Of a stretch of 64,000 nucleotides of DNA, positions 1-64,000 are shown one piece after another. The position numbers were made by a program, and so were the translations under genes. The notes beneath the pieces were generated by a model, which saw only the letters and a list, made by a program, of their open reading frames with translations, made no database searches and was not told the origin of the DNA. This DNA comes from Altererythrobacter xiamenensis (GTDB lineage Bacteria > Pseudomonadota > Alphaproteobacteria > Sphingomonadales > Sphingomonadaceae): NCBI RefSeq assembly GCF_900177715.1, contig NZ_FXWG01000002.1, positions 992,001 to 1,056,000 on the forward strand, in the 5' to 3' direction. Numbering within the stretch: position 1 is the stretch's first letter; every line of letters starts with the position of its first letter.

Positions 1-463
1 CGATGCCGAAGGCGAGGGCGCCGATGCCGCCGTGGCAGGCGGTGTGCGAATCGCCGCAGACGATGGTCGCGCCGGGCAGCGAGAAGCCCTGTTCGGGGCC
101 GACGACATGGACGATGCCCTGCTCGCGCGCGGTCGCGTTGATGTAGCGAATGCCGAAGTCGGGCGCGTTCCGCTCCAGAGCGGCTAGCTGCTGCGCGCTC
201 ATCGGATCGGCGATGGGGAGGCGGTTGCCATCGGCATCGAGCCGCGGCGTGGTCGGCAAATTGTGGTCGGGCACCGCCAGCGTCAGTTCGGGCCGGCGAA
301 CCTTGCGGCCGTTCATCCGCAGCGCCTCGAATGCCTGCGGACTGGTCACTTCGTGGACCAGGTGCCGGTCGATATAAATCAACGCTGTTCCGTCGTCGCG
401 CGTCTCGACGACATGCGCGTCCCAGATCTTCTCGTACAAAGTGCGCGGTTTGCTCGCCATCAT
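1..463 (-). CDS. leuC: 3-isopropylmalate dehydratase large subunit (partial, N-terminal part)
   Basis: Isopropylmalate isomerase large subunit converts 2-isopropylmalate to 3-isopropylmalate in leucine synthesis and uses a 4Fe-4S cluster. About 154 codons are visible; the rest, including the cluster cysteines, lies outside the window. Recognisable pieces are [13 protein letters not shown] near the N-terminus, [22 protein letters not shown]-like sequence around residues 27-48, and [19 protein letters not shown] close to the window edge, typical of the aconitase/LeuC family. Two ATG codons lie in tandem (463 and 460) after a GAAAGGA Shine-Dalgarno. A divergent thioesterase gene follows, so the gap 464-574 should hold both promoters. 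leuD is probably downstream, outside the window. Confidence 0.93.
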
Positions 464-574
464 CGTCCTTTCACGGAGTGGATTAGCGACCAATCGGCAA
501 CACTGGCAAGCGCTCAGAACACCACGATAAACTCGGTCATGGAAAAGAAATCATTTAATGCTTAACTTACACAT

Positions 575-976
575 ATGTCAGCAACACCTTTTGCCTTTCC
601 GATCAAAGTCCATCCCGACGATATCGACTTCATGGGGCACGTGAACAACGCCCGCTATCTCAACTGGGTGCAGGACGCAGTGCTCGCCCATTGGAACAAG
701 CTTGCCCCGGCCGAAGAGGTCGCGAACAAGGCGTGGGTCGCTCTCAAACACGAGATCACCTATCGCAAGCCGGCCTTTCTCGAAGACGATGTGATCGCGA
801 AGACCGTGCTCGAAAAGTTCCACGGCGCGCGCGCATTCTACTCGACGGTCATTCACCGCGGCGAGGAAGTGCTGGCCGAAGTGAAATCGAGCTGGTGCTG
901 CATCGATGCAGAGACGCTGCGCCCCGCACGGATCGGCGAACATCTGCGCGAGTTCTTCCTTCCCGACGGCGAGTGA
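575..976 (+). CDS. acyl-CoA thioesterase, YbgC/FadM-like hot-dog family
   Basis: A 133-aa single hot-dog domain protein, a normal size for the 4-hydroxybenzoyl-CoA thioesterase/YbgC group, which hydrolyses acyl-CoA thioesters in the cytoplasm. The signature DIDFMGHVNNARYLNW (residues 16-31) holds the family's catalytic Asp (D18) and the G-H-x-N-N turn. The natural substrate cannot be read from sequence. The gene ends 14 bases before crtZ, so the two are likely cotranscribed, although no functional link is obvious. There is no strong ribosome site before the ATG. Confidence 0.85.
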   Translation: MSATPFAFPIKVHPDDIDFMGHVNNARYLNWVQDAVLAHWNKLAPAEEVANKAWVALKHEITYRKPAFLEDDVIAKTVLEKFHGARAFYSTVIHRGEEVLAEVKSSWCCIDAETLRPARIGEHLREFFLPDGE

Positions 977-990
977 CCTATATTGGGTCC

Positions 991-1512
991 ATGCCCGACT
1001 GGATTGTGCCTCTTCTGATCGTGATTGCGACCGTCCTCGCGATGGAAGGCGTCGCTTGGGCGAGCCATAAGTACATCATGCATGGTTTCGGCTGGGCGTG
1101 GCATCGCGACCATCACGAACCGCATGACAATCTGCTCGAGAAGAACGACCTCTATGCGATCGTCGGCGCGGCGATGAGCATTTCCATGTTCGCCATCGGC
1201 TCGCCCCTGGTAATGGGCGAAGCCGCCTGGTGGCCGGGTATATGGATCGGGCTCGGCATCCTGTTTTACGGCATCATCTACACGGTCGTTCATGATGGAC
1301 TGGTCCATCAGCGCTATTTCCGCTGGGTGCCGAAGCGCGGCTATGCCAAGCGGCTGGTGCAGGCGCACAAGCTGCACCATGCGACGATCGGCAAGGAAGG
1401 CGGGGTGAGCTTCGGCTTCGTCTTCGCTCGCCATCCGGCCAAGTTGAAAGCCGATCTGAAACGCCAGCGCGAGGCGGGCATCGCCGTGGTTCGGGATAGC
1501 GCCGGAGCCTGA
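991..1512 (+). CDS. crtZ: beta-carotene 3-hydroxylase
   Basis: A 173-aa integral membrane non-haem diiron hydroxylase that adds hydroxyl groups to beta-ionone rings, giving zeaxanthin-type xanthophylls. All histidine clusters of the fatty-acid-hydroxylase/CrtZ family are present: HKYIMH (26-31), HRDHH (38-42), HDGLVH (101-106) and HKLHH (126-130). Hydrophobic segments lie near residues 5-22, 55-75 and 82-100. Length matches bacterial CrtZ. No other crt gene is in the window, so the carotenoid pathway must be encoded elsewhere. The start at 991 gives the usual short N-terminus and follows the thioesterase by 14 bases. Confidence 0.95.
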   Translation: MPDWIVPLLIVIATVLAMEGVAWASHKYIMHGFGWAWHRDHHEPHDNLLEKNDLYAIVGAAMSISMFAIGSPLVMGEAAWWPGIWIGLGILFYGIIYTVVHDGLVHQRYFRWVPKRGYAKRLVQAHKLHHATIGKEGGVSFGFVFARHPAKLKADLKRQREAGIAVVRDSAGA

Positions 1513-1806
1513 CAGGCTTTCTCCAACAAACTTGACACAATTGGCACTGCGTCAAGCAGCGGCTTCTTCGTCAAACACCTCATTTTGCATCGAAATGCCG
1601 TGTTGGAGGTGCTTGACACTTTGCCAACGCAATCGGCGCGAGGATCGGGAGATGATCGCGGGAAGATCTGGAGATCGACAGTGTGAAAGAGCGGGCATCG
1701 GCATAGCCCCGCGCCGCGCAGTAGGAAAATGGTTGGCAGGCACAGGCCATGTTGCTTCGCACCGGCAAGGCGTGACCTGCACTTCATCGCATGGTAGACC
1801 GCCGCC
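1513..1806. other. intergenic region with repeated CTTGACAC boxes
   Basis: No gene is seen in these 294 bases. CTTGACAC occurs twice in direct orientation (1531-1538 and 1612-1619). The first copy is also the left arm of an inverted repeat CTTGAC...GTCAAG (1531-1556). TTGACA resembles a sigma-70 -35 box, but no good -10 box sits at the proper spacing after either copy. It may hold the promoter or operator of the ferritin-like gene at 1807. Confidence 0.35.
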
Positions 1807-2490
1807 ATGAAAGCATGGTTCACCCGCCGCTATCTCGACCTGCTCGGATCGATCTATATCTATAACGAGCATCGCGGTTACACCGCGCTCGACCGCGTGC
1901 TAGAAGCGGTGAAGGCAAAGCATCCCGAGGCGACCGAGTTGATCGCGGCGGTCGAGAAGCACCGCGCCGACGAACGCAAGCATTACACCATGTTCAAGCG
2001 CTGGTTCCAGTTGCAGGGGAGGATGCCGATCGCGCTCGACCGCACCTTCGGCCATATCGACCGGTTCATCGAGATCACCTTCGGCACGTCGATCGACAAT
2101 CTCGATACCGATGCCATCATCGCCAGCGACGATCTGTTCGAGCGGCTCTGCCGGGTCATCTCGCTGACCGAAAAGCGCGGCCTCAAGCAAGTGGACATCC
2201 TGCTGGACCATCCGCTGGTAAAGCAGGACAAGGCGCTCCATCGCATTTTCGAAGTGGTCCATGTCGATGAACCCGACCACTTCCTGCCCTACGACAAGTG
2301 GCTCGCCGAAAACGCGCGGCGCATGCCCAATGCGTGGGAGCGGTGGATCGATGGGATGATCCACTCGGAGCTTCTCTTCATCAAGCTGCCGCTGCTGTTC
2401 CTGTGGTTGGGCGCGCCCCGCCTCAAGGACTGGCGCGATGCGGGCGAGCACAATCCGCGTCCCGTCCCGCGGGCATTGAAGGCCGCCTGA
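1807..2490 (+). CDS. ferritin-like diiron domain protein
   Basis: A 227-aa all-helical protein. Two ExxH motifs are visible, ERKH near residues 57-60 and EPDH near 159-162, with further acidic residues, which fits a ferritin-like four-helix diiron bundle. A hydrophobic stretch near residues 196-206 (LLFIKLPLLFLWLGA) suggests membrane contact. I recognise the fold type but not a characterised function; oxidase, hydroxylase or iron-handling roles are all possible. The GtrA-like gene follows by 33 bases in the same direction and may be cotranscribed. Confidence 0.6.
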   Translation: MKAWFTRRYLDLLGSIYIYNEHRGYTALDRVLEAVKAKHPEATELIAAVEKHRADERKHYTMFKRWFQLQGRMPIALDRTFGHIDRFIEITFGTSIDNLDTDAIIASDDLFERLCRVISLTEKRGLKQVDILLDHPLVKQDKALHRIFEVVHVDEPDHFLPYDKWLAENARRMPNAWERWIDGMIHSELLFIKLPLLFLWLGAPRLKDWRDAGEHNPRPVPRALKAA

Positions 2491-2523
2491 GCGCCGGCAT
2501 CCCGGGGCGGCAATCGCACGAAC

Positions 2524-2928
2524 ATGATCCGACGTTTCCTCAATCGTCATGCCGGCGGTATGCTGGTCCGCAATACGGTGGTGAGCACCGGGACCTTCCT
2601 GCTCGGGCTTGGCGTGCTCTGGGCGATGGTCGAGTTCGCAGGCGTCGATCCGGTCATCGGCACCGCGATCAGCTTCCTCATCGCCCAAAGCTGCCACTAT
2701 GTGTTCGGGCGGACGTGGATTTTCACCGGGTCGGACCGCGGGCTGGCGACGGGTTATGCCCTGTTCCTGATTAATGCCGTGGTCGGCCTGATCGTGACGG
2801 TCGGCCTGTTCTGGGTGCTGACGCACTGGACGCCGATCAATTACCTCGTCGCGCGGGTAATCGTCTCTGTCTTTGCCGGGCTGGCGGTGTTTGCGCTTAA
2901 TGCGACGGTGAACTTCAAGCGGCTATAA
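2524..2928 (+). CDS. GtrA-family membrane protein
   Basis: A 134-aa protein with four predicted membrane helices (about residues 18-38, 42-62, 75-97 and 105-127), the standard layout of GtrA/DPMS flippase-like proteins that move or help move polyprenyl-linked sugars across the inner membrane. The motif FGRTWIFTG in the central loop and FALNATVNFKRLW-like C-terminus are typical of the family. The GtrB-type glycosyltransferase partner is not nearby, so substrate is unknown. Confidence 0.75.
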   Translation: MIRRFLNRHAGGMLVRNTVVSTGTFLLGLGVLWAMVEFAGVDPVIGTAISFLIAQSCHYVFGRTWIFTGSDRGLATGYALFLINAVVGLIVTVGLFWVLTHWTPINYLVARVIVSVFAGLAVFALNATVNFKRL

Positions 2929-2938
2929 GCCGCCTGCA

Positions 2939-3286
2939 TCACTCGTTACGGGTGGCGATCCAGCTACCTGCGATCACGAGGATCGCGATTGAAATCCAGT
3001 ACCATGGGTGGCCGAGCGTGAAATAGGTTACCACCGCGCCTGTCGTCATCGCTCCGATCGCCATGGTCTTGGCGCGGCGGCTGATGGCGCGCCGTTCCCG
3101 CCAGTCCAGCACTTGCGGCCCCCAGGTAGGGTGATCCAGGATCTTCTGCTCCCATTCGGGATTGCTGCGGGCGAAGAAATAGACAGCCAGCAACAGGAAC
3201 GGGACGGTCGGCATGATCGGCAGGAATGCGCCGATTACGCCGAGCCCGACGGCGAACAGACCAAGTGCTTTGTAAACAGGCCGCAT
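2939..3286 (-). CDS. YbaN-family (DUF454) inner-membrane protein
   Basis: A 115-aa protein. The N-terminal GLGVIGAFLPIMPTVPFLLLA (residues 14-34) and the ARSNPEWEQKILDHPTWG segment identify the YbaN/DUF454 family, with helices at about 8-37 and two more in the C-terminal third. Function in the family is unknown. It is the last gene of the minus-strand run that starts at the psp promoter, 16 bases after sufE, so it may be read through from the psp operon or from a promoter within it. Confidence 0.8.
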   Translation of the reverse strand: MRPVYKALGLFAVGLGVIGAFLPIMPTVPFLLLAVYFFARSNPEWEQKILDHPTWGPQVLDWRERRAISRRAKTMAIGAMTTGAVVTYFTLGHPWYWISIAILVIAGSWIATRNE

Positions 3287-3302
3287 TACACGGGAACGCG
3301 CA

Positions 3303-3719
3303 TCAGCCCGCTGCGATCCGTGACGCGTGTTCTTTCACCAGCGCGATCATGTTGGGAACGCCCTGCGTCCGGTTGGACGAAAGCTGGTTTTTGAGGTCGA
3401 AAGGCTCGAGCGCGCCGGTAATGTCCATCCGCGCCACTTCGCTTGCCGGCTTGTCCTGCACGGCGGAGATGACCAGCGCGACGATCCCCTTGGTGATCGC
3501 GGCATTGCTGTCGGCGAGGAAATGGAGCTTGTCCGTCTCGCCCGTCGGATAGACCCACACGCTCGCCGAGCAGCCGCGGACCAGCGTGGCATCGGTCTTC
3601 AATGCGTCGGGCATGTCGTCGAGCTCGCGACCGAGCTCTATCAGCAGGCGATAGCGCTCATCGCCTTCGAGAAACTCGTATTCTTCCTGGATGTCTTCGA
3701 GGTCACGCATCAGCGCCAT
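3303..3719 (-). CDS. sufE: cysteine desulfurase sulfur acceptor SufE
   Basis: A 138-aa SufE-family protein that takes persulfide sulfur from the SufS desulfurase for Fe-S cluster assembly. The sulfur-accepting cysteine is in VRGCSASVW (C50 or nearby) and the C-terminal LSSNRTQGVPNMIALV motif is characteristic. No other suf gene is in the window. It lies 14 bases after the last small psp-associated gene and 16 before the ybaN-like gene, so it may be transcribed with them, a possible link between envelope stress and Fe-S repair; that link is inference. Confidence 0.9.
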   Translation of the reverse strand: MALMRDLEDIQEEYEFLEGDERYRLLIELGRELDDMPDALKTDATLVRGCSASVWVYPTGETDKLHFLADSNAAITKGIVALVISAVQDKPASEVARMDITGALEPFDLKNQLSSNRTQGVPNMIALVKEHASRIAAG

Positions 3720-3733
3720 CTAGGCGCTCCGGC

Positions 3734-3967
3734 TCACAAATCCACCCCGCTTGCGATGGCTTCTAGCTTCTTGATGCGTTCCTTGAGGTCCGCGATCTCG
3801 ATCCTTGCGCCGCCGACGCCGACGCCGCCCTCGATCTCACGGGGCGTGTTGTCGATCTCGCGCTGCTTGAGCGCGAGCCACCCCTGCCAGCCCTTGAGGA
3901 GGGCAAAGGCGGTGACGCACAGGCCGACAAGCGATGCGGCCGCTATGACGATGGTCGGTTCCAACAT
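3734..3967 (-). CDS. small psp-locus membrane protein, shortest PspB-like paralogue
   Basis: A 77-aa protein with one membrane helix (about 5-24) and a charged C-terminus. RIKKLEAIASG (64-74) matches the first half of the tail motif repeated in the four upstream genes and in PspB, but the second half (EIExLR) is missing, so this is a shortened member. The glycine-rich stretch at 47-53 is an odd linker. Function is unknown; the position in the psp operon and the motif point to a role with PspA/PspBC at the inner membrane. Confidence 0.65.
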   Translation of the reverse strand: MLEPTIVIAAASLVGLCVTAFALLKGWQGWLALKQREIDNTPREIEGGVGVGGARIEIADLKERIKKLEAIASGVDL

Positions 3968-4007
3968 TTCGCTTCAATCCTCCTCGAACCTTGGCCGTTG
4001 TCAGGCT

Positions 4008-4265
4008 CTACTGCTTTTGATCCTCACGCAGGCTTTCGATCTCGTCTGCGATGGCGCGGGCCTCCCGCCCGTCCACGGTGATTTTCTCGAGCACGTGGAT
4101 ACGTTCACGCAGCTCTTCCACTTCGTTCTTCAATTGCGTCTCGCGCGGGCTGGGCCCTTGGTCGCGGTCCTGCCGCAGCCGGTCGCTACCGCTCTGGCGG
4201 GAGCGCATGACGCTTGCGACTGCAACGATCAGGACAATCACGACGATGGCGGTCCAGTAACTCAC
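4008..4265 (-). CDS. small psp-locus membrane protein with PspB-like tail (85 aa)
   Basis: One N-terminal membrane helix (4-19), a charged middle, and a C-terminal coiled coil with RIHVLEKITVD (55-65) and EIESLR (75-80). The first part matches the PspB tail motif R-x3-LE-x-I-x-x-D seen in its neighbours. Its start overlaps the end of the preceding gene by 4 bases (ATGA type), so translation is probably coupled. Likely an inner-membrane protein with a cytoplasmic tail; exact role unknown. Confidence 0.7.
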   Translation of the reverse strand: MSYWTAIVVIVLIVAVASVMRSRQSGSDRLRQDRDQGPSPRETQLKNEVEELRERIHVLEKITVDGREARAIADEIESLREDQKQ

Positions 4266-4567
4266 TGCGCAGTCTCCTGCTTGCTTTCGATCTCATCGAG
4301 TTCCTGCAGGTCGCGCAGGCTTTCGATCTGGCTGGCGAGCGCGTGATTGCTGTCGGTCGCGATGCGTTCAAGCACGCGGACGCGCTCTTCCAGCTTGCGG
4401 TAGCCTTCGCCACCCTGACCGCTCTTTGCCTCCTCGGTGCGCGCTAGCAATTCGAGCTTGCGCTCTTCGTGCTCGATGCTGCGCCGGTGCGTTGCGGTCA
4501 CGAAACGGAACACGATCAGCGCCAGGGTCGTGACGAAGGCGAAGATGACGAGCAGTTCGATGTCCAT
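4262..4567 (-). CDS. small psp-locus membrane protein with PspB-like tail (101 aa)
   Basis: One membrane helix (4-22) followed by a cytoplasmic helix rich in E, K and R. The tail motif RVRVLERIATD (62-72) then QIESLRD (80-86) is nearly the same as in the adjacent 102- and 103-aa proteins, which supports descent by tandem duplication. It overlaps both neighbours at start and stop. No characterised homologue is recognised apart from the motif likeness to PspB. Confidence 0.7.
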   Translation of the reverse strand: MDIELLVIFAFVTTLALIVFRFVTATHRRSIEHEERKLELLARTEEAKSGQGGEGYRKLEERVRVLERIATDSNHALASQIESLRDLQELDEIESKQETAQ

Positions 4568-4878
4568 CAGTTCACGCCCTTTTCGTCGCGCAGGCGGTCG
4601 ATCTCGTTGGTCAGGTGATATCCGCTGTCGGTGACGATGCGTTCGACATTGGCCAGCCGGTCCTTCATCGAGCCAAGCTCGGCACGAAGTTCCGCGTTTT
4701 CCTGGGTGAGCAACTTCACGCGCTCCACGGCCTGGTCGTTCTTGGGATAGACCGGTTTGCCCCAGCTATTCTCCAGCGGATAACCGTTCTTCATCTTCAT
4801 CCAGTTCGATGCAAGATAACCAAGCGTCATGATGATGACCGATGCGATGATCGCAGTTTCTGTAATCGGAAAATCCAT
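4567..4878 (-). CDS. small psp-locus membrane protein with PspB-like tail (103 aa)
   Basis: One membrane helix (8-26), an unusual loop with GYPLENSWGKPVYPK (32-46), then a coiled coil ending RLANVERIVTD (74-84) and EIDRLRD (92-98). The stop of the upstream gene and this ATG share one base (TAATG), so translation is coupled. The Pro/Trp/Tyr-rich loop is not found in its paralogues and may be a specific interaction surface. Confidence 0.7.
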   Translation of the reverse strand: MDFPITETAIIASVIIMTLGYLASNWMKMKNGYPLENSWGKPVYPKNDQAVERVKLLTQENAELRAELGSMKDRLANVERIVTDSGYHLTNEIDRLRDEKGVN

Positions 4879-5186
4879 TATGCGCGTTCCTTGCGTTCCA
4901 TATTGAGCGGGACACCGCTGCCGCTTTCTTCGACCTTGCGAGTGTCGCGCAGCGCCTCGATCTGGGTGGCGATGTCATAGCCGCGGTCGGTCACGATGCG
5001 TTCGAGCACCTGGACGCGGTCTTCGAGCGTCTGGATTTTGCTGGCATATTGCGCAGCCTTTTCAGCAGTGTGTTCGACAGTTGCGTCGATCTGCATCTTG
5101 GCAAGCTTGCGCTGATGGCTGGTCCAGATCGCGACGATCGGGATCGAGACACCGATTATCGGAATGAGATAAGCCCAGTCCCACAT
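4878..5186 (-). CDS. small psp-locus membrane protein with PspB-like tail (102 aa)
   Basis: First of the five extra genes after pspC. It has one membrane helix (5-22), an amphipathic helix, the tail motif RVQVLERIVTD (57-67) and QIEALRD (75-81), and a short polar C-terminus. The VLERIVTD block corresponds to the ALESILDAEHP block I recall in E. coli PspB. It starts 25 bases after pspC and is coupled to the next gene. Likely a PspB-type partner of PspA or PspC; this is inference from motif and context. Confidence 0.7.
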   Translation of the reverse strand: MWDWAYLIPIIGVSIPIVAIWTSHQRKLAKMQIDATVEHTAEKAAQYASKIQTLEDRVQVLERIVTDRGYDIATQIEALRDTRKVEESGSGVPLNMERKERA

Positions 5187-5211
5187 ATTCTATTCTCCCT
5201 ACCTTCTCGGC

Positions 5212-5589
5212 TCAGCGCAGGCGCTCGATCTCGGCGGTCAGGCGCGGATTGCTCGAGACGTAGTGCGTCTCGACGTCGGCCAGACGGCGATCGACATCGC
5301 GGAAGCGGGCGCGAATTTCGCGGGCGGTGCGCTTCGGGCTCTGCCGGACGCGCTGCCAGTACTTCTGCTCGTCTGCATCGACATACAGATGCGATGGCTT
5401 CTTGTTGAGAAGCAGGCCGGCGATGAAATAGGCAGGGATGACCATGCCGCTCGTCATCGGGATGAGGAACAGCGCGCCGAGACGGACCCAGAGCGAGTTG
5501 ACCCCGGTGTAGTCAGCGATGCCCGAGCAGACGCCCATCAGCTTCGCATTGAACTTGTCGCGGTAAAGCGTGGTGCGGGGGCTATTCAC
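5212..5589 (-). CDS. pspC: phage shock protein C
   Basis: A 125-aa PspC-domain membrane protein that senses envelope stress with PspB and sequesters PspA. FNAKLMGVCSGIADYTGV (13-30) and NSLWVRLGALFLIP are the PspC signature; membrane helices lie at about 34-46 and 48-62. The cytoplasmic tail ends RRLADVETHYVSSN (101-114) and EIERLR (120-125), the same two-part tail seen in the small genes downstream. Starts with GTG overlapping the pspB stop. Confidence 0.92.
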   Translation of the reverse strand: MNSPRTTLYRDKFNAKLMGVCSGIADYTGVNSLWVRLGALFLIPMTSGMVIPAYFIAGLLLNKKPSHLYVDADEQKYWQRVRQSPKRTAREIRARFRDVDRRLADVETHYVSSNPRLTAEIERLR

Positions 5590-5882
5590 TTCACGGTTCC
5601 TTTCTTCTCGGCAATCAGGTTTTCGAGCTCGCGCAGCTGCTGATTGTCGGCTTCGCGGTTGTCCAGCAATCGCTTCGGCTGGAACTCGGGGTTCTCGGTG
5701 GCGACCAGGCGCTCGACCGTGTCCATCCGTTCGTCGAGGCGGCGGGCGAGCTGGTAGAGCTCGTCGAGCAGCACTTCGTCATCGGTGGTGATGGTCGCGG
5801 CAGTCTTCCACTTGGTAATGTAGTGAAGAATGAGCCACGGAAGGCCGATCACTACGATTGCAACGATGATACCTTCTTCCAC
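5586..5882 (-). CDS. pspB: phage shock protein B
   Basis: A 98-aa protein with an N-terminal membrane helix (5-20) and a cytoplasmic coiled coil. RMDTVERLVATENPEF (52-67) corresponds to the conserved end of PspB proteins, which in E. coli are near 74 aa, so this one has an extra charged C-terminal extension of about 30 residues. It works with PspC in releasing PspF from PspA under membrane stress. It starts 3 bases after pspA and overlaps pspC. Confidence 0.85.
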   Translation of the reverse strand: MEEGIIVAIVVIGLPWLILHYITKWKTAATITTDDEVLLDELYQLARRLDERMDTVERLVATENPEFQPKRLLDNREADNQQLRELENLIAEKKGTVK

Positions 5883-5885
5883 GGC

Positions 5886-6590
5886 TTAGTCCTCCTGGGG
5901 GTTCTTGCTTGAGGCGCTGCTCTTGCCGAGCGCCTTCTTCATCTGTTCGAGCTCGTCGTCGATCGCATCGGCGCCTTCGAGAGCGGCAATTTCGTCCGCC
6001 AGCGACGCCTTGCCATCCGACTTGTCGGCGATGCTCAGCGCTTCGGCGCGGCCTTCTGCGTAATCGACCCGGCGTTCGAGCTGGTCGAAACGGGCGAGCG
6101 CTTCGTCGGTACGCTCGGTGCTCATCAGCGTGCGCAGCTTGACGCGGTTTTCCGCGCTTTCGAGACGCGCTGCGATGGCGGTCTGGCGGCTGCGGGCTTC
6201 GCGCAGGCGATGCTGCAGCTTCTGGATGTCTTCCTCGTAGGCGCGCAGCGCATCGTCGAGCACGGCGATTTCCTGCTTGAGCTGGTCGCCCATGTCGGCG
6301 GCCTTCTTCTTCTCGACCAGGGCCGCCCGGGCGAGATCCTCGCGGTCCTTGGAAAGGGCCAGCTGTGCCTTTTCGCTCCAGTCAGCCTCGAGCTTGTCGA
6401 GCTTGACGACGTGGCGGTGCATTTCCTTCTGGTCGGCAATCGTGCGCGCCGCGCTTGCCCGAACCTCGACAAGAGTTTCCTCCATCTCGAGGATGATCAT
6501 GCGGATCATCTTCGCCGGGTCATCGGCCTTGTCGAGCATGTCGTTGAAGTTGGCGGCAATGATATCGCGGGTACGGCTGAAAATGCCCAT
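5886..6590 (-). CDS. pspA: phage shock protein A (PspA/Vipp1 family)
   Basis: The peripheral membrane ESCRT-III-like protein that both protects the inner membrane and, in gammaproteobacteria, inhibits PspF. The 234-aa core starts MGIFSRTRDIIAANFNDML and is long helical coiled coil throughout, as in PspA. The start at 6590 is chosen from the family's MGIFSR N-terminus and a GGAG 9 bases ahead. The frame stays open upstream to an ATG at 6839, so a 317-aa form with an 83-aa extension is possible (separate entry). First conserved psp gene after the sigma-54 promoter; C-terminus is acidic then Ser-rich (GKSSASSKNPQED). Confidence 0.93.
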   Translation of the reverse strand: MGIFSRTRDIIAANFNDMLDKADDPAKMIRMIILEMEETLVEVRASAARTIADQKEMHRHVVKLDKLEADWSEKAQLALSKDREDLARAALVEKKKAADMGDQLKQEIAVLDDALRAYEEDIQKLQHRLREARSRQTAIAARLESAENRVKLRTLMSTERTDEALARFDQLERRVDYAEGRAEALSIADKSDGKASLADEIAALEGADAIDDELEQMKKALGKSSASSKNPQED

Positions 6591-6839
6591 GAAGGCTACT
6601 CCATTGAAGAAATTATTGTCCTCGTCGCGATCACTAGCACGGCTGCGGGCCTGGCTCTGGGTCGGCGTCGGGGTGCGCCGCAGGCGTTCGATCTCGGCAT
6701 CGAGACGCGAAACGCGCTGCGGGTTGTAGGGTTGGGCCGAAGCATCGGCGCGACGACTGGAATGCGCGCCTTCGGGGGTGCTCTCGGGGGGGACTGAGCG
6801 CTCCGGCCCTAACTGGGATTTGTCGGTCGGCTTGGTCAT
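6591..6839 (-). other. in-frame coding leader of pspA (possible N-terminal extension or fused small ORF)
   Basis: Eighty-three codons without a stop join directly to pspA. The ATG at 6839 overlaps the TGA of the 50-aa gene as ATGA, the usual sign of coupled translation, so this start is probably used. The encoded segment is polar and disordered (many P, S, T, R), with RVSRLDAEIERLR near residues 42-54, which looks like the EIERLR end of the PspC and small-protein tails. Either a long PspA isoform is made, or a once separate small gene has lost its stop. Confidence 0.5.
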
Positions 6840-6988
6840 GCGATCTCAACGGTCTGATGCTGGGGCGCGGCGGCGAGCGCCGGGCTTGCATGCATCTGCG
6901 TGGACAGCGCTACAAACGCGACCATCGCCGCGATGCTGGCCATTGCTGCCTGTCCCAGCTTGGTCTGGAAGAAGCTGCGGTTGTACAT
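6836..6988 (-). CDS. small membrane protein, first gene of the psp operon (50 aa)
   Basis: The ATG at 6988 follows a very strong AAGGAGG nine bases upstream, about 25 bases into the transcript expected from the sigma-54 promoter. The protein has a basic N-terminus, one hydrophobic segment (KLGQAAMASIAAMVAFVALS, residues 10-29) and an Ala-rich tail that could be a signal-peptide cleavage site (SPALAAA). It could be a membrane peptide or a tiny exported protein. Its stop overlaps the next ATG. An upstream ATG at 7018 is in frame but has no ribosome site. Confidence 0.6.
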   Translation of the reverse strand: MYNRSFFQTKLGQAAMASIAAMVAFVALSTQMHASPALAAAPQHQTVEIA

Positions 6989-7024
6989 GATCCAAATCCT
7001 CCTTGCGGTGTTGTTCATATATCA

Positions 7025-7039
7025 GCAAGGGGTGTGCCA
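7025..7039 (-). promoter_or_regulatory. sigma-54 (RpoN) promoter of the psp operon
   Basis: On the minus strand the sequence reads TGGCAC-N5-TTGCT, an exact match to the -24/-12 consensus. Transcription should begin near 7013, about 25 bases before the start of the first small gene. Together with the divergent pspF and the palindrome at 7092-7112 this is the standard enhancer-dependent psp promoter. Confidence 0.88.
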
Positions 7040-7091
7040 AACTGTAAAATCACAGCAATATCAGTATCTTGACGAAGTTCGTGAATTTGGC

Positions 7092-7112
7092 GTTTGGCGC
7101 CTATTGCCAAAC
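7092..7112. promoter_or_regulatory. probable PspF upstream activating sequence (palindrome)
   Basis: A perfect 7-bp inverted repeat GTTTGGC-N7-GCCAAAC lies about 53 bases upstream of the sigma-54 promoter and 29 bases before the pspF ATG. Its location between the two divergent genes suits both enhancer binding for the psp operon and repression of pspF by its own product, as is known in E. coli. Confidence 0.7.
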
Positions 7113-7140
7113 ATTGGGATTTTTCACTATAGGTTGGCGC

Positions 7141-8172
<1,032 letters not shown>

Positions 8173-8180
8173 GGGGCGAC

Positions 8181-8468
8181 ATGGGATCGCGCAGGAATAT
8201 CGGTTACCTCTTGCTGGTGCTGATCGTCGCCGGAGCAGCCGTGGCGTTCAATCTCTATGCCGATGACGAGGCGCAGAAGATCGTCGAAAACGCCCCTGAG
8301 GAGCAGGCCGAGGCCTCTCCCGAGATCGACCAGGCGCGCTGCGAGCGGGAGCAGGCCGAATTCGAGACGATCTGGGATGCCAGCATCGAGAATCCGAACG
8401 ATCCGAGTTACGAAGAACGGCTCGAAATCGCCCTCACCGAAGTCAACGCAGCCTGCGGAATAGAGTAA
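8181..8468 (+). CDS. small membrane-anchored protein of unknown function
   Basis: A 95-aa protein with an N-terminal membrane anchor (about 8-26, IGYLLLVLIVAGAAVAFNL) and a highly acidic outer part with two cysteines (in ARCEREQ and AACGIE) that could pair. It begins 8 bases after pspF and so probably shares its transcript. No family is recognised; a minor envelope-stress component is possible but unproven. Confidence 0.6.
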   Translation: MGSRRNIGYLLLVLIVAGAAVAFNLYADDEAQKIVENAPEEQAEASPEIDQARCEREQAEFETIWDASIENPNDPSYEERLEIALTEVNAACGIE

Positions 8469-8672
8469 TCGAATGTAATTCGAACGGTTTCAGGGCGCTC
8501 TAGTTGCGCGATGGCTGCGTCTCACTTTTGCACATGACCGCAAAATAAGGGTGCACCGCTTCTTGCTGCTGATCGATGGTTCGTTATGGTTCGAAAATTG
8601 GGGTTGGTCGGTCTCGGGCAGCGAGTATTGGGATTTTCTCTCGAACCGACCGGATTATTGGGAGTTAGGGTC

Positions 8673-9554
8673 TTGAGAAATATTTCAAAGAAGTCGTTGG
8701 CGCTGGTTTCTGCAGCAACAGTGGGCGCTGGCTTGCTGGCGATGCCGGCCATGGCAAACCATTCCTGGAGCAATTACCACTGGGAACGTACCAGCAATGA
8801 AATCACCGTGTCGGTAGTCGATTTTACTACCGGCGAATGGGCGCAGAGCAACCGCGCGAGAACTGCGGTCACTGACTGGAACGCTTCCGATTACATCCAG
8901 TCGCCCTATTCGCGCGGGTCGGGCATCAACACCGCCTGTCCGATCGTCGCTGGCGAGATTCATGTCTGCAATGACGACTACGGCGATGTTGGCTGGCTTG
9001 GCATCGCGAGCATCAGCGCGACCCGCGGCCGCGAAACCCACATCATCGGCGGCGTGACCAAGCTCAACGACTTCTACTACGCGATGCCGCAGTACAACAC
9101 TGACGTATGGCGCCAGCTGGTGATGTGTCAGGAGATCGGCCACGATTACGGCCTCGGTCACCAGAACGAGGATTTCAGCACCAATACAACCGATTCCTGC
9201 ATGGAATACACTTCCACTCCGACCGCGATCGACAAGACGCCGGACCAGCATGACTTCGACCAGCTCGCCAATATTTATGCGCACAGCCATGGCGGCAGCG
9301 ATGGTGGTGACACCGGCGGCAACCCCGGTAAGGGCGGTGGTAAAGGCAAGAAGCTGGGCAATTCTGGCAACACGCCGGCAGCCTGGGGCCAGGCAATCGC
9401 CTTCGACCAGCAGGGCCGCCCCAATGTCTTCAAGCGGAGCATGTCGAGCTACGATATCATCACGCATGTGACCTGGACGCCCGACGCCGACATGGGCGAT
9501 CATCACCATGAGGAAACAGGCCCGCGTCAGCACAGCGGCGATCGCCGTTTCTAA
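8673..9554 (+). CDS. secreted metzincin-like metalloprotease homologue with QExxH motif
   Basis: A 293-aa protein with a signal peptide (to AMA, residue 28). CQEIGHDYGLGHQ (152-164) matches the metzincin HExxHxxGxxH zinc motif except that the first His is Gln (Q153); E154, H157, G160 and H163 are kept. Two Cys pairs flank this core. A Gly/Lys-rich linker (about 208-230) leads to a C-terminal domain with GNTPAAWGQ and THVTWTPD, also found in the next gene. TTG at 8673 is chosen because GGAG lies 8 bases upstream and it directly precedes a normal signal peptide. Whether it is a protease or a non-catalytic relative is open. Confidence 0.65.
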   Translation: MRNISKKSLALVSAATVGAGLLAMPAMANHSWSNYHWERTSNEITVSVVDFTTGEWAQSNRARTAVTDWNASDYIQSPYSRGSGINTACPIVAGEIHVCNDDYGDVGWLGIASISATRGRETHIIGGVTKLNDFYYAMPQYNTDVWRQLVMCQEIGHDYGLGHQNEDFSTNTTDSCMEYTSTPTAIDKTPDQHDFDQLANIYAHSHGGSDGGDTGGNPGKGGGKGKKLGNSGNTPAAWGQAIAFDQQGRPNVFKRSMSSYDIITHVTWTPDADMGDHHHEETGPRQHSGDRRF

Positions 9555-9582
9555 TCGATCGGACAAACCGTCGTAAGAATGA

Positions 9583-9614
9583 AAAGGGTCCGGTTCACGC
9601 CGGGCCCTTTTTCT
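9583..9614 (+). terminator. rho-independent terminator
   Basis: AAAGGGTCCGG, a TTCA loop and CCGGGCCCTTT followed by TTTTTC, 29 bases after the metalloprotease-like gene. The stem has a small mismatch on one side. Confidence 0.8.
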
Positions 9615-9741
9615 TTGGCGCATCAAAAGAGATCAGGATAAATTTCCGTTAGGCTTCTTCGTCAGTGCTGTTTCTTGTCACCGAATTAGCCCGCTTCTTT
9701 CAGAAATCGAGCAGACCAACCGAAGCATGGGGGACGGATCT

Positions 9742-10629
9742 GTGAAGCGGACCAATTTACAAATGTACGGCATGACAGCCTCGATCCTCGTGATCGGCCT
9801 TGCGGCGTCGCCACTGCTCGCGCACCATCAATGGGGCACCTATGCCTGGGCAAACGGCCCGGTCACCGCGCCGGTGGTCGACAATACGGACAGCCGCTGG
9901 ACTGCCTATGTCGATCAGGCGGTGGCCGACTGGAACGCATCTCCGCATATCTCGGCGGCGATCGAAAGCGGCAATAATTCTTCCTGCAGCATGGTCACGG
10001 GCACGATCCAGGTCTGCAATGGCGACTATGGTGCGAATGGCTGGCTGGGCCTCGCCAGCATCGCGATTTCGAGTGGCAAGATCATCGCGGGCACGACGAA
10101 GCTCAACGACAACTATTTCGAGCGCGCCGCCTACAACACCTACAGCTGGCGCCAGCTCGTCACCTGTCAGGAAATCGGCCATGATTATGGGCTCGGCCAC
10201 CAGAACGAGAACTTTTCGACCGACGAAACGCTGTCCTGCATGGAATACACCAGCTGGCCGCAGGACAACGAGCATCCCGACGCGCATGACTACGAAGAGC
10301 TCGGCTGGATGTATGGTGGCGGCACCGGCGGAGATGGCGGTGACACCGGCGATGGCGGCACAGGCGGTGGCGGCAAGGGTGGAGGCAAAGGCGGCGGCGG
10401 AGGCGGCGGCAAGCCTGACGGCACCGGTGGCGGAAAGGGCAAGAACAAGGCCCGCGTCGCGCTTCCTGCTGTCGGCAACACGCCGGACACATGGGGCCGC
10501 CCGGTCGATTATCTGCCCAATGGCAAGCCCTTCAAGTTCGAGAAATCAGTCGCGGGCGTGAAATTCGTCACCCACGTCACTTGGACGCCCGACGATTATG
10601 AAGGCGGGCACGACGAGCACGCGCACTGA
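9742..10629 (+). CDS. second secreted QExxH metzincin-like protein (paralogue)
   Basis: A 295-aa paralogue of the gene at 8673. Signal peptide MKRTNLQMYGMTASILVIGL followed by a cut near SPLLA; the motif CQEIGHDYGLGHQ (142-154) is identical, again with Gln instead of the first zinc His. A long Gly/Lys linker (about residues 191-228) and the C-terminal GNTPDTWGR...THVTWTPDD module follow, ending in a His-rich tail. GTG 9742 with GGGGGA seven bases upstream gives the better signal peptide; ATG 9727 is the alternative. It has its own strong terminator. Confidence 0.65.
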   Translation: MKRTNLQMYGMTASILVIGLAASPLLAHHQWGTYAWANGPVTAPVVDNTDSRWTAYVDQAVADWNASPHISAAIESGNNSSCSMVTGTIQVCNGDYGANGWLGLASIAISSGKIIAGTTKLNDNYFERAAYNTYSWRQLVTCQEIGHDYGLGHQNENFSTDETLSCMEYTSWPQDNEHPDAHDYEELGWMYGGGTGGDGGDTGDGGTGGGGKGGGKGGGGGGGKPDGTGGGKGKNKARVALPAVGNTPDTWGRPVDYLPNGKPFKFEKSVAGVKFVTHVTWTPDDYEGGHDEHAH

Positions 10630-10665
10630 TAACAGGGCAATCGGTTCGGTACCGACGGTCGCATC

Positions 10666-10694
10666 AAGGGCCCGGTTCGCGCCGGGCCCTTTTT
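10666..10694 (+). terminator. rho-independent terminator
   Basis: Perfect 10-bp stem AAGGGCCCGG / CCGGGCCCTT with a 6-base loop followed by TTT, ending transcription of the second metalloprotease-like gene before rimP. It is similar in sequence to the terminator of its paralogue. Confidence 0.92.
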
Positions 10695-10827
10695 CGTTGC
10701 AATCCTTGACTGGCGCGCCTATCTAGCCGCCATCCCGACATTGTCGTTTCAAGGTTTGGATGCTGGCGCCGCAAGGGGCCGGCCCGAAACGCCTTTTTGC
10801 GACTATGTCCGAACAACCGGAGACCGA

Positions 10828-11394
10828 ATGGCTGACATCGCACGCCTTACAGAAGTGATCGAACCCGAAGCGCAAGCGCTCGGCTTCGACCTCGTGCGCG
10901 TGAAGATGATGCCTTCGGAAGCCGGTGACGGCGGCATGGCGCTGCAGATCATGGCCGAAGACCCGGCGACGGGCCAGCTGATCATCGAACAATGCGCCGC
11001 CCTGTCGCGCCGCGTCTCGGACGCGATCGACGCGCGCGAGGAAGCGGGCGAAGTGCTGGTCGAAGGGGCCTATCACCTCGAAGTGAGCTCTCCCGGCATC
11101 GACCGTCCGCTGACCCGCGCGAAGGATTTCGCCGACTGGGCCGGCCACGAAGCGAAGATTTCGCTGGTCGAAAAGCAGGATGGCCTGCGCAACCTGCGCG
11201 GCAAGCTGGTCGGCATCGACGGCGAAACCGTCACGATCGCGGATAACAAGGCGGGCGAGGTTTCTTTCCCGCTGTCAAACATTCACAGCGCCAAGCTGGT
11301 CCTGACCGACGAGCTGATCGCTGCCACACAACCGCTCGACACCAGTGGTGCCGAGGACATAGTCGAAGACGAAGAAGAAAAGGCTGATACCTGA
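10828..11394 (+). CDS. rimP: ribosome maturation factor RimP
   Basis: A 188-aa RimP protein needed for 30S subunit maturation. LGFDLVRVKM near residue 18 and LEVSSPGIDRPLTRAKDF (about 88-105) are hallmarks. The acidic C-terminus (EDIVEDEEEKADT) is a variable tail. ATG 10828 is chosen with GGAG eight bases upstream; the reading frame is open further upstream but without family-like sequence. It overlaps nusA by one base (TGATG). Confidence 0.95.
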   Translation: MADIARLTEVIEPEAQALGFDLVRVKMMPSEAGDGGMALQIMAEDPATGQLIIEQCAALSRRVSDAIDAREEAGEVLVEGAYHLEVSSPGIDRPLTRAKDFADWAGHEAKISLVEKQDGLRNLRGKLVGIDGETVTIADNKAGEVSFPLSNIHSAKLVLTDELIAATQPLDTSGAEDIVEDEEEKADT

Positions 11395-13064
11395 TGGCCA
11401 GTGCTATTTCCGCCAACAAGGCAGAATTGCTCGCAATCGCGAATGCGGTCGCATCGGAGAAGATGATCGACAAGTCGATCGTCATCGAAGCGATGGAAGA
11501 GGCGATCCAGAAGAGCGCGCGCAACCGCTATGGCGCTGAAAACGACATTCGCGCAAAGCTCGACCCGCAGACCGGCGATCTCAAGCTGTGGCGCGTCGTC
11601 GAAGTGGTCGAGGAAGTCGAAGACTACTTCAAGCAGGTCGATCTCAAGCAGGCGCAGAAGCTCGAAGCCGATGCGGCAATCGGTGACTTCATCGTCGATC
11701 CGCTGCCGCCGGTCGATCTCGGCCGCATCGATGCGCAGAGCGCGAAGCAGGTGATCTTCCAGAAGGTCCGCGATGCCGAACGTGAGCGTCAGTATGAAGA
11801 GTTCAAGGACCGCGCAGGCGAAGTCATCACCGGCGTGATCAAGTCGGTCGAGTTCGGCCACGTGATCGTCAACCTGGGCCGTGCCGAAGGCGTCATCCGC
11901 CGCGACCAGCAGATCCCGCGCGAAGCCGCGCGTGTCGGCGAGCGTGTCCGCGCGCTTATCACCAAGGTCGAACGCAACAACCGCGGCCCGCAGATCTTCC
12001 TCAGCCGCGCGCACCCCGATTTCATGCGCAAGCTGTTTGCGCAGGAAGTGCCCGAAATCTACGACGGCATCATCGAGATCAAGGCCGCCGCCCGCGACCC
12101 GGGCAGCCGTGCCAAGATCGGCGTTATCAGCCACGACAGCAGCATCGACCCGGTCGGTGCCTGTGTCGGCATGAAGGGTAGCCGCGTCCAGGCCGTCGTG
12201 CAGGAACTGCAGGGCGAGAAGATCGACATCATTCCGTGGTCCGAAGACACTGCGACCTTCGTCGTCAACGCGCTCCAGCCCGCCACCGTGGCGCGCGTGG
12301 TGCTCGACGAGGAAGAAGGCCGTATCGAAGTCGTCGTGCCCGATGATCAGCTCTCGCTCGCCATCGGTCGCCGCGGCCAGAACGTGCGTCTCGCCAGCCA
12401 GCTGACCGGTCACCAGATCGACATCATGACCGAGGAAGAAGCCTCGGAGAAGCGCTCCAAAGAGTTTGCCGAGCGCTCGAAGATGTTCGAGGAAGAGCTC
12501 GACGTCGACGAAACGCTGTCGCAGCTGCTCGTAGCAGAAGGTTTCGCCGAGCTGGAAGAAGTCGCCTATGTCGAGCTCGACGAGCTCGCTGGCATCGAAG
12601 GTTTCGACGAAGAGCTGGCGCAGGAACTGCAGAGCCGTGCGCAGGAAGCATTGGACCGCCAGGAAGCGACCTATCGCGAAGAGCGCCAGGCGCTGGGCGT
12701 CGAGGACGATCTTGCCGAACTGCCGCACCTCACCGAATCCATGCTGGTGACGCTGGGCAAGGCGGGCATCAAGACGCTCGACGATCTGGCCGACCTCGCC
12801 ACCGACGAGCTCATCCAGAAGAAGCGCGAAGCGCCGCGCCGCCGGAACAACAATGCCGACGGTCCGCCGATGCGTCGTCCCTCGATCCGTGAACAGGACA
12901 AGGGCGGAGTGCTGGGCGAATACGGCCTCTCCGAAGAGCAGGGCAACGAGATCATCATGGCTGCCCGTGCACATTGGTTCGACGACGAGGAGCCGGCTGC
13001 CGCCGAAGCTCCGGCTGCCGAACCCGACACCCAGGAGGCCGCCGATGCGGACTCCACCCAATGA
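11394..13064 (+). CDS. nusA: transcription termination/antitermination factor NusA
   Basis: A 556-aa NusA with the N-terminal polymerase-binding domain, S1 domain (about 135-200), two KH domains (GACVGMKGSRVQAVV and LAIGRRGQNVRLASQL), and the C-terminal acidic repeats typical of proteobacteria. It modulates pausing, termination and antitermination. Directly downstream of rimP with overlapping stop/start, and its end overlaps the ylxR-like gene by 20 bases. Confidence 0.97.
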   Translation: MASAISANKAELLAIANAVASEKMIDKSIVIEAMEEAIQKSARNRYGAENDIRAKLDPQTGDLKLWRVVEVVEEVEDYFKQVDLKQAQKLEADAAIGDFIVDPLPPVDLGRIDAQSAKQVIFQKVRDAERERQYEEFKDRAGEVITGVIKSVEFGHVIVNLGRAEGVIRRDQQIPREAARVGERVRALITKVERNNRGPQIFLSRAHPDFMRKLFAQEVPEIYDGIIEIKAAARDPGSRAKIGVISHDSSIDPVGACVGMKGSRVQAVVQELQGEKIDIIPWSEDTATFVVNALQPATVARVVLDEEEGRIEVVVPDDQLSLAIGRRGQNVRLASQLTGHQIDIMTEEEASEKRSKEFAERSKMFEEELDVDETLSQLLVAEGFAELEEVAYVELDELAGIEGFDEELAQELQSRAQEALDRQEATYREERQALGVEDDLAELPHLTESMLVTLGKAGIKTLDDLADLATDELIQKKREAPRRRNNNADGPPMRRPSIREQDKGGVLGEYGLSEEQGNEIIMAARAHWFDDEEPAAAEAPAAEPDTQEAADADSTQ

Positions 13065-13794
13065 GCGCCTGACGTCCGACATCGCTGACGCTTCGCAGCC
13101 CCGTAAATCGGAGCGCGCGAAGTCCTGCCCGGAACGCCGGTGCATCCTGACCGGCGAGACGCAGCCGCGCGAAGATCTAGTGCGGCTGGCTATCTCGCCC
13201 GATGGTCTGGTGCTGCCCGATCCTGCCGCCAAGGCGCCTGGACGTGGCGCGTGGATCGGCGTTTCGCGCGCAGAGCTTGAAGCGGCGCTTGCCAAGGGCC
13301 ATCTGAAAGGTGCGCTGGCGCGGGCCTTCAAGGGGGGCGCGCTGGATATCCCGGCAGACCTGCCGCAAATGATCGAGGATGCGCTGCTGCGTAGCTTGCG
13401 CGACCGGCTCGGTCTCGAATTGCGCGCCGGCAGCCTCGTGATGGGGTCCGACCGGATCGCCGAACAGGCGCGAACGGGGCGTATTGCCCTGCTGCTGCAT
13501 GCAGCTGACGCGAGCGAGGACGGGCGCAAGAAGCTCGACCAGGCATGGCGCGTCGGGCGCGATGCGGAAGGCAGCGGAGAGCGGGGGCATGTCTTGCCTC
13601 TGGACCGGGCGGCTTTGTCTGTGGCATTGGGCCGCGACAACGTCGTCCACCTCGGACTTGCGGATGCGCGTTCTGCGCAGCGCGTGGGGGTCGCCTTGCA
13701 GCGACTGGAGAACTATTTGCACGGCTCTGGCCTTGCGGATGAAGGGCATCCCGCTGCGGATACAAATGCCCTGGACGATGAATTGAATGCGTGA
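13045..13794 (+). CDS. YlxR-type RNA-binding protein with L7Ae-like C-terminus
   Basis: A 249-aa protein: an N-terminal YlxR/DUF448 domain with CPERRCILTGETQPREDLVR (about 28-47) and the GRGAWI motif, then an eL8/L7Ae-like domain (AGSLVMGSDRIAEQAR ... HAADASEDGRKKL) of the kind fused to YlxR in alphaproteobacteria. The ATG at 13045 sits six bases after AGGAGG inside the end of nusA. Likely an RNA- or RNase P-associated nucleoid/translation factor; exact role in this group is not settled. Confidence 0.9.
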   Translation: MRTPPNERLTSDIADASQPRKSERAKSCPERRCILTGETQPREDLVRLAISPDGLVLPDPAAKAPGRGAWIGVSRAELEAALAKGHLKGALARAFKGGALDIPADLPQMIEDALLRSLRDRLGLELRAGSLVMGSDRIAEQARTGRIALLLHAADASEDGRKKLDQAWRVGRDAEGSGERGHVLPLDRAALSVALGRDNVVHLGLADARSAQRVGVALQRLENYLHGSGLADEGHPAADTNALDDELNA

Positions 13795-13810
13795 AGGAAA
13801 AGCGAGCTAG

Positions 13811-16330
13811 ATGAGCGACGAAGATAAAAAACCTGCCCGTAAACCGTTGAGCCTGAAGGGTTCTCAGCCTGGCGAGGTCAAGCAGACCTTCAGCCATGGC
13901 CGGACCAACAAGGTCGCGGTCGAGGTCAAGCGCCGCCGCAAGCTCGTGAAGCCGGGCGAAACGCCTGCGCCTGCACCCGAGCCGACCCCGGCACCGGCGC
14001 CCGAACCCGCGCCCGAGGCCAAGAAGCCTGAGCCCAAGAAGGCTCCTCCGAAGAAGCCTGCGGCGTCTTCCGAAACTCCGCAGGAGCGTGTCGCACGCCT
14101 CCAGCGCGAGGCCGAGGAAGAGCGTCTGAAGCTGGCCGAAGAAGCGCGCAAGCGTGAAGACCAGCAGGCCAAACAGGCCGCCGCCGACGAGAAAAAGCGC
14201 GCCGAAGAAAACCGCAAGGCCGAAGAAGAGGCCGAGAAGCGCGCTGCCGAAGAAGCCAAGGCTGCTGCGGCGGCCGAGGAAGCGGCTGCCAATGCACCTG
14301 CCGAAGAGGCACCTGCCGAGAGCACGCCGACTCCTGTCGCGCGCAAGTTCACGCCGGTCGCCCGCCCCGAGCCGAAGAAGCCGCCGAAGAAGAAGGAAGA
14401 AAAGCCTGCTCGCGGTGCTGGTGGCGGCGGCAAGGACAAGCGCCGCTCTGGCAAGCTGACCGTTACCAAGGCATTGAACGAGGACGAAGGTCGTCGTGCC
14501 CGCTCGCTCGCCGCATTGAAGCGTGCGCGCGAGAAGGAACGCCGGACGCAGGGTGGCCCCTCCAAGCCGCGTGAAAAGCAGGTCCGCGACGTTATCGTCC
14601 CGGAGGCGATCACCGTCGGCGAACTGGCCAAGCGCATGGGCGAGAAGGGCGCCGACCTCGTCAAGGAACTCTTCAATCTCGACATGATGGTCACCGTCAA
14701 CCAGACGATCGACCAGGATACCGCAGAGCTGCTGGTCGAACAGTTCGGGCACAACATCCAGAAGGTCTCAGAAGCCGACGTCGATATCGTTTCGACCGAG
14801 GACGACGATCCGGAAGACACGCTCAAGCCGCGTCCGCCGGTGGTCACGATCATGGGCCATGTCGACCACGGCAAGACCTCGCTGCTCGATGCGCTGCGCG
14901 GCGCCAATGTCGTGAAGGGCGAAGCCGGCGGCATTACCCAGCATATCGGCAGCTATCAGGTGAAGACGAAGGGGGGCGATACCGTCACCTTCCTCGATAC
15001 CCCGGGCCACGCCGCATTCACCGAAATGCGTCAGCGCGGTGCCAATGTCACCGATATCGTGGTGCTGGTTGTGGCAGCCGACGACGGCATCATGCCGCAG
15101 ACGATCGAGGCCATCAATCACACCAAGGCGGCCGGTGTCCCGATGATCGTTGCGATCAACAAGATGGACAAGCCGGAAGCCAATGCCGACAACATCCGCA
15201 ACCGTCTGCTCGAACACGAAGTGATCGTGGAGAAGCTGTCGGGTGATGTGCAGGACGTGGAAATCTCCGCCAAGGAGAAGACCGGTCTCGACGATTTGCT
15301 CGAGAAGATCGCGCTGCAGGCCGAACTGCTCGAACTGAAGGCGAACCCCGATCGCATGGCCGAAGCGACCGTGATCGAAGCGCAGCTCGACAAGGGCCGC
15401 GGCCCTGTCGCAACCGTGCTGATCACGCGCGGCACGCTCAAGCGCGGCGATACCTTCGTCGTCGGCACCGAGAGTGGCCGTGTTCGCGCGATCGTCAACG
15501 ACCAGGGCAAGCAGATCAAGGAAGCCGGGCCTTCGATGCCGGTCGAGGTTCTTGGCCTCGGCGGTGTGCCGAGTGCCGGTGATACCCTGACCGTGGTCGA
15601 GAACGAACAGCGTGCCCGCGAAGTTGCCCAGTACCGTCAGGAAAAGGCGACGGAAAAGCGCACTGCGCTCGCTCCGACCAGCTTCGACACGATGTTCAAC
15701 AACCTCGCCGCCGATGTGATCGAATTCCCGGTCCTGGTGAAGGCCGATGTGCAGGGTTCGGTCGAGGCGATCACCACCGCGCTCCACAACCTCTCGAACG
15801 ACGAGATCAAGGTGCGCGTGCTGCATGCAGGTGTGGGTGCCATCACCGAGAGCGACGTTTCGCTGGCTTCGGCCTCGAACGCGCCGATCATCGGCTTCAA
15901 CGTTCGCCCCAATGCCAAGGCACGCGAACTGGTGAAGCGCGACGGTGTCGAGATGAAGTATTACGACGTCATCTATCACCTGACCGAGGAAATCGCGAAG
16001 GAAATGGCGGGCGAACTGGGTCCGGAGCGGATCGAGAACGTCGTTGGCCGTGCTGCGGTCAAGGAAGTCTTCCGCTCGGGCAAGCGCGACAAGGCGGCCG
16101 GTCTGCTGGTCGAGGAAGGCGTCATCCGCAAGGGTCTCCACGCCCGTCTCACCCGCGAAGACGTCATCGTTTCGGCCACGACCATCGCGTCGCTGCGCCG
16201 CTTCAAGGACGATGTCGACGAAGTCCGTGCCGGTCTCGAATGCGGTGTGGTCCTCGCCGATACGAACGACATTCAGGCGGGCGACCAACTGGAAGTCTTC
16301 GAAGTCGAGGAGCGTGAACGGACGCTGTGA
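13811..16330 (+). CDS. infB: translation initiation factor IF-2
   Basis: An 839-aa GTPase that places initiator tRNA on the 30S subunit. The first 250 or so residues are a disordered Ala/Glu/Lys/Pro-rich region, normal for alphaproteobacteria. The IF2_N domain follows ([19 protein letters not shown]), then the G domain with [17 protein letters not shown] and NKMDKPEA, and domains II-IV. Its stop overlaps the GTG of the next gene. Confidence 0.97.
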
Positions 16331-16773
16331 CCGAGGCGTTTTTCCCGGACGACCAGACAGGCGAGCACGGATCGCCGCATAGCGCTCTCCTCGGTTCCGA
16401 GTTCATCGGGTATGACGAGGAGAGCGCGACGGCGACCATGCGTTTCGAGGTCAAGCGGCCGATGACCACCTGGCGCGGCGGCGTGCAGGGTGGCCTCGTC
16501 GCGGGCTATCTCGATGACGTCATGGGTTATGCCTATGTTGCGATGACCGGCGGCGAGCAGGCCCCGCTCAACCTCGAGATATCGATGCAACTGCTGGGTC
16601 TCCTCCCCGAAGGCGCAACGATCATCGGCAGGGGCAAGGTGGTGCGCGCCGGACGTCGGGTAATCTTCCTCGAGGGCGAGCTCCAGACCGAAGAAGGTCA
16701 GGTGCTAGCTCGCGCCACCTCGACCGCAATTCCAACGGCGCGGCCTGTTCCCCCGCCGGAAGAGAGCGCCTGA
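16327..16773 (+). CDS. PaaI-family hot-dog thioesterase
   Basis: A 148-aa single hot-dog protein with [20 protein letters not shown] (about residues 39-58), matching the HGG-type active loop of PaaI-like acyl-CoA thioesterases, although the usual H is replaced by R-G-G-V-Q. GTG start overlaps the infB stop and its own stop overlaps rbfA, so it is inserted neatly within the translation-factor operon. Substrate unknown. Confidence 0.82.
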
Positions 16774-17174
16774 TGGCCCGCCGCGAACAATTCACTGCCG
16801 AACAGCATTCCGTTCGCGTCCTCAAGGTCAGCGAGCGCGTTCGCCATATCCTGAGCGAGCTGCTTGCGCGCGGCGAAGTGCATGACGATATCGTCAATGC
16901 CGCCAATATCGCGGTTACCGAGGTGCGGATGACGCCCGACCTCAGGAACGCGACCGCCTATGTGAAGCCGCTGCTCGGTGCCGAGGAAGACAGCGTGGTG
17001 AAGGCGCTGCGTCAGAACACCGCCTATCTCCAGCGGGAGGTGGCGAAACGCCTCGGCCTCAAGTTCGCGCCAAAGCTGAAATTCCGTGCCGACGAAAGCT
17101 TCGAGGAAGCCGACCGCATCGAGAAATTGCTGCGCGATCCGAAGGTCGCGCGCGACCTCGACGACGAGGAATAG
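16773..17174 (+). CDS. rbfA: ribosome-binding factor A
   Basis: A 133-aa KH-like protein needed for late 30S maturation. [19 protein letters not shown] at the N-terminus and [19 protein letters not shown] at the C-terminus are family signatures. Starts as ATG overlapping the TGA of the thioesterase. In most relatives truB follows directly; here a five-gene block intervenes, starting with the convergent abgT. Confidence 0.94.
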
Positions 17175-17180
17175 AGCGCC

Positions 17181-18800
17181 CTAGCTGGCGGGCACGGCCT
17201 CACCGCCGCTTACCGTTGCCGGCACTTCCATGAACACCTCCGCACCCGGACCAAGCGGAAGGTCGAACACGACCCACGCGATCGTCAGCGCAAGACCCGA
17301 TATCATCAGGCCCACGGAATAGGGCAGCATGGTCGCGGCGAGCGAGCCGAGGCCGAAGTCCTTCTGCCAGCGTTGGCAGAAGATCAGGATCAGCGGGAAA
17401 TAGACCATCAGCGGTGTGATGATATTGGTCGCGCTGTCGCCGACGCGATAGGCGGCGGTTGCCATTTCGGGCGAGATTCCAAGCAACATGAGCATCGGCA
17501 CCAGAACCGGGCTCAGCAGCGCCCATTTCGCGCTCGCCGAGCCGACGAAGATGTTGAGCAGGGCGGAAACGAGGATGATCGCGGCCAGCAGAGCCCAGGC
17601 GGGCAGACCTGACGATCCAAGGAAGTCCGCGCCCTGAACCGCGAGGATGAGGCCAAGGTTCGACCAGGCGAACATCGCCACGAAGTGTGCGGCGGCAAAG
17701 GCGAGGACGAGGTAGTACGCGAGATCCTCCATCGCGCCGGACATCATCTTCACCAGATCGCGGTGATTGCTGATCGTACCGGCGGCCGAGCCATAGGCCC
17801 AGCCTGCGAGGAGGAAGAGGATGAAGAAGCCTGCGACGAGACTGCGATAGAACGGGTTGAGACGCGCTTCGGGTGTGGCGGTTTCGTCGATCAGCGGCGT
17901 GCCCGGACCGAAGGTGAAGAGCAACCAGAGCGCGACCACGCCGAGAACGGCGAGGCCTGCACGGCGCAGACCCTTGCGCTCACCATCGGTCAGCGCGCGA
18001 TCGCCGTCGGCCACTTCCCCTTGCTGTTCGGGAGAGACGGCATTGCCTGCCATCGAAGCGTTCCACGGGCCAAGGCGCGGCTCGATGATCTTGTCGGTGA
18101 CGTACCAGATCACCGGCAGGAAGACGAAGGTCATCGCCGCGATGAAGTACCAGTTGCCAACGATGTTGGGGGTAAAATCACCGAAGACGGTTTCGACCGC
18201 CGCCTCGGTAATCCCGAAGAGCAGCGCGTCGAGCTGACCGGGCAGGAGGTTGGCCGAGAAGCCGCCCGAGACCCCGGCGAAAGCGGCCGCGATGCCCGCC
18301 ACCGGATGCCGTCCGGCGGCGTGGAAGATGATCCCGGCGAGCGGAATCAGCACCACATAGGCCGCATCGGCGGCAAGGTTTCCAAGCATCCCGACAAGCA
18401 CCACCAGCGGTGTCAGCAGGATCGTGGGAGCGTTGCGCACGCCGGCCCTCATCGCGGTGCCGAACAGTCCTGCACGCTCGGCCACACCGGCGCCCAGCAT
18501 CACGACCAGAACGTATCCCAGCGGATGGAAGTGGGTGAAGGTCTGCGGCATGTCGACCCACAGCCGCTGGATGTTTTCCGGTGAGAGCAGGCTCGATGCG
18601 GTAATGACGCTCGCTGTGCCGGTCGCTTCATCGATCTCGGTCGGGTGAAGCGCCGACCAGCCCAGCAGGCTCGCGACGATCGAGACGAGCACCAGGATCG
18701 CGATAAGCCAGAAGAACAGGAAAACGGGGTCGGGTAGCTTGTTACCGCTTCGTTCGATCCAGCCCAGAATTCCGCGCTGTTCGGCTGCCGCTTCTGCCAT
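17181..18800 (-). CDS. AbgT-family transporter
   Basis: A 539-aa inner-membrane protein with about a dozen hydrophobic segments. The opening ILGWIERSGNKLPDPVFLFF, the motif LGYVLVVMLGAGVAERAGLF, and VGDSATNIITPLMVYFPLIL near the C-terminus are typical of AbgT, a family of aminobenzoyl-glutamate importers, some members of which export sulfonamides. ATG 18800 is chosen because family-like sequence begins there; a longer frame reaches 18890. Only 6 bases separate its stop from that of rbfA. Confidence 0.9.
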   Translation of the reverse strand: MAEAAAEQRGILGWIERSGNKLPDPVFLFFWLIAILVLVSIVASLLGWSALHPTEIDEATGTASVITASSLLSPENIQRLWVDMPQTFTHFHPLGYVLVVMLGAGVAERAGLFGTAMRAGVRNAPTILLTPLVVLVGMLGNLAADAAYVVLIPLAGIIFHAAGRHPVAGIAAAFAGVSGGFSANLLPGQLDALLFGITEAAVETVFGDFTPNIVGNWYFIAAMTFVFLPVIWYVTDKIIEPRLGPWNASMAGNAVSPEQQGEVADGDRALTDGERKGLRRAGLAVLGVVALWLLFTFGPGTPLIDETATPEARLNPFYRSLVAGFFILFLLAGWAYGSAAGTISNHRDLVKMMSGAMEDLAYYLVLAFAAAHFVAMFAWSNLGLILAVQGADFLGSSGLPAWALLAAIILVSALLNIFVGSASAKWALLSPVLVPMLMLLGISPEMATAAYRVGDSATNIITPLMVYFPLILIFCQRWQKDFGLGSLAATMLPYSVGLMISGLALTIAWVVFDLPLGPGAEVFMEVPATVSGGEAVPAS

Positions 18801-18926
18801 TCCCGTTAACCCTCTTCTTGGCGTTGTGGTCCTATCGCTAGCATCGCCACGGGCATATGTCTGCCCTGTGAACGGTGTGATGCACAGCACTGGCTAATAG
18901 TGGGTGGGGGTTTTATTCGAGCGGTC

Positions 18927-19505
18927 ATGGCCAAGCTCTACTTCTACTATGCCAGCATGAATGCTGGGAAATCGACGACGCTGCTGCAAGCCGATTTCAA
19001 CTACCGCGAGCGCGGTATGCACACCATGCTGTGGACCGCTGCGCTGGACGACCGCAGTGAGGAGAAAGCCATCGAAAGCCGGATCGGGCTGGGCGCCGAT
19101 GCGCACAGGTTCACGCCGGAGACAGACCTTTGGGCGGAAATTCAGGGCGCACACAAGGTCGAGCCGCTTGGCTGCGTGCTGGTGGATGAGGCGCAATTCC
19201 TGACGAAAGAGCAGGTCTGGCAACTAGCGCGCGTGGCGGACGAGGCGGGCATACCTGTCCTCTGCTATGGGCTGCGCACGGATTTTCAGGGCGAGCTCTT
19301 CCCCGGTTCGGCAGGGCTGCTCGGCATTGCCGACGCGCTCGTCGAGCTGAAGGCGATCTGCCACTGCGGACGCAAGTCGAGCATGAACCTGCGCGTCGAT
19401 GCCAGCGGCAAGGCGGTGAAGCAGGGCGCGCAGACCGAAATCGGCGGAAACGACCGCTATGTCGCGCTGTGCCGCAGACATTTTACCGAAGCGCTCGATG
19501 GCTGA
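18927..19505 (+). CDS. tdk: thymidine kinase
   Basis: A 192-aa type II thymidine kinase of the nucleotide-salvage pathway. P-loop [13 protein letters not shown] (about 9-21), VLVDEAQFL (Walker B, D-E) and a C-terminal zinc site of which CHCG and CRRH are visible. Start chosen at [16 protein letters not shown]. Overlaps the following GNAT gene by 8 bases. Confidence 0.95.
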
Positions 19506-20034
19506 GCTTGCGGCGCCTCTCGAACTGGCGCCGGTGCGGCTAGAGCCGCTGGACGATCGTCACGTCGAACCGCTCCGCGCTGTTTGCGCCGAGGATCAGG
19601 AGATCTGGGAGATCTATCCGGCCAATTTCGGCGGCGAGCAATTCGACACGGCGCTCGGCATGATGCGCACGATGAGCGACTGGACCAATTTCGCCGCCGT
19701 CGATTGCGCGACCGGCGAAGTGGTCGGGATGAGCCACTATATCCGCCCGACCATCTATGGCGTGATCGAGATCGGCGGGACCTATATTACGCCTCGCGTC
19801 CGTGGCGGCGCATTCAATCACGCGATGAAGAAGCTGATGATCGAACGTGCTTTCGAACAGGGCTTCGTCAAGGTCGAGTTCCGCGTCGACACGCGGAACC
19901 ACCGCTCGATGCGCGCGGTCGAAAAGCTGGGGGCGGTGCGCGAGGGGACGATCCGGCAGGATATCGTCACCTGGACCGGATATCGGCGCGATACCGCACT
20001 TTATGGACTACTAAAGAGCGAGTGGACTGGTTGA
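19498..20034 (+). CDS. GNAT-family N-acetyltransferase
   Basis: A 178-aa RimJ/RimL-like acetyltransferase. [19 protein letters not shown] at the N-terminus, the acetyl-CoA-binding area with [21 protein letters not shown], and [20 protein letters not shown] are typical. The usual Q/R-x-x-G-x-G/A loop is present as RVRGGAFN, slightly divergent. Substrate may be a protein N-terminus or small amine. Overlaps tdk, so likely cotranscribed. Confidence 0.85.
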
Positions 20035-20062
20035 GCGGACCTGCGCGCATTATCTGTCCAGC

Positions 20063-20740
20063 ATGACCGACACGCTTACCCTTGCCATCGTGCTCATCCC
20101 GGCGCTGATCGTCGCCATCGTCTTTCACGAGGTGGCGCATGGCTGGACCGCGCTGGCGCTCGGCGATCCGACGGCTAAGGAGCAAAACCGGCTTTCGCTC
20201 AACCCTCTGCGCCATGTCGATCCCGTGGGCACGATCCTGGTTCCCGGTCTGCTGGCGCTCATGAGTGCGCCGATTTTCGGCTGGGCCAAGCCGGTGCCGG
20301 TCCGCAAGGACCGGCTCGACAATCCGCGCTTCGGCATGATGGCGGTTGCCGCGGCAGGGCCGGGTACCAATTTCGTGCTGGCAGCGGTTGGCGCAATTGC
20401 GCTGGGCCTGCTCGCGCCAACGCTGCAGCCGGATATCAATGCCGAACCGACGCTGGCAGTGCAGGGCCTGTTCTACTTCATCCTGATCAACATCTTCCTC
20501 GGCATCTTCAACCTGTTGCCGATTCCGCCGTTCGACGGATCGCATATTGTCGAGGGGCTGATGCCGCGCCGCTACGTGCACCTTTATGAGAAGCTGCGCC
20601 CCTTCGGCATGCTGCTGTTCCTCGGCCTGGTCCTGCTGACATGGTTTGCGCCCGAATGGGGCGTGCTCGACAAGACGCTCGGCCCGCCGGTCGAATGGGC
20701 CCTGCGCAATTACCTCGCGCTGGCAAACTCTATCAGTTGA
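20063..20740 (+). CDS. site-2 protease family (M50) membrane peptidase
   Basis: A 225-aa integral membrane zinc peptidase. HEVAH (22-26) lies in the first membrane helix and the third ligand is the Asp of NLLPIPPFDGSHIVEG. It lacks PDZ and CBS domains, so it belongs to the small S2P-like class found widely in bacteria. Substrates unknown. The last bases overlap the end of glpD on the other strand. Confidence 0.88.
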   Translation: MTDTLTLAIVLIPALIVAIVFHEVAHGWTALALGDPTAKEQNRLSLNPLRHVDPVGTILVPGLLALMSAPIFGWAKPVPVRKDRLDNPRFGMMAVAAAGPGTNFVLAAVGAIALGLLAPTLQPDINAEPTLAVQGLFYFILINIFLGIFNLLPIPPFDGSHIVEGLMPRRYVHLYEKLRPFGMLLFLGLVLLTWFAPEWGVLDKTLGPPVEWALRNYLALANSIS

Positions 20741-22226
20741 CGTTCTTCGCGAACCAGTCGGCGATGCGTGCCTGCGCGGCTTCGTCCAGATGGAGGCCGA
20801 GCTTGCTGCGCCGCCAGAGGACGTCTGAGGCGCTGCGCGCAAACTCTTCCTCGACCAGGTAGCGCAGTTCGGCTTCGTATAGGTCGCCGCCCATATGCTC
20901 GCCGAGGTCTTCCAGCCCGCTTGCCTCCCCAAGGATCGCTTCGATCCGCGTGCCATATGCGCGCAGCAGGCGCAGGACGCCCTGCGGCCCGAACCAGGGA
21001 TATTTCGCCAAGGTCTCCGCGAAGCAATTGTCGAAGCGCGCCGGGTCGATATCGCCACCGGGCAGCGGCGTGTCGGCTGTCCATGATCCCTCTCCGAAAT
21101 CGCCCAGCTTCTCGAGCGCGTGTTCGGCAAGCTTGCGATAGGTCGTGATCTTTCCGCCGAAGATCGAGAGGACCGGCGCGCCGCCGACCTCGTCCAGATC
21201 GAAGACATAGTCGCGCGTTACGGTCGAATTGTCGGACTTGTGATCGTCGTAGAGCGGGCGCACGCCCGAATAGTCCCACACCGCCTGATCGGGCGAGACG
21301 TCGATCCGCAGGTACTCGTTCACCGCATCGCAAATGTAGCGCCGCTCCTCCTCGGAGATTTCAACATGGTTCGGGTCGCCGGTGAACAGGACGTCGGTCG
21401 TGCCGACCAGCGTGTATTCGCGCTCGTAGGGGATGGCGAAGACGATCCGGTTGTCGCGGTTCTGGAAGATGTAGGCGTGACGGCCTTCGTAGAGCTTGGG
21501 GAAGACGAGGTGGCTGCCTTTAACAAGGCGCAGGTTAGTATGCGCCTCGCTCGGCATGGCCTTGCCGAGCACCGCATCGACCCAGGGCCCGGCGGCGTTG
21601 ACCACCGTGCTGGCGGTGACCGTCTGCTCTCCTTCGGGACCGCTCAGTGTCGCCCTCCAGTGCGTGTCATGCCGTTCCAGCGCGACACATTCGGTGCGCG
21701 TGCGGATTTCTGCGCCGCGATCGCGCGCATCCATGCAGTTGAGCACGACGAGGCGCGAATCCTCGACCCAGCAATCGGAATATTCGAAGCCCTTTGTCAG
21801 CCGGTTTTCCAAGACTTCGCCATGCGGAGGCGCGCGCAGGTTCACCGTTCGCGTGGGTGGCAGCAGCTTTCGTCCGCCGAGATTGTCATAGAGATAGAGG
21901 CCGAGCCGCAGCATCCATTTGGGCCGCAATCCCTTGTCATGCGGCAGCACGAAGCGCAGCGGCCAGATGATGTGCGGGGCGATCCTGAGCAACCGCTCGC
22001 GCTCGATCAGGCTTTCGCGAACGAGGCGGAACTCGAAATGTTCGAGATAGCGAAGACCGCCGTGAACCAGCTTGGTCGAGGCGCTGGAGGTATGGCTGGC
22101 GAGATCGTCCTTCTCGACCAGCAGCACTTTTGCGCCGCGCCCCGCCGCATCGCGGGCGATGCCCGCGCCGTTGATGCCGCCGCCGATGATGAGGAGATCG
22201 TATTGGCTTTCCACGCTGGCAGGCAT
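20733..22226 (-). CDS. glpD: aerobic glycerol-3-phosphate dehydrogenase
   Basis: A 497-aa FAD enzyme that oxidises glycerol-3-phosphate to dihydroxyacetone phosphate at the inner membrane and feeds quinones. DLLIIGGGINGAGIARDAAGRG (residues 9-30) is the FAD-binding motif; RYLEHFEFRLVRESLIERERL and PLPGGDIDP-type C-terminal sequence are typical. No glpF or glpK is adjacent. Divergent from truB, with 34 bases between starts. Confidence 0.95.
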   Translation of the reverse strand: MPASVESQYDLLIIGGGINGAGIARDAAGRGAKVLLVEKDDLASHTSSASTKLVHGGLRYLEHFEFRLVRESLIERERLLRIAPHIIWPLRFVLPHDKGLRPKWMLRLGLYLYDNLGGRKLLPPTRTVNLRAPPHGEVLENRLTKGFEYSDCWVEDSRLVVLNCMDARDRGAEIRTRTECVALERHDTHWRATLSGPEGEQTVTASTVVNAAGPWVDAVLGKAMPSEAHTNLRLVKGSHLVFPKLYEGRHAYIFQNRDNRIVFAIPYEREYTLVGTTDVLFTGDPNHVEISEEERRYICDAVNEYLRIDVSPDQAVWDYSGVRPLYDDHKSDNSTVTRDYVFDLDEVGGAPVLSIFGGKITTYRKLAEHALEKLGDFGEGSWTADTPLPGGDIDPARFDNCFAETLAKYPWFGPQGVLRLLRAYGTRIEAILGEASGLEDLGEHMGGDLYEAELRYLVEEEFARSASDVLWRRSKLGLHLDEAAQARIADWFAKNVN

Positions 22227-22260
22227 GGCGCGGGCGGCTCCATTTGGCTAGAGGGACCGC

Positions 22261-23265
22261 GTGACCGATACCAAAAAACCTGCACCAAATGGCTGGATCA
22301 TCCTCGACAAGCCGCGCGAACTCGGCTCGACCCAGGCAGTCGCGGCGGTAAAGCGGAACCTGCGCGAAGGCGGCTATGCCAAGGCGAAGGTGGGGCACGG
22401 CGGGACGCTCGACCCGCTGGCCGAAGGCGTGCTGCCCATCGCGCTGGGCGAGGCGACCAAGCTCGCCGGGCGGATGCTCGATGCGAGCAAGATCTACGAG
22501 TTCACCGTGCAGTTCGGCGAGGAAACCGACACGCTCGACACCGAGGGAGAGGTGGTCAAGCGAACCGACCGTCGCCCGCCGATGGCTGCGGTCGCGGCCG
22601 TGCTCGATCATTTCACCGGCGAGATCGAGCAGGTTCCGCCCGCCTATTCCGCGATCAAGATCGACGGCGAGCGCGCCTATGACCGGGCGCGGGCGGGGGA
22701 GGATGTCGAGATCAAGACGCGGCGTGTAACGGTGCATTCGCTCGACATGGCGTCGACTTATGAGGCAGGGCAGGAAGTGGACTCCGCCTTTAGCACCACG
22801 CGCGGCCGGCCCGACCCTTACGATCCCTCAGCCCCGCTCGAATTGGCGGAAAGCGTCACGCTCATCGCGCATGTGTCCAAGGGCACATATATCCGCAGCC
22901 TCGCACGGGACATCGCGCATGCCCTTGGAACTTACGGCCACGTCACTTATCTAAGGCGGATCAAGGCCGGCCCGTTCCGCGAGGAACAGGCGATTTCGCT
23001 GGACAAATTGAACGAAATCGGTAAGGGCGCGCCACTTCAAGACCTACTCCTGCCGCTCGAGGCGGGGCTGGACGACATCCCGGCCCTTTCACTCGATCCC
23101 GATAGTGCGCAGGCGGCCCGCCAGGGCCGGGTTCTTTCGGGAATGCCCCAAAGCGACGGGCTCTATTTTGCGAAGCTGGGCGATGTCCCGGTTGCGCTGA
23201 TGGAAGTCAGTGGCGGGACGGCCAAAGTCGTCAGGGGTTTCAATCTTCCAGATGTCGCTGAGTAA
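22261..23265 (+). CDS. truB: tRNA pseudouridine(55) synthase
   Basis: A 334-aa TruB that makes pseudouridine 55 in tRNA. GWIILDKPRELGSTQAV at the N-terminus and KVGHGGTLDPLAEGVLPIALG with the catalytic Asp are clear. It uses GTG as start. A segment near residues 160-185 (EVDSAFSTTRGRPDPYDPSAP) is an insertion compared with E. coli TruB. It resumes the operon broken after rbfA and is followed 12 bases later by rpsO. Confidence 0.95.
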   Translation: MTDTKKPAPNGWIILDKPRELGSTQAVAAVKRNLREGGYAKAKVGHGGTLDPLAEGVLPIALGEATKLAGRMLDASKIYEFTVQFGEETDTLDTEGEVVKRTDRRPPMAAVAAVLDHFTGEIEQVPPAYSAIKIDGERAYDRARAGEDVEIKTRRVTVHSLDMASTYEAGQEVDSAFSTTRGRPDPYDPSAPLELAESVTLIAHVSKGTYIRSLARDIAHALGTYGHVTYLRRIKAGPFREEQAISLDKLNEIGKGAPLQDLLLPLEAGLDDIPALSLDPDSAQAARQGRVLSGMPQSDGLYFAKLGDVPVALMEVSGGTAKVVRGFNLPDVAE

Positions 23266-23277
23266 GTGAGAACATAC

Positions 23278-23547
23278 ATGTCGGTAACTGCCGAAAAGAA
23301 AACGGAAATCATCAAGGACAACGCCCAGGGCAACAATGACACGGGCAGTCCGGAAGTTCAGGTCGCGATCCTCACCGAGCGCATTCGCAACCTTACCGAA
23401 CATTTCAAGGATCATCACAAGGACAACCACTCGCGTCGTGGTCTGCTGATGATGGTCAACAAGCGCCGCAACCTTCTTGCCTATCTGAAGAAGAAGGACG
23501 TGGAGCGCTACAACGCGCTGATCCAGAAGCTGGGTCTTCGTAAGTAA
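23278..23547 (+). CDS. rpsO: 30S ribosomal protein S15
   Basis: An 89-aa S15. [20 protein letters not shown] and DHHSRRGLL-like sequence ([19 protein letters not shown]) are conserved, and length is exactly typical. The start at 23278 gives the normal MSVTAEKK N-terminus. A terminator follows closely. Confidence 0.97.
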
Positions 23548-23556
23548 GAGTTTTGC

Positions 23557-23588
23557 AAGGGGCGGCTCAAAGGCCGCCCTTTGTTTTT
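23557..23588 (+). terminator. rho-independent terminator after rpsO
   Basis: AAGGGGCGGC, a short loop and GCCGCCCTTTG followed by TTTTT. It separates rpsO from the pnp leader, though read-through is common at this point in other bacteria. Confidence 0.82.
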
Positions 23589-23592
23589 GGAA

Positions 23593-23635
23593 GGATCGCA
23601 CGAAAAGTGGAACCCGGTTTTCGGGTTCGCGATCC
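23593..23635 (+). promoter_or_regulatory. long hairpin in the pnp leader (REP-like palindrome)
   Basis: Nested inverted repeats GGATCGC/GCGATCC (23593-23599, 23629-23635) and GAACCCG/CGGGTTC (23610-23616, 23622-23628) form a long stem with an internal asymmetry. The core ACGAAAAGTGGAACCCGGTT resembles palindromic repeats scattered in alphaproteobacterial genomes. In E. coli an RNase III-cut hairpin at this place controls PNPase; a similar role here is inference. Confidence 0.5.
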
Positions 23636-23776
23636 GACCCAAGTCTGCCTTCCAAGCAATTCGGCTGGGAGCGGACGAAAGGGGCGCGATTAGCCCCGCA
23701 CCGGACCGGGACGGAATACCCGGAATATGTAGGCCCCGCGCGGCAATAAGGCCCCCCGGGTTCATAAGGAAAATCA

Positions 23777-26080
23777 ATGTTCGACAAGAAAACTGTATCG
23801 CTGGAGTGGGGCGGAAAGACCCTCACCCTCGAAACCGGTCAGATTGCCCGTCAGGCTGACGGCGCCGTTCTGGCCACCTATGGCGAAACCGTGGTGCTGT
23901 GCGCCGTGACCGCCGCCAAGAGCGTCAAGGAAGGGCAGGACTTCTTCCCGCTGACCGTTCACTACCAGGAGAAATTCTCGGCAGCCGGCCGCATTCCGGG
24001 CGGCTTCTTCAAGCGCGAAGGCCGCGCGACCGAGAAGGAAACGCTGACCTCCCGCCTGATCGACCGCCCCGTGCGTCCGCTCTTCCCGGAAGGCTTCTAC
24101 AACGAAATCAACGTCATCGCGCAGGTCCTTTCCTACGACGGTGAGACCGAACCCGATATCGTCGCGATGATTGCCGCTTCGGCTGCGCTGACCATCTCGG
24201 GCGTGCCCTTCATGGGCCCGATCGGCGCTGCACGCGTCGGCTTCCGCAATGGCGAATACGAACTCAACCCGAGCCTCGACAAGGCGCTCGACGAAGAAGG
24301 TCGTCTCGACCTCGTCGTTGCCGCGACGCAGGACGCGGTGATGATGGTCGAGTCCGAAGCCAAGGAACTGACCGAGGAAGAAATGCTCGGCGCCGTCATG
24401 TTCGCGCATGAGGAAAGCCGCAAGGTCATCGGTGCGATCATCGATCTCGCCGAACAGGCTGCCAAGGAGCCGTGGGAACTCGACAAGGTCGAAGACAAGT
24501 CGGCGACCCTCGAAGAGCTGCGCGGCGTCATCGGTGACGATCTGGCTGCTGCTTACAAGATCACCGACAAGTCGGCCCGTCAGGACGCAGTCAATGCCGC
24601 CCGCGAAAAGGCGCGCGAGCATTATGCCGATCTCGCCGAGAGCGATCCGGCCGAATACATGGGCCGTCTCAAGCTGGTGAAGAAGCTGGAAAGCGACATC
24701 GTGCGCAAGGCGATCCTCAAGGATGGCCAGCGTATCGACGGCCGCAAGACCGACCAGGTCCGCCCGATCGAGGCGATGGTCGGCCTGCTTCCGCGTACGC
24801 ACGGTTCGGCGCTGTTCACCCGCGGCGAGACGCAGGCGATCTGCACCACCACGCTTGGCACCAAGGATGCCGAGCAGATGATCGATGGTCTGGAGGGTCT
24901 CTCCTACAACCACTTCATGCTGCACTATAACTTCCCGCCCTATTCGGTCGGCGAAGTGGGCCGCTTCGGCTTCACCAGCCGCCGCGAAACCGGCCACGGC
25001 AAGCTCGCATGGCGTGCGCTGCACCCGGTTCTGCCCGATCACGAGGACTTCCCGTACACGATCCGCATTCTGTCGGACATCACCGAGTCGAACGGCTCGA
25101 GCTCGATGGCGACCGTCTGCGGTGGCTGTCTGTCGATGATGGACGCCGGCGTTCCGATCGAACGTCCGGTTTCCGGCATCGCCATGGGGCTTATCCTCGA
25201 AGGCGACGAGTTCACCGTGCTTTCGGACATCCTGGGCGACGAGGACCACCTCGGCGACATGGACTTCAAGGTGGCCGGTTCGGAGAAGGGCATCACCTCG
25301 CTCCAGATGGACATCAAGGTTGCCGGTATCACCAAGGAAATCATGCAGACCGCGCTGGAGCAGGCGAAAGCCGGCCGGGCGCACATCCTGGGTGAAATGA
25401 ACAAGGCGCTGGGCTCCGCACGCAGCGGCGTTTCGAAGCACGCTCCGCGTATCGAAACGATGCAGATCGACAAATCGAAGATCCGTGACGTTATCGGCAC
25501 GGGCGGCAAGGTCATCCGCGAGATCGTCGCCGAAACCGGTGCCAAGGTCGACATCGATGACGAAGGCGTGATCAAGATCAGTTCTTCGAATGCCGATGAA
25601 ATCGAAGCCGCGAAGAAGTGGATCGAAGGCATCGTCGAGGAAGCCGAAGTCGGCAAGATCTACACCGGCAAGGTCGTCAACATCGTCGACTTCGGTGCGT
25701 TCGTGAACTTCATGGGCGGCAAGGACGGTCTCGTCCACGTCAGCGAAATGAAGAACGAGCGGGTCGAGAAGCCGACCGACGTCGTTTCCGAAGGCCAGGA
25801 AGTAAAGGTCAAGGTCCTCGAGATCGACAACCGCGGCAAGGTCCGCCTGTCGATGCGCGTCGTCGATCAGGAAACCGGCGAAGAGCTGGAAGACACCCGC
25901 CCGCCGCGCGAACCGCGTGGTGACCGTGGTGGCGACCGCCGTGGACCGCGCGGCAACCGTGACCGTGGTGGTCGTGGCGGTGACCGTGGCGGACGTCGCG
26001 GCGGCCGTGATGGTGGTGACGGCGGCAGCAAGGGCGGCGACGATGGCGCAGCCCATGTGCCGGACTTCCTGAAGGACTGA
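23777..26080 (+). CDS. pnp: polyribonucleotide nucleotidyltransferase (PNPase)
   Basis: A 767-aa phosphorolytic 3'-5' exoribonuclease. Two RNase PH-like domains ([20 protein letters not shown] in the first, [13 protein letters not shown] in the second), a KH domain ([11 protein letters not shown]) and an S1 domain ([17 protein letters not shown]) are in order. The C-terminal tail from about residue 712 is rich in Arg-Gly-Asp repeats and ends [10 protein letters not shown], a likely RNA- or RNase E-contacting extension. ATG follows AAGGAAAATCA. Confidence 0.97.
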
Positions 26081-26103
26081 TCCTTCAAGAACCTAAACAC
26101 AAG

Positions 26104-26133
26104 AAGGGCCGCTCGACAGGGCGGCCCTTTTTG
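26104..26133 (+). terminator. rho-independent terminator after pnp
   Basis: Perfect 9-bp stem AAGGGCCGC / GCGGCCCTT followed by TTTTG; it closes the translation and RNA-decay cluster. Confidence 0.92.
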
Positions 26134-26163
26134 TTTGGCGCGACGCGCTATAGAGAGAAAACC

Positions 26164-26844
26164 ATGCTTCCACGCGAAACCATAGACACCGCGCAAATCC
26201 CGGGCGGCGACACGCTGACGCTGATCAGTCACGGTCGCGACTTCATCATCATGCTCGGACGTGACGAGCTGATGGGCACGCGAATGCAATATTCGGAGGA
26301 ACAGCTTGCGGTGCTGACGCTGGCGGAACTCTCCGCCGCCGCGCCGCGCATGCTGATCGGCGGATATGGCATGGGCTTCACCTATCGCGCGGCGCTGGCG
26401 GAGGCTCCCGAGGGGGCCGAGGTGGTCGTCGCCGAAGTGGTGCCGGAAATCCTCGACTGGGCGAGGGGGCCTCTGGCGCATCTGACCGGCGAAACACTCG
26501 ACGATCCACGCGGGGAAATCGTGCTGTGCGATGTCGCGGCGCTGATCGACGATGCCAATGACGGCACTTGCCACAAGTTCGATGCGATCCTGCTCGATGT
26601 CGACAACGGTCCCGACGGAATCGTGCGCGACGGGAACGAGAGGCTCTATTCGCGCACCGGATTGGCCAAGGCGCGCGAGGCGCTCAACCCCGGCGGCATC
26701 CTCGCCGTGTGGTCAGCTGCGCCCGATCACAAGTTCACCAAGCGCCTGAAGGATGCAGGCTTCGACGTCGAGGTGCGCGAAGTGCGCGCGCGACCGAACA
26801 ACAAGGGCCCGCGCCACACGATCTGGTTCGCAAAGAAGGGCTAG
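26164..26844 (+). CDS. spermidine synthase-like / class I SAM-dependent methyltransferase fold protein
   Basis: A 226-aa protein with the nucleotide-binding fold of spermidine synthase-like proteins: RMLIGGYGMGFTYRAAL (glycine-rich loop), VVVAEVVPEILDWAR (acidic residue ending strand 2) and DAILLDVDNGPDGIV, followed by LNPGGILAVWSAAPD. Similar proteins are annotated as spermidine synthase, but the catalytic Asp-x-x-Asp pair cannot be assigned with confidence. Could be a methyltransferase or a polyamine-type transferase. Confidence 0.7.
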   Translation: MLPRETIDTAQIPGGDTLTLISHGRDFIIMLGRDELMGTRMQYSEEQLAVLTLAELSAAAPRMLIGGYGMGFTYRAALAEAPEGAEVVVAEVVPEILDWARGPLAHLTGETLDDPRGEIVLCDVAALIDDANDGTCHKFDAILLDVDNGPDGIVRDGNERLYSRTGLAKAREALNPGGILAVWSAAPDHKFTKRLKDAGFDVEVREVRARPNNKGPRHTIWFAKKG

Positions 26845-26919
26845 TTTGCCGAACGTCCGAGTATGGGCGTTCTTCGTTGGCCGCTGGAACAACGCAGTCC
26901 AAATCTCTAGATTGTTGCA

Positions 26920-27252
26920 ATGGAAGCTCGGCAACTGTTTGAACGCGTCCGCACCTCGTGGCCGAACTCCATCATTTTGAAGGGCGATGCAAGTTCAAGC
27001 GAAGAGGACCCTATTTGGAGCGTGGTGCATTGCTACGACAGTCTGGAGCCCAAGTTTGCCGACGATGACTGGCTCGTCATAGGGGCTTGGTCTTTCCATC
27101 AAGCCCTGTCGGAACTCGCTAGGCTCAACATACAAAGCGGTTTGGAAGCAGTGCATCCGGCTGACGTTTCGTTTGAAGCTTTCGACGCGAACATGCGTGA
27201 GAATCTCGCTGACGAGACATGGGCGGAAGAGCGCTCACGCTACAGGCACTGA
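26920..27252 (+). CDS. hypothetical protein (110 aa)
   Basis: A short acidic protein with several aromatic residues (DDDWLVIGAWSFHQALSEL) and no membrane segment or signal peptide. No family is recognised. Base composition is less GC-rich than the flanking genes and no good ribosome site precedes the ATG, so it may be a recently gained gene or partly degraded. Confidence 0.45.
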   Translation: MEARQLFERVRTSWPNSIILKGDASSSEEDPIWSVVHCYDSLEPKFADDDWLVIGAWSFHQALSELARLNIQSGLEAVHPADVSFEAFDANMRENLADETWAEERSRYRH

Positions 27253-27311
27253 TCCGGTATGAACGTCCACAATCGGGTCGATAGCGGAAGTGCTTACACC
27301 ACCGAGCTGGT

Positions 27312-28259
27312 TCAAAAATCGTAGATCACCGTCACCCGGCTCAGCGTGTCGGTCTTGACCGCGCCCGGCGGCGGGTTGCTGTCGTAATCGATGCCGTAGG
27401 AAAAGCGCGTGCTCAGCTTGTCGCTGATCTTCGCATTCAGGCCGGTGACGAGGTTGATGCTGGTGTTGTTCGAATCGACGATCACGGTCGCCGAGCCGCC
27501 CGTTTCTGCCACGGCATTGGTGTCATGCGTCAGCGTCAGGCTGTCGGTGATCTTCCAGTCGAAATCGACCCCGAAAAGGGCGGCTATGCGGCTCTCGCTG
27601 CGTCCGTCGATGAACTCGCTCACGCGGTAGGCCGGACCCGCCTTGGCCGATATCTGCAGGCTCTCGTTTTCGACGATCTGGTAGCCAAGCCCGCCCGAGA
27701 CTGCATAGCGCGCCGAGAAGCCCTGGAACCGGTCGCGTTCATATTGCGCCAGCGCATAGGCGAACAGCCGGTCGGAAATCGTGTAGTTTGGCTCGTAGGC
27801 GGCGAAGAACTGCTCGCGCGTCGTCACCCCGTTGCTGCGCTGATAGTCGACCCGCCCTTTGAGCTTGTGCGTCCAGTCGATCCCCTCACGCTTCAGGGCG
27901 AGGCCCGCGGTCAGCCCGGTGTTCGAAGAATTGCCGGTCGCGCGGAAACCGCCAAGCTCGCCCTTGCCGGTCCAGTTGTCGAACAGCCCGGCGGAACGAA
28001 TTTCTTCTTCCTTCGCCTCTGCTTCCTGCACCGCGAGCGCTTCCTGCTCGGCATTGAAATCCGCCAGCATCGCGTCGAGCTCGGCCGTATTGTCAGGATT
28101 GGTCTTTTTCGCGAGACCGATCACCGTGGCGACGGCATCCTTGTCGCCGCTCTCGATTGCGGCATCGATCATCGCGCGCACCGGTTCGGGCACCTCGGCG
28201 TGCGCGGCTAACGGCATGGCAAGAAGGGCAGCGGTCGCTGCAAGGCTGACATTTCTCAT
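27312..28259 (-). CDS. DUF481 (YdiY-like) outer-membrane protein
   Basis: A 315-aa protein with a clear signal peptide (cut after AAHA, residue 22), an acidic helical stretch, then a beta-barrel-like region starting GKGELGGFRATGNSSNTGLTAGL, the DUF481 signature, with alternating hydrophobic strands to a C-terminal aromatic end (VTVIYDF). Probably an outer-membrane barrel of unknown cargo. Nine bases separate it from the DUF1993 gene. Confidence 0.85.
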   Translation of the reverse strand: MRNVSLAATAALLAMPLAAHAEVPEPVRAMIDAAIESGDKDAVATVIGLAKKTNPDNTAELDAMLADFNAEQEALAVQEAEAKEEEIRSAGLFDNWTGKGELGGFRATGNSSNTGLTAGLALKREGIDWTHKLKGRVDYQRSNGVTTREQFFAAYEPNYTISDRLFAYALAQYERDRFQGFSARYAVSGGLGYQIVENESLQISAKAGPAYRVSEFIDGRSESRIAALFGVDFDWKITDSLTLTHDTNAVAETGGSATVIVDSNNTSINLVTGLNAKISDKLSTRFSYGIDYDSNPPPGAVKTDTLSRVTVIYDF

Positions 28260-28268
28260 CGATCGACC

Positions 28269-28793
28269 TCAGGTCTTGATACGGACGGGGCCCATGAAAT
28301 CGCGCTTGCCCAGCGCGACGCCCTTCGCACGGAGGATGTCGTAGAAGGTGGTGGCGTGGAAATAATAGTTTGGCTGGTTGAAGCTGAGCAGGAAATCCTG
28401 ACCGGTCAGTTCCATCAACCGCTTGCCGCCCAGGACGAAGCCGATGGTCTTGTCTGACAGCGCATCCACCGCCTCGGCGTCGAGTTGGTCCAGCTTGCCA
28501 AGCGCATCGTCGATCATCGCGCGCATCGCGTCCCAATCGGCGGGGATATCGGTGAAGTCGGGTGTAAACTCGCCATCCTTGAGCTGGTCGAAGGTATAGG
28601 CGGTGTGCACCCAGCAGGCGCGCACGTGCCAGGGAAGGGTCCACATATCGTCGGCAAGGCGTGCCTCCAGCAATTCGCTATCTGCAATCCCGCTGTCACG
28701 GACATGGGCCTCACCCTTGTCGACGAGGCCGCGAAGCCCGTGGAGGATCTGCCGCGCGCTCGGCACGAATGCATCGTAAAGCGAAAGGCCCAT
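28269..28793 (-). CDS. DUF1993 family protein
   Basis: A 174-aa DUF1993 protein, a DinB-like helical bundle of unknown function. LHGLRGLVDKGEAHV near the N-terminus, MWTLPWHVRACWVHT and FNQPNYYFHATTFYDILRAKG near the C-terminus are typical. His residues in a DinB-like arrangement could bind metal. Probably in an operon with the DUF481 gene. Confidence 0.8.
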   Translation of the reverse strand: MGLSLYDAFVPSARQILHGLRGLVDKGEAHVRDSGIADSELLEARLADDMWTLPWHVRACWVHTAYTFDQLKDGEFTPDFTDIPADWDAMRAMIDDALGKLDQLDAEAVDALSDKTIGFVLGGKRLMELTGQDFLLSFNQPNYYFHATTFYDILRAKGVALGKRDFMGPVRIKT

Positions 28794-28813
28794 AATTGTT
28801 CTCTCTCTGTAAA

Positions 28814-28848
28814 AAGGCCCGGCGATCGCGATGGATGGCCGGGCCCCT
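28814..28848 (-). terminator. rho-independent terminator of gcrA
   Basis: Read on the minus strand, GGCCCGG and CCGGGCC form a stem with a 16-base loop that can pair further, followed by TTTTT. It lies about 25 bases after the gcrA stop. Confidence 0.75.
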
Positions 28849-28874
28849 TGAACTCGTAATTGTCGGCGCCCTTT

Positions 28875-29555
28875 TTAGCGAACCCTTGGACCGCCGAACG
28901 GCAGCGGCGGAGGGGGACGGCGTGCACCACGCGGCAGCTGTGCCTGATAGGCGCGTCCGCAGTGTTCGACGCAATAAGGGAACCCGGGGTTCACGTCCTG
29001 CCCGCAGAAATGGAAATCGGGCTCGCCCGGGTGGCCCATCGGCCAGCGGCAGACCTTGTCCGACAGGTCGAGCAGGCTCGTCTTGTCGGCAATCTCGGGA
29101 CTCGGCTTGGCCGGCACAAGGCGGCGGGGCGGAGCGGGCGGGATCGGCGCCTGCTGGTCGCCTGGACCCTGCCGCAGGAAGCCGCCCGGACCGACCGAGA
29201 CGATCTTTGGCAGATCGGGCGTCGGGTTGGGCACTGGCTGCGAAGGAATGCCATCCGTCGCCTGCTGGCTGGCAGCTGGCGCATCCACCTTCGGTGCAGG
29301 CTTCGCCGCAGGCTTGGCCGGTGCAGGCTTGGGCGCTGACTTCTTGGGTGCAGCCTTGGCCGCCGGCTTCTTGGCCGCAGCCTTCTTCTCGTTTGCCTTG
29401 ACGGGGGAGGGGCGAGCCTTGAGGCCCAGCCGGTGCGCCTTGCCGATCACCGCATTGCGGCTGACGCCGCCCAGTTCATCGGCGATCTGGCTGGCGGTAG
29501 AACCGCCTTCCCACATCTTCTTGAGCGTTGCGATACGCTCGTCAGTCCAACTCAT
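28875..29555 (-). CDS. gcrA: GcrA cell-cycle regulator
   Basis: A 226-aa GcrA, the alphaproteobacterial sigma-70 cofactor that recognises m6A-methylated GANTC sites and works with CcrM in cell-cycle control. MSWTDERIATLKKMWEGG and ASQIADELGGVSRNAVIGKA form the DNA-binding N-terminus; a long Ala/Pro/Lys linker follows; the C-terminal sigma-binding part contains CRWPMGHPGEPDFHFCG and a further Cys pair (YCVEHC). Start chosen at the canonical MSWTDER; the frame is open far upstream without sense. Confidence 0.95.
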   Translation of the reverse strand: MSWTDERIATLKKMWEGGSTASQIADELGGVSRNAVIGKAHRLGLKARPSPVKANEKKAAAKKPAAKAAPKKSAPKPAPAKPAAKPAPKVDAPAASQQATDGIPSQPVPNPTPDLPKIVSVGPGGFLRQGPGDQQAPIPPAPPRRLVPAKPSPEIADKTSLLDLSDKVCRWPMGHPGEPDFHFCGQDVNPGFPYCVEHCGRAYQAQLPRGARRPPPPLPFGGPRVR

Positions 29556-29627
29556 CGGTTTATCAAATCCCGTTTCTAATGCGCGCCGCGCTTGCCAGCA
29601 CTCGCCTGTGGCCCTAACCGCGCGATC

Positions 29628-30542
29628 ATGGCCGATCAAGCACCTGCTAGTCCTGAAACGAACCCCGGCAGCAACCAGGGGTCTGCAGACGCGTCCCTCA
29701 ATGGTAAAATCGCCGGCGAGGGAAGCCGGTTTCCTGCGCGGGGCGAGCCGATCATCACCGGCATCAACCGCATAGGATTGTGGAGTCTCTATATTAAGGA
29801 GGTTCGCCGGTTTCTCAAGGTGCACACCCAGACAATCTGGGGTCCGGCCGTCACGACATTGCTGTTTCTCATCATTTTCTCGGTCGCGCTGGGCCGGGGA
29901 GGGCGCGAAGTGCTGGGCGTACCCTTCGCCAGTTTCGTTGCGCCGGGGCTGATCGTGATGGGCATGATGCAAAATGCCTTCGCCAATTCCTCTTTCTCGC
30001 TGCTTTCGGGCAAGATCCAGGGAACGATCATCGACTTGCTGATGCCACCTCTGTCGGAAGGCGAATTGATGAGCGGGATTCTTGCCGCAGCAGTGACGCG
30101 CGCCGTCATGGTCGGTGGCGCTGTCGGCATCGCCATGGCCCTCTGGCCAGGCGTCACCCTTACGATCGAGCATTTGTGGGCCGTGGTCTGGTTCGGCCTG
30201 ATGGGTTCACTGATGCTCTCCTTGCTCGGGCTCGTGACATCCATCTGGTCGGAAAAATTCGATCACAATGCGGCAATCACCAACTTTGTCGTCGCGCCGC
30301 TTTCGCTGCTTTCGGGCACGTTTTACGTGATCGACAATCTGGCACCGGCATTTCAGGCGATCAGCCGTGCAAATCCGTTCTTCTACGTGATCTCGGGCTT
30401 CCGCTACGGCTTTATCGGTCAGAGCGACATCGGTGACGAGCGGGCCGTTGTAATCGCCGGGCTGGGTCTGCTCGCGCTAAACCTCGTGATGGGCGTAATA
30501 ATCTACCGCATCCTGAAATCCGGCTGGAAAATCAAGGATTGA
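29628..30542 (+). CDS. ABC-2 type transporter permease
   Basis: A 304-aa permease. After a disordered 50-residue N-terminus, six membrane helices start near residue 70 (WGPAVTTLLFLIIFSVALG), with GLIVMGMMQNAFANSSFSL and SLLSGTFYVIDNLAPAFQAI typical of NodJ/DrrB-like exporters of sugars or lipids. No ATPase gene is adjacent, so its partner is encoded elsewhere. Start at ATG 29628, 73 bases from the divergent gcrA. Confidence 0.85.
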   Translation: MADQAPASPETNPGSNQGSADASLNGKIAGEGSRFPARGEPIITGINRIGLWSLYIKEVRRFLKVHTQTIWGPAVTTLLFLIIFSVALGRGGREVLGVPFASFVAPGLIVMGMMQNAFANSSFSLLSGKIQGTIIDLLMPPLSEGELMSGILAAAVTRAVMVGGAVGIAMALWPGVTLTIEHLWAVVWFGLMGSLMLSLLGLVTSIWSEKFDHNAAITNFVVAPLSLLSGTFYVIDNLAPAFQAISRANPFFYVISGFRYGFIGQSDIGDERAVVIAGLGLLALNLVMGVIIYRILKSGWKIKD

Positions 30543-30552
30543 GTGTGCCGAC

Positions 30553-30933
30553 TTAGTGGGTCAGCGCGCGGCGCATCCGATAACGGCCATTGCGGAACTG
30601 CTCGAACAATTCTTCGACGTTGGGATGGTCGACCGGGCCGCCCGCAGCATCGCCAAGCAGGTTCTGCTGGCTGACATAGGCAACGTAGGAACTATCCTCA
30701 TTCTCTGCGAGCAAGTGATAGAACGGCTGATCGCGGCGCGGGCGCATGTCCTCGGGGATCGACTGGTACCACTCCTCGCTATTGGCGAAGACCGGATCTA
30801 CGTCGAATATGACGCCACGGAAATCGAACAGGCGGTGGCGGACCACGTCGCCTATTCCAAAGCGTGCCGAAGCATGTCGGGGGGCCTCGATTTCGCGGCC
30901 CGCTTGGGCGGAAAAGAACACGGCTCTGTCCAT
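30553..30933 (-). CDS. hspQ: heat shock protein HspQ
   Basis: A 126-aa HspQ/YccV-family protein, related to hemimethylated-DNA-binding proteins and known in E. coli to influence DnaA and Lon activity. FGIGDVVRHRLFDFRGVIFDVDP (about 26-48), RPRRDQPFYHLLAEN and YVAYVSQQNLL are typical. Convergent with the ABC permease, 10 bases between ends. Confidence 0.9.
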   Translation of the reverse strand: MDRAVFFSAQAGREIEAPRHASARFGIGDVVRHRLFDFRGVIFDVDPVFANSEEWYQSIPEDMRPRRDQPFYHLLAENEDSSYVAYVSQQNLLGDAAGGPVDHPNVEELFEQFRNGRYRMRRALTH

Positions 30934-31095
30934 AGTCTGGATGATATGGCTCTTCGCAGGTGCAAAACAAGACTTGAGGAGTGCAGATTCCCCAGTTTTA
31001 GGGCGAAAGGGGACTTGGCAAGCGATGGCGCTTCAGCTAACCGCCTCGCTCGCTTCGACCGGGCCCTGAGGCCGAACAAGCGCACCTGATCATGC

Positions 31096-31185
31096 GGAGA
31101 GGTGGCAGAGAGGTCGAATGCGCCGCACTCGAAATGCGGTATACGGGCAACCGTATCGTGGGTTCGAATCCCACCCTCTCCGCCA
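31096..31185 (+). tRNA. tRNA-Ser (anticodon CGA)
   Basis: Ninety bases including CCA. Acceptor GGAGAGG pairs with CCTCTCC; anticodon stem CCGCA/TGCGG with loop CTCGAAA and anticodon CGA at 31130-31132; a long variable arm (TACGG...CCGTA) typical of class II serine tRNAs; T-arm GTGGG-TTCGAAT-CCCAC. The encoded CCA is present. It borders the phage-like cassette on its 3' side. Confidence 0.97.
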
Positions 31186-31223
31186 CCTAGTCTCGAGCTT
31201 TCCTCACATGTGAGAAGTTGCCT

Positions 31224-31245
31224 CGCAGAACCCCGCAGTTCTGCG
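31224..31245. repeat. inverted repeat 3' of the tRNA
   Basis: CGCAGAAC-N6-GTTCTGCG, a perfect 8-bp hairpin 39 bases after the tRNA, preceded by the palindrome CTCACATGTGAG (31203-31214). There is no U-tract, so this is not a standard terminator. It may be part of an old attachment region. Confidence 0.45.
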
Positions 31246-31351
31246 GCGTTTGGGCCGTGATCCGGTACTAGAGAGAGCGGATTTCAAAGAGATTTTCAGC
31301 CCATTTGGCCGGTTTTCTCTGCGGCCCTTTTGCGTGGTACCGGATTGGGAT

Positions 31352-31384
31352 TTTTCCGTGTTATCGCCCCAAAAACACGGAAAA
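31352..31384. terminator. 11-bp inverted repeat, possible bidirectional terminator
   Basis: TTTTCCGTGTT-N11-AACACGGAAAA. The arms carry A/T runs at both outer ends, so a stem followed by U-rich RNA forms on either strand. No gene directly borders it, so an operator role is equally possible. Confidence 0.4.
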
Positions 31385-31479
31385 TCATGAGAAGAACACG
31401 GAATGCGAGCACTGGCGGCTCCCTTTCACAAGAGAGAACAGTTGCTTGGTAGAAGGGTGCGCGCGCCAGAACACGAAAA

Positions 31480-31507
31480 AGCCCGGTCTGCACATGCAGA
31501 CCGGGCT
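31480..31507 (-). terminator. rho-independent terminator of the terminase gene
   Basis: A 13-bp perfect stem (AGCCCGGTCTGCA and its complement) with a 2-base centre; on the minus strand it is followed by TTTTC. It lies 29 bases after the terminase stop. Confidence 0.88.
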
Positions 31508-31535
31508 CGTTAGCAATTGGCTTTTCAGATGAGGG

Positions 31536-32951
31536 TCAGAGATGCTTCAGGAGCATCTTGAACTTGTGATAGTCAGTGGCGGCAAGAAACTGCACGGTTG
31601 CGTCTACCTGGTCCTTGAACTTGCAGTGTGGGAAGGTGAACAGCTCCCCCTCATAGGCAGCAAGCCAGGGGGCTTCCTCTGGTAGCCAGATCTTGCCCTG
31701 CTCAAACTTCACGGCTTGCTGCTCTGTGCGCTCGACCTTGCCTGTTGATGGAGAGAGATTGACCAGCCATTTTTGGCCCTCGAGACCATTGATGGTCTCG
31801 ATCAGGCTGATGCCGCTGGCCTTCTTCTCGACTATGACGAGCTTTGCCTTGTGCATCGCCTTGAGCTTGTAGACTGCCTTGACCAGGTCAGGAAAGCTGG
31901 GGCGCTCGCGCCAGACGTCGAGTAGATAGAAGCCGTCCGGACATATCGCCCACGTGGTGCAAACGCTCCAGGCACTTTCTTCATCGCCTTCATAGGCCGT
32001 ATCCCAGCTCTGGACGATAGCCATGGTCTGGGATGGCTTGGGAGGCTTCTCGTAGCGCTTAACCCACTGTTCCTTGATAATAGCGCCTCCCGGAGGCAGC
32101 GGGCTCTGGTTGAACTGGGCTTCGAAGTCGAACTCTCCCATCTCCTTTTTGAGCTGCTCAAGGTCTTCAAGGTCATGGCGCTCAGGTTGGAGGATGCGGC
32201 CAGCCACGAACTTCGCCTTTTTGCCACCTTCGACGATATCGAAGACCTTGGTCGTTGGCTGGATCGCCGGGAGGATCAGTTCCTCCCACCCTCCTGTCTC
32301 CATGATATGCCCGGGAAGATCTTCCTGGTGCAGTCGCTGCGCGACCACGATCAGCCGGCCCTTCTTCGGATGGTTGAAGCGGGTGTGAATGGTCGACTGG
32401 AACCACTCGATACACCTGGCTCGAGCCGTGGGTGAATGGCCTTCGCTGGCCTTGACCGGATCATCGATGATGATCACGTCTGCCCCGCGGCCGGTCAGCG
32501 TTGCCCCTGTCGACGTGGCGAAGCGATAGCCCCCGACCGTGGTCCCGATCTCGGTCTTGTTCTGCTGCTTGGGATCGAGATGGGTGTTCGGAAAGATCCG
32601 CTTGTACCATGCCGACTTCATCAGCTTGAGCGTATCGGCGCTGAACTTCTCGGCCAGGTCTGTCCCATAGGACGCGCAGATGATTCGTGTCTTGGGATCC
32701 TTACCAAGCAGCCATGCCGGATAGGCGATCGAGATGAGGTAAGTCTTCAGATAGCGCGGCGGGATGCAGACAAGCGCTCTCCGGACATCTCCTCGAAAAA
32801 CCTTCATCAGCAGGAAGCAGATGATAGCGATATGCGGTGCCATGTAGAGCTTGCCGGGCTCGAGGATCGGGAATGCACGGATTGCGAAGGCAAAGAAGTC
32901 CTTGCGGCACAGGTCATCGACGATCCGGCGCAGTTCGAAGGGATCAGCCAT
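31536..32951 (-). CDS. phage-type terminase large subunit
   Basis: A 471-aa terminase: N-terminal ATPase with a deviant Walker A (CIPPRYLKTYLIS, about 53-65) and Walker B VIIIDDP, then an RNase H-like nuclease domain beginning VQSWDTAYEGDEESAWSV. These proteins package phage DNA. ATG 32951 is chosen because AGGAGG lies six bases upstream and the start overlaps the previous stop. It is the last gene of a three-gene unit and no portal, capsid or tail gene follows. Confidence 0.88.
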   Translation of the reverse strand: MADPFELRRIVDDLCRKDFFAFAIRAFPILEPGKLYMAPHIAIICFLLMKVFRGDVRRALVCIPPRYLKTYLISIAYPAWLLGKDPKTRIICASYGTDLAEKFSADTLKLMKSAWYKRIFPNTHLDPKQQNKTEIGTTVGGYRFATSTGATLTGRGADVIIIDDPVKASEGHSPTARARCIEWFQSTIHTRFNHPKKGRLIVVAQRLHQEDLPGHIMETGGWEELILPAIQPTTKVFDIVEGGKKAKFVAGRILQPERHDLEDLEQLKKEMGEFDFEAQFNQSPLPPGGAIIKEQWVKRYEKPPKPSQTMAIVQSWDTAYEGDEESAWSVCTTWAICPDGFYLLDVWRERPSFPDLVKAVYKLKAMHKAKLVIVEKKASGISLIETINGLEGQKWLVNLSPSTGKVERTEQQAVKFEQGKIWLPEEAPWLAAYEGELFTFPHCKFKDQVDATVQFLAATDYHKFKMLLKHL

Positions 32952-33366
32952 GATCATCCTCCTCATCTGATTGTTTGAAAGCCTTGAATTTCTCCTTCAG
33001 CTTGAGCCATTCCTCGAGCGTGTCGAAGTCGGCGGCGGACTCCGCCTTGGTGGGCGGAATGGTCTCGCCAGGATCGAACTTCTCATCGAGATTAAGGAGC
33101 ATGGCGATGGCCTTGAGATCGCCAGAGGCCGCCTTCTGCGCGAGCTGGTGGTAGGTCAGCTCCTGCTTGGTCATCTTCTGTGTCTCGCCATCGAAGTTGA
33201 CGGTGATCTTCTTCTGGACCGCTTCCTTCCAAAGCGTCTTCTGGTTCTTCGAGCCCTTGGGGCGTCCCTTAGGGTTGGGGGAGGGGCCGCCCTTCTTCCA
33301 CCAGGTCGCAGGATCGGTCTTGCCCTTGCCCCATTTGGAGGACTTCTTCTTGGGGGTCTTAGCCAT
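32944..33366 (-). CDS. DUF5681 domain protein, probable small terminase-like partner
   Basis: A 140-aa basic protein whose N-terminus GGPSPNPKGRPKGSKNQKTL (about residues 29-48) is the DUF5681 signature, often found next to terminases and ParB-methyltransferases. The C-terminus is acidic. It probably binds DNA and could serve as the small terminase subunit; that role is inferred from position. Overlaps genes on both sides. Confidence 0.8.
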   Translation of the reverse strand: MAKTPKKKSSKWGKGKTDPATWWKKGGPSPNPKGRPKGSKNQKTLWKEAVQKKITVNFDGETQKMTKQELTYHQLAQKAASGDLKAIAMLLNLDEKFDPGETIPPTKAESAADFDTLEEWLKLKEKFKAFKQSDEEDDHG

Positions 33367-34915
33367 GGCTTGTCACCCCCTCTGAAATACGGCGCTGAGC
33401 GAGCTCGTCGAAGGTCAGACCTGTCTCGATGTGAATGGCAGGCTCGCCCGTCTCGCGCTCCCAGCGGCGGATGGCCCGGTCGACATATTTGGGATCGAGC
33501 TCGATTCCGTAGCAAATGCGCCCGGTGTTCTCGGCGGCTAGAATGGTGCTCCCCGATCCCATAAAGGGATCAAGCACGATATCGCCGCGATTGGTGACAT
33601 CGAGCAGCGCATCCTCGACCAGCGGCAGGGGCTTGGGCGTGGGATGATCAGCCAGCGCCTTGGCTGATGAAGAGCCCGGCCGGTTGGCTCCAGGATAGCG
33701 CCAGATGTTACAGCGATCCCGACCATACCGGCCGAGCGCGATATTGTTGGTGGCAGCTGTCTTGCCATTGCAGAAGACCGCAACGAACTCATGGGCATTA
33801 CGGTAGAGCCCTCCCATGCCGCCGGATCCTTTATCCCATACCGCGATATTGTTGCGGGTGAGGCCGACATCCAGCCCAGCAAGAAGCAACGCGTCTAGCT
33901 GCCTCCAATCCATGCAGGCAAATATGATCGCGCCGGGTGAACTGAACGCCTTGCAGTGGCCCAGATAGGTCCCGAAGAAGTCTTGGAGCTCCTCGCGGTC
34001 CAGATCGCCAGCGCCCATGAGAAAGTCCTCATGTTTGTGCTTGCCCAGCCCGCTGACAAATCCTTCGATCCCGCAACCATAGGGCGCATCGCTGAAGATG
34101 CATTGGGCAAGCTGCCCTTCCAGCAGCGCCTCATATGATGCTGCTTTGAGCGCATCTGCACAGTGGAGCCGATGAACGCCGAGCTGATACAGATCGCCGA
34201 GGCGCGAGACGACAGGCCTGTCGTCTTCATCTTCCTCGAACTCGTCAGCGTCGTTGTCACCATCAGCCGGTTGGGACAGGAGCGTAATCTGGTCGATCTC
34301 GGGCAGGGTAAAGCCAGTGCTTGTGAGATCGATCCCGTCTGACTCGAGGGCGATCATCCGTTCGCGCAGCAGGTCCGTGTCCCAGGCGCCTGTCTCACCG
34401 ACGCGATTGAGGGCGAGCGCAAGTGCTTCGATTTCAGCGTTGTCGAGATGTTCGACCGAGATGCAGGGAACACTCTTGAAACCGAGCTGTTCTGCTGCTT
34501 CGCACAGGATGTGGCCGGATACGACCACATCATTCTGATCGATCAGCACGGGCATCACCAATCCGAATAAACGGATCGACGAAATCACTTTCTCGAGTTG
34601 TTCGGGCGAAGTGATACGCGTTCGATTTGGCGAGGGTTGAAGGTCAGCCAAGGGCTTTTCGGTAACCACAAGCTCTGGGGAGAGGTCGTTGCGCGCAGGG
34701 CGAGATGCAGCATCAACGACCCTTGTTCTTGCCGCATGCTCTTTGCGCCGCGAGCGAGACTTTGCCTGCAGCTGCTCTTTCATCTTGTCAGAGAACATCT
34801 TGCCCTTGGCGGCAAGCTTCTTGCTGCCGCCGGAAGGTGCTTTGCTTGTTGTCTTAATGTCGTCGACCTTTGCGGCCGCCGGGCTGGCTTTCTTGGGATG
34901 GTCCTGGCTATTCAT
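33359..34915 (-). CDS. ParB-domain / DNA methyltransferase fusion
   Basis: A 518-aa protein. After a basic disordered N-terminus, a ParB/Srx-like domain (LADLQPSPNRTRITSPEQLEKV ... VVVSGHILCEAAEQLG, about 95-165) is joined to a beta-class methyltransferase: SDAPYGC as motif IV near residue 275, then DPFMGSGSTILAAE (SAM motif I) near 460. Such enzymes methylate adenine-N6 or cytosine-N4. GGAGG before two ATGs; 34915 has the better spacing (34918 alternative). First gene of the phage-like cassette. Confidence 0.85.
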   Translation of the reverse strand: MNSQDHPKKASPAAAKVDDIKTTSKAPSGGSKKLAAKGKMFSDKMKEQLQAKSRSRRKEHAARTRVVDAASRPARNDLSPELVVTEKPLADLQPSPNRTRITSPEQLEKVISSIRLFGLVMPVLIDQNDVVVSGHILCEAAEQLGFKSVPCISVEHLDNAEIEALALALNRVGETGAWDTDLLRERMIALESDGIDLTSTGFTLPEIDQITLLSQPADGDNDADEFEEDEDDRPVVSRLGDLYQLGVHRLHCADALKAASYEALLEGQLAQCIFSDAPYGCGIEGFVSGLGKHKHEDFLMGAGDLDREELQDFFGTYLGHCKAFSSPGAIIFACMDWRQLDALLLAGLDVGLTRNNIAVWDKGSGGMGGLYRNAHEFVAVFCNGKTAATNNIALGRYGRDRCNIWRYPGANRPGSSSAKALADHPTPKPLPLVEDALLDVTNRGDIVLDPFMGSGSTILAAENTGRICYGIELDPKYVDRAIRRWERETGEPAIHIETGLTFDELAQRRISEGVTSHG

Positions 34916-34918
34916 CAT

Positions 34919-35430
34919 TTCCTCCGTCCGTTGGTTCCGGCGGAGGAGGAGCTGAGTGCACAGTTGGTCCTGCCTCCACGCGGGAGTTTCAGGACCTGAC
35001 CCCATGAACTAGGGGCCTACATCCGTTTGGGTTTGAGCCGAAAACTCAGTGACAAACGCTGTCTCAGGTCGATGTGCTACTAACGAGCCATAGACCGCTC
35101 CGGCTTGCAAGTGATTTTTGCAGCCTCAGGTTCAGCGCATCAGTTTAGTGGCTTGAGGGTGCTTGAACGGAGGCGATGAGCATAGGCACAATGTCAGCAA
35201 TGCGCCCCAATTCCGGACGTTCAGGCTCTCCGAAACGATACCTGAAAGCGGACAGGCAGCTTCGCCCTGTTTATGGGCACCGACAATGTCCGATTATGGC
35301 TGGGTTGCCGAGATCGCGTATTGCGATCGCGACATTTATCCTATTTTCCGACTCATTTGGACAAAGCCTCATCAAGCGGGGCAGGTGCCATTGCACCCAC
35401 CCCGACGAGGATTAGCCCAATGATTGAGGC
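34919..35430. other. gene-free stretch between phage-like cassette and hsp20
   Basis: No convincing gene. It should hold the promoter of the methyltransferase unit on the minus strand. Short open frames at 35163-35423 have no family likeness. A partly palindromic stretch TCGCGTATTGCGATCGCGA is seen near 35310-35335. Confidence 0.4.
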
Positions 35431-35907
35431 TTAGGCCGCCTTGTCCTCGGTCAGCTGCGGCGTGTCGTCATTGACGTACTCGCCGCTCCCGATGGCGATC
35501 TTGCGCGGCTTGAGCGACTCAGGAACGATCCGCTGGAGCGAGATCGTCAGCATGCCGTGCTCATAATTCGCATCGCGCACTTCGACATAGTCGGCCAGCT
35601 GGAACCGGCGCTCGAACGCGCGGGCAGCGATACCCCGGTGAACGAATTCGACACCGTCTTCGTCCTTCTCGCTCTTCTGTCCGGAGATGACGAGCTGGTT
35701 CTGCTGTGCAGTGATGTCGATTTCGTCCGGACGGAAGCCGGCCACCGCCAGGGTGATCCTGTAGCTGTCCTCGCCGGTGCGGACGATATCGAAGGGCGGG
35801 TAGCTATCCTGCGTCTCACCGCGGAAGCTGTTCTCGAGCGCATCGAAGAGCCGGTCGAAACCGACCGTCGAGCGGCGATAGGGGGTCAAATCAAATGCAG
35901 TTCTCAT
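35431..35907 (-). CDS. Hsp20/IbpA small heat shock protein
   Basis: A 158-aa alpha-crystallin-type holdase that binds unfolding proteins. FDLTPYRRSTVGFDRLFDAL at the N-terminus is typical of IbpA-like proteins; the crystallin domain follows (PPFDIVRTGEDSYRITLAVA ... HRGIAARAFERRFQLADYV), then the LKPRKIAI tail in place of the usual IxI motif. ATG 35907 follows AAGGAGG nine bases upstream. Confidence 0.92.
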   Translation of the reverse strand: MRTAFDLTPYRRSTVGFDRLFDALENSFRGETQDSYPPFDIVRTGEDSYRITLAVAGFRPDEIDITAQQNQLVISGQKSEKDEDGVEFVHRGIAARAFERRFQLADYVEVRDANYEHGMLTISLQRIVPESLKPRKIAIGSGEYVNDDTPQLTEDKAA

Positions 35908-36157
35908 TTCCAAATCCTCCTTGTTGAGCAATCCGGGCACGAGAAGCGTCAGCGAACGAAAGAGCTGACGCCCTAATGTCCAACCGGACCCATTATGGCA
36001 TCCGGTATTAACGAAATTAGGAAACGCGCAATTGATTTCAAGACCGGATAAGATTTTTATCTCTGTGTTTTCAGTATCTTGCAAGAGAAAACCAGGCACA
36101 CCGATAGAGGCGCGCCTGGCCTTCTTCCAGTTGAGAATATGTTTGGTCCTAGTCCGT

Positions 36158-36349
36158 TTACGCGGTCAGCCGATTGCTGCTCGCGTGATCGGAAGCCCAG
36201 CTTCGCTTCTGGTCCTTGAGCGCCAGTTTGAGCTTCTTCAGGCGGGCAATCAGAACTTCGTCAGGCCGGGGTCGTTTGTTTTCCCGCTGGATTTCGTTCT
36301 CGAGCCGCGCATGTTCGCGTGAAAGATAGTCCAGATACCTGTCGGTCAT
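36158..36349 (-). CDS. YdcH-family (DUF465) small protein
   Basis: A 63-aa helical protein. YLDYLSREHARLENEIQREN and IARLKKLKLALKDQ match the YdcH/SlyX-like DUF465 family of unknown function, common in alphaproteobacteria. AGGAGG lies five bases before ATG 36349. It sits between hsp20 and groEL on the same strand, so may belong to the heat-shock island. Confidence 0.82.
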   Translation of the reverse strand: MTDRYLDYLSREHARLENEIQRENKRPRPDEVLIARLKKLKLALKDQKRSWASDHASSNRLTA

Positions 36350-36504
36350 TATCTCCTCCTCTCTCATTCGACCGATTTTCTGACATCGCCATTTTCGGAG
36401 ACTGCCTTGCTCAAGAGGGCGTGTGGAGACGCCAGGCAGCACTGCCGCCAGCCGTGCGTGGAGGTTGGGAGAGCGCAGCTTGATGCCGCGCTCTCCTCAC
36501 CCTG

Positions 36505-38139
<1,635 letters not shown>

Positions 38140-38180
38140 TCATGTCTTCCTTCGGTTGAACTGAAGAGTAATCGATGGGC

Positions 38181-38495
38181 TTACGCCGCTTTCTTGAGTT
38201 CGGCGGCAGCATCTATGATGCCGAGGATGTCGCTCTCCTTCATGATGAGCAGATCCTCGCCATCGATCCGCACTTCGGTGCCGGACCACTTACCGAACAG
38301 GATGCGGTCGCCAGCCGTCACCGCGAGTTCCACCAGTTTACCGGTGTCATCACGCGCGCCGGGACCGACGGCGACGACTTCGCCTTCCATCGGTTTTTCC
38401 TTGGCGGTGTCAGGGATAATGATGCCGCCAGCCGTCTTTTCTTCGGCCTCGATGCGGCGAACCAGCACACGATCGTGCAAAGGTCGGAAATGCAT
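38181..38495 (-). CDS. groES: co-chaperonin GroES (10 kDa)
   Basis: A 104-aa lid subunit of Gro[22 protein letters not shown] and the mobile loop [15 protein letters not shown] are typical, and [20 protein letters not shown]-like C-terminal sequence is conserved. GGAGG lies six bases before the ATG. On the minus strand a CTTGAA box near 38589-38594 could be part of a sigma-32 promoter, but the -10 match is poor. No CIRCE element was seen. Confidence 0.96.
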
Positions 38496-38758
38496 GCATA
38501 ACCTCCATTACAAAGCGAAATGACTTACAGCGCCTCCCCCGGATGATCGGCAGGAGGCAATTCGCGATCTAGTTTTGGGAAAACCGGCTTCAAGATCCCC
38601 GGTTTAAATTTTTTCACGCCTCTGGATGTCGACTTTGAAAGCAACTGGTTCGTGCTTCTTATCAGGGGCTTGACGGCAAAAAATCGACTCCCAAAATACG
38701 GCGAGCGGAGCAATCCGCAGTGAGTGACAAGCGGCAAGGCAGAAAGGAGGATGTTTCC

Positions 38759-38992
38759 ATGTCGCAACCTTTCTCACGGTATCTGCATCCCTTTGATGTA
38801 GCGCATCACCCCGCACTCGAACCCGAAGTGAAACGAGCGATCCTGGCCTCTTGGGCATCAGACCAGAACGCCGTCGAAGATCACCCGGCGATGCGAAAGC
38901 CCCCTGGACACGACCGGCCTGTTCCCCTTGACGACGTGTTTGCGGCGTTGCGTTCGCTCGATGGTCCAGAAGGCTGGCCTGCACTGCAATGA
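38759..38992 (+). CDS. small conserved alphaproteobacterial protein (77 aa)
   Basis: Contains FDVAHHPALEPEVKRAILAS and WASDQNAVEDHPAMR, a pattern I recall from short conserved proteins of rhizobia and sphingomonads (HPALS.AEKRAILASWASDA). Function is unknown. AAGGAGG nine bases upstream supports ATG 38759 over 38720. Overlaps the usg-like gene by 4 bases. Confidence 0.75.
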   Translation: MSQPFSRYLHPFDVAHHPALEPEVKRAILASWASDQNAVEDHPAMRKPPGHDRPVPLDDVFAALRSLDGPEGWPALQ

Positions 38993-39258
38993 CAGATCGT
39001 GCGTTTCTGGTTCAGTTGGAAGGATACGGACTGACCACGGCTGAGATCTGTTATTTCATGCCGGATCACCCCTCGCTCCTGCAGATCTATGCCTGGCAGG
39101 AATATGACGCAGCACCGGATTTCCCGGTGCTGTTCGACTTCCTCGCGCATTGGCGGCGCGAGATCGAGGCAGAGATAAAGTCAGTCCGTATCGCCCATGA
39201 GAAGATGATCCGTCCAGCAAACTGGCGTTCGGCGGACGGCGTAATCTCGTGGGAGTAG
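38989..39258 (+). CDS. Usg-family protein
   Basis: An 89-aa member of the Usg family, first noted next to trp genes in Caulobacter. YGLTTAEICYFMPDHPSLLQ and YAWQEYDAAPDFPVLFDFLA match the family; function is not established. It overlaps the preceding gene (ATGA) and both are divergent from groES, so they may be stress-linked. Confidence 0.8.
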   Translation: MTDRAFLVQLEGYGLTTAEICYFMPDHPSLLQIYAWQEYDAAPDFPVLFDFLAHWRREIEAEIKSVRIAHEKMIRPANWRSADGVISWE

Positions 39259-39345
39259 CAGAGCCAGATGATTGAACTTGCAGACAAGTAATCATGCCAG
39301 TGGAAACGAACTGCTGACTAGTAAAAACTAGAAACCTTCACCCAC

Positions 39346-40164
39346 TTGAGAGGCAGCTTTCCCCTTTTTTTCGCACTGAAAGCTGCCAGTCGGTTTTCGG
39401 GGTTTGAATGTTTTTTAATGGTCGAAGTAGGTCGGGCAGGAGGAGCTTCCAGCCTCGATCTTCTACGCTCATGCCTTGCTGATTTTCCCGACAGCGAATA
39501 TGCACCGTTTCTCCACGCGCGGCAGCTATTCTGGGAATTTCAGAATGAGGCGATGAGGTCGGATAAGTTTGATGAATCATCGACCCAGTGGACTGAGCTT
39601 GGCATACTCCTCGACAGATATCCTGCTAATCCATACCTGAATGCGCTTGCCGCAAAGGTCCTACTAGGGGACGGCCAGTGCGCGTCGGCGCAAAGATACA
39701 TCGATGCCACGTTTGCACAGGGCAATATTTATCCGGCCCTGGAGCTGATGCTCGCTACAGAGGTTTCGGCTTGTGCCCCTGATGAAAAGACAAAATCGTT
39801 TTGGGAGCATCGCACTTTCGAAATCGTCTCAACCAACAGTCAGCCGCACCCACTTCTCGAGTTATACGAACTGACCGCCTTGCTTGCATACGATCAAGGC
39901 AATCTCATAGAAAGCTTACCAGCAAAGCCCTTCAATACACCGCCTTCCAATGCAATTGAGCGCATTGCTTCCCGTATCAAGTACAGCGCAGTCTCAGGTA
40001 CCCCATTCGGTAGTCAGGAAGAATTAAGGGCTGTGATCTGGAATGAGAATGTCCGCGCCCGCGTGAGTAGTGGGTTAACCGCATTAGCTCAGGCTAAGAA
40101 GCCGGGTCTAAAGCTCCGATCAATTGGTCAGACAAAGAACAGGAAAATCAGGCAATCAATTTGA
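39346..40164 (+). pseudogene. C-terminal part of a TPR-like protein, probably truncated
   Basis: About 272 codons (TTG at 39346, first ATG 39418) without a good ribosome site. The sequence has helix-turn-helix repeats suggestive of TPR units (NPYLNALAAKVLLGDGQCAS, AQRYIDATFAQGNIYPALEL), like the C-terminus of winged-helix or cyclase-TPR regulators, but no N-terminal effector domain. The composition is AT-richer than the preceding genes, marking the left end of the acquired segment. It could also be an intact small TPR protein. Confidence 0.45.
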
Positions 40165-41686
40165 GTGCAGGCTTCGCAAAAAACTCGGTAAAGACTTGCG
40201 TGGAATCTGGACGACAATACCGGAAGCCTTGCAGGTAATCGCAGCCTGTGGCGAGGGCGATAATTTCATCCTCTTGGTCGACAATCCCCTTGCAGGTGAC
40301 ATTTAGCCCAAGGCTCTTCGCTAGCTCCACTTTAGCCTTCATTACGGCTGAATTCAGAGTTTCTCGTGCATTCTTCAAAACGCTTTGGTCGAACTTTAGT
40401 TCGGTGACGCCCAGCTTTCTCAAATAGGTCAAAGATGCGTTGCTTGAGCCAAAGTCATCAACTGCAATAAGAAATCCAAAAGCATGGAGTTCTTCCAGGG
40501 CAGCGGACATTTGCGATCCGAACTCGACAAAGTCATTTTCTCTGATCTCGAGCTGAATCCTCGGACTTGCAATATTGTGAGAACGAACGAGGTCCATCAG
40601 CGCTGATGCGAAACGGTCATCCAGCAGCTGTGTTGCTTCGACATTCAGGCACAATCGGGCCCGCGGAATACTCGTGAGAGCTTCGATCGATGATCGAACC
40701 ATGAACATAGTGATATCATCAAGAAGATAATTTGCCCGAGCAATCTCAATCGCTTCATTAGCAGGAATGGCACCATGTTTCTCATCTGACCACCTGAACA
40801 ATGCCTCGAGTGCTACCATCTCCTTATTTCTCGAAAGGATCATTTGGAATTTGGCAGAAAGTCCTACTTTTTGCCGCAGAGCCAGCCTAAGCCGACTGCA
40901 AAGATCAGCATTGCGTTGGACTGTTTCGAGCATCGGAGCATCGAACACCGCAATCGCGTCACTTGATTTTTTGGCTCGGTACATCGCAAGATCCGCACGG
41001 CGCAAAACGTCGGTGGTCCTTAAACCCGGTTCGATAGCGGCAATGCCTATACTACATCCCACAACGGCATGAAAATCTTCCGTCGTGTAGGGCGTGACTA
41101 TTGTATCGCGCGCAGCCTGGCATACTGTTCTAACGGCCGTTAATGATCGCCCTTCAATCACCAGCGCGAACTCGTCACCTCCCAATCTGAATGCCCGAAA
41201 GCCGTGAGTTTCTTGCATTTCCGCCAAGCGTTCTCCGAGCGAGGCAAGCAAACGGTCTCCCACCTGGTGGCCGAACCCGTCGTTTATGCTCTTGAATCGA
41301 TCTAGATCGAGGATAACGGCGAAGCTAGGAACCTCGGATAATTGGCAATCTCTTAATAGATCGCTCAAAGTTTCCACCAAAGCCTTTCGATTTGACAGAC
41401 CTGTCAGGCAGTCTACGCGGGCTTCCACCAATGACGCTTCCCGTTTATCGAGAAGATGTGCGCATTTTTTCGCGAGATCGAGCGAATTTAATAATAAGAC
41501 TGCTATCGTGAATACGGACAGAACGAGCATTGCCATCAAATAATGTATCGTAGAAGGCGCGAGTTGCGCGGGGCGAGGCAAGAGACTTACAATCACCGCC
41601 AACGTCACAAGCACGAGAATTATCCGCGCTGGAGGAGCGCGCGTTTTCTCATACAATGAAGAAAGACAAGAGGCAGTCAGTTTCAC
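40148..41686 (-). CDS. membrane GGDEF-EAL protein with altered EAL site
   Basis: A 512-aa cyclic-di-GMP protein. Two membrane helices (about 21-37 and 46-67), a GGDEF domain with an intact RLGGDEF (167-173) but no RxxD inhibitory site, then an EAL domain. EALFRW (294-299), N348, E380 and DDFG (410-413) are kept, but the usual A-E-G motif is C-K-G (465-467), so a metal-binding Glu is lost. Diguanylate cyclase activity is likely; phosphodiesterase activity is doubtful. It is close to a PilZ-like gene and the pilus locus. Confidence 0.9.
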   Translation of the reverse strand: MKLTASCLSSLYEKTRAPPARIILVLVTLAVIVSLLPRPAQLAPSTIHYLMAMLVLSVFTIAVLLLNSLDLAKKCAHLLDKREASLVEARVDCLTGLSNRKALVETLSDLLRDCQLSEVPSFAVILDLDRFKSINDGFGHQVGDRLLASLGERLAEMQETHGFRAFRLGGDEFALVIEGRSLTAVRTVCQAARDTIVTPYTTEDFHAVVGCSIGIAAIEPGLRTTDVLRRADLAMYRAKKSSDAIAVFDAPMLETVQRNADLCSRLRLALRQKVGLSAKFQMILSRNKEMVALEALFRWSDEKHGAIPANEAIEIARANYLLDDITMFMVRSSIEALTSIPRARLCLNVEATQLLDDRFASALMDLVRSHNIASPRIQLEIRENDFVEFGSQMSAALEELHAFGFLIAVDDFGSSNASLTYLRKLGVTELKFDQSVLKNARETLNSAVMKAKVELAKSLGLNVTCKGIVDQEDEIIALATGCDYLQGFRYCRPDSTQVFTEFFAKPALKLIA

Positions 41687-41740
41687 AGATTTAGTCCTAT
41701 AAATCGCACTTGAGCAACCGTATTATCGCAGTGACAGCGC

Positions 41741-42031
41741 CTAGGCAGCTTTGGCAAAAGTCGAACGAGAGGTGTGGGGCGCGTTCTGCCTGTGCGTCTC
41801 GAGTAGGGTTACATGGCGAGGCGATGTTTCTCTGCCAAAGCCTGGAGTTTGACCCAATTCCTCTTTAATAAGTTCGACTAAGTATCTCAGGTTTTCTAGT
41901 TCAGGATTAATGCAATAATCACCCTTCGGCTTGGAAATTATTTTATTCTCACAGTATTGGAGAAGGCCTTCCAGAATACCGGGTGGCGTGGCTTTGATGT
42001 CTGCGATGCTGGGGATTGGTGAAGAACTCAT
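41741..42031 (-). CDS. hypothetical protein (96 aa)
   Basis: A soluble small protein with PPGILEGLLQYCENKIISKP and a conserved-looking helix NLRYLVELIKEELGQ. No family recognised. ATG 42031 has GGAAG upstream. It lies in the same direction between the PilZ-like gene and the GGDEF-EAL gene, so may share their regulation. Confidence 0.55.
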   Translation of the reverse strand: MSSSPIPSIADIKATPPGILEGLLQYCENKIISKPKGDYCINPELENLRYLVELIKEELGQTPGFGRETSPRHVTLLETHRQNAPHTSRSTFAKAA

Positions 42032-42073
42032 GATTTTTCTTCCGCGTAACAATTCGAATATGCGAGCAGCCGA

Positions 42074-42661
42074 CTATGCTGCGATTGAGCGCAGACTAGA
42101 AGGGTGAGACATATTCTGCTGAAGGATATCCAGCGCCTGACGGAGGACTTCTGGTTGCAGAGCGTGAGAAAAGCGGAGACCAGCGTCGCCGCCGACGGTC
42201 CAAACCACCGTGACTTTCTCGATCGTTATCTTTCCGATCTTCAGGGTGAGATATTCTCCAGGTGAGAAAATCGCATTGTGCGCGATGCAAGCTCCTCGCT
42301 GAGAAAGATTTTTAAGCTGGCCATGGAGCTCGGCACCAAGCTTGAAGACGGATACCGGTGCTTCGATCGGAAGACGTACCGATCTGTATGGTTGGTCCAG
42401 CGAGAACGTTAGATCGGCTACCGCGGAATTATTCCGAACGCCTATTCGGTCACCGTCAGTCCATATTACCTCGGCTGCAATCTTCTCGGAGTTTGCTACC
42501 TTGTAGGATATTGTATCGCCCGCGCGCACACCGGAGACGCCAACGAAGCTGGCTCCTTCATGCGAGACATTGCGCATGATTGCGAAAGAAAGCCTCCCGG
42601 CGTTCTCGATTAGAGCTGGCCAGTAAATGGTGCGCAGTCGCCTTCCTTCTCTCCGATCCAT
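42074..42661 (-). CDS. PilZ-like domain protein (two repeats)
   Basis: A 195-aa protein with two PilZ-type units. The first opens with RREGRRLR (residues 3-10), an RxxxR-like c-di-GMP signature; the second with YRSVRLPIEAPVSVF (about 91-105) and NLSQRGACI, the usual (D/N)xSxxG motif. Each is followed by short beta strands. ATG 42661 has GGAGG five bases upstream. As a probable c-di-GMP receptor next to a cyclase and upstream of a pilus operon it may tie adhesion to c-di-GMP. Confidence 0.75.
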   Translation of the reverse strand: MDRREGRRLRTIYWPALIENAGRLSFAIMRNVSHEGASFVGVSGVRAGDTISYKVANSEKIAAEVIWTDGDRIGVRNNSAVADLTFSLDQPYRSVRLPIEAPVSVFKLGAELHGQLKNLSQRGACIAHNAIFSPGEYLTLKIGKITIEKVTVVWTVGGDAGLRFSHALQPEVLRQALDILQQNMSHPSSLRSIAA

Positions 42662-42795
42662 GATTGCCTCCATACGTTCGAACAAGCAGAGCTACGGTTG
42701 TCAAAACCCGGGCTGTCTGCAGAGCGAGAAGCTGGCATCGCTCTAGGTCAGCATCTTCTACTGAAACGTCTCAATGGTTGAGCCTTAATCCGTCA

Positions 42796-42810
42796 TTGTA
42801 ACGTTACAAG
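42796..42810. promoter_or_regulatory. palindromic operator TTGTAACGTTACAAG (copy 1)
   Basis: A near-perfect palindrome 144 bases before the first pilin gene. A 16-bp version, CTTGTAACGTTACAAG, occurs at 47353-47368 before the last gene of the locus, and no third copy was noticed. This points to one regulator, not identified, acting on both promoters. Confidence 0.65.
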
Positions 42811-42953
42811 ATAAGAATATCGTTGTATCTCAATGGGATGCCGGAGGCTACGGAAACCGCGCATCGGCTAAAGTTTCGAGCGAATTAACGATCCCAACGG
42901 ATCGTTAACCGTTCTTGACTATAGGGTAGGCGTCAAACCCAGGAGCAGAAGTT

Positions 42954-43517
42954 ATGAGTTATAAAATAATCGGGCGCTCGCGCATTCTGAGCGCTGCCTT
43001 CGTTTTGGCTTTCAGCCTTGCGACAGCGCCCTCGGCATTTGCAGCTACGCAAGGGACGCAGGGATCGACGTCAACCGGCTCGGTAAACATCAATGCGTCC
43101 GTTCCTAGCCGTGTTCGAATTTCTGGTCTGACTGACGTGAACTTGCTGAATCAAGATCCGACGATCGATGCAGTGAGCGCGCAGGACGTGTGCGTCTGGT
43201 CCAATACCGCTACCCGCGGTTATTCGATAACGGCCACGGGCAGTGGTTCTGGAAGCGCTTTTACACTCGCTGGTAGTAGCTCGAGCGTTCCATACTCGGT
43301 TGAGTGGGCTGATTCGACTGCCCAGACAACCGGCACATCGCTCACCACTGGGGCGGCGGTGACCGGGTTCACTTCGTCGGCTACGCAGCAAGTCTGTAGC
43401 GCCGGTCCCTCGGCATCGGCGAGTCTTATCATCAAGATCGCAAGCGCCGACCTTTCTACAATGCAGGCGGCTCAAACATACACTGGAACTCTGACTCTTC
43501 TCGTCACACCAGAATAA
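42954..43517 (+). CDS. chaperone-usher pilin, probable major subunit
   Basis: A 187-aa secreted protein: signal peptide (cut near SAFA, residue 30), then an Ig-like beta domain rich in Ser, Thr, Gly and Ala with two conserved Cys (QDVCVWS and QQVCSAG) and an alternating C-terminal strand TYTGTLTLLVTPE suited to donor-strand exchange. Weakly like the spore-coat-U/CS1 type pilins. AGGAG lies 10 bases before the ATG. A strong hairpin after it may raise its mRNA over that of the later genes, as for major pilins. Confidence 0.7.
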   Translation: MSYKIIGRSRILSAAFVLAFSLATAPSAFAATQGTQGSTSTGSVNINASVPSRVRISGLTDVNLLNQDPTIDAVSAQDVCVWSNTATRGYSITATGSGSGSAFTLAGSSSSVPYSVEWADSTAQTTGTSLTTGAAVTGFTSSATQQVCSAGPSASASLIIKIASADLSTMQAAQTYTGTLTLLVTPE

Positions 43518-43523
43518 GTGAGC

Positions 43524-43553
43524 AGACCCGTTCTTCTCGGGAAGAACGGGTCT
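43524..43553 (+). promoter_or_regulatory. 13-bp perfect hairpin after the first pilin gene
   Basis: AGACCCGTTCTTC-TCGG-GAAGAACGGGTCT starts 7 bases after the pilin stop. No U-run follows, so it probably acts as an mRNA 3' stabiliser or partial attenuator. Intergenic hairpins after the major subunit are known in other pilus operons. Confidence 0.7.
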
Positions 43554-43590
43554 CAACCACTTGTTAACCAACATTTGTAATACTGTGTTC

Positions 43591-44082
43591 ATGAAACGGG
43601 CATGGGCAAAACCTATCCAGGGCGCGGTCCTTTTGGGCCTACTCTGCCTTTCGGGCACTGCACAAGCCAAACAATCGAGAGTCCGGCTATCCTCTCTCCA
43701 AGACGTTCAGTTTGGTGTTTTGGGAACCGGCGGCGATGCCATCTCATCGCAGTCCATTTGCGCTTTTAGCTCCACCAACACTTCTGCCTATACAGTAACC
43801 GCTCTCGGAAGCGGCGCCGCAGGCAAGTTTGAGCTCAATTCAGCTCTCTCTTCTCTGCCTTTCGAGCTGTCTTGGTCAGATCAACCCAATCAGCCTTTTG
43901 GGTACGCGTTAGAAAGAGGGGTTCCCTCTCCCACATTTTACTCCGATGCAACTCATCAACGGTGCGTCAATGGCCCTTCCTCGACAGCGACTATCACCTT
44001 GCGCATTTCCGAAGCGGTCCTGTCTAGCGCAGCGGCTGGGACCTATTCAGGCTCGCTGACCATCATTCTAGCCCCGATCTGA
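43591..44082 (+). CDS. second chaperone-usher pilin (minor subunit or adhesin)
   Basis: A 163-aa paralogue of the preceding pilin, with signal peptide MKRAWAK...TAQA and the same order of motifs: LQDV, SSQSICAFSS, TALGSG, SLPFELSW, ATHQRCVNGPSS and AGTYSGSLTIILAP. The two Cys are in matching places. ATG 43591 is chosen for its basic signal-peptide start; no strong ribosome site. Located before the usher by 10 bases. Confidence 0.68.
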   Translation: MKRAWAKPIQGAVLLGLLCLSGTAQAKQSRVRLSSLQDVQFGVLGTGGDAISSQSICAFSSTNTSAYTVTALGSGAAGKFELNSALSSLPFELSWSDQPNQPFGYALERGVPSPTFYSDATHQRCVNGPSSTATITLRISEAVLSSAAAGTYSGSLTIILAPI

Positions 44083-44092
44083 ATAACGCGCG

Positions 44093-46567
44093 ATGGCTAT
44101 ACTCGGTCAGATCAGAATAGCGTGTGTCCGGATTGGCTTGCTTGCGCATATCCTTTCCCTCTCGATGCTCGTCGCCCCTTCGGCGGTGGCTTCCATAACG
44201 TCAGATGTGCCGGCTGGCTTCGAGGAGCTGGCTAGCGAGCAGAGGCAGTTGCTCGATGTCTATTTTCAAGAGCGTTTGCTTGGAAGCTTTATGGCAACCG
44301 TTAAATCGGACGAGGTGATCTTCGACGCTCCTGAAGACATTGTCGACCAAGTCGAAAATTTGGTCGATCCGAAGGCGCTAGTTTCAGAGATCCAGCGCCG
44401 CAAATTATCGAAAAATCTCGCTCAAGTTTGTCCGACCACAAATGTAAAGAGAGGGTGTGGGCTTCTCGAGCCTGATATCGTTGGTATCATTTACACGCCA
44501 AGCGAGCTTCGAGTAGATTTTTTCCTCAGTCCAGAATTGTTTCGATCGCCGTCGCGGCAGCTTCGATACCTGCCGGTCCCTGAAGCTGTACCCTCCCTTA
44601 TATCGCAGTTCTCTGCATATAAGTCGGGCGGCAGCTCGGACGCGCCAGGTGTTCTCTACTTTGAAAATCATTCGACGCTCAGCCTGGGCAGTTGGCGAGC
44701 GAAATCCTGGACTAATTACCGGAATCAGTCGGGCGCAGAGATTGAAGAGGTTGTGATCGAGAAAGAAGTCAGAAGGAGCCGGTTTTTTGGCGGCTACGTT
44801 CAGAACTTCGGGAATGAACTCTTTTCGCGGCGCAGCATCTACGGAATGGGAATTCAATCTCAGAACGATACCTTGCTGGATAAGCGAGAGGCTTTCGGTA
44901 CCCCTCTGAACGTCTATCTGCGACAGCGGGGGAGAGTTGAGGTCTTCTTGGAGGATCGCCTCTTGCTGGCAAACCGTCTCGCGGCAGGTAGTCACAGCCT
45001 CGAGACGGCATCTTTCCCTAGTGGGTCGTATGAGCTGGAAATTCGAATTTCCGAAGGTGGTCATGATACGCGTGTAGAGAAGATCCTGTTCAGTAAGGAC
45101 CGCGGGATGCCTCTTCTGGGACGCCCAAATTACGAATTTTTGGCAGGATTTGCTCGTCCGCCTAAAGCACCGCTTGATCAAAAAACGTCATCCAGCCCTT
45201 TTGCTAGGGCATCGGGCGCTCTACGGATAACCGATCGGGCAAGTCTGAGTGGGGCCGTTGAGCTCTACAACGATGAGGTCTACTCCGAGTTGGGGGTTAC
45301 GGCTTACGGTCTTGGACACCGAATTGACGCGAATATTGTAGCCGGCACTGACGGAAGTGAGGCGACCAGACTGCGCATCGGGTCGGCTGAACGAGGGCTG
45401 CTCAACTACAGCTTTGATTTAAGGTATTCGGATCGAGCTGGCAGTTACATTTTCGATCCAGACCAGTTTGGCTTCGATCCGAAACCAGACAGGTTTACAA
45501 GCGATGTTCTTCAGATCACCGGTAACGTTTCCTATTCCACGGGGCCAGTGCAACTCTTCGCACTGGGCAGCTATCGTTCATCCGAGGGACGCAACGAATA
45601 TGAACTCGGTGCCCGAGCTACCTGGAATTTATTGCGCAAGGAGCGGTGGCTTTTGTTCGCGAATGTTGACGCTGTAAACGCGACATCAGGGAATTCTCTT
45701 TTTGCAGGTCTAACTCTGTCTTTCGTAGGTGGAAACGGGGGCCTCCAAGTTGAAAGCGGCATTCGTCGAAATGGCACAGGCAGCCGCGGCGACAGCGCAA
45801 GCGGACTTTATAATGCAATTCGGGCAACCGCGGACATCGGTTTGGGAGGCCGAGAGTTTCTTAGGGCCGTATCATCCTTTGAGCAGGATCCCGACCGTCA
45901 AAGCATCGACGGTGGTATCGAAGCTGACTTATCAGCTTTCAACGTCAATGCCAGCGCCACGTCCACAGATTTCGGTGACCGACGGGCTAATCAGTATGCT
46001 TTCGCCGGGAGGACCGCACTTATCGTTAACAGTTCGAACGTGAATTTCACCGGGTCGCCGTCTGTGAATAGCGCGATCCATTTGAAAATAGATGGCGGTC
46101 GGGTCGATGATGAATTTGAAGTGATTATCGACAATCAGCCTCGCCTGCGTCTCAGTGGTTCGCAAGACCGTCTCATTGAGTTGACAGCTTACGAGCAATA
46201 CCGGGTTACGTTGAAGCCGGTTTCAACCGGCCCTCTAGTCATCGACCAGCCAGGGAGATCAATAGCGCTCCTGCCCGGTAACGCTGCAACGATTGAATGG
46301 GATGTCCATGTAATCAGCGCCATCTTTGGACGTCTCGTCGATGAGACCGGTCAAGGGATTGCGAATGCCAGAATATCATCTCATGGCAGCATCGCTCGAA
46401 GCGACGATCGGGGTTTTTTCCAGATCGAGGCCCAAAGTGGCGCGATGCTGAACATCATTTTGAAAGGCGGGGAGGAAAAGATCGCCTTGCTCCCCAGTTT
46501 TAACCCCGAGGCCGATTTTGTGGAACTTGGCGATATACTTGCCATGGAAGCGACGGAGACCGAGTGA
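44093..46567 (+). CDS. outer-membrane usher, alternative (CS1/TcfC-like) type
   Basis: An 824-aa outer-membrane protein. A signal peptide (to about residue 36), an N-terminal periplasmic part with FQERLLGSFMATV, then a long barrel region of alternating strands (VFLEDRLLLANRLAAGSHSL is an usher-like plug/strand piece; LRIGSAERGLLNYSFDLRYS, VSYSTGPVQLFALGSYRSSE). The C-terminus has a carboxypeptidase-regulatory-like fold (IFGRLVDETGQGIANARI ... DDRGFFQIEA). Pilin genes before and a chaperone after support the usher call. Overlaps the chaperone by 4 bases. Confidence 0.75.
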   Translation: MAILGQIRIACVRIGLLAHILSLSMLVAPSAVASITSDVPAGFEELASEQRQLLDVYFQERLLGSFMATVKSDEVIFDAPEDIVDQVENLVDPKALVSEIQRRKLSKNLAQVCPTTNVKRGCGLLEPDIVGIIYTPSELRVDFFLSPELFRSPSRQLRYLPVPEAVPSLISQFSAYKSGGSSDAPGVLYFENHSTLSLGSWRAKSWTNYRNQSGAEIEEVVIEKEVRRSRFFGGYVQNFGNELFSRRSIYGMGIQSQNDTLLDKREAFGTPLNVYLRQRGRVEVFLEDRLLLANRLAAGSHSLETASFPSGSYELEIRISEGGHDTRVEKILFSKDRGMPLLGRPNYEFLAGFARPPKAPLDQKTSSSPFARASGALRITDRASLSGAVELYNDEVYSELGVTAYGLGHRIDANIVAGTDGSEATRLRIGSAERGLLNYSFDLRYSDRAGSYIFDPDQFGFDPKPDRFTSDVLQITGNVSYSTGPVQLFALGSYRSSEGRNEYELGARATWNLLRKERWLLFANVDAVNATSGNSLFAGLTLSFVGGNGGLQVESGIRRNGTGSRGDSASGLYNAIRATADIGLGGREFLRAVSSFEQDPDRQSIDGGIEADLSAFNVNASATSTDFGDRRANQYAFAGRTALIVNSSNVNFTGSPSVNSAIHLKIDGGRVDDEFEVIIDNQPRLRLSGSQDRLIELTAYEQYRVTLKPVSTGPLVIDQPGRSIALLPGNAATIEWDVHVISAIFGRLVDETGQGIANARISSHGSIARSDDRGFFQIEAQSGAMLNIILKGGEEKIALLPSFNPEADFVELGDILAMEATETE

Positions 46568-47286
46568 TGACAGCGCGTTTTTATCGATTGTTCGGGCCGT
46601 TCGCCTTGATAGGGGCTTTCCTCTGCACTCCACCAGCACATGCCGACCTTGTCCTAGACCAGGTAATCGTTGATTTGGAATCGGATAAGCCTGCTCGAGG
46701 TGACATTGAAATCTCAAATGTCGGTACGGAGAGGATGTATGTGCTGATCGAGCCATTTGAGATATTGAACCCTGGTCTTGAAAATGAACAGCGCGTGCCG
46801 CTCGATAAACCAAGCGTGTCCAAGCTCTTCGTTTCGCCTCAACGCGTGATACTGGATCCAGATCAGCGCAGTCTGATCAGGATTGTGGCTATCGGAGAGC
46901 GACCCGAAGTCGACAGAATCTTCAGAGTGATGGTTCGGCCGGTCGTTGGTGAACTGCAGTCGGAAAACGACGCTCTGAAAGTTCTTGTAGGTTACGACGC
47001 GTTGGTTTTGCTGCGGGCTGATAGGGAAACTGGAGGAATCACTTGGGATCGCTCCAAGGAGGGGATTCTAGTACTTCGGAACGAGTCAAACTCAGCAAGG
47101 GAATTTTTCGAAGGCACGCAATGCGACGAAAGGGGCGAGCAATGCGTCACCCTTCCTGCCAAACGCCTTTACCCAGGCCAGAAATTCGATTTCATTCTGC
47201 CATATTCCACACCGGTCACTTTCCAAACTGCACTTGGCGATAGGGTGGAAACAAGAATCTTCGCGGATCAGCCCGACTCTGATTAG
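46564..47286 (+). CDS. periplasmic pilus chaperone
   Basis: A 240-aa secreted protein with signal peptide ending AHA (residue 27). DLVLDQVIVDLESDKPARGD is an Ig-like first strand; SLIRIVAIGERPEVDRIFRV carries the strand and basic residue that in PapD-type chaperones hold the pilin C-terminus; a second beta domain follows, with a Cys pair (TQCDERGEQCV). Conserved residues differ from PapD and fit the alternative chaperone group. Start overlaps the usher stop. Confidence 0.7.
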   Translation: MMTARFYRLFGPFALIGAFLCTPPAHADLVLDQVIVDLESDKPARGDIEISNVGTERMYVLIEPFEILNPGLENEQRVPLDKPSVSKLFVSPQRVILDPDQRSLIRIVAIGERPEVDRIFRVMVRPVVGELQSENDALKVLVGYDALVLLRADRETGGITWDRSKEGILVLRNESNSAREFFEGTQCDERGEQCVTLPAKRLYPGQKFDFILPYSTPVTFQTALGDRVETRIFADQPDSD

Positions 47287-47352
47287 TGAAGGTCCCCGTC
47301 CTCTCGGTTTGTGGAGAATTGCCCAAAATACTGAAACAAAGGAGAATTTCCT

Positions 47353-47368
47353 TCTTGTAACGTTACAA
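47353..47368. promoter_or_regulatory. palindromic operator CTTGTAACGTTACAAG (copy 2)
   Basis: A perfect 16-bp palindrome 49 bases before the ATG at 47418 and 66 bases after the chaperone stop. It matches 15 bases of the site at 42796-42810. It implies a separate promoter for the last gene, controlled with the main operon. Confidence 0.7.
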
Positions 47369-47417
47369 GCACTGTTTGTTGCTACTACGCTGGAAGTACA
47401 TCGCCTAGCTTGTAGCC

Positions 47418-47807
47418 ATGGCAAACATGCACACCTCTCTTTCACGAGCGGCGGGAAGACTTTGCACATTCTTTCTGGTCGCCTTGCTCTTCTCGTTTTC
47501 AGCTCGGGCGCAAGAGGCTCGAAATGGTACTCTCGGGGCCCAATCCTCGACCAGCATCGCTATTTCGGTAAGCGTTCGACCACAAATCCTAGCTCCGCCT
47601 GCAGCCGAGGAGGGCGGCCATAATGAGGTTTCTAAGTGCGGTTACGTACGCTTGAGGAGCGGAAAAGCTACCGTGCGTGAACTCGGTGGAGTTCCGAAAG
47701 TTTTCGACCCTCAGACATTTTGTCGCGAAGGCCGGTCTATCTTTGCGAGAATGAGCTCACCTGTGAATGTAGGTTCAAGCAGGACAGTAATTTTTGCAGC
47801 TGAATAG
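47418..47807 (+). CDS. small secreted protein of the pilus locus
   Basis: A 129-aa protein with a signal peptide (cut near ARAQ, residue 32). SSTSIAISVSVRPQI looks like the first strand of a pilin, and two Cys (VSKCGYVRL, PQTFCREG) could pair, but the length is short for a pilin. It may be a tip, stopper or anchor subunit, or a related exported protein. It has its own copy of the locus palindrome. Confidence 0.6.
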   Translation: MANMHTSLSRAAGRLCTFFLVALLFSFSARAQEARNGTLGAQSSTSIAISVSVRPQILAPPAAEEGGHNEVSKCGYVRLRSGKATVRELGGVPKVFDPQTFCREGRSIFARMSSPVNVGSSRTVIFAAE

Positions 47808-47837
47808 AACTCAACCGCGTTCGTCTCAACCGAAACG

Positions 47838-47960
47838 TTAACCGGGGGAGGCTAGCGTTTGCAGCGCCGCCCCACCCGCAATGTATGTAAACAAGACTAT
47901 TGCCGCAACGACTAGCGCCTCCCAGAAATAGCTCGGTTGTGGATCTTCAGGTCTATTCAC
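47838..47960 (-). CDS. tiny single-helix membrane protein (40 aa)
   Basis: A GTG start at 47960 follows GAGGTGA four bases upstream. The protein begins NRPEDPQPSYFWEALV and has one clear membrane helix (VVAAIVLFTYIAGGAALQ), ending LASPG. The codon pattern and ribosome site suggest a real gene. Antisense and convergent to the last pilus gene. No family known. Confidence 0.5.
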   Translation of the reverse strand: MNRPEDPQPSYFWEALVVAAIVLFTYIAGGAALQTLASPG

Positions 47961-48167
47961 TACGTCACCTCGCCGTGGGACTTGGTTAGTCGAGATTGTT
48001 GGACTGCGCCATAGCGACTGATGTTTTTACGCACTGATTTACGTTGTTCATAGTGGTATGCTGACCGGCTCATGTTTTGTCACTGACTGGAAGAACGCTC
48101 ACCCTTAGAACCCAACGCCAGACCGATACTCATTTGATCCCACCACTCCTGGCTGCACTCTAATGTT

Positions 48168-49177
48168 ATGAGCCTCGAGTTAGAACATCCCGCGCTTTTC
48201 CAGCTTGGCTTTGAGCCGCATGATCGCAAGTCGCCGCGCTCTAGCTATCGCGGCACAAGCCTACAATTAATGCAGGCGATGTTTCCAACGGAAGAATCCG
48301 TCTTGCGCCACATCTGTCGAGTGCGCTTCGGCGAGGAGCCTGTTTGCGATAGATGCCATAGCCAAGACAAATGGTATTGGCTTCGAGGCCGGAGACACTT
48401 TCTGCACCCTTGCGGTCGAACTTTATCTCCGATGGCCGGAACGCTCTTCCATGGCACGAAACTTCCCTTACGTCTCTGGCTCTACGCCATGTTGCATTTT
48501 GCGAACTCACCCCAAGGTGTGAACGGACGCTTTCTCTCTAGACACCTGGGCATCGGGAAGACGGCAACATCCCGGGTTGTCGAGCGTATTCGACTCCATC
48601 TCGCAGCTTTGGACAAGAATAAGAAGTTAGAAAGCCCGACCCAAAGGCTGTTCGTACGATTGGTCTCAATTCGGCGCGTCTATGCTTCGCCACCTAACTC
48701 AAAAAAGTCAGTTCCCGTATTTCTCATGAGCGACGGCCGTGCTGTTCATCTACGGTGCTTCAGTTCAGTCGTCCAAGCCACTTGCGAACTGCAATAAAGA
48801 ATAAATCGGTACGGAACTCGACGGTATTCACCACGTGCTTCCATACCTTTCGAGTTCTTTCCTCGTATAACATGAAGACTTCGAGCGTTAATCTCATCCC
48901 TAGATACGTCAGAGATAGGCCCGATTTCTTTGACCCAACGTACGGCTTTCACGTTCTTCTAAGAAATTCACTGAAAGATGAATACCGCTGTGTTCACCGA
49001 AAATATCTTTGGCTTTATCTAAAGGAATTTGAATTTCGCTTCAATCGGCGTTGGCAGTCGCAGAATACGTTCTGGGATATGCTGAGTGATTTTCCTTCAT
49101 TTGGACAGACAGAAATCGACGACCTCCGTAGGTGGAATAGTTATATTGAGACAAGCCCAAAAGAACTAAGCGAATGA
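48168..49177 (+). pseudogene. degenerate IS1595-like transposase (frameshifted)
   Basis: The first frame (48168-48797) has the zinc-ribbon and core start of IS1595/ISXO2-type transposases (RFGEEPVCDRCHSQDKWYW, LSPMAGTLFHGTKLPLRLWL). A frameshift near 48770-48800 moves the rest into another frame that ends LWLYLKEFEFRFNRRWQSQ. Aligned by eye with the next gene, the catalytic acids are gone (its YVDE is FVRL here). Its end overlaps the next start by 4 bases. Confidence 0.65.
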
Positions 49178-50076
49178 AGGGCACAAGCGTCATAGATTTT
49201 TTTGATCGCTTTCCTAACGAGCAAGCTTGTCTTCAGCATCTGGTCGACCGTCGCTGGCTAGGACATACCGGTTGTCCAAGATGCGGCAAGCTCGGTAGAT
49301 GGTCACCAATCAGAGGCACGAGGAAGTATCAACACGCCTGTCGCGCTCTGATTTCTCCCACCGAGGGCACTATTTTCTATCGTTCGAACCTACCCTTAAT
49401 GGCGTGGTTTTATGCGCTGCTGCTGAATTGCAACTCTTGTTCGGGTGTCCGAGCGAGATTTGTCAAGCGGCAGCTAGGCATCGGCGTCAGAAGTGCACAT
49501 GCTTTATGTAATAAGCTTCGCATGCATTTGGCGGCACAAGCCAGACCAGAGAAAGTCGGCGGTCCGGGACAAGCTGTCTACGTTGACGAAACACTTCTCA
49601 CCCGAGTGGTGACTGGGCCGCCGCGTCAAGCAGCCAATGCGATAGCCATGGGATTCTCGTGCAATGGCCAGGTGGTTACCGGGATAATTCGCAATCGCCG
49701 GCGACAGACGATCGTACAGTCGATCGAGCGCTTTGTTGAGCGCGGCTCAACGCTCGTCACTGATGGGCATGGCAGCTATCGATGCCTAGAGAAGTTAGGC
49801 TGGGATCACATAGTGGTAGATCACAGCAAAGCCTTTCATAACTTTGAAGGTGAAACCACAAATCCAATAGAGTGCTACTGGCCTCATCTAAAGAGAGCTC
49901 TGCGGAGGTATCATCAGGTCGGAAAGGAGAACTTGTGGCTGTTTCTTGCTGAAACGGAATATCGCTACAATAGGCGCCACTCTGCGATATCGCCATTTGA
50001 TGAAGCCGTTTCTTCCTTCCCGGAGGTGTCAGCTAAAACGCTCCCCAACATCAGAAAGAGGTTTGTCTGGCCATAG
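49174..50076 (+). mobile_element. IS1595-family (ISXO2-like) transposase
   Basis: A 300-aa transposase. A zinc ribbon (TGCPRCGKLGRW), then ISPTEGTIFYRSNLPLMAWF, and a DDE-type core with YVDETLL, VTDGHGSYR and the late ETTNPIECYWPHLKRAL motif; KENLWLFLAETEYRYNRR completes the family pattern. It appears intact. No terminal inverted repeats were found by eye within about 150 bases on either side, so its ability to move is uncertain. It starts inside the stop of a dead paralogue. Confidence 0.85.
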
Positions 50077-50769
50077 GCGGAATCCGCCGAACTAGCGATA
50101 TGATGCGTGATTCATAGAACTCATAAAATGACCAGAAAACGGCCAAGAAATTCGATTCTGCGGATGTCAGTTTTCGCTCTCAATTCGCTCAGTACAATTC
50201 GTGATGCCGCGTTAGAAAGGGATTGGCGTAGTCAACCTAGCCTCGGACCAAACCGGGCATGTGCTGGATAATGAACCTCTTGAAAGGGGGCTGAAAGAAT
50301 GCAGCTTGGGCCATTCCCAATTAGGCCTCTTTCGAATTCCAATTCATTGTCGGAGCAGTTCGATATACTGGCTGAGACATGTCTTAGCGAATGTCTGCAG
50401 GCGGATCGGCAGTTACCTATCCCTTCATGGAACAGCGGCTAGGTAGATGAAAGTGGTTCCAGCCAAGTGGAAAGCGGATTAGGGCTCCTAGATATGTCTC
50501 CGCAGGCCCCACCATCTGGCTCGGCAGACGGCGTAAGCTGATGCAGAAAGAAAATGGGAGATTTGTCGGCTTGAAGGACTGATCCGTGGACTTCGGCATC
50601 GCTTTGCTAGCGATCTGCCTACGGGGCTTCGTCCAAAATTAAGGACGGCTTTATTATTGATCGACCATCCGATGATCGCCAGAATAGGTTAGTGCCCAAC
50701 CCCGATGCGATTTCAGTAAGAAGATTTCAGCCGGCAATCTAGTTTTTCAACTTTCTCAGCGAGATTGGA
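50077..50769. other. gene-free region after the transposase
   Basis: About 690 bases without a believable gene or repeat. Composition is mixed and many short frames are broken, which fits decayed DNA. No obvious target duplication or terminal inverted repeat was seen. Confidence 0.4.
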
Positions 50770-51024
50770 ATGAAACTTACTATCAAGGTAATGCCAGATG
50801 ATCCGCGTGATCTTGTCGAAGACTGGGGAAGATACGATTTTGAGTATGTGCCCGCAGCGGGGCAACGCGTCGTGCTCTACCGCGACGAAGATTTCGTCAC
50901 TCTCAAAGTGATTGCGATCGAACATCATCCCATTGAATGGCCAGTCGCGCACCCGAATGAGCCAGATTGGCGCAAGACCAGTCGCACCTACATTTATGCT
51001 CGACGATGCGGCCCTCGTGAATAG
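50770..51024 (+). CDS. hypothetical protein (84 aa)
   Basis: A small soluble protein with KLTIKVMPDDPRDLVEDWGR, YEYVPAAGQRVVLYRDEDF-like sequence and several aromatic residues. GAGATTGG just before the ATG could serve as a weak ribosome site. No family is recognised. It may be a stand-alone accessory gene in a decayed region. Confidence 0.45.
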   Translation: MKLTIKVMPDDPRDLVEDWGRYDFEYVPAAGQRVVLYRDEDFVTLKVIAIEHHPIEWPVAHPNEPDWRKTSRTYIYARRCGPRE

Positions 51025-51075
51025 AAGCTCGGTCGAGCTGCTTTTGTAGGGCCCCGTCAAAGCAAAGGCACCAGA

Positions 51076-51312
51076 TTGACGAGTGAGGACGTAAGGGTCG
51101 GGCGAGCCCATGCCCAGACTCTGGAAACCAGCCAGTCCGTTCCGCTAGTTCAACTCATCACCGGAGTTCATTCGAAGAGCTTGCGAAAGTTCGCCTCAGT
51201 TCACGCCTACCTCCACAACCACTTCAGCCAAGACCGCCACCTCATCGAGAGCCAGACCTACAAGAGACTCCGCTCGGTCGCCTTGGCCGAGTGGCAAAAC
51301 CTCATGGCCTGA
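51076..51312 (+). pseudogene. C-terminal fragment of a DDE transposase
   Basis: About the last 45 residues (KFASVHAYLHNHFSQDRHLI ... LRSVALAEWQNLMA) read like the C-terminus of IS6-like transposases from alphaproteobacteria. The catalytic core is absent. A 10-bp inverted repeat GGAGACGAGT / ACTCGTCTCC (51346-51355, 51392-51401) follows and could derive from an IS end. Family assignment is from memory of sequence style. Confidence 0.45.
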
Positions 51313-51486
51313 ACGAGCGCTGGGGAAGGGGGAGCTCTGCCAAGTGGAGACGAGTTAGCGTTAGACTCACAGCACCGCCATCACTCCCGACACTCGTCTC
51401 CGTTCTGTGATGTCCAGTATGGGGGCTTCGTCATGCTGATCGCAGACGAACCCAGGAAAATTGCTTTTGTGGATGCCCTCCACAAA

Positions 51487-51936
51487 TCAGCTGGCAGTCC
51501 CCTTGAACGGACTGTTGAGATGGACGATTTTCGCATTGAGGATTGCCGCGAAGCTGACCCAGACAAGATATGGGACGATCAGCCAGCTTGCGAGAACCGA
51601 CCAATCTCTCAGGAAAACGCACAGCGCTAGCACCGACAGCCAGAGTAACGGCACTTCGATCAGCGCCCAATCGGGTCTGCGCGCCATGAAGAAGAGCGGC
51701 GACCAGAGAAAATGCAGCAGGCCGTTCACAAGGTACAGGCCTATAAGAAAGGTTCGCTCGTCGCTGCCATTGGTCCCGGACCAGCTCAGGACGAAGGCCC
51801 AGGCCGCGAGACCGAGAATAATCGTCCATGCCGGGCCGAAAAGCCAATCTGGCGGTTGCGATGAAGGTTTCTTTAGGTCGTGATACCAGCCACCGATCTT
51901 CGTTAGCAGACCGCCTGCAAGGCCGAGAAATACCGA
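51487..51936 (-). pseudogene. TspO/MBR family protein, truncated at the N-terminus
   Basis: The frame from about 51940 down to 51487 has GGWYHDLKKPSSQPPDWLFG, AWTIILGLAAWAF, LNGLLHFLWSPLFFMARRPD-like TspO signatures and five membrane helices, of a tryptophan-rich sensory / porphyrin-binding protein. The apparent first 16 residues come from the antisense of the neighbouring hydrolase fragment, so the true N-terminus is lost at a junction near 51936. It may still be translated from 51987. Confidence 0.6.
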
Positions 51937-52412
51937 TGGCCCGCAAGGAATGGCTCGAGCCGAACTTTGCCGGAAAACCGATGACAATGGGCGGCTCGGG
52001 CATCGTTACCACGGTAGACGATTACATGCGTTTCGCCCGCATGCTGCTGAACGAGGGCGAGCTCGAGGGACAACGTGTCCTGCAGCCAGCGACGATACGA
52101 CTGATGACAACCGACATGCTCGATCCCCGCATTCCCATGGAAAATCGCATGTGGTTGCCGAGCAAGGGGACGGGAGGCTTTGGCCTGAATTTCTTTGTGC
52201 GAACCTCGCCGCCCGTCTCTCCGGAAGAGAACAGGGGAACGGTCGGCGAGTTTTTCTGGGACGGCTATCCGTCCATGCTGTTCTGGGTTGACCCACGACA
52301 GGACATGGCAGTGGTTTTTGCGACGCAGAAAATTCCGTTCGACAATACGTTACACCGCGATTTTCGCGCCGCTGTCTATGGCGCCGATTATTCTGGTGTG
52401 CCGACTGAATAA
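51937..52412 (+). pseudogene. serine hydrolase (beta-lactamase-like) C-terminal fragment
   Basis: Codons from near 51937 read GGSGIVTTVDDYMRFARMLL and GVGEFFWDGYPSMLFWVDPR-like sequence, the C-terminal half of class C beta-lactamase-type esterases; the SxxK and YxN catalytic parts are missing. It abuts the cut end of tspO on the other strand, so one deletion or rearrangement removed both 5' ends. Confidence 0.7.
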
Positions 52413-52512
52413 GCCACTTCAGAGATGCAACTCATGGAGCTGGCTCTGAAGCGTGAGGCTTGCTGAGCCGGCGGATCTCGGAGTAGTTGCCCCTTGGACA
52501 TAGGGAAGAAGC

Positions 52513-54717
52513 ATGTCGGCAAAAACCGAAAGTAAAACGATCGGAGGTGGAGCCAAGAAGGTTCTTTACACTCTGAACACGGTTCGGCGTATCGGCATTG
52601 CCAATTCGACCAAGGCCCTGAAAGCGAACAATGCCTGCAAAGCCTGTGGTCTTGGCATGGGCGGCCAATTGGGCGGCATGACCAACGAATTGGGGGAATT
52701 CCCCTCGGTCTGCAATAAGAGCGTACAGGCTCAGTCGACCGACATCCAGGCGGCCATTCCCGATGAGATCTTTGCGCACGATATCAGCGAGCTTGCTGAG
52801 CTGACGCCACACCAGCTTGAGCATCTTGGACGCTTGACCAAGCCCATTTTCAAGGAGGCGGGGGACGAGCGCTTCCAGATCATCGGCTGGGAAGATGCGT
52901 TGACCATCCTGGCCGCCAATTTCGCCAGGACCGCGCCGGATCGCAGCTTTTTCTACAGTTCCGGCAGGTCGTCGAATGAGGCGGGATTCCTGCTGCAATT
53001 GCTCGCCCGAGCTTACGGCACGAACAACATCACCAATTGCTCGTACTATTGCCATCAGGCGACGTCCGAGGCGCTTGGCTCGACGATCGGGACGGGGACA
53101 GCGACGGTCGAACTCGCGGATCTGTCCAAGAGTGATCTCGTGTTCGTGATTGGCGCCAATCCGTCATCCAATCATCCCCGCTTCATCCATCAGCTGAAGG
53201 GTGTCAGAGATCGCGGCGGTGACGTTATCGTGATCAATCCCGCCAAGGAACCGGGACTGGTCAAGTTCGCCATCCCGAAGAGCCCCAAGTCGATGTTGCG
53301 CGGGGGTGACGAGATCGCCTCCTGCTATCTTCAGCCCAGGATAGGATCGGACATCAGCCTGTTCAAAGGGCTCGCCAAGTCCCTCCTCGAAAGCGGGCAC
53401 GAGGACCGCTCGTTTATCGCAGAGCATACCGCAGGGTTCGAAGAATTTCGCCGGGACATCGCGTCAACGAGCTGGAGCATCATCGAAACCGATACAGGTC
53501 TGTCGCAGGCCGAGATCGAGGAAGCGGCAGCGCTTTACGCCCGGTCGAAGTCTGCCGTTTTTTCCTGGGGCATGGGGATGACCCATCATCTCCATGGGGT
53601 GGAGAACATCGAGTACATCGCGAACCTCGCCCTGCTGCGAGGAATGGTCGGTCGCCCCGGTGCAGGACTGCTCCCGCTGCGCGGCCATAGCAATGTGCAG
53701 GGAATCGGTACGATCGGCGTCAAGCCGGTTCTCGGAGAGGATGTCATCAGACAGATCGAGAAGGGATTTGGACTGAAACTGCCATCCCGGAAGGGTTTCG
53801 ACACGATGGGTTCGCTGCAGGCAGCTCATGCCGGAGAGATAGATGCGGCCCTGATGATGGGGGGCAACCTCTACGCGGCCACCCCGAACAGCACATGGGC
53901 GGGCGAAGCATTGGACCGCATAGGGTTCAAGGCGTTCATGACCACAACCCTCAACGCAGGCCATATTGCCGGAGCGAGGCGCGGCGAATGCCTGATCCTG
54001 CCCGTTGCAGCACGGGATGAGGAATGGGAAGCCACGACGCAGGAATCGATGTTCAACTTCGTGCGCCTCAGCGATGGCGGAATCATCCGGCACGCGAATG
54101 TCAGACCGGAAACCGATATCCTTGCAGAACTCGGCGCCCGCCTCCTGCCGGAAGGCGCGATAGACTTCGCCGCTTTCAGAAAGCATCGCCGGATTCGCGA
54201 GGCCATCGCCGCGACTGTACCCGGCATGGAGGACCTTCAGCACATTGATGTGGCCAAGAAAGAGTTCCACGTCCGAAATCGTCTCATGCACAAGCCGGAT
54301 TTCCGGACCGGGGACGGATTGGCGCGGTTCAAGACACGGCCCACGCCTGAAGGCGCTACCAAGCCGGCGGGCAACAGCTTCACGCTGGCCACCATTCGAA
54401 GCGAAGGGCAGTTCAACTCGATCATCTACGAGGAGAGGGACAGCTATCGCGGCACACAGAGCCGCTGGTCGGTGCTGATGAACCCGCAGGATATCGAACG
54501 GCTAGGCATTGCCGAAGGCCAGACCGTGACCCTGACTTCCGACAATGGCCGGATGGCCGGTCTCACCGCTGTTGGCTTCGATGTACCGGTCGGCAATATG
54601 CTGGCGTATTATCCCGAAGCCAACGCACTGACGTCAACCAGTGTGGATCCGAGAAGCAGGACCCCAGCGTTCAAATCCATCCGAGTGGATCTATCGGTTG
54701 ACGAACGTACTGGCTGA
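52513..54717 (+). CDS. FdhF/YdeP-family molybdopterin oxidoreductase
   Basis: A 734-aa protein of the molybdopterin oxidoreductase superfamily, YdeP type. ACKACGLGMGGQLGGMTNE (from residue 41) gives only two of the usual cluster cysteines; YSSGRSSNEAGFLLQLLARA, ANPSSNHPRF and WGMGMTHHLHGVEN match the family, and the C-terminal domain has GTQSRWSVLMN. Function of YdeP is unclear; in E. coli it is linked to acid resistance. GGAAG precedes the ATG. No FdhD or electron-transfer partner is adjacent. Confidence 0.85.
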   Translation: MSAKTESKTIGGGAKKVLYTLNTVRRIGIANSTKALKANNACKACGLGMGGQLGGMTNELGEFPSVCNKSVQAQSTDIQAAIPDEIFAHDISELAELTPHQLEHLGRLTKPIFKEAGDERFQIIGWEDALTILAANFARTAPDRSFFYSSGRSSNEAGFLLQLLARAYGTNNITNCSYYCHQATSEALGSTIGTGTATVELADLSKSDLVFVIGANPSSNHPRFIHQLKGVRDRGGDVIVINPAKEPGLVKFAIPKSPKSMLRGGDEIASCYLQPRIGSDISLFKGLAKSLLESGHEDRSFIAEHTAGFEEFRRDIASTSWSIIETDTGLSQAEIEEAAALYARSKSAVFSWGMGMTHHLHGVENIEYIANLALLRGMVGRPGAGLLPLRGHSNVQGIGTIGVKPVLGEDVIRQIEKGFGLKLPSRKGFDTMGSLQAAHAGEIDAALMMGGNLYAATPNSTWAGEALDRIGFKAFMTTTLNAGHIAGARRGECLILPVAARDEEWEATTQESMFNFVRLSDGGIIRHANVRPETDILAELGARLLPEGAIDFAAFRKHRRIREAIAATVPGMEDLQHIDVAKKEFHVRNRLMHKPDFRTGDGLARFKTRPTPEGATKPAGNSFTLATIRSEGQFNSIIYEERDSYRGTQSRWSVLMNPQDIERLGIAEGQTVTLTSDNGRMAGLTAVGFDVPVGNMLAYYPEANALTSTSVDPRSRTPAFKSIRVDLSVDERTG

Positions 54718-54744
54718 AGCCGTCTCCGGCGCGTTGCGGCCCGA

Positions 54745-54912
54745 TCATTTCTCCTCGAGTGGCTTCCATCCGACCAGCGCATACCAGATGATATAGACCT
54801 CACAGGCAACGGTGAGCCAGAAACTGTTCTGCAATCCGTAAAGATCGGCAAGCCAGCCCTGGACGACCACGAGCGCCCCGCCAGCAATAGCGGTGATGAG
54901 GAGGCCTGAAGC
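54745..54912 (-). pseudogene. FucP-like sugar transporter, C-terminal remnant
   Basis: About 55 codons on the minus strand read SGLLITAIAGGALVVVQGWL, then YIIWYALVGWKPLEEK and a stop: the last helices of an MFS sugar transporter of the FucP type. The upstream part has been deleted at a junction with the IlvD/Edd fragment. Confidence 0.6.
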
Positions 54913-55036
54913 TTCCTCTGCGTGTGACCCCGTAATTCATGAAACGCTCGAGATAGAGCGCCGTCATGTCCATGCGTTCAAAATTGTCGAACCAGTCGCG
55001 CGACCGCAACCTTCGCTTGCCTTCTTCGATGGTCAC
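54913..55036 (-). pseudogene. IlvD/Edd-type dehydratase, N-terminal remnant
   Basis: From GTG 55036 about 40 codons read TIEEGKRRLRSRDWFDN and MDMTALYLERFMNYGVT, the start of sugar-acid dehydratases of the IlvD/Edd family (such as L-arabonate dehydratase). The rest is deleted and joined to the transporter remnant. The GTG overlaps the lacI stop (GTGA), so this was the first gene of a sugar operon behind its regulator. Confidence 0.65.
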
Positions 55037-56161
55037 TTCCGACTTTCGGGTTTGTTGAACGAGGACGCAAGGCTGGGCCCGGCATCGGAGTTTCGCCGGA
55101 TGAGCTTATACGGCAGGGTCAGTTGCTCACCCTTGGCATCTTTGCCCCGTCCGGATTTCTTGTGAGCTCGCGCAATCATCGAGACGGCCTGCGCGGTCAT
55201 TTCCCGGATCGGTTGACGGATCGTGGTCAGCTCTGGCCAGATCGAGCTGGCCAGCTCGGTATCGTCGAAACCGCAGACAGTGATATCGTTAGGGACGTCC
55301 AGATGTCGCCGGTGTGCCATAGCTACCGTCGCTGCAGCCATGTCGTCGTTCGAAGCGAAAATCGCGGTCGGCGGTTTCTCTTTGCCAAGGAGCTTTTCGG
55401 CAGCAACCATGCCGGAGCGATAGGTGAATTGTCCCTGGACGATCAGGCCTTCGTCGATTGGCAGCCCGGCCGTTTCCAAGGCTTCTCTATATCCCCGAAG
55501 TCGATATCCGCTGGCGACTTGTTCGGGATTGCCGATGATGAAACCGATCCGTTCATGCCCAAGCCCGATGATGTGGCTCGTCATGTCGAATGCGGCCTGG
55601 AACTCGTCGATCAACACCGCACCATGCGATCCCGATGCCTTGCCCGGGCCGACCGCCACCGCGATTGCCCCCGCTTCCTCGATCTCGTCGAGTACCGATT
55701 GGTCATCACACAGGGGCGGCGGAAGGATGAAGCCACCGATCCCCCCCCTCGATCAAGCGGCGGATCAGCTCGTCATATTGCGGTTGCGTTTCGGTGCTTT
55801 GTACGACGAGATAGATATCGCGCCGACTGGCCTCCTCCAGCGCACCCATCAGAAATTCGCTCAGGTAGGAAGCCGACGGGTTATCGAACAGCAGGGCAAT
55901 GCGCAGTTGCAAGCCTCCGGCAAGCAATCGGGCTGCACGGTTGGGCACGTATTTCAGCTTCTCAATCGCGGCGAGAACCTGTTCGCGCGTATTTTCCCGC
56001 ACGTTTTGCTCGCCATTGATGACGCGACTGACCGTCATCGGCGAGCACTGTGCCGCGCGGGCTACATCGGCGATGGTCGGCGCGGTGTTTCCGTTCCGAC
56101 GCGTGCTGCGTTTTCGGCCGACTTTGGCCGTCCCTCCAACTTCACTCATAGGCTTGGCCAT
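55033..56161 (-). pseudogene. LacI-family repressor with a homopolymer frameshift
   Basis: N-terminal helix-turn-helix APTIADVARAAQCSPMTVSR and hinge (VLAAIEKLKYVPNRAARLLA) are in one frame; after codon 139 the frame shifts at eight C (55741-55748; G on the coding strand). Removing one base restores GGIGGFILPPPLCDDQSVLD and the rest of the ligand-binding domain (FIIGNPEQVASGYRLRGYRE, IFASNDDMAAATVAM). Either a real inactivation, a phase-variable tract, or a sequence error. It probably regulated the lost sugar genes. Confidence 0.75.
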
Positions 56162-56368
56162 AGAACCATGCTCGGGACGTCGGCAAGCGAGGAAGAACTT
56201 CGGGCCTGGGTCGCTGCAAGACTGGCGAAATTCAAGGTTCCGGTCCGCATAGCCTTTTCGGAAGACACACTGCCGCGCAACGCCAACGGAAAAATCCTCA
56301 AGAAAGATCTTGCGAGCTTCTTTTTAGGACAGGGGATTGCCGGGCAGGGCCGCTCGAAAGCCGGATGA
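56162..56368 (+). pseudogene. acyl-CoA ligase (AMP-binding) C-terminal fragment
   Basis: About 65 codons with SEEELRAWVAARLAKFKVPV, LPRNANGKILKKDL, the conserved C-terminal lysine motif of AMP-forming acyl-CoA synthetases. The rest is missing, cut at the start of lacI. The gene may once have been linked to the TetR regulator and acyl-CoA dehydrogenase that follow. Confidence 0.72.
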
Positions 56369-56389
56369 TTGCTTGCTAAGGGGGGGGCA

Positions 56390-57619
56390 ATGGCGGGAAA
56401 AGACGCAGGGACCAAGCGCTTCGGCGAAAAGCGGGATGCGATCGTGCATGCCGCTTCGGTCCTCATCAGCCAGTCCGGCGTGCAGGCGACCACGCTTTCG
56501 GAAGTAGCCCGCGCAATCGGGCTCAATGCCACCAGTGTTACCTATTATTTCCCTCGCAAGGATGCTCTCGTCATTGCGGTTTATGAGGCGACGCTCGACC
56601 TCATGGAAAGCATGGCGAGTACGGCGCTGGCCGAGCCCACGCCAGAGGCAAGGCTGCGGGAATATGTAGCTCAGCATGTGGCACTGCGCACCCGCATCCG
56701 TCGCGGTGAGCGCGGATTGATCACCTCGCTGTCGGAAATCCGCACCCTTTCGGAAGAGCACCAGGAACATCTGATGGGCCGCTATCTGGGCATCGTCGAT
56801 AAGGTGCGTCACTTCTTCGGCGAACCCACGCCGGGCGACAGGCGCGCGCTCTATTCTGCGCGGGCGCATATCCTGCTCGAGGCGATGATGTGGTGGCCGG
56901 TGTGGTCGCTAAATTATTCGGTGCTCGATTTTCCGAGGGTAGAAGAACGGATCTTCGACATTCTGGCCTTCGGTCTCCCCGCAAGGAAGGGGGAGTGGCA
57001 ACCGTTCGAATTGCCGGGCCGGGTATGGCGGACCGACAGCGATGACGAGACGAGCCAGAACGAAGACTTCCTTCGCGCGGCGACCATCATGATCAACGAA
57101 CGCGGCTATCGCGGCGCGTCCGTCAACCGCATCGCCAAGGCATTGAACGTCACCAAGGGCAGTTTCTATCACCACCACGAGGCAAAGGACGATCTTGTCC
57201 TGGCCTGCTTCCAGAAAAGCTATGACCGGCTTTCGGCGGCGCAAATGGCCGGACAGCGTTCAACTGGCGACTTTTGGACGAGGCTGAGCAGCGTTCTGCA
57301 TGAACTGCTGGATGTGCAATTCTTCGATGACATGCCCCTGCTGCGAACGACGGCGCTTCAGGCGCTCGATAGCGAGCACAAGGTCGATGTAGTGACGCGG
57401 TCGAATCGGCTCGCGCGCCGCTTTGCCGGGATGTTGAGCGATGGCATCGCGGACGGATCGATAAGGTCTGTCGATCCTATGGTGGCAAGCCAGATCATCA
57501 TGTCCACACTCAATGGCGCTTACGAGGCGCGGCGCTGGGCAGAGCGCTTCGATGATCGCGAAGCGGCAATAGGCACCTACATCTCGGCCCTGTCAGAGGG
57601 ACTGTTGGCAGAAGGGTGA
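56390..57619 (+). CDS. tandem TetR/AcrR-family regulator (two TetR units)
   Basis: A 409-aa protein with two complete TetR units. The first HTH reads VQATTLSEVARAIGLNATSV (about 31-50) and its ligand region runs to about residue 205; the second HTH reads YRGASVNRIAKALNVTKGSF (about 242-261), followed by its own ligand domain. Each half is about 200 aa, a normal TetR length. AAGGGGGGG precedes ATG 56390. Neighbouring acyl-CoA genes suggest control of fatty-acid or steroid-type degradation. Confidence 0.85.
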   Translation: MAGKDAGTKRFGEKRDAIVHAASVLISQSGVQATTLSEVARAIGLNATSVTYYFPRKDALVIAVYEATLDLMESMASTALAEPTPEARLREYVAQHVALRTRIRRGERGLITSLSEIRTLSEEHQEHLMGRYLGIVDKVRHFFGEPTPGDRRALYSARAHILLEAMMWWPVWSLNYSVLDFPRVEERIFDILAFGLPARKGEWQPFELPGRVWRTDSDDETSQNEDFLRAATIMINERGYRGASVNRIAKALNVTKGSFYHHHEAKDDLVLACFQKSYDRLSAAQMAGQRSTGDFWTRLSSVLHELLDVQFFDDMPLLRTTALQALDSEHKVDVVTRSNRLARRFAGMLSDGIADGSIRSVDPMVASQIIMSTLNGAYEARRWAERFDDREAAIGTYISALSEGLLAEG

Positions 57620-57629
57620 GCCCCTGCGG

Positions 57630-57956
57630 CTAGGCTGCCGACAGATTGCGCGGTTCCCGGACTTTCAGCACAAGAATGGCCAGAGCCGTCACCAGCGCGG
57701 CCAGTACGATCACGAAGAGCGGAACGAAGCCCCTGGTCGCTACCAGGAGGCCCGCAAGGATCGGCCCGGTGGCCGCAATGGCACCTTCTACGGTGGTAAC
57801 GAAGGCAAGGCGCATCGGAGTATCTTCGCTGGAGCCGAACTCGAGCACTATTGTGGCCAGCAGATAGGTGGAGAAAGCAGCGTTCTTGACGCCGTTGGCG
57901 ACCGCACCGAAACCGTAGCTCAGACGCTGGCCGCGTGTGACGGGAGGCATGGACAC
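57630..57956 (-). pseudogene. MFS/GPH-type transporter with a large internal deletion
   Basis: The first 32 codons (RGQRLSYGFGAVANGVKNAA) are the N-terminus of a GPH-type MFS carrier; after about residue 33 the frame continues with C-terminal helices (AFVTTVEGAIAATGPILAGL, FVPLFVIVLAALVTALAILV). At 108 aa versus about 430 usual, most of the protein is missing in frame. Probably non-functional. Directly follows the acyl-CoA dehydrogenase gene by 6 bases. Confidence 0.65.
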
Positions 57957-57962
57957 CGCGGG

Positions 57963-59267
57963 TTACTCCACGGCCTCCACAGCTTCCTGCAGTTCATCCA
58001 TTGGATCATACATCGCACGTGCCGCCTCTCGGCGGTGGATCAGCGAGTAATCAGGGAACATCGGATCGTCGACGTCCTTGTAATCTCGCAGGTGCTGCTT
58101 CGCGACAGTGACCTTGTGAACTTCGGTCGGGCCATCGGCGATACCCATCACCATCGATGCGATGAGATTGCCGACGAAGGGCATCTCGTTCGATACGCCC
58201 AGCGATCCGTGGATGTGAATGCAGCGCGCCGCGATGTCGTGATAGACCTTGGGCATCAGCGCCTTGATCGCGGCGATGTCCTTTCGGACCTTCAGATAGT
58301 CCTGGTATTTGTCGATCATCCACGCGGTCTTGAGCACGAACAGCTTGAACTGCTCCAGTTCGATATAGCTATCGGCGATCTGCATCTTGACCGTCTGGTA
58401 ATCCGCGACCGTCCCGGTGCGGGTCTTGCGGCTTACCGCGCGGCGGCTCATCATATCGAGCAGGCGCTTGCAACTGCCGACCGTGCGCATGGCGTGGTGA
58501 ACACGCCCCCCGCCGAGCCGCGTCTGCGAGATCGCGAATGCGCCACCCTGTTCGCCGAGCAGGTGATCGGCTGGCACGCGGACGTCGGTGTAGCGGACGT
58601 AGCTTTCCGAGCCGTTTTCCTGCCCATAGACGCCCACGTTGCGCACGATCTCTACCCCGGGTGTGTCGACCGGCACGATGAACATGCTCATCCGCTTGTG
58701 TCGTTGCGCCTCCGGATCGGTCACAGCCATCACGATCAGGAAGTCGGCCCACTTGCCGTTGGTCGAGAACCATTTCTCGCCGTTGATCTTCCAGTGATTG
58801 CCGTCGAGTTCGGCCCTGGTGACGAAGTTTGTCGGGTCCGAACCACCCTGCGGCTCGGTCATGGAGAAGGCCGAGACGATCTCGTTGGCGAGTAGCGGTT
58901 CAAGATACCGCTCTTTCTGTTCGGGTGTGCCATAATGCGCGATTATCTCTGCGTTGCCCGTATCGGGCGCCTGACACCCGAACACGATCGGGGCGAAGGT
59001 CGCGCCGCCGAGAATCTCGTTCATCAAGCCTAGCTTGACCTGACCATAACCCTGGCCGCCGAGTTCGGGGCCGAGGTGGCAGGCCCACAGCCCCTTGTCC
59101 TTTACCTCCTGTTGCAAGGGACGAACCAGCGCATTACGGCGCGGATTCTTTACGTCATAGGGATGAATGCCGAGCATGCCCAAGGGCTCGACCTTCTCGC
59201 GCACGAAATCCTTCATCCAGTCGAGTTTCTCCTGAAACTCGGGATCGGTCTCGAAATCCCATGCCAT
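57963..59267 (-). CDS. acyl-CoA dehydrogenase
   Basis: A 434-aa FAD-dependent dehydrogenase that makes trans-2-enoyl-CoA. AFSMTEPQGGSDPTNFVTRA and WKINGEKWFSTNGKWADFLI are the FAD/substrate-binding segments; RCIHIHGSLGVSNEMPFVG near residue 370 is the C-terminal signature, with the base region as in long-chain or branched-chain members. ATG 59267 follows AAGGGAGAGAG. Substrate unknown; the neighbours point to degradation of an acyl or terpenoid/steroid compound. Confidence 0.9.
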   Translation of the reverse strand: MAWDFETDPEFQEKLDWMKDFVREKVEPLGMLGIHPYDVKNPRRNALVRPLQQEVKDKGLWACHLGPELGGQGYGQVKLGLMNEILGGATFAPIVFGCQAPDTGNAEIIAHYGTPEQKERYLEPLLANEIVSAFSMTEPQGGSDPTNFVTRAELDGNHWKINGEKWFSTNGKWADFLIVMAVTDPEAQRHKRMSMFIVPVDTPGVEIVRNVGVYGQENGSESYVRYTDVRVPADHLLGEQGGAFAISQTRLGGGRVHHAMRTVGSCKRLLDMMSRRAVSRKTRTGTVADYQTVKMQIADSYIELEQFKLFVLKTAWMIDKYQDYLKVRKDIAAIKALMPKVYHDIAARCIHIHGSLGVSNEMPFVGNLIASMVMGIADGPTEVHKVTVAKQHLRDYKDVDDPMFPDYSLIHRREAARAMYDPMDELQEAVEAVE

Positions 59268-59581
59268 GCCGCTCTCTCCCTTTTGGTGCAGTTGTGCACT
59301 CAGGGTAGGGAGCATACCCAATTTTTAGACGCGAGCAAGGACGGTCTTGCTGGAAGCGTATTTTGCGTTGCTATGGCATGTCTTGTCGAAGCGCTGGTGT
59401 CACAGGAACTGCAACCGATTGATGCAAGGTCCGGGAGAGCCGCGTTACAGGATCTGGAGCGAGAATCTGTGGTGCTGCGGTTCGGACAGAGGATATCGCG
59501 ACAGGAGCTGGTCTTGATTACGGCAGCGTCCAAAACCAGCGCGACCGCTTGCGAAAGTCTGATGCTTCGAAGTGCTGGTTC
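59268..59581. other. intergenic region upstream of the acyl-CoA dehydrogenase
   Basis: No identifiable gene on either strand. It should hold the promoter of the dehydrogenase on the minus strand and the 3' end of the hydrolase. Open frames here are not similar to any family I know. Confidence 0.35.
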
Positions 59582-60202
59582 CTAGATGGAACCCAGGAAC
59601 TCGATGATCTCGTCTTCGCTGACCACGTCGGCGTATTTCGCGTCCATATCGAACAGATTGGCCTCGTGCGGCTTTTCGTGGCGATCGCCGACGGCATCGC
59701 GCACTACCGTCGTGATAAAGCCGTGCGACATGGCGTCGACGCAGCTCGCCCTGACACATCCGCTGGTCGTGAGCCCGGTCAGGATCACATTGTCGATGCC
59801 AAGCGCGGTCAGCGTCGAGGCGAGCGATGTCCCGAAGAATGCGCTCGGATATTGTTTGGAGATGACCAACTCGTCATCTTTCGGCTCAAGCCCCTCGGGC
59901 CATCCGCCCATCGGATTGCCGGCGAGGAAGCAGCTCAGCGGCTTCGCTTTTTCGAAAAAGCGGCCTCCGTCGATCGCCTGGGGATGATAGACGACATTGG
60001 TCAGCACCACCGGGATGCCCGCCGTATGTGCGGCTTCGCGCACGCGCAACGCCGAGGCGAGCGTGTCCTCGACATCCGCAAAAAGATCACAGGACGGGTC
60101 GAAATAGGCCTGGACGAAATCGATGAGGAGAAGGGCGGGCCGCTTCCCGAAGCCCGCCCTTTGTCCATATGCCTTCGCGTAATTCGCGTCCAATTCGCTC
60201 AT
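59582..60202 (-). CDS. isochorismatase-family cysteine hydrolase
   Basis: A 206-aa hydrolase. The catalytic triad is visible as LLLIDFVQAYFDP (Asp), LVISKQYPSAFFGTSLAS (Lys) and LTGLTTSGCVRASCVDAM (Cys). The ISKQYPSAFFGT motif is like N-carbamoylsarcosine amidase and related amidohydrolases, so an amide or carbamoyl substrate is likely. It lies 39 bases after the TonB receptor gene on the same strand. Confidence 0.88.
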   Translation of the reverse strand: MSELDANYAKAYGQRAGFGKRPALLLIDFVQAYFDPSCDLFADVEDTLASALRVREAAHTAGIPVVLTNVVYHPQAIDGGRFFEKAKPLSCFLAGNPMGGWPEGLEPKDDELVISKQYPSAFFGTSLASTLTALGIDNVILTGLTTSGCVRASCVDAMSHGFITTVVRDAVGDRHEKPHEANLFDMDAKYADVVSEDEIIEFLGSI

Positions 60203-60241
60203 GCGACCGTTCTTGCCAGATGAACGTGGCTGCGACCAGCG

Positions 60242-62761
60242 TCAGAAACTGTAGCCGACTTCCACGCCCACCAGGCGGCGAGATCCGGGCGAGATGAACG
60301 ATCCGCCGAACTCGATCGCCGGGATCACCTCGTTCAGATATTTGCGGTTGAGCGCATTCTCGGCGAATACGGCTGCAGTGAAATCGCCGACCTCGATACC
60401 CGCGCGCAGATTGAGAACACCGAATGCATCACGCCTTGCCACGCTGTAATCGGCATCGCCGACGAATGCGGGCAGCGCGAGAGCCGAAATCGGCAGGAGG
60501 CCGGAGAACAGCGTCGGCGCAGTCTGGTCCTGGAAGGAATGGAACCAGGTCGGCCCGGTGATACGGTAATCGGCCCGCATGATCAGATCGACGTTGTCTG
60601 TCAGCGGAGTATCGATCTCGGTTCCGAGGTTGATCGTGTAATCGGCGGTGTAGGGCGACTTGTTACCCACGGTCGAGGGACGCGAGCTGTTCGCCTTGAT
60701 CTCGGATTCGGTGACATTGACCGAGCCGAAGAACTTCCAACCCTCGACCACCTCGGCCGAGGTGTTGAACTCGACGCCATAGACTTCGACCTCGTCGATA
60801 TTGGAGACCACGCGCAACAGTCCGAAGGGCCCGACGAAGAACTCGAAGAACTGCATATCGTCGATTTCGGTGTAGTAGCCGGCAAGATCGAATGTCACCC
60901 GGCCGTTGGCGATCTCGCCTTTCACACCCAGCTCAAAGGCAGACGAGACCTCCTTGTCATACTGGTCTTCGATCGACACGTCGGCACCGATGAACTGGAC
61001 GAAGTTCGCATCGATGATTGCCGACGAGCCCTGGTTGTTGAACCCCCCCGATTTGAAGCCGATGCCCCAGTTGGCATAGAAATTGAGATCGGGATTGGGC
61101 TGGTAGCTCAGGCTGACTTTCGGCTGCAGCTGCTTGAAGGTCGCATCAACCGGCGAAAGAGCGCCGAAAGCAAGACCCGGATTGATCGGGCCGCCGGTGA
61201 ACGGGTCGAGCGCCGTTGCCGGGACTTGCGATTCCGACGAGCGGTCCTCGATATCGTAGCGCAGGGCAAGACCGGCGGTGAGGTCGCCGATCTCGTATTC
61301 GACGTTGCCGAAAGCGGCGTAAACGGTGGTATCGAATTTGTCGGCAAGCAGCAGCGAGGTCGGGTTGGCACTGCCCGGCGGATTGAACAGCTCCTCGCTC
61401 ACGCCTGCGCCGGTATCGCCGCCGATACTCACGCCGGTTTCGCGATCAATCTTGAGGAAATAGGCACCGATCTGCCAGCTCAGCGCACCGCCTCCTGACG
61501 AGGCGAGGCGGATTTCGCCGCTGATGTCCGACTGCTCGCGGATCTGCAGCTGCGTACCATCGCAAGTCGTCGGGCTGTAGGCCCCGAAGGTCGAACCATT
61601 GGCGGGGGCGAAGATGAACGGCACGGGGATCTGGCCGACGAAACCGGGCTGATTCAACGGGAAGCCCGTGAGGCCTACCGTGGTCGCGAAGCAACTGTTG
61701 ACGACGTTGTTCGCTGCCGGATCGGCTGCGGCAATGAAGCGCGCGAAATCTGCCGAAGTGCCGTCCGCCGTAAGAGCCTGATCGACATCGGAGTAGAGCG
61801 CCCATGCGGTGAGCGTGAGGCCGCCGAAATCATGCTCGATCTTGGCCGAGATGTCGAAGCTGTCCTGCTCGTTTGTTGGGCGGATATTCCCGTAATAGCC
61901 GAAAGGATGCTCGTTGACGTCCTCGAAGAAGGCGGGATTGACCCCTCCGAAAGCAGGGATGTGGAAGGAGGAGTTGAAGTTGATCGAGGCACCGCGCAAC
62001 TGCGAATAACGAGCCTTGATATCCACCTCGGTCGCATCGCCCAGGTCTGCGACGACACGGCCATCGACCGACCAGACCTCCTGATCGTCCACGACCTTTC
62101 GATCGAGGAACTCGTTGCGGAAGAAGCCATCGGTCGTCCGGTAATATCCGGAGAGGACGAAACCGAGATTGTCGCCCAGCGGACCGGAGACATAGGCCGT
62201 CCCTTCCGCGGTATTCTCATTGGCATAGGACGCTCTGACCGCGCCTTCGAAGAAATCGCCGGGCTTCTTGGTCTGCAGGATAATTGCGCCTGCCGCCGCG
62301 TTGCGACCGTAGAGCGCGCCTTGCGGACCCTTGAGGATTTCGACCTGCCGTAGCGTGCCCTGGTTCTGGTTGAGCTGTGCGGTGTTCGTTTTCAGAATGC
62401 CGTCGACGACGAGAGCGACGGAGCTTTCCGCGTCACGTGCGCCATTGATGCCGCGAATGTTGATCTGGGTGTCACCCGCCTCGGCCGTGCCGGTGACGAT
62501 CGTGACGCCAGGGGTGAGCTGGGCGAAATCCTCGGCATTCTCCGCGCCCGTCTTTTCCAGAGCGTCGGCGGTGAGGACAGAGACCGACGCTGGCACATCC
62601 TGAAGCCGTTCGTTCTGGCGACGTGCGGTCACGATGATCGCGTTATCGCTTTCTTCGGCTTCGACCGGTTCCGAAGGGGCGGTCTGTGCGAGTGCAGGCG
62701 ATGCCGCGCTGATCAGTCCGATGTATGATGCCGCGGCCAATAGTCGAGTATGACGCATCAA
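60242..62761 (-). CDS. TonB-dependent receptor
   Basis: An 839-aa outer-membrane receptor. A signal peptide ending ALAQ (residue 25), plug domain with IIVTARRQNERLQDVPASVS (TonB-box-like start and plug), the GAQGALYGRNAAAGAI-like motif (KGPQGALYGRNAAAGAIILQ), and a long barrel ending VGVEVGYSF with terminal Phe. Such receptors in Sphingomonadales import many non-iron compounds. AGGGG precedes the ATG. A GTATAC operator lies 148 bases upstream in the shared region with gntR. Confidence 0.93.
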   Translation of the reverse strand: MMRHTRLLAAASYIGLISAASPALAQTAPSEPVEAEESDNAIIVTARRQNERLQDVPASVSVLTADALEKTGAENAEDFAQLTPGVTIVTGTAEAGDTQINIRGINGARDAESSVALVVDGILKTNTAQLNQNQGTLRQVEILKGPQGALYGRNAAAGAIILQTKKPGDFFEGAVRASYANENTAEGTAYVSGPLGDNLGFVLSGYYRTTDGFFRNEFLDRKVVDDQEVWSVDGRVVADLGDATEVDIKARYSQLRGASINFNSSFHIPAFGGVNPAFFEDVNEHPFGYYGNIRPTNEQDSFDISAKIEHDFGGLTLTAWALYSDVDQALTADGTSADFARFIAAADPAANNVVNSCFATTVGLTGFPLNQPGFVGQIPVPFIFAPANGSTFGAYSPTTCDGTQLQIREQSDISGEIRLASSGGGALSWQIGAYFLKIDRETGVSIGGDTGAGVSEELFNPPGSANPTSLLLADKFDTTVYAAFGNVEYEIGDLTAGLALRYDIEDRSSESQVPATALDPFTGGPINPGLAFGALSPVDATFKQLQPKVSLSYQPNPDLNFYANWGIGFKSGGFNNQGSSAIIDANFVQFIGADVSIEDQYDKEVSSAFELGVKGEIANGRVTFDLAGYYTEIDDMQFFEFFVGPFGLLRVVSNIDEVEVYGVEFNTSAEVVEGWKFFGSVNVTESEIKANSSRPSTVGNKSPYTADYTINLGTEIDTPLTDNVDLIMRADYRITGPTWFHSFQDQTAPTLFSGLLPISALALPAFVGDADYSVARRDAFGVLNLRAGIEVGDFTAAVFAENALNRKYLNEVIPAIEFGGSFISPGSRRLVGVEVGYSF

Positions 62762-62909
62762 ATTTCCCCTTGAGCGATCGCGCGATCACGTCGGGCGATC
62801 TGATTTTTGCTTCCCTCGAGGCCGCAATCAGTAGCCTTGCTACATCCCGCGGCCATTACAGCGCCCCTTGCAAGATCGCTGAATCAGCGCCTTGCGTTCA
62901 CAAACGTGT

Positions 62910-62921
62910 ATTGTATACAAT
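62910..62921. promoter_or_regulatory. GntR-type operator ATTGTATACAAT
   Basis: A perfect 12-bp palindrome in the divergent region between the TonB receptor and gntR. Its core recurs at 63654-63661. FadR/FCD regulators commonly bind TTGT-N2-ACAA-like palindromes, so autoregulation is likely. Confidence 0.7.
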
Positions 62922-62975
62922 TAGGCGAAGTCAAGCATCCACATGCATTCACTCCGATGGGTAGAGGCCACAGTC

Positions 62976-63644
62976 ATGACGAAAGCGTCGGACCGCGCAT
63001 ACGAAACGATCAGAGGGATGATTCTCTCAGGCGAATTATCGGCCGGCGACCCGCTTGGCGAAGAGGCCCTGGCCGAGCGATGCGGCGTCTCACGTACTCC
63101 TGTCAGGGAGGCCTTGCGGCGGCTGGAGACCGATCTGATGATTCGCAAGACCGACTCCCAGCGCAGCTTCGTGGCGGACTGGTCGATCGACGATGTTGAA
63201 GATGCATTCGAGATGAGGGCGATGCTCGAGGGGTATGCCGCGAGACGGGCAGCGGAAAGGATGACGGAGGAGATACTCGGTCGGATGCACGCCTGTAACC
63301 GCGCGATTTCGGCTGCCACTACTAAGGCCAAGCCCGATGTTGCAACCTTTCTCGACCGCAACCGCGAGTTCCATGCAATGGTGCTCGAGGCAGCGGGCTC
63401 TCGCCGCCTCACGAACCTGCTGACCGCCCTGATCGAACAGCCGGTCGTGTGGCGGACCGCGCATCATTACAGCCCCGAAGCGTTCCAGCGATCGCATAGC
63501 GAGCATGCCGATTTGCTCTCGGCCTTCGAGCGGGGTGACGGAGCCTGGGCGGAGACGATCATGGCCGGGCATATCCGGCGCGCATTCCATGCCTATTCGG
63601 ATGCGCACAAGGGCATGCGGGCTCTCGAAAGGGGCGCGGCGTGA
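62976..63644 (+). CDS. GntR-family (FCD) transcriptional regulator
   Basis: A 222-aa FadR-subfamily regulator. Winged helix: AYETIRGMILSGELSAGDPL and LAERCGVSRTPVREALRRLE (about 34-53). The FCD ligand domain follows, with LDRNREFHAMVLEAAGSRRL and a metal-binding-type HSEHADLL. It probably senses an acyl-CoA or carboxylic acid and represses the TonB receptor, itself and the lyase gene. Start at ATG 62976; stop overlaps the GTG of the next gene. Confidence 0.9.
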   Translation: MTKASDRAYETIRGMILSGELSAGDPLGEEALAERCGVSRTPVREALRRLETDLMIRKTDSQRSFVADWSIDDVEDAFEMRAMLEGYAARRAAERMTEEILGRMHACNRAISAATTKAKPDVATFLDRNREFHAMVLEAAGSRRLTNLLTALIEQPVVWRTAHHYSPEAFQRSHSEHADLLSAFERGDGAWAETIMAGHIRRAFHAYSDAHKGMRALERGAA

Positions 63645-64000
63645 CCGATAAAATGTATACAAATATGATTGAAATGGTCGAGGTCAGTCCGCGTGACGGC
63701 CTCCAGAACGAGAAGACCCAGATCAGCACCTCGGACAAGATCAGGCTGATCGAGCGCGCTATCGAAGCCGGTTTTCGGCGGATTGAAGTCACGAGCTTCG
63801 TCAATCCCCGGGCAGTCCCGCAAATGGCGGATGCCGAAGAGGTATGCGCCGGCCTGCCCGACCGCGAGGACGTGACCTACATTGGGCTCGTCATGAACCA
63901 GCGCGGAGCAGATCGTGCGCTGGCGACGGGGCGGATCGACCAGCTCGGTGCAGTCTGTGTCGCGACCGATCGGTTCGCCATGGCCAATCAGGGTCAGACG
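63641..64000 (+). CDS. hydroxymethylglutaryl-CoA lyase-like protein (partial, N-terminal part)
   Basis: The open frame runs past the window. VEVSPRDGLQNEKTQISTSD and IEVTSFVNPRAVPQMADAEE are the start of the HMG-CoA lyase TIM barrel, with the R-D-G-L-Q-N motif that binds metal and substrate. Likely cleaves HMG-CoA or a related 3-hydroxyacyl-CoA in leucine or terpenoid degradation. Start may be GTG 63641 (overlapping the gntR stop), ATG 63653 or ATG 63665. Confidence 0.88.
   Translation, partial: MTDKMYTNMIEMVEVSPRDGLQNEKTQISTSDKIRLIERAIEAGFRRIEVTSFVNPRAVPQMADAEEVCAGLPDREDVTYIGLVMNQRGADRALATGRIDQLGAVCVATDRFAMANQGQT
63653..63662. promoter_or_regulatory. second GntR-type operator ATGTATACAA
   Basis: TGTATACA core with near-symmetric flanks, overlapping the first codons of the lyase gene. 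It shares the TGTATACAA half with the site at 62910-62921. Binding here could block initiation or elongation. Confidence 0.55.

Follow-up and report, generated by a model that had tools for sequence, protein, structure and literature searches.

A PspF/sigma-54 operon that has multiplied the PspB/PspC docking tail on different single-span anchors, providing extra docking of PspA on the membrane, is the reading that we favor for the locus described here, with a probability of roughly 0.55. The locus lies in a 64-kb window, by which we mean the whole stretch of 64,000 nucleotides that was analyzed. Tail homology, class-specific membrane parts, position, promoter, and purifying selection are all established for an array of small genes in this operon, and its conservation, together with a half-tail copy within PspA, suggests a multi-part membrane docking system. 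The locus is composed as follows.

7069..8172 (+): pspF, divergent activator; TIGR02974 E 1.4e-144, 481 bits against a cut-off of 443.55; its true start is probably downstream of the listed TTG
7024..7039 (-): sigma-54 promoter, TGGCACACCCCTTGCT, the sole match in the window, with 0.10 expected by chance
6836..6988 (-): leader gene, 50 aa, signal-peptide-like, MYNRSFFQTKLGQAAMAS...SPALAAAPQHQTVEIA, with AGGAGG 5' of its ATG; its stop overlaps the start of the long pspA (ATGA)
5886..6839 (-): long pspA of 317 aa, the first 83 of them an N-terminal extension; matches TIGR02977 from residue 84 (E 1.7e-81)
6678..6707 (-): RLDAEIERLR, with which the PspA extension duplicates the C-terminus of PspC
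5886..6590 (-): classical, short pspA, with MGIFSRTRDI as its N-terminus
5586..5882 (-): pspB; PF06667 E 1.2e-19, TIGR02976 E 6.6e-25
5212..5589 (-): pspC; TIGR02978 E 5e-36, above the cut-off
5215..5244 (-): C-terminal RLTAEIERLR of PspC, the second half of the common tail, near-invariant in 39 relatives
4878..5186 (-): s1, 102 aa, class A; TM helix, coil and two-part tail, the latter at 4944-5027
4567..4878 (-): s2, 103 aa, class B; tail at 4585-4668, GYPLExxWG kept after the helix
4262..4567 (-): s3, 101 aa, class A2; tail at 4310-4393
4008..4265 (-): s4, 85 aa, class C; tail at 4023-4112
3734..3967 (-): s5, 77 aa, class D; its tail is limited to the first half, LKERIKKLEAIASGVDL
3303-3719 (-): sufE, next after s5

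With its divergent PspF, its sigma-54 site, and its PspA, PspB and PspC equivalogs in order, all three above the NCBIfam cut-offs, the locus is a PspF-controlled pspABC operon, and 66 of 75 relatives likewise have a sigma-54 site ahead of pspA. A previous reading of the sequence alone (hereafter the sequence-only reading) had described five genes of 102, 103, 101, 85 and 77 aa after pspA-pspB-pspC, and its coordinates, lengths and overlaps are correct: pspB/pspC overlap by 4 nt, s1/s2 and s2/s3 by 1 each, and s3/s4 by 4, with a 40-nt gap ahead of s5. Among homologous arrays, the gene start overlaps the preceding stop in 262 of 419 genes, which fits coordinated translation. Since the array sits behind the sigma-54 promoter, its products should rise with PspA after induction. 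The same arrangement weakens the suggestion that the array supplies several sensing inputs, as proteins made mainly post-induction from a PspF/sigma-54 promoter need not sense first. Passages on Zymomonas mobilis, a sphingomonad relative, report that ethanol raises pspA, pspB and pspC (PMC3495753) and that xylose raises the same three genes together with the gene ahead of pspA (PMC8645129); the passages on psp induction in these two papers make no mention of an array. The leader gene (6836-6988), for which neither Pfam nor NCBIfam holds a match, is a conserved first gene of the operon, ATGA-coupled to pspA and with a homologue in 27 loci by a strict pattern.

The kinship of the array proteins to PspB and PspC is evident at several levels. 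Individually, s1 matches the TIGR02976 PspB model (E 1.2e-4, residues 1-68 to model positions 1-68), s2 the TIGR02978 PspC model (E 4.7e-5), and s4 TIGR02976 (E 0.0042), while the best NCBIfam match of both s3 and s4 is a PspB or PspC model. All five remain far under the curated cut-offs (51.7 bits for TIGR02976, 25.6 for PF06667), the best being s1 at 22.3 bits. None matches PF04024, the PspC membrane domain, and neither s5 in NCBIfam nor the scanned class D homologues gave a direct PspB or PspC match. PspB heads the Pfam matches of class A, whose homologues match PspB in 38 and PspC in 42 of 59 cases (E<=0.01); PspC is matched by 28 of the 42 class-B homologues and PspB by 11 of 35 in class C. 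Profiles were also compared by hhalign, using as reference PspB and PspC from array-free genomes only. Classes A1, A2, B and C scored 84-94% with their best partner, which is PspC for class B, PspB for A2 and C, and both for A1. Against PspB, the values were 84-93% for A1, A2 and C, the figures for s3 and s4 being 93% and 84%, and 64% for B; class B reached 90-94% with the PspC tail. The hhalign E-values refer to a single comparison, so these figures are to be read by their contrast with controls and not as absolute values: in the comparison with array-free PspB and PspC, reversed profiles reached no more than 6% and PspA no more than 2%, and taking in the FtsB comparison they stayed below 10% and 3%, respectively. 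FtsB, a protein of similar build, scored 2-18% with the four classes A1, A2, B and C, and 23% with class D. A pooled array profile scored 95% with array-free PspB, 12% with FtsB, and 0.9% reversed. Class D is linked solely through A2 (96%) and C (95%).

The profile likeness to PspB on which the sequence-only reading had staked its proposal was found, in that four of the five tails match PspB or PspC beyond the controls, and the profile comparisons support s1-s5 as PspB/PspC relatives. Its assertion that PspB was duplicated fares less well; the helix-plus-coil architecture is indeed PspB-like, but the tail is as near the PspC C-terminus as it is to PspB. A random coiled coil was ruled out by the reversed-profile, PspA and FtsB controls. 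A ZapG-like family, sought as a further control, is absent from these genomes. No solved structures of PspB or PspC were found, and AlphaFold models of single chains, in which s1 forms one long helix, reach moderate confidence (pLDDT 70 and 64), too weak for a fold search.

The central anatomical fact is that the array consists of different, class-specific anchors bearing one common tail. Each of s1-s5 has a single hydrophobic N-terminal 19-mer (mean Kyte-Doolittle 1.76-2.63), with no K/R ahead of the helix and 2-5 K/R just behind it, a charge pattern that implies an N-out/C-in topology. Hydropathy and charge agree, for all five, with the earlier description of one N-terminal membrane helix followed by a cytoplasmic tail, and 418 and 416 of 419 homologous array proteins pass the hydropathy and charge tests, respectively. 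The motif proposed for the first half of the tail, R-x3-(L/V)E-x-I-x-(T/S)-(D/G), is exact in s1, s2, s3 and s5 and one position off in s4 (RIHVLEKITVD). The second half, (E/Q)I(E/D)xLR, is present as described in s1-s4 and at the end of PspC, with s5 lacking it. PspC itself was credited with the entire two-part tail; its second half stands, but its first half contains one extra residue (VETHYVSS), and the first half attributed to PspB is an approximate match only (RMDTVERLVA). The tail motif is not due to chance: its first half occurs in 374 of 419 array proteins versus 0 in 363,459 residues of other ORFs, and the full two-part motif in 302 array proteins versus 0 in background ORFs, a rough control composed mostly of spurious frames. 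Between classes, tail identity is 23-60% (over 19 residues) and anchor identity 18-34%, near background; within classes, anchor identity is 31-68%. Fixed residues include G32/Y33/L35/G40 in class B and W27/W30/L33/K34 in class D, the latter being the invariant W, W, L and K of a juxtamembrane RGWQGWLxLK. The array is under purifying selection, with a median dN/dS of 0.29-0.50 that is well under 1 and above the 0.20 of PspB/PspC. The tail module also occurs outside the membrane array, as a soluble zinc-ribbon-like protein with two CxxC pairs in one family member (L222:3728-4117) ends in a two-part tail, RVSTLETIATDPAERTAREIEALRE.

For the distribution of the array, a named-genome scan provided 80 loci, which come from Erythrobacteraceae and closely related genomes, Novosphingobium MAGs among them. 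The position beside pspABC in relatives, the other point on which the sequence-only reading had made itself dependent, is borne out, as the array sits between pspC and sufE in all 81 loci (window included), a few of whose contigs end inside it. Copy number across these loci is 5 in 30, 6 in 20, 4 in 19, 7 in 8, 3 in 3, and 8 in 1, and clustering yields four classes in a near-fixed order, A-B-(A)-C-D. Within the GTDB family of the window, all 32 complete loci fetched contain 1-7 array genes, the family label of these sampled loci (f1) resting on kinship to the window. A class-A profile search of this genome gave no match outside the operon.

Across the order, pspC is almost universal (149 genomes), and the loci fetched from families besides that of the window and a second one, f8, have plain pspABC, save one extra PspB-like gene in L159, an operon-linked small protein with a plain PspB tail (LEQRMHNMERILDAEVPGWRERLD). 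Some genomes of f8 carry one array-like gene behind a tail-less second PspC. The arrangement of pspC, a tail-less second PspC, and one array-like protein was observed, outside the family of the window, at L083, L107, L110, L148, L158 and L162; in loci of the L083 type, anchor and tail appear to be divided over two genes. A distant relative (L123:1908-2396) has two extra small genes after pspC, one with a plain PspB tail (LEDRVLQLERILDAEAPGWRSRA) and one with a plain PspC tail (RVAGIERYVTSPEFGLNRQFRDLE), and is likely to offer a picture of the ancestral state. The single small proteins of L159 and L123 represent intermediates outside the family. Run over the class sample, the class-A profile retrieved family members, L207/L208, and weak matches including ordinary or single extra PspB-like genes. 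At L207:1249-1731 (-) and L208:1240-1734 (-), two adjoining array-like small genes lie between a dut-like and an RDD-like gene, and in G299 this pair is about 80 kb away from pspC.

The second half of the tail is not confined to the array and PspC, since EIERLR recurs in the N-terminal extension that PspA carries here, as it does in most Erythrobacteraceae, a point missed by the sequence-only reading. Counting the window, 75 Erythrobacteraceae-type genomes have a pspA frame that is open for at least 48 codons upstream of the classical start, and 74 of these extended PspA proteins contain R-[LIF]-[DE]-x-E-[VI]-E-x-L-R or something close to it, in most cases with RSPTPTQ behind it; in the window, RLDAEIERLR of the extension compares with RLTAEIERLR at the end of PspC. 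The 73 aligned extension cores agree without exception on R, E, R and P and have a pN/pS of 0.26, so the extension is both translated and selected. The Gly codon four codons ahead of the classical ATG is GGA in 75/75 genomes, GGA making up 49 of the 556 Gly codons (9%) in the pspA body. This fixed GGA points to a GGAG ribosome site 8 nt upstream of the classical ATG, and hence to use of the classical start as well. On this evidence, the simplest reading would be two PspA isoforms produced from nested starts. The conserved motif and the pN/pS of 0.26 rule out a random upstream ORF in the Erythrobacteraceae-type genomes; for other genera, where the sequence upstream of pspA is not conserved, this explanation is accepted. 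The extension is absent in about half of the family's other genera, and this patchiness outside the Erythrobacteraceae suggests that it is either younger than the array or was lost more often.

Several inferences can be made regarding functionality. PspA is bound by the C-terminus of PspC when the E. coli and Yersinia systems are ON (PMC6003685, PMC5596341), substitution of V105 (E. coli) or V125 (Yersinia) in the PspC tail abolishes PspA binding (PMC6003685), and PspBC form a complex and bind secretins (PMC5596341). V105 lies within ERYVTS of the E. coli tail and corresponds to the V of ERIVTD in s1 and s2; the equivalent residue is V/I in 85 of 102 s1-type proteins, V in 108 of 114 s2-type proteins, and mostly A in the others. 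The proteins of A2, C and D, in which it is replaced by A or T, may thus not bind PspA. We conjecture that s1 and s2 could be additional PspA docking sites and s3-s5 assembly or clamp subunits; by analogy with PspC, binding of the array to PspA or PspC is plausible. Under membrane stress, PspC/PspB would free PspF from PspA and the operon would be expressed, whereupon the array proteins would add many PspC/PspB-type tails to the membrane. Presumably, they would hetero-oligomerize with PspB and PspC via their coils, and their tails might serve as extra docking sites for PspA, or as sites clamping the PspC tail, to yield a multivalent PspA assembly on the membrane, while the differing membrane and juxtamembrane parts could determine to which clients or membrane states the complex is steered. 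In the many Erythrobacteraceae with a long PspA, its tail-half copy might compete with PspC and the array for one partner, and this competition could set a threshold or reset the response. A more far-reaching version, which we entertain tentatively and would not bet on, is a self-referential docking code in which interchangeable anchors carry the same tail and the long PspA isoform competes with its own membrane receptors; that such self-competition would set both PspF release and the assembly site is, as a part of this version, equally doubtful.

It is also conceivable, but unlikely, that the array consists mainly of PspB-like clamps, whose tails hold the PspC C-terminus in its OFF state and so damp the response after induction or shut it down. 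The PspC tail cannot contact PspB and PspA at the same time, as Flores-Kim and Darwin reportedly found in 2015, which would suit such clamps, as would the proximity of classes A2 and C to PspB rather than PspC and the induction of the array along with the operon, as negative feedback predicts. However, A1 and B retain the V required to bind PspA, and PspC tails are their best or joint-best match. Alternatively, the array proteins might be effectors that pack via their anchors into damaged membrane or onto misplaced proteins, with the tail merely tethering them to PspBC. Anchors kept within classes and unrelated between them, with signatures such as W27/W30 (class D) and GYPLExxWG (class B), are in line with such a role, and PspBC alone protect Yersinia from secretins (PMC5596341, PMC3467454); yet from class to class it is the tails that are conserved best, which makes docking look like the common function, and we consider effectors improbable. 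Although the tails are short, helical and of low complexity and class D has no direct match, generic coiled coils alike by convergence and unrelated to PspB/PspC are scarcely credible in view of profile matches well over controls, a two-part motif absent from the background, and an invariant operon position.

The docking reading that we prefer bears upon PspB/PspC stress sensing and the hand-over of PspA to the membrane. With up to eight sensor-tail versions on different anchors plus a PspA mimic, a docking rule could be readable from sequence variation, and it would be testable by deletion and swapping in marine alphaproteobacteria. Furthermore, surveys counting one PspB per operon overlook most of the membrane components in this GTDB family.

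The sequence-only reading knew of no described system with this arrangement, which is too strong, as Ravi et al. 2024 had noted "PspB duplicates" in pspFABC operons in one clause, with AOL22920.1 as the example (PMC11237479). Their operons resemble the array in having extra PspB-like genes within the operon, and the passage concerned gives no numbers, classes, distribution, tail analysis, mechanism or function for the duplicates. The passages on PspB in Popp et al. 2022 (PMC9239133) do not mention the array, and in the open-licence literature, supplements aside, no paper was found that describes the array itself, its classes, or the copy of the tail in PspA. Operons with extra PspB-like genes are already known, and the array classes and the PspA tail copy appear to be new.

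Among known systems, the psp operon of E. coli has the single pspB that had been ascribed to it. PspD and PspG of enterobacteria are, like the array, extra small membrane proteins under PspF control. PspC (its C-terminal domain, TIGR02978) shares with the array a two-part tail with a short second stretch and, in A1 and B, the V105 position. In contrast to PspC, the array proteins lack its membrane domain, the V105 position is occupied by A or T in A2, C and D, and the second stretch reads EIExLR, whereas E. coli PspC ends in RSRFRQL. PspB (PF06667/TIGR02976) shares the N-terminal helix, the cytoplasmic coil, a LEERIxxLERI-type tail, and the same operon; unlike PspB, the array tails continue into a PspC-like second half and occur as 1-8 divergent copies besides the genuine PspB.

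Follow-up and report, generated by a model that had tools for sequence, protein, structure and literature searches.

A family of secreted bacterial metzincin-like proteins in which glutamine is the rule at the first histidine position of HExxHxxGxxH

A motif with three histidines is treated as the definition of a metzincin. In the matrixin MMP-8, Asp233 hydrogen-bonds to the Met-turn, and the bacterial metzincin snapalysin has the ligand set HExxHxxGxxD. VMP3 of Volvox carteri, reportedly first described by Heitzer and Hallmann in 2002, is presumably a gametolysin-type M11 enzyme. According to the available text of a study of MMP8 H197Q, VMP3 naturally carries QExxHxxGxxH and prefers copper (PMC7717551). 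In MMP-1, the ammonium group of Phe81, the mature N-terminus, is salt-bridged to Asp232 in structure 2CLT, and a longer or shorter N-terminus reduces collagenolysis to 30–40% (available text of PMC1885970). A snake-venom metzincin homologue, BlatPII, has Gln in place of the third His and is reported to be catalytically inactive (extracts of PMC5086652), whereas the archaemetzincins are given the extended motif HExxHxxGxxHCx4CxMx17CxxC (extracts of PMC3427221). Within the open-licence literature, we found no active metzincin other than VMP3 described with an exception at the first His, and no description of a bacterial family with QExxHxxGxxH.

The window studied here, meaning the whole stretch of 64,000 nucleotides of Altererythrobacter xiamenensis DNA that was analyzed, encodes two proteins of this kind. 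P0001 (8673..9554; 293 amino acids, TTG start) and its paralogue P0002 (9727..10629; 300 amino acids, ATG start) were defined from their open reading frames and alignments to the family; all features of the two genes lie on the + strand. They are 46–47% identical in alignment and are arranged head to tail between a pspF-like gene (7069–8172) and rimP-nusA-infB (from 10741), these neighbors being named from their sequences. The original prediction described two secreted metzincin-like proteins that share one change, Gln for the first His, in an otherwise complete motif. Both reading frames and the motif are indeed present, each protein begins with a signal peptide that has a plausible cleavage site, and every other residue of HExxHxxGxxH is kept in each protein. 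The three-ligand signature of the metzincin clan, HExxHxxGxxH/D, is thus broken at its first position, and the Met-turn of the clan is present, as SCMEY in both proteins and with its Met in 153 of 155 rows of the family alignment.

Each protein consists of a signal peptide, then a domain of roughly 175 residues that contains CQEIGHDYGLGHQ and, past a Gly-rich linker, a small module at the C-terminus. The P0001 start at 8673 agrees with the starts of aligned relatives. Its signal peptide (8673..8756, 28 codons), called by rule as was that of P0002, is predicted to be cleaved between AMA and NHSW, in keeping with the AxA rule, which makes His30 (8760..8762) residue 2 of the predicted mature protein; His34 of P0002 (9826..9828) would likewise be residue 2 after cleavage between LLA and HHQW. 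In P0001, CQEIGHDYGLGHQ occupies 9126..9164, with the Gln153 codon at 9129–9131 and that of Glu154 at 9132–9134, followed by His157 and His163; in P0002 it occupies 10165..10203, with the Gln codon at 10168–10170. The Met-turn follows at 9195..9209 in P0001, where Cys176 precedes Met177 and probably forms a disulfide with Cys152, and at 10234..10248 in P0002. At the start of helix C lies His193-Asp194 (9249..9254), which corresponds by offset to residues 232–233 of MMP-1 and MMP-8 and has its equivalent in His187-Asp188 of P0002 (10285..10290). The C-terminal beta module of P0001 (9351..9476), placed from the strands of a structural model, comes after the linker (GNTPxxWG...THVTW) and also appears in the alignment of an Actinomycetota member, L014.

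Terminator-like hairpins stand 3' of P0001 (9592..9606) and of P0002 (10666..10691), so the genes are probably two separate transcription units; the scan of the region gave five such hairpins against 2.2 in shuffled sequence. Across the 3.08-Mb host genome, a degenerate DNA pattern for CQEIGHD has exactly two matches, and neither this pattern nor a profile search found a third copy there. Upstream of P0001 lies a psp-like operon (4878–8172) that includes the pspF-like activator, and the gene with the Gln motif also adjoins a pspF-like gene at loci L006 and L007. An all-against-all comparison of neighbors across 80 loci revealed no recognizable conserved partner gene. A copper-type P1B ATPase with a CPC motif lies within 4 kb at three of the 80 loci (L038, L044 and L076), too few to use; the P-type ATPase near L069 is without CPC.

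The Gln is a property of a whole family. In a 157-row alignment, position 153 is Gln in 145 of the 155 rows with a letter there and His in the remaining 10. Several other positions, none of them an inclusion filter, are also conserved: Cys152 (154/155), Cys176 (155/155), Met177 (153/155) and Asp194 (154/154). Glu154, His157, Gly160 and His163 are found in all 155 rows, but the pattern E..H..[GD]..H was demanded for inclusion. The table excludes P0001 with its duplicate fragment L012, the fragment L177, the distant L146 and L200, five sequences lacking the motif pattern (L239, L245, L205, L097 and L098) and the stop-split genes L006 and L107; L063 and L079, counted as gaps, both carry Gln in an earlier alignment. 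Gln is encoded by CAG 129 times and by CAA 17 times, and His by CAC 11 times and CAT once; because both Gln codons are used, Gln153 is held at the protein level, although His is a single base away. As the pattern behind the 80 scanned loci itself contained QE, we made a separate count from searches with profiles that do not force QE. This gave 93 distinct loci with Gln and 12 with His, the raw tally being 92 Gln, 12 His and six rows that the pattern could not read, namely L210 (Gln, YQEIGH, with Tyr for Cys152), four halves of stop-split genes and one fragment. The original claim that the change had been selected rather than left by decay agrees with these counts and with the use of both codons, and Gln at the first ligand position looks like a working variant kept in the family. 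The rival view, in which two recent paralogues lost the His by decay or chance and are drifting, is accordingly very improbable and is already refuted by conservation of the residue across phyla with both codons in use, even though decayed copies do occur in the family.

Such copies form a set of observations of their own. In L239 (QELGN, with Asp for the third His) and L245 (QEFGN), the second His of the motif is changed, and the metal site is either decayed or rebuilt. In two genomes of the same genus as the window (L006/L108 and L107), which are 99.4% identical over 3.6 kb, an in-frame TAG falls exactly at the catalytic Glu codon of the single copy, which is likely a broken gene. L249 and L251 have lost the Met of the Met-turn.

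The family spans Pseudomonadota, Actinomycetota, Acidobacteriota, Chloroflexota and many candidate phyla. A scan of genome_contigs (84,980 species), with a nine-row alignment and a pattern containing QE, gave 255 pattern matches, of which 243 were relatives and 80 were kept: by NCBI rank, 27 from Pseudomonadota, 15 from Actinomycetota, six from Acidobacteriota, five from Chloroflexota and the rest from candidate phyla or unplaced. Profile searches found matches in 27 of 296 genomes at the level of the order (three of them weak and without the motif) and in 5 of 385 at the level of the class (two of them weak, with other HE motifs). Further afield, 12 of 296 genomes matched in the class of a Streptomyces (three strongly), 26 of 237 in a class of tiny-genome candidate phyla (24 with E <1e-70), 13 of 129 in the phylum of an Acidobacteriota genome and 11 of 131 in that of a Chloroflexota genome (six with E <1e-20 in each). 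Closer to the window, one genus of its taxonomic family had matches in 21 of 71 genomes, and a His-type profile matched 16 of 199 genomes of that taxonomic family. The protein family is rare in the window's own genus: one search matched 7 of 100 genomes, of which five, counting the window's own, belong to the genus, and it covered 60 other genomes of that genus. Among named records, the top protein matches come from Erythrobacter, Parerythrobacter and other Sphingomonadales, and members are annotated as hypothetical protein (for example, WP_212728614.1). The suspicion that the variant belongs to a wider, unstudied group is thus borne out by relatives across many phyla that lie outside existing family models.

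Among mobile elements, one plasmid record matched the family, and a phage collection gave no match. The IMG/VR contigs L095, L096, L097 and L098 encode family members. L095, a Gln protein on a viral-type contig, seems to be a lipoprotein, with a lipobox for its signal peptide and with His30 and His193 kept; L097 and L098 have QEIGHALGMPD and are without His193. L013, taken as a member in the first viral scan, proved to be a false short match. Separately, L147, L149, L151, L200 and L201 are distant His-type metzincins of Actinomycetota and Chloroflexota with CHExGH...CM, for which no Pfam family scored above its cut-off. By eye, these genes adjoin a secreted protein of one general type, and a similar stretch is apparently fused C-terminally in L008 and L009.

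Structural models place the family on the metzincin fold. AlphaFold2 models were built for mature P0001 (77-sequence alignment; mean pLDDT 86.6, pTM 0.85) and for L047, a distant candidate-phylum member (68-sequence alignment; pLDDT 92.3, pTM 0.91). Both, although from different phyla, match karilysin, MMPs and snapalysin with Z scores of 10.6–11.8 and rmsd of 2.5–3.5 among the best 50 rows for each, and both have the sheet, active-site helix and helix C of the clan. Karilysin is the best match, with Z of 11.8 and 11.7 over 142 and 143 aligned residues at rmsd of 3.4 and 2.9 for P0001 and L047, respectively. The best Foldseek E-values are about 1e-4. Since the models superpose on matrixins, the motif sits at a metzincin active site, in agreement with the original prediction.

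Likeness to the known groups stops short of membership in them. With the matrixins (karilysin, MMP-1 and MMP-8), P0001 shares the fold, motif helix, Met-turn, helix C Asp and place of the mature N-terminus, but identity is 15–20%, Gln replaces the first His, His stands at the Asp232 position, and Peptidase_M10 (PF00413) was absent from the matches of both P0001 and P0002 at E up to 10. VMP3 is likewise extracellular and, by its described motif, has the same Gln for the first His, yet Peptidase_M11 (PF05548) gives neither protein a match at E up to 10. A search with PF05548 over 137 genomes including that of the window also gave no match and carries little weight, as its controls were silent too. 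Snapalysin of Streptomyces caespitosus, also small and bacterial, scores Z of 11.2 and 11.5 against the two models, with alignments that begin only at model residue 13–15. Pfam gives P0001 sub-threshold matches only: the reprolysin-like Reprolysin_4 (PF13583) reaches 17 bits against a cut-off of 22, a cut-off exceeded by the His-type relative L118 (24.2 bits), and the archaemetzincin model PF07998 (M54) reaches 12.4 bits against 24.4, the Cys after the third His of that group being absent from both proteins. No NCBIfam model scored above its cut-off for P0001 or P0002, and a sequence search of solved structures returned nothing meaningful. The family therefore stands outside the Pfam and NCBIfam models.

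A second pair of histidines accompanies the Gln. His30, Gln153 and His193 occur together in 138 of the 152 rows with letters at all three positions, and in 133 of these 138, residues −3 and −1 are compatible with cleavage ahead of residue 29. Six rows, all in a His clade of one Sphingomonadales genus, have His30 and His153 without His193; five of their N-termini read GTGHQW and one GVGHQW, so that His30 is probably off position 2. This clade, with its longer-looking N-terminus, has mostly Val or Ala at position 193. Four rows have His153 with neither His30 nor His193, three (L234, L237 and L238) have Gln153 with neither but keep the rest of the site, and one (L058) has Gln153 and His193 without His30. 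By corrected mutual information, position 193 is the best partner of both 30 and 153 (pair ranks 98 and 20 of 14,055), but the effective number of sequences is 63 and two clades confound the ranks. Position 28 outscores 153 as a partner of 193, with 164 and 197 nearly as high as 153. A paired test on the tree, with three to four pairs, was not significant; the co-occurrence rests on counts, not on a test.

The structural comparison suggests what His193 might do. In VIA-align, the first residue of each model is aligned with Phe81 of MMP-1 2CLT; the alignments end with residue 175 on 242 for the first model and 182 on 243 for the second. If helix C is gapless, His193 (165 and 171 in the models) falls on MMP-1 residue 232 in both, so that by offset the positions agree with those of the matrixin docking feature, although His stands there in place of Asp. 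Given this offset onto Asp232, the simplest reading would be that the mature N-terminus docks on His193 and brings His30 next to it, and His193 is more likely a docking residue than a replacement ligand. The pair may go with Gln because a softer metal site needs stiffening, or because the pair itself binds metal.

His has apparently returned twice inside the Gln family. In a tree of 57 rows, from which positions 28–30, 153, 164 and 193 were removed, two clades with His are both nested among Gln rows. The first is the Sphingomonadales genus clade (L117–L121 and L223; SH-aLRT 96); in the second (SH-aLRT 100), the His rows L115, L249 and L251 form the majority alongside the Gln row L234. The tree needs four changes of Gln/His label, of which starred branches force three, with the long-branched, distant L146 and L200 included. 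Because His seems to replace Gln twice with the other ligands kept, the two residues may be interchangeable at this ligand position. The second clade, in which Gln and His alternate (L115, L234, L249 and L251), has a PEP-CTERM-like tail, with the Pfam PEP-CTERM match in L115. Its function may have changed, as members and their kin lose other active-site residues (L249, L251, L239 and L245).

From the sequences, the family-wide conservation, the fold and the co-occurrence of His30, Gln153 and His193, all directly observed, we infer metal binding by Gln153, catalysis and N-terminal docking. The explanation that we favor, and hold to be somewhat probable, is that P0001 and P0002 are secreted matrixin-fold metallopeptidases with a site of two His and one Gln and with the N-terminus docked at His193. 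The metal would be held by His157, His163 and Gln153, probably through the side-chain oxygen of the Gln, and Glu154 would serve as general base above the usual Met-turn. No propeptide is visible, and signal peptidase alone would make the mature N-terminus, which, with its His at position 2, would dock on His193 of helix C, where Asp232 grips the mature N-terminus in active MMPs. Such a softer site might have a lower affinity for zinc and accept or even favor copper, as reported for VMP3; copper as the metal is speculative. A 2-His plus Gln site with ordinary Glu-assisted hydrolysis seems most likely because of the VMP3 precedent and quantum calculations on MMP8 H197Q, in which, in the available text, the site accommodates Gln with its backbone unchanged and Cu(II) acquires an additional ligand bond (PMC7717551). 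Against it, Gln is a rare and weak metal ligand, the site has decayed in some members (L239, L245, L249, L251 and the genes with a stop at the Glu codon), and the available text on those calculations draws no conclusion for zinc stability (PMC7717551).

The strongest competitor, which we nevertheless think unlikely, is a pseudo-peptidase: a metzincin fold, perhaps with a metal, that binds a peptide, surface or partner without cutting. In its favor, the first ligand is altered throughout the family, ligand changes go with inactivity in related metzincins (extracts of PMC5086652), and a survey, in the text available, reports conserved, non-random substitutions at HExxH sites (PMC3650047). BlatPII and some ADAMs resemble P0001 and P0002 in having a motif ligand replaced, but in BlatPII the change is at the third His and such cases are single proteins, whereas here it is at the first His and is the rule in a cross-phylum family. 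Against it, the family retains the catalytic Glu, which a protein that only binds could do without; among the profile-search rows it is absent only from stop-split genes and a fragment; His comes back at the same position in two lineages; and VMP3, with the same motif, is active (extracts of PMC7717551).

A further reading, to which we give only a slim chance, would make the family a copper class of metzincins, with Cu(II) on two His and Gln and with the Xaa-His N-terminus and His193 forming a second, Gly-His-Lys-like copper site by which the active conformation is locked. If so, the protein would mature, fold and take up copper in a single step outside the membrane, and loss of the His pair would free a lineage to regain an ordinary three-His zinc site.

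We consider it about as improbable that the place of the first His at the catalytic metal is taken by His193 or by the N-terminal His30. A swap of Gln153 for His193 fitted the rows first sampled, in which every Gln row had His193 and every His row lacked it, but wider sampling turned up Gln rows without His193. That another His might be the ligand draws support from the conserved His193, which goes with Gln153, is its top covariation partner and occurs in none of the 10 His-type rows in the table. However, His193 maps by offset to Asp232 of MMP-1 and MMP-8, which binds the N-terminus and not zinc, and three Gln rows (L234, L237 and L238) keep the rest of the site without either histidine, so the swap is disfavored on the present alignments. 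Moreover, the independent events are few, with a sign test that was not significant, and the distant His-type L200 also has His at position 193.

Under the favored reading of a 2-His plus Gln metallopeptidase site, what is new is that a ligand change already known, though rare, is the norm throughout one metzincin family. Retention in 24 of 237 genomes of a tiny-genome candidate-phyla class suggests that the secreted protein has a use there. In this large bacterial family, where Gln prevails and His branches occur naturally among the Gln members, the role of the first ligand, and the metal that results, can be tested within one family.

Follow-up and report, generated by a model that had tools for sequence, protein, structure and literature searches.

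An alpha-clade chaperone-usher locus of Altererythrobacter xiamenensis and a palindrome that is the putative operator of a CadC-like membrane regulator family

The chaperone-usher locus and its class

The window analyzed here is a stretch of 64,000 nucleotides of the 3.08-Mb genome of A. xiamenensis (G000; contig C4, positions 992001-1056000). It carries, on the forward strand, genes for pilin A (pilA, 42954-43517), pilin B (43591-44082), an usher (44093-46567), a periplasmic pilus chaperone (46567-47286) and a small secreted protein designated gene 5 (47418-47807). All five are open reading frames at the positions assigned to them in an earlier sequence-only reading of this DNA. Divergent from pilA lies pilZ (42074-42685, reverse strand), encoding a tandem PilZ-domain protein (Pfam PilZ, 5e-14, in two stretches), followed on the same strand by an open frame without Pfam match (41741-42052) and by the gene of a GGDEF-EAL protein of c-di-GMP turnover (40148-41686; Pfam EAL 2e-45, GGDEF 6e-34). 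Directly 3' of the pilus locus, IS1595-type transposase genes occupy 48168-50076 on the forward strand; those starting at 48168 and 48755 seem to belong to a single broken copy, and the one at 49174-50076 looks intact. Farther upstream, a prophage-like stretch with terminase large subunit-like and ParB/DNA-methylase-like genes (31536-35005, reverse strand) precedes groEL.

The usher matched Pfam TcfC (6e-13) and CooC_C (2e-12) above the gathering scores, and both domains were present in all 23 aligned members (the window usher and 22 relatives). Its AlphaFold (AF2) model shows a barrel with plug and periplasmic domains, and a Foldseek search of the PDB with this model placed FimD and PapC on top (E down to 5e-35). 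The outer-membrane barrel on which the sequence-only reading had staked its usher is thus predicted. The chaperone family profile matched CfaA (6k73, 1.5e-18), which identifies the chaperone as alpha-type (CfaA/CooB-like), and PapD_N was matched in 15 of the 21 family members. Judged by these profile matches and models, the genes form a compact chaperone-usher operon of the alpha clade (CS1/CFA-I type) in the order pilA-pilB-usher-chaperone.

Pilin A, the probable major subunit, is 67-75% identical to the pilA products of two Qipengyuania genomes (G445 and G246) and carries at its N-terminus a donor-strand-like segment (GSVNINASV in the alignment) of alternating hydrophobic residues, TSTGSVNINASV. 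The homologous pilin B lacks this segment in the alignment; by the established logic of donor-strand exchange it would therefore be the first subunit, and pilin B may accordingly be placed at the tip as a candidate initiating subunit. The TcfC plus CooC_C usher and the CfaA-like chaperone are common to this locus and the CS1 and CFA/I alpha-clade pili (Coo, Cfa, Tcf), but the gene order pilin-pilin-usher-chaperone differs, the window pilins gave no meaningful Pfam match up to an E value of 1, the CS1 major pilin family included, and no gene for a large two-domain tip adhesin of the CooD/CfaE/CblD type was seen in the operon. Pilin B of one relative weakly resembles the C-terminus of CblD (E 0.16). 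The earlier description of two pilins, an alternative-type usher, a chaperone and one extra secreted protein is hence borne out, and the two pilins prove to be homologous. The claim that they form a complete export system is doubtful, as the large adhesin was not found.

Relatives of the usher occur sporadically: within the genus they were found in 3 of 114 genomes, and within the order in 26 of 396. They were obtained by genome sequence search; a search for related loci in genome contigs with the usher returned nothing, its sequence having diverged beyond the reach of that approach. No description of chaperone-usher pili in Sphingomonadales was found in a literature search.

Palindromic sites and a predicted membrane-anchored regulator

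Two palindromic sites flank the operon, as the sequence-only reading had claimed. Site 1, TTGTAACGTTACAA (42796-42809), is perfect over 14 bp, agrees with the longer form at 15 of 16 positions and sits in the divergent region between pilA and pilZ, behind which the GGDEF-EAL gene is transcribed away from the site. Site 2, CTTGTAACGTTACAAG (47354-47369), is a perfect 16-bp palindrome and precedes gene 5. Pattern searches of the whole genome found just two exact copies of the 14-mer TTGTAACGTTACAA, starting at 42796 and 47355; base composition predicts 0.003 copies and a first-order Markov model 0.0007, so that the random scatter named beforehand as the outcome that would speak against the palindrome was not seen. 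With up to two mismatches, two more matches appeared genome-wide, at C5:165961, upstream of a regulator gene, and at C5:492802. Within the window only and with up to three mismatches, the count was ordinary, two matches being reached in 14 of 100 shuffles; the evidence for the palindrome is therefore its exactness, its rarity in the genome and its conservation, not this window count.

Taken by itself, the window count would suit a reading in which the palindromes are no operators but chance repeats, a transcription terminator or the target of a mobile element. We regard this as highly improbable, since the genome-wide rarity and the conservation in promoters across genera described below speak against it; moreover, the arms are A+T-rich without a T-tail, and a terminator scan listed none at either site.

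The 10-bp core of the palindrome, GTAACGTTAC, occurs three times in the genome, and the reversed-pattern control not at all. The copies lie between pilZ and pilA, at gene 5 and in the promoter of the regulator on contig C5; the chance of three random positions falling at these three places is about 1e-12. The third and last copy is situated 111 bp upstream of the regulator gene (C5:166074-167711), a frame of 545 residues which is divergent from a PilZ gene and adjoins rpsL. Its AF2 model (83.9 pLDDT) comprises a winged helix-turn-helix (wHTH), a transmembrane helix at residues 145-168, an alpha/beta domain and TPR helices. The N-terminal domain, with helices and wing at residues 11-114, shows a nearly invariant family pattern, RV-SRLR--L--YY, and its match to Pfam Trans_reg_C is weak (E 0.06-0.11, the domain being searched as part of the whole protein). 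A single hydropathy peak, corresponding to one transmembrane helix, was present in 28 of 28 family members, and the C-terminal alpha/beta and TPR part, predicted to be periplasmic, contains four invariant cysteines.

Foldseek comparison of the model with 350,542 PDB chains ranked the periplasmic domain of CadC first and second (3ly7/3ly9, E 2e-4, TM-scores low), and VIA-align returned generic TPR proteins only, which informs on the TPR part alone. In CadC, an alpha/beta sandwich is likewise followed by TPR (PMC9214523), and transmembrane regulators of the CadC/ToxR type are widespread (PMC10269533). With the E. coli CadC, the prototype ToxR-like regulator, the protein described here would share the N-terminal wHTH, the single transmembrane helix and the periplasmic alpha/beta plus helical TPR region, yet there is no clear sequence similarity and the likeness is structural; it also differs from CadC in having PilZ and a small secreted protein as partners, in its putative palindromic site TGTAAC.GTTACA and in its proposed control of a pilus. 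As modelled, the protein is most likely a CadC/ToxR-type membrane-anchored one-component regulator with a cytoplasmic winged helix and a periplasmic sensor. Neither this regulator family in Sphingomonadales nor its DNA target was described in the literature that our search returned.

The palindrome across Sphingomonadales

Relatives of the regulator were found in 20 of the 114 genomes of the genus and also in other genera. The loci that bear them mostly lack an alpha usher but have a PilZ gene, adjacent to the regulator in 19 of the 26 loci, and in many instances a small open frame for a secreted protein. In many Sphingomonadales, GTAACGTTAC lies upstream of the regulator or of the neighbouring small secreted-protein gene. 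Fifteen regulator-bearing genomes contain 17 copies of the core, 14 of them in promoters of this system. The remaining three were rejected as regulatory sites; they are inside unrelated coding sequence, one in a TonB receptor gene (G009) and two in RHS-repeat genes (G099). The latter two, on contig C5 of that genome (L104, L109), lie 3.1 kb apart in duplicated genes and are judged to be chance occurrences.

An unbiased word count over 35 regulator promoters ranked GTAAC/GTTAC first among 512 five-mers and TGTAAC/GTTACA first among 2080 six-mers (61 copies in 29 promoters), and GTAACGTTAC was the top 10-bp palindrome, found at 13 loci compared to two for the next. Both words again ranked first in a second set of 47 non-redundant promoters, mostly from other genera, some of which may already figure in the first set; this result contradicts chance as the source of the motif. 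The spacing of the half-sites differs among regulator promoters. In four Erythrobacter genomes (L068, L069, L073, L074), GTTACA-N8-TGTAAC-GC-TGTAAC or an arrangement near it replaces the palindrome upstream of the regulator. Such other arrangements indicate that conservation attaches to the half-site and not to the palindrome as a whole. Dimeric binding, as proposed in the sequence-only reading, is inferred from the symmetry of the palindrome, and related promoters vary in half-site spacing and orientation. From these comparisons, the TGTAAC.GTTACA palindrome is very probably the operator of this CadC-like family of membrane regulators.

Co-occurrence leaves the binding protein unspecified, and a symmetric 14-mer would suit a soluble dimer, so that an unlinked transcription factor might own TGTAAC/GTTACA and control regulator, pilZ and pilus alike. 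This appears unlikely, as the genome has no further copies of the core, which is tied to the regulator family across genera while the neighbours vary. The neighbourhood of the family was also inspected for further constant members besides PilZ, the small gene and the regulator, and the candidates were mostly genes of the rpsL/fusA region or reverse-frame artefacts. In 11 loci of several genera, for example L061, the regulator cassette is within several kb of rpsL, often with fusA too.

A different candidate for the binding protein is the tandem PilZ protein itself, acting when loaded with c-di-GMP. Precedent for this comes from the MrkH/MrkJ system of Klebsiella type 3 fimbriae, in which a PilZ protein is the DNA-binding regulator (PMC3161979, PMC5055493) and PilZ and EAL genes likewise stand beside a chaperone-usher operon (PMC3161979), and it would agree with the frequent PilZ genes at regulator loci, the one beside site 1 and the GGDEF-EAL neighbour. 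We give this possibility only a slim chance. Genome G009 keeps the palindrome, the small secreted gene and the regulator but has no tandem PilZ relative, and G002 has only a distant one, elsewhere in the genome. The constant partner of the palindrome is the membrane wHTH protein, not PilZ as in MrkH, and its own promoter bears the motif in many genera.

Some observations count against our reading: neither regulator nor palindrome accompanies the majority of alpha-usher loci in the order, and no such palindrome was found at the pilus locus of G002, a pilus-bearing genome of the same genus. At that locus, a short relative of the regulator (L035:15066-15386, reverse strand; about 170 residues, the DNA-binding part) is encoded with GTTACA/TGTAAC half-sites upstream.

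Local regulator loss and probable control in trans

The nearest usher relatives of the window are those of G246 and G445, with 33% and 30% identity, respectively. Each of these genomes has exactly two copies of GTAACGTTAC, both at the pilus locus: the first separates pilZ from a divergently oriented regulator gene, itself followed by pilA, and the second precedes by about 75-90 bp a small open frame for a secreted protein, 3' of the chaperone gene. In G246, a gene for a DUF4402 secreted protein (L033:3597-4328, reverse strand) adjoins the PilZ gene and is a further pilin-like candidate near the same site. The window locus thus corresponds to the G246/G445 plan, except that no regulator gene separates pilZ from pilA. 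The window does contain, at 39346-40164 (forward strand, 272 codons), what remains of a CadC-like regulator; this remnant comprises the C-terminal, periplasmic TPR half only, without winged helix or transmembrane helix, and is 33-37% identical to the C-terminal halves of the pilus-linked regulators of G246 and G445. It groups with these at 100/99 support, and the C5 regulator, the one intact relative found in G000, falls into a different branch. From this comparison the local regulator of the pilus locus appears to have decayed with loss of its DNA-binding half. With the local gene reduced to a remnant, the regulon is probably served in trans, and the identical core suggests that the C5 regulator probably acts on the sites at the pilus locus. 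As for the single dimeric regulator that had been proposed for the whole locus, the paired palindrome as the site of one regulator is upheld, but this regulator is most probably encoded on C5 and not in the locus.

Truncation of the local regulator would also suit a reading in which the pairing of regulator and palindrome holds true at the C5 cassette but the copies at the pilus locus are non-functional relics, and the transposase genes that follow the locus would fit with such decay. We consider this rather unlikely: the ushers have diverged to about 30% identity, yet both sites have kept perfect symmetry over 14-16 bp, and all genes of the locus are open.

The ancestral plan, which the two Qipengyuania retain, would have had the regulator gene between pilZ and pilA, one site before the regulator and one before gene 5. 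In A. xiamenensis the local copy would have lost its DNA-binding half, and the C5 regulator would most likely have taken over both sites. Since each site overlaps the -35-like half-site of a putative promoter, described below, that reads into gene 5 or pilZ, the regulator would probably exert its effect on the promoter itself once bound, and pilus, gene 5, PilZ and the GGDEF-EAL protein would be coupled to one envelope signal. We are reasonably confident of this reading as a whole, namely, an alpha pilus with a separately promoted gene 5, a palindrome that is the operator of a CadC-like regulator and a C5 copy acting in trans.

Alignment of 14 sites oriented toward gene 5 or pilZ, whose rows are partly close relatives, revealed a conserved element past the palindrome, GTAACGTTACAt..aCgGt.t.a.aCT, and little conservation on the other side. 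This suggests that the left half-site, TTGTAA, could serve as a -35-like element with nAnACT as a -10-like element at 17 nt. A promoter consensus scan yielded nothing above chance at the palindromic sites, and the assignment rests on conservation across sites because the scan does not score them. Site 1 lies in a divergent region, and the conservation of its flank across genomes is directed to pilZ and gene 5, so that it is more than an operator for the pilins; we suggest that it serves the leftward pilZ-orf-GGDEF/EAL genes no less than pilA. As to the sign of control, activation is favoured on the analogy of PsaE, ToxR and CadC, and a regulator covering the -35 element may repress.

The counterparts of gene 5 in G246 and G445 were set by position, secretion signal, length and palindrome, and sequence similarity is weak. 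In all three genomes, the N-terminus of the gene 5 product resembles the donor segment of pilin A (one of 500 shuffles was as good), which suggests a minor or base subunit of the pilus. Many regulator loci also include a small gene for a secreted protein, and the ones of the cassette type in genomes without the pilus suggest that gene 5 could instead encode a regulator partner. When the pilus-linked and the cassette-linked small proteins were compared as profiles, homology between the two groups was not demonstrated.

Among known systems, the nearest parallel for a chaperone-usher fimbria under ToxR-like control is PsaE/PsaF of Yersinia, a ToxR-like pair encoded beside, and required for, the psaA chaperone-usher fimbria (PMC6657601). 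The likeness consists in a ToxR-like membrane regulator with a partner at such a fimbria. PsaF, however, is a co-transcribed membrane partner, whereas the product of gene 5 is secreted and has its own predicted promoter; a PilZ gene is present here, and in A. xiamenensis the regulator is remote. Our broader proposal is tentative: Sphingomonadales might possess an envelope-sensing cassette of a CadC-like regulator, a tiny secreted protein acting as ligand or gauge of the TPR domain and a tandem PilZ protein under one palindromic operator, whose regulon pilus loci could join or leave, gain of the site being the way in, so that one regulator could take over the orphaned pilus operon of another.

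Most of what is known about fimbriae under ToxR-like control comes from enteric pathogens. The present locus would extend the same logic to free-living marine Alphaproteobacteria, where it would be joined to c-di-GMP proteins, and it shows clearly a locus that has lost its own regulator and has probably come under a related one encoded far away. By comparative sequence analysis alone, replicated on mostly other genera, a putative operator has been assigned to a widespread family of membrane-anchored regulators.
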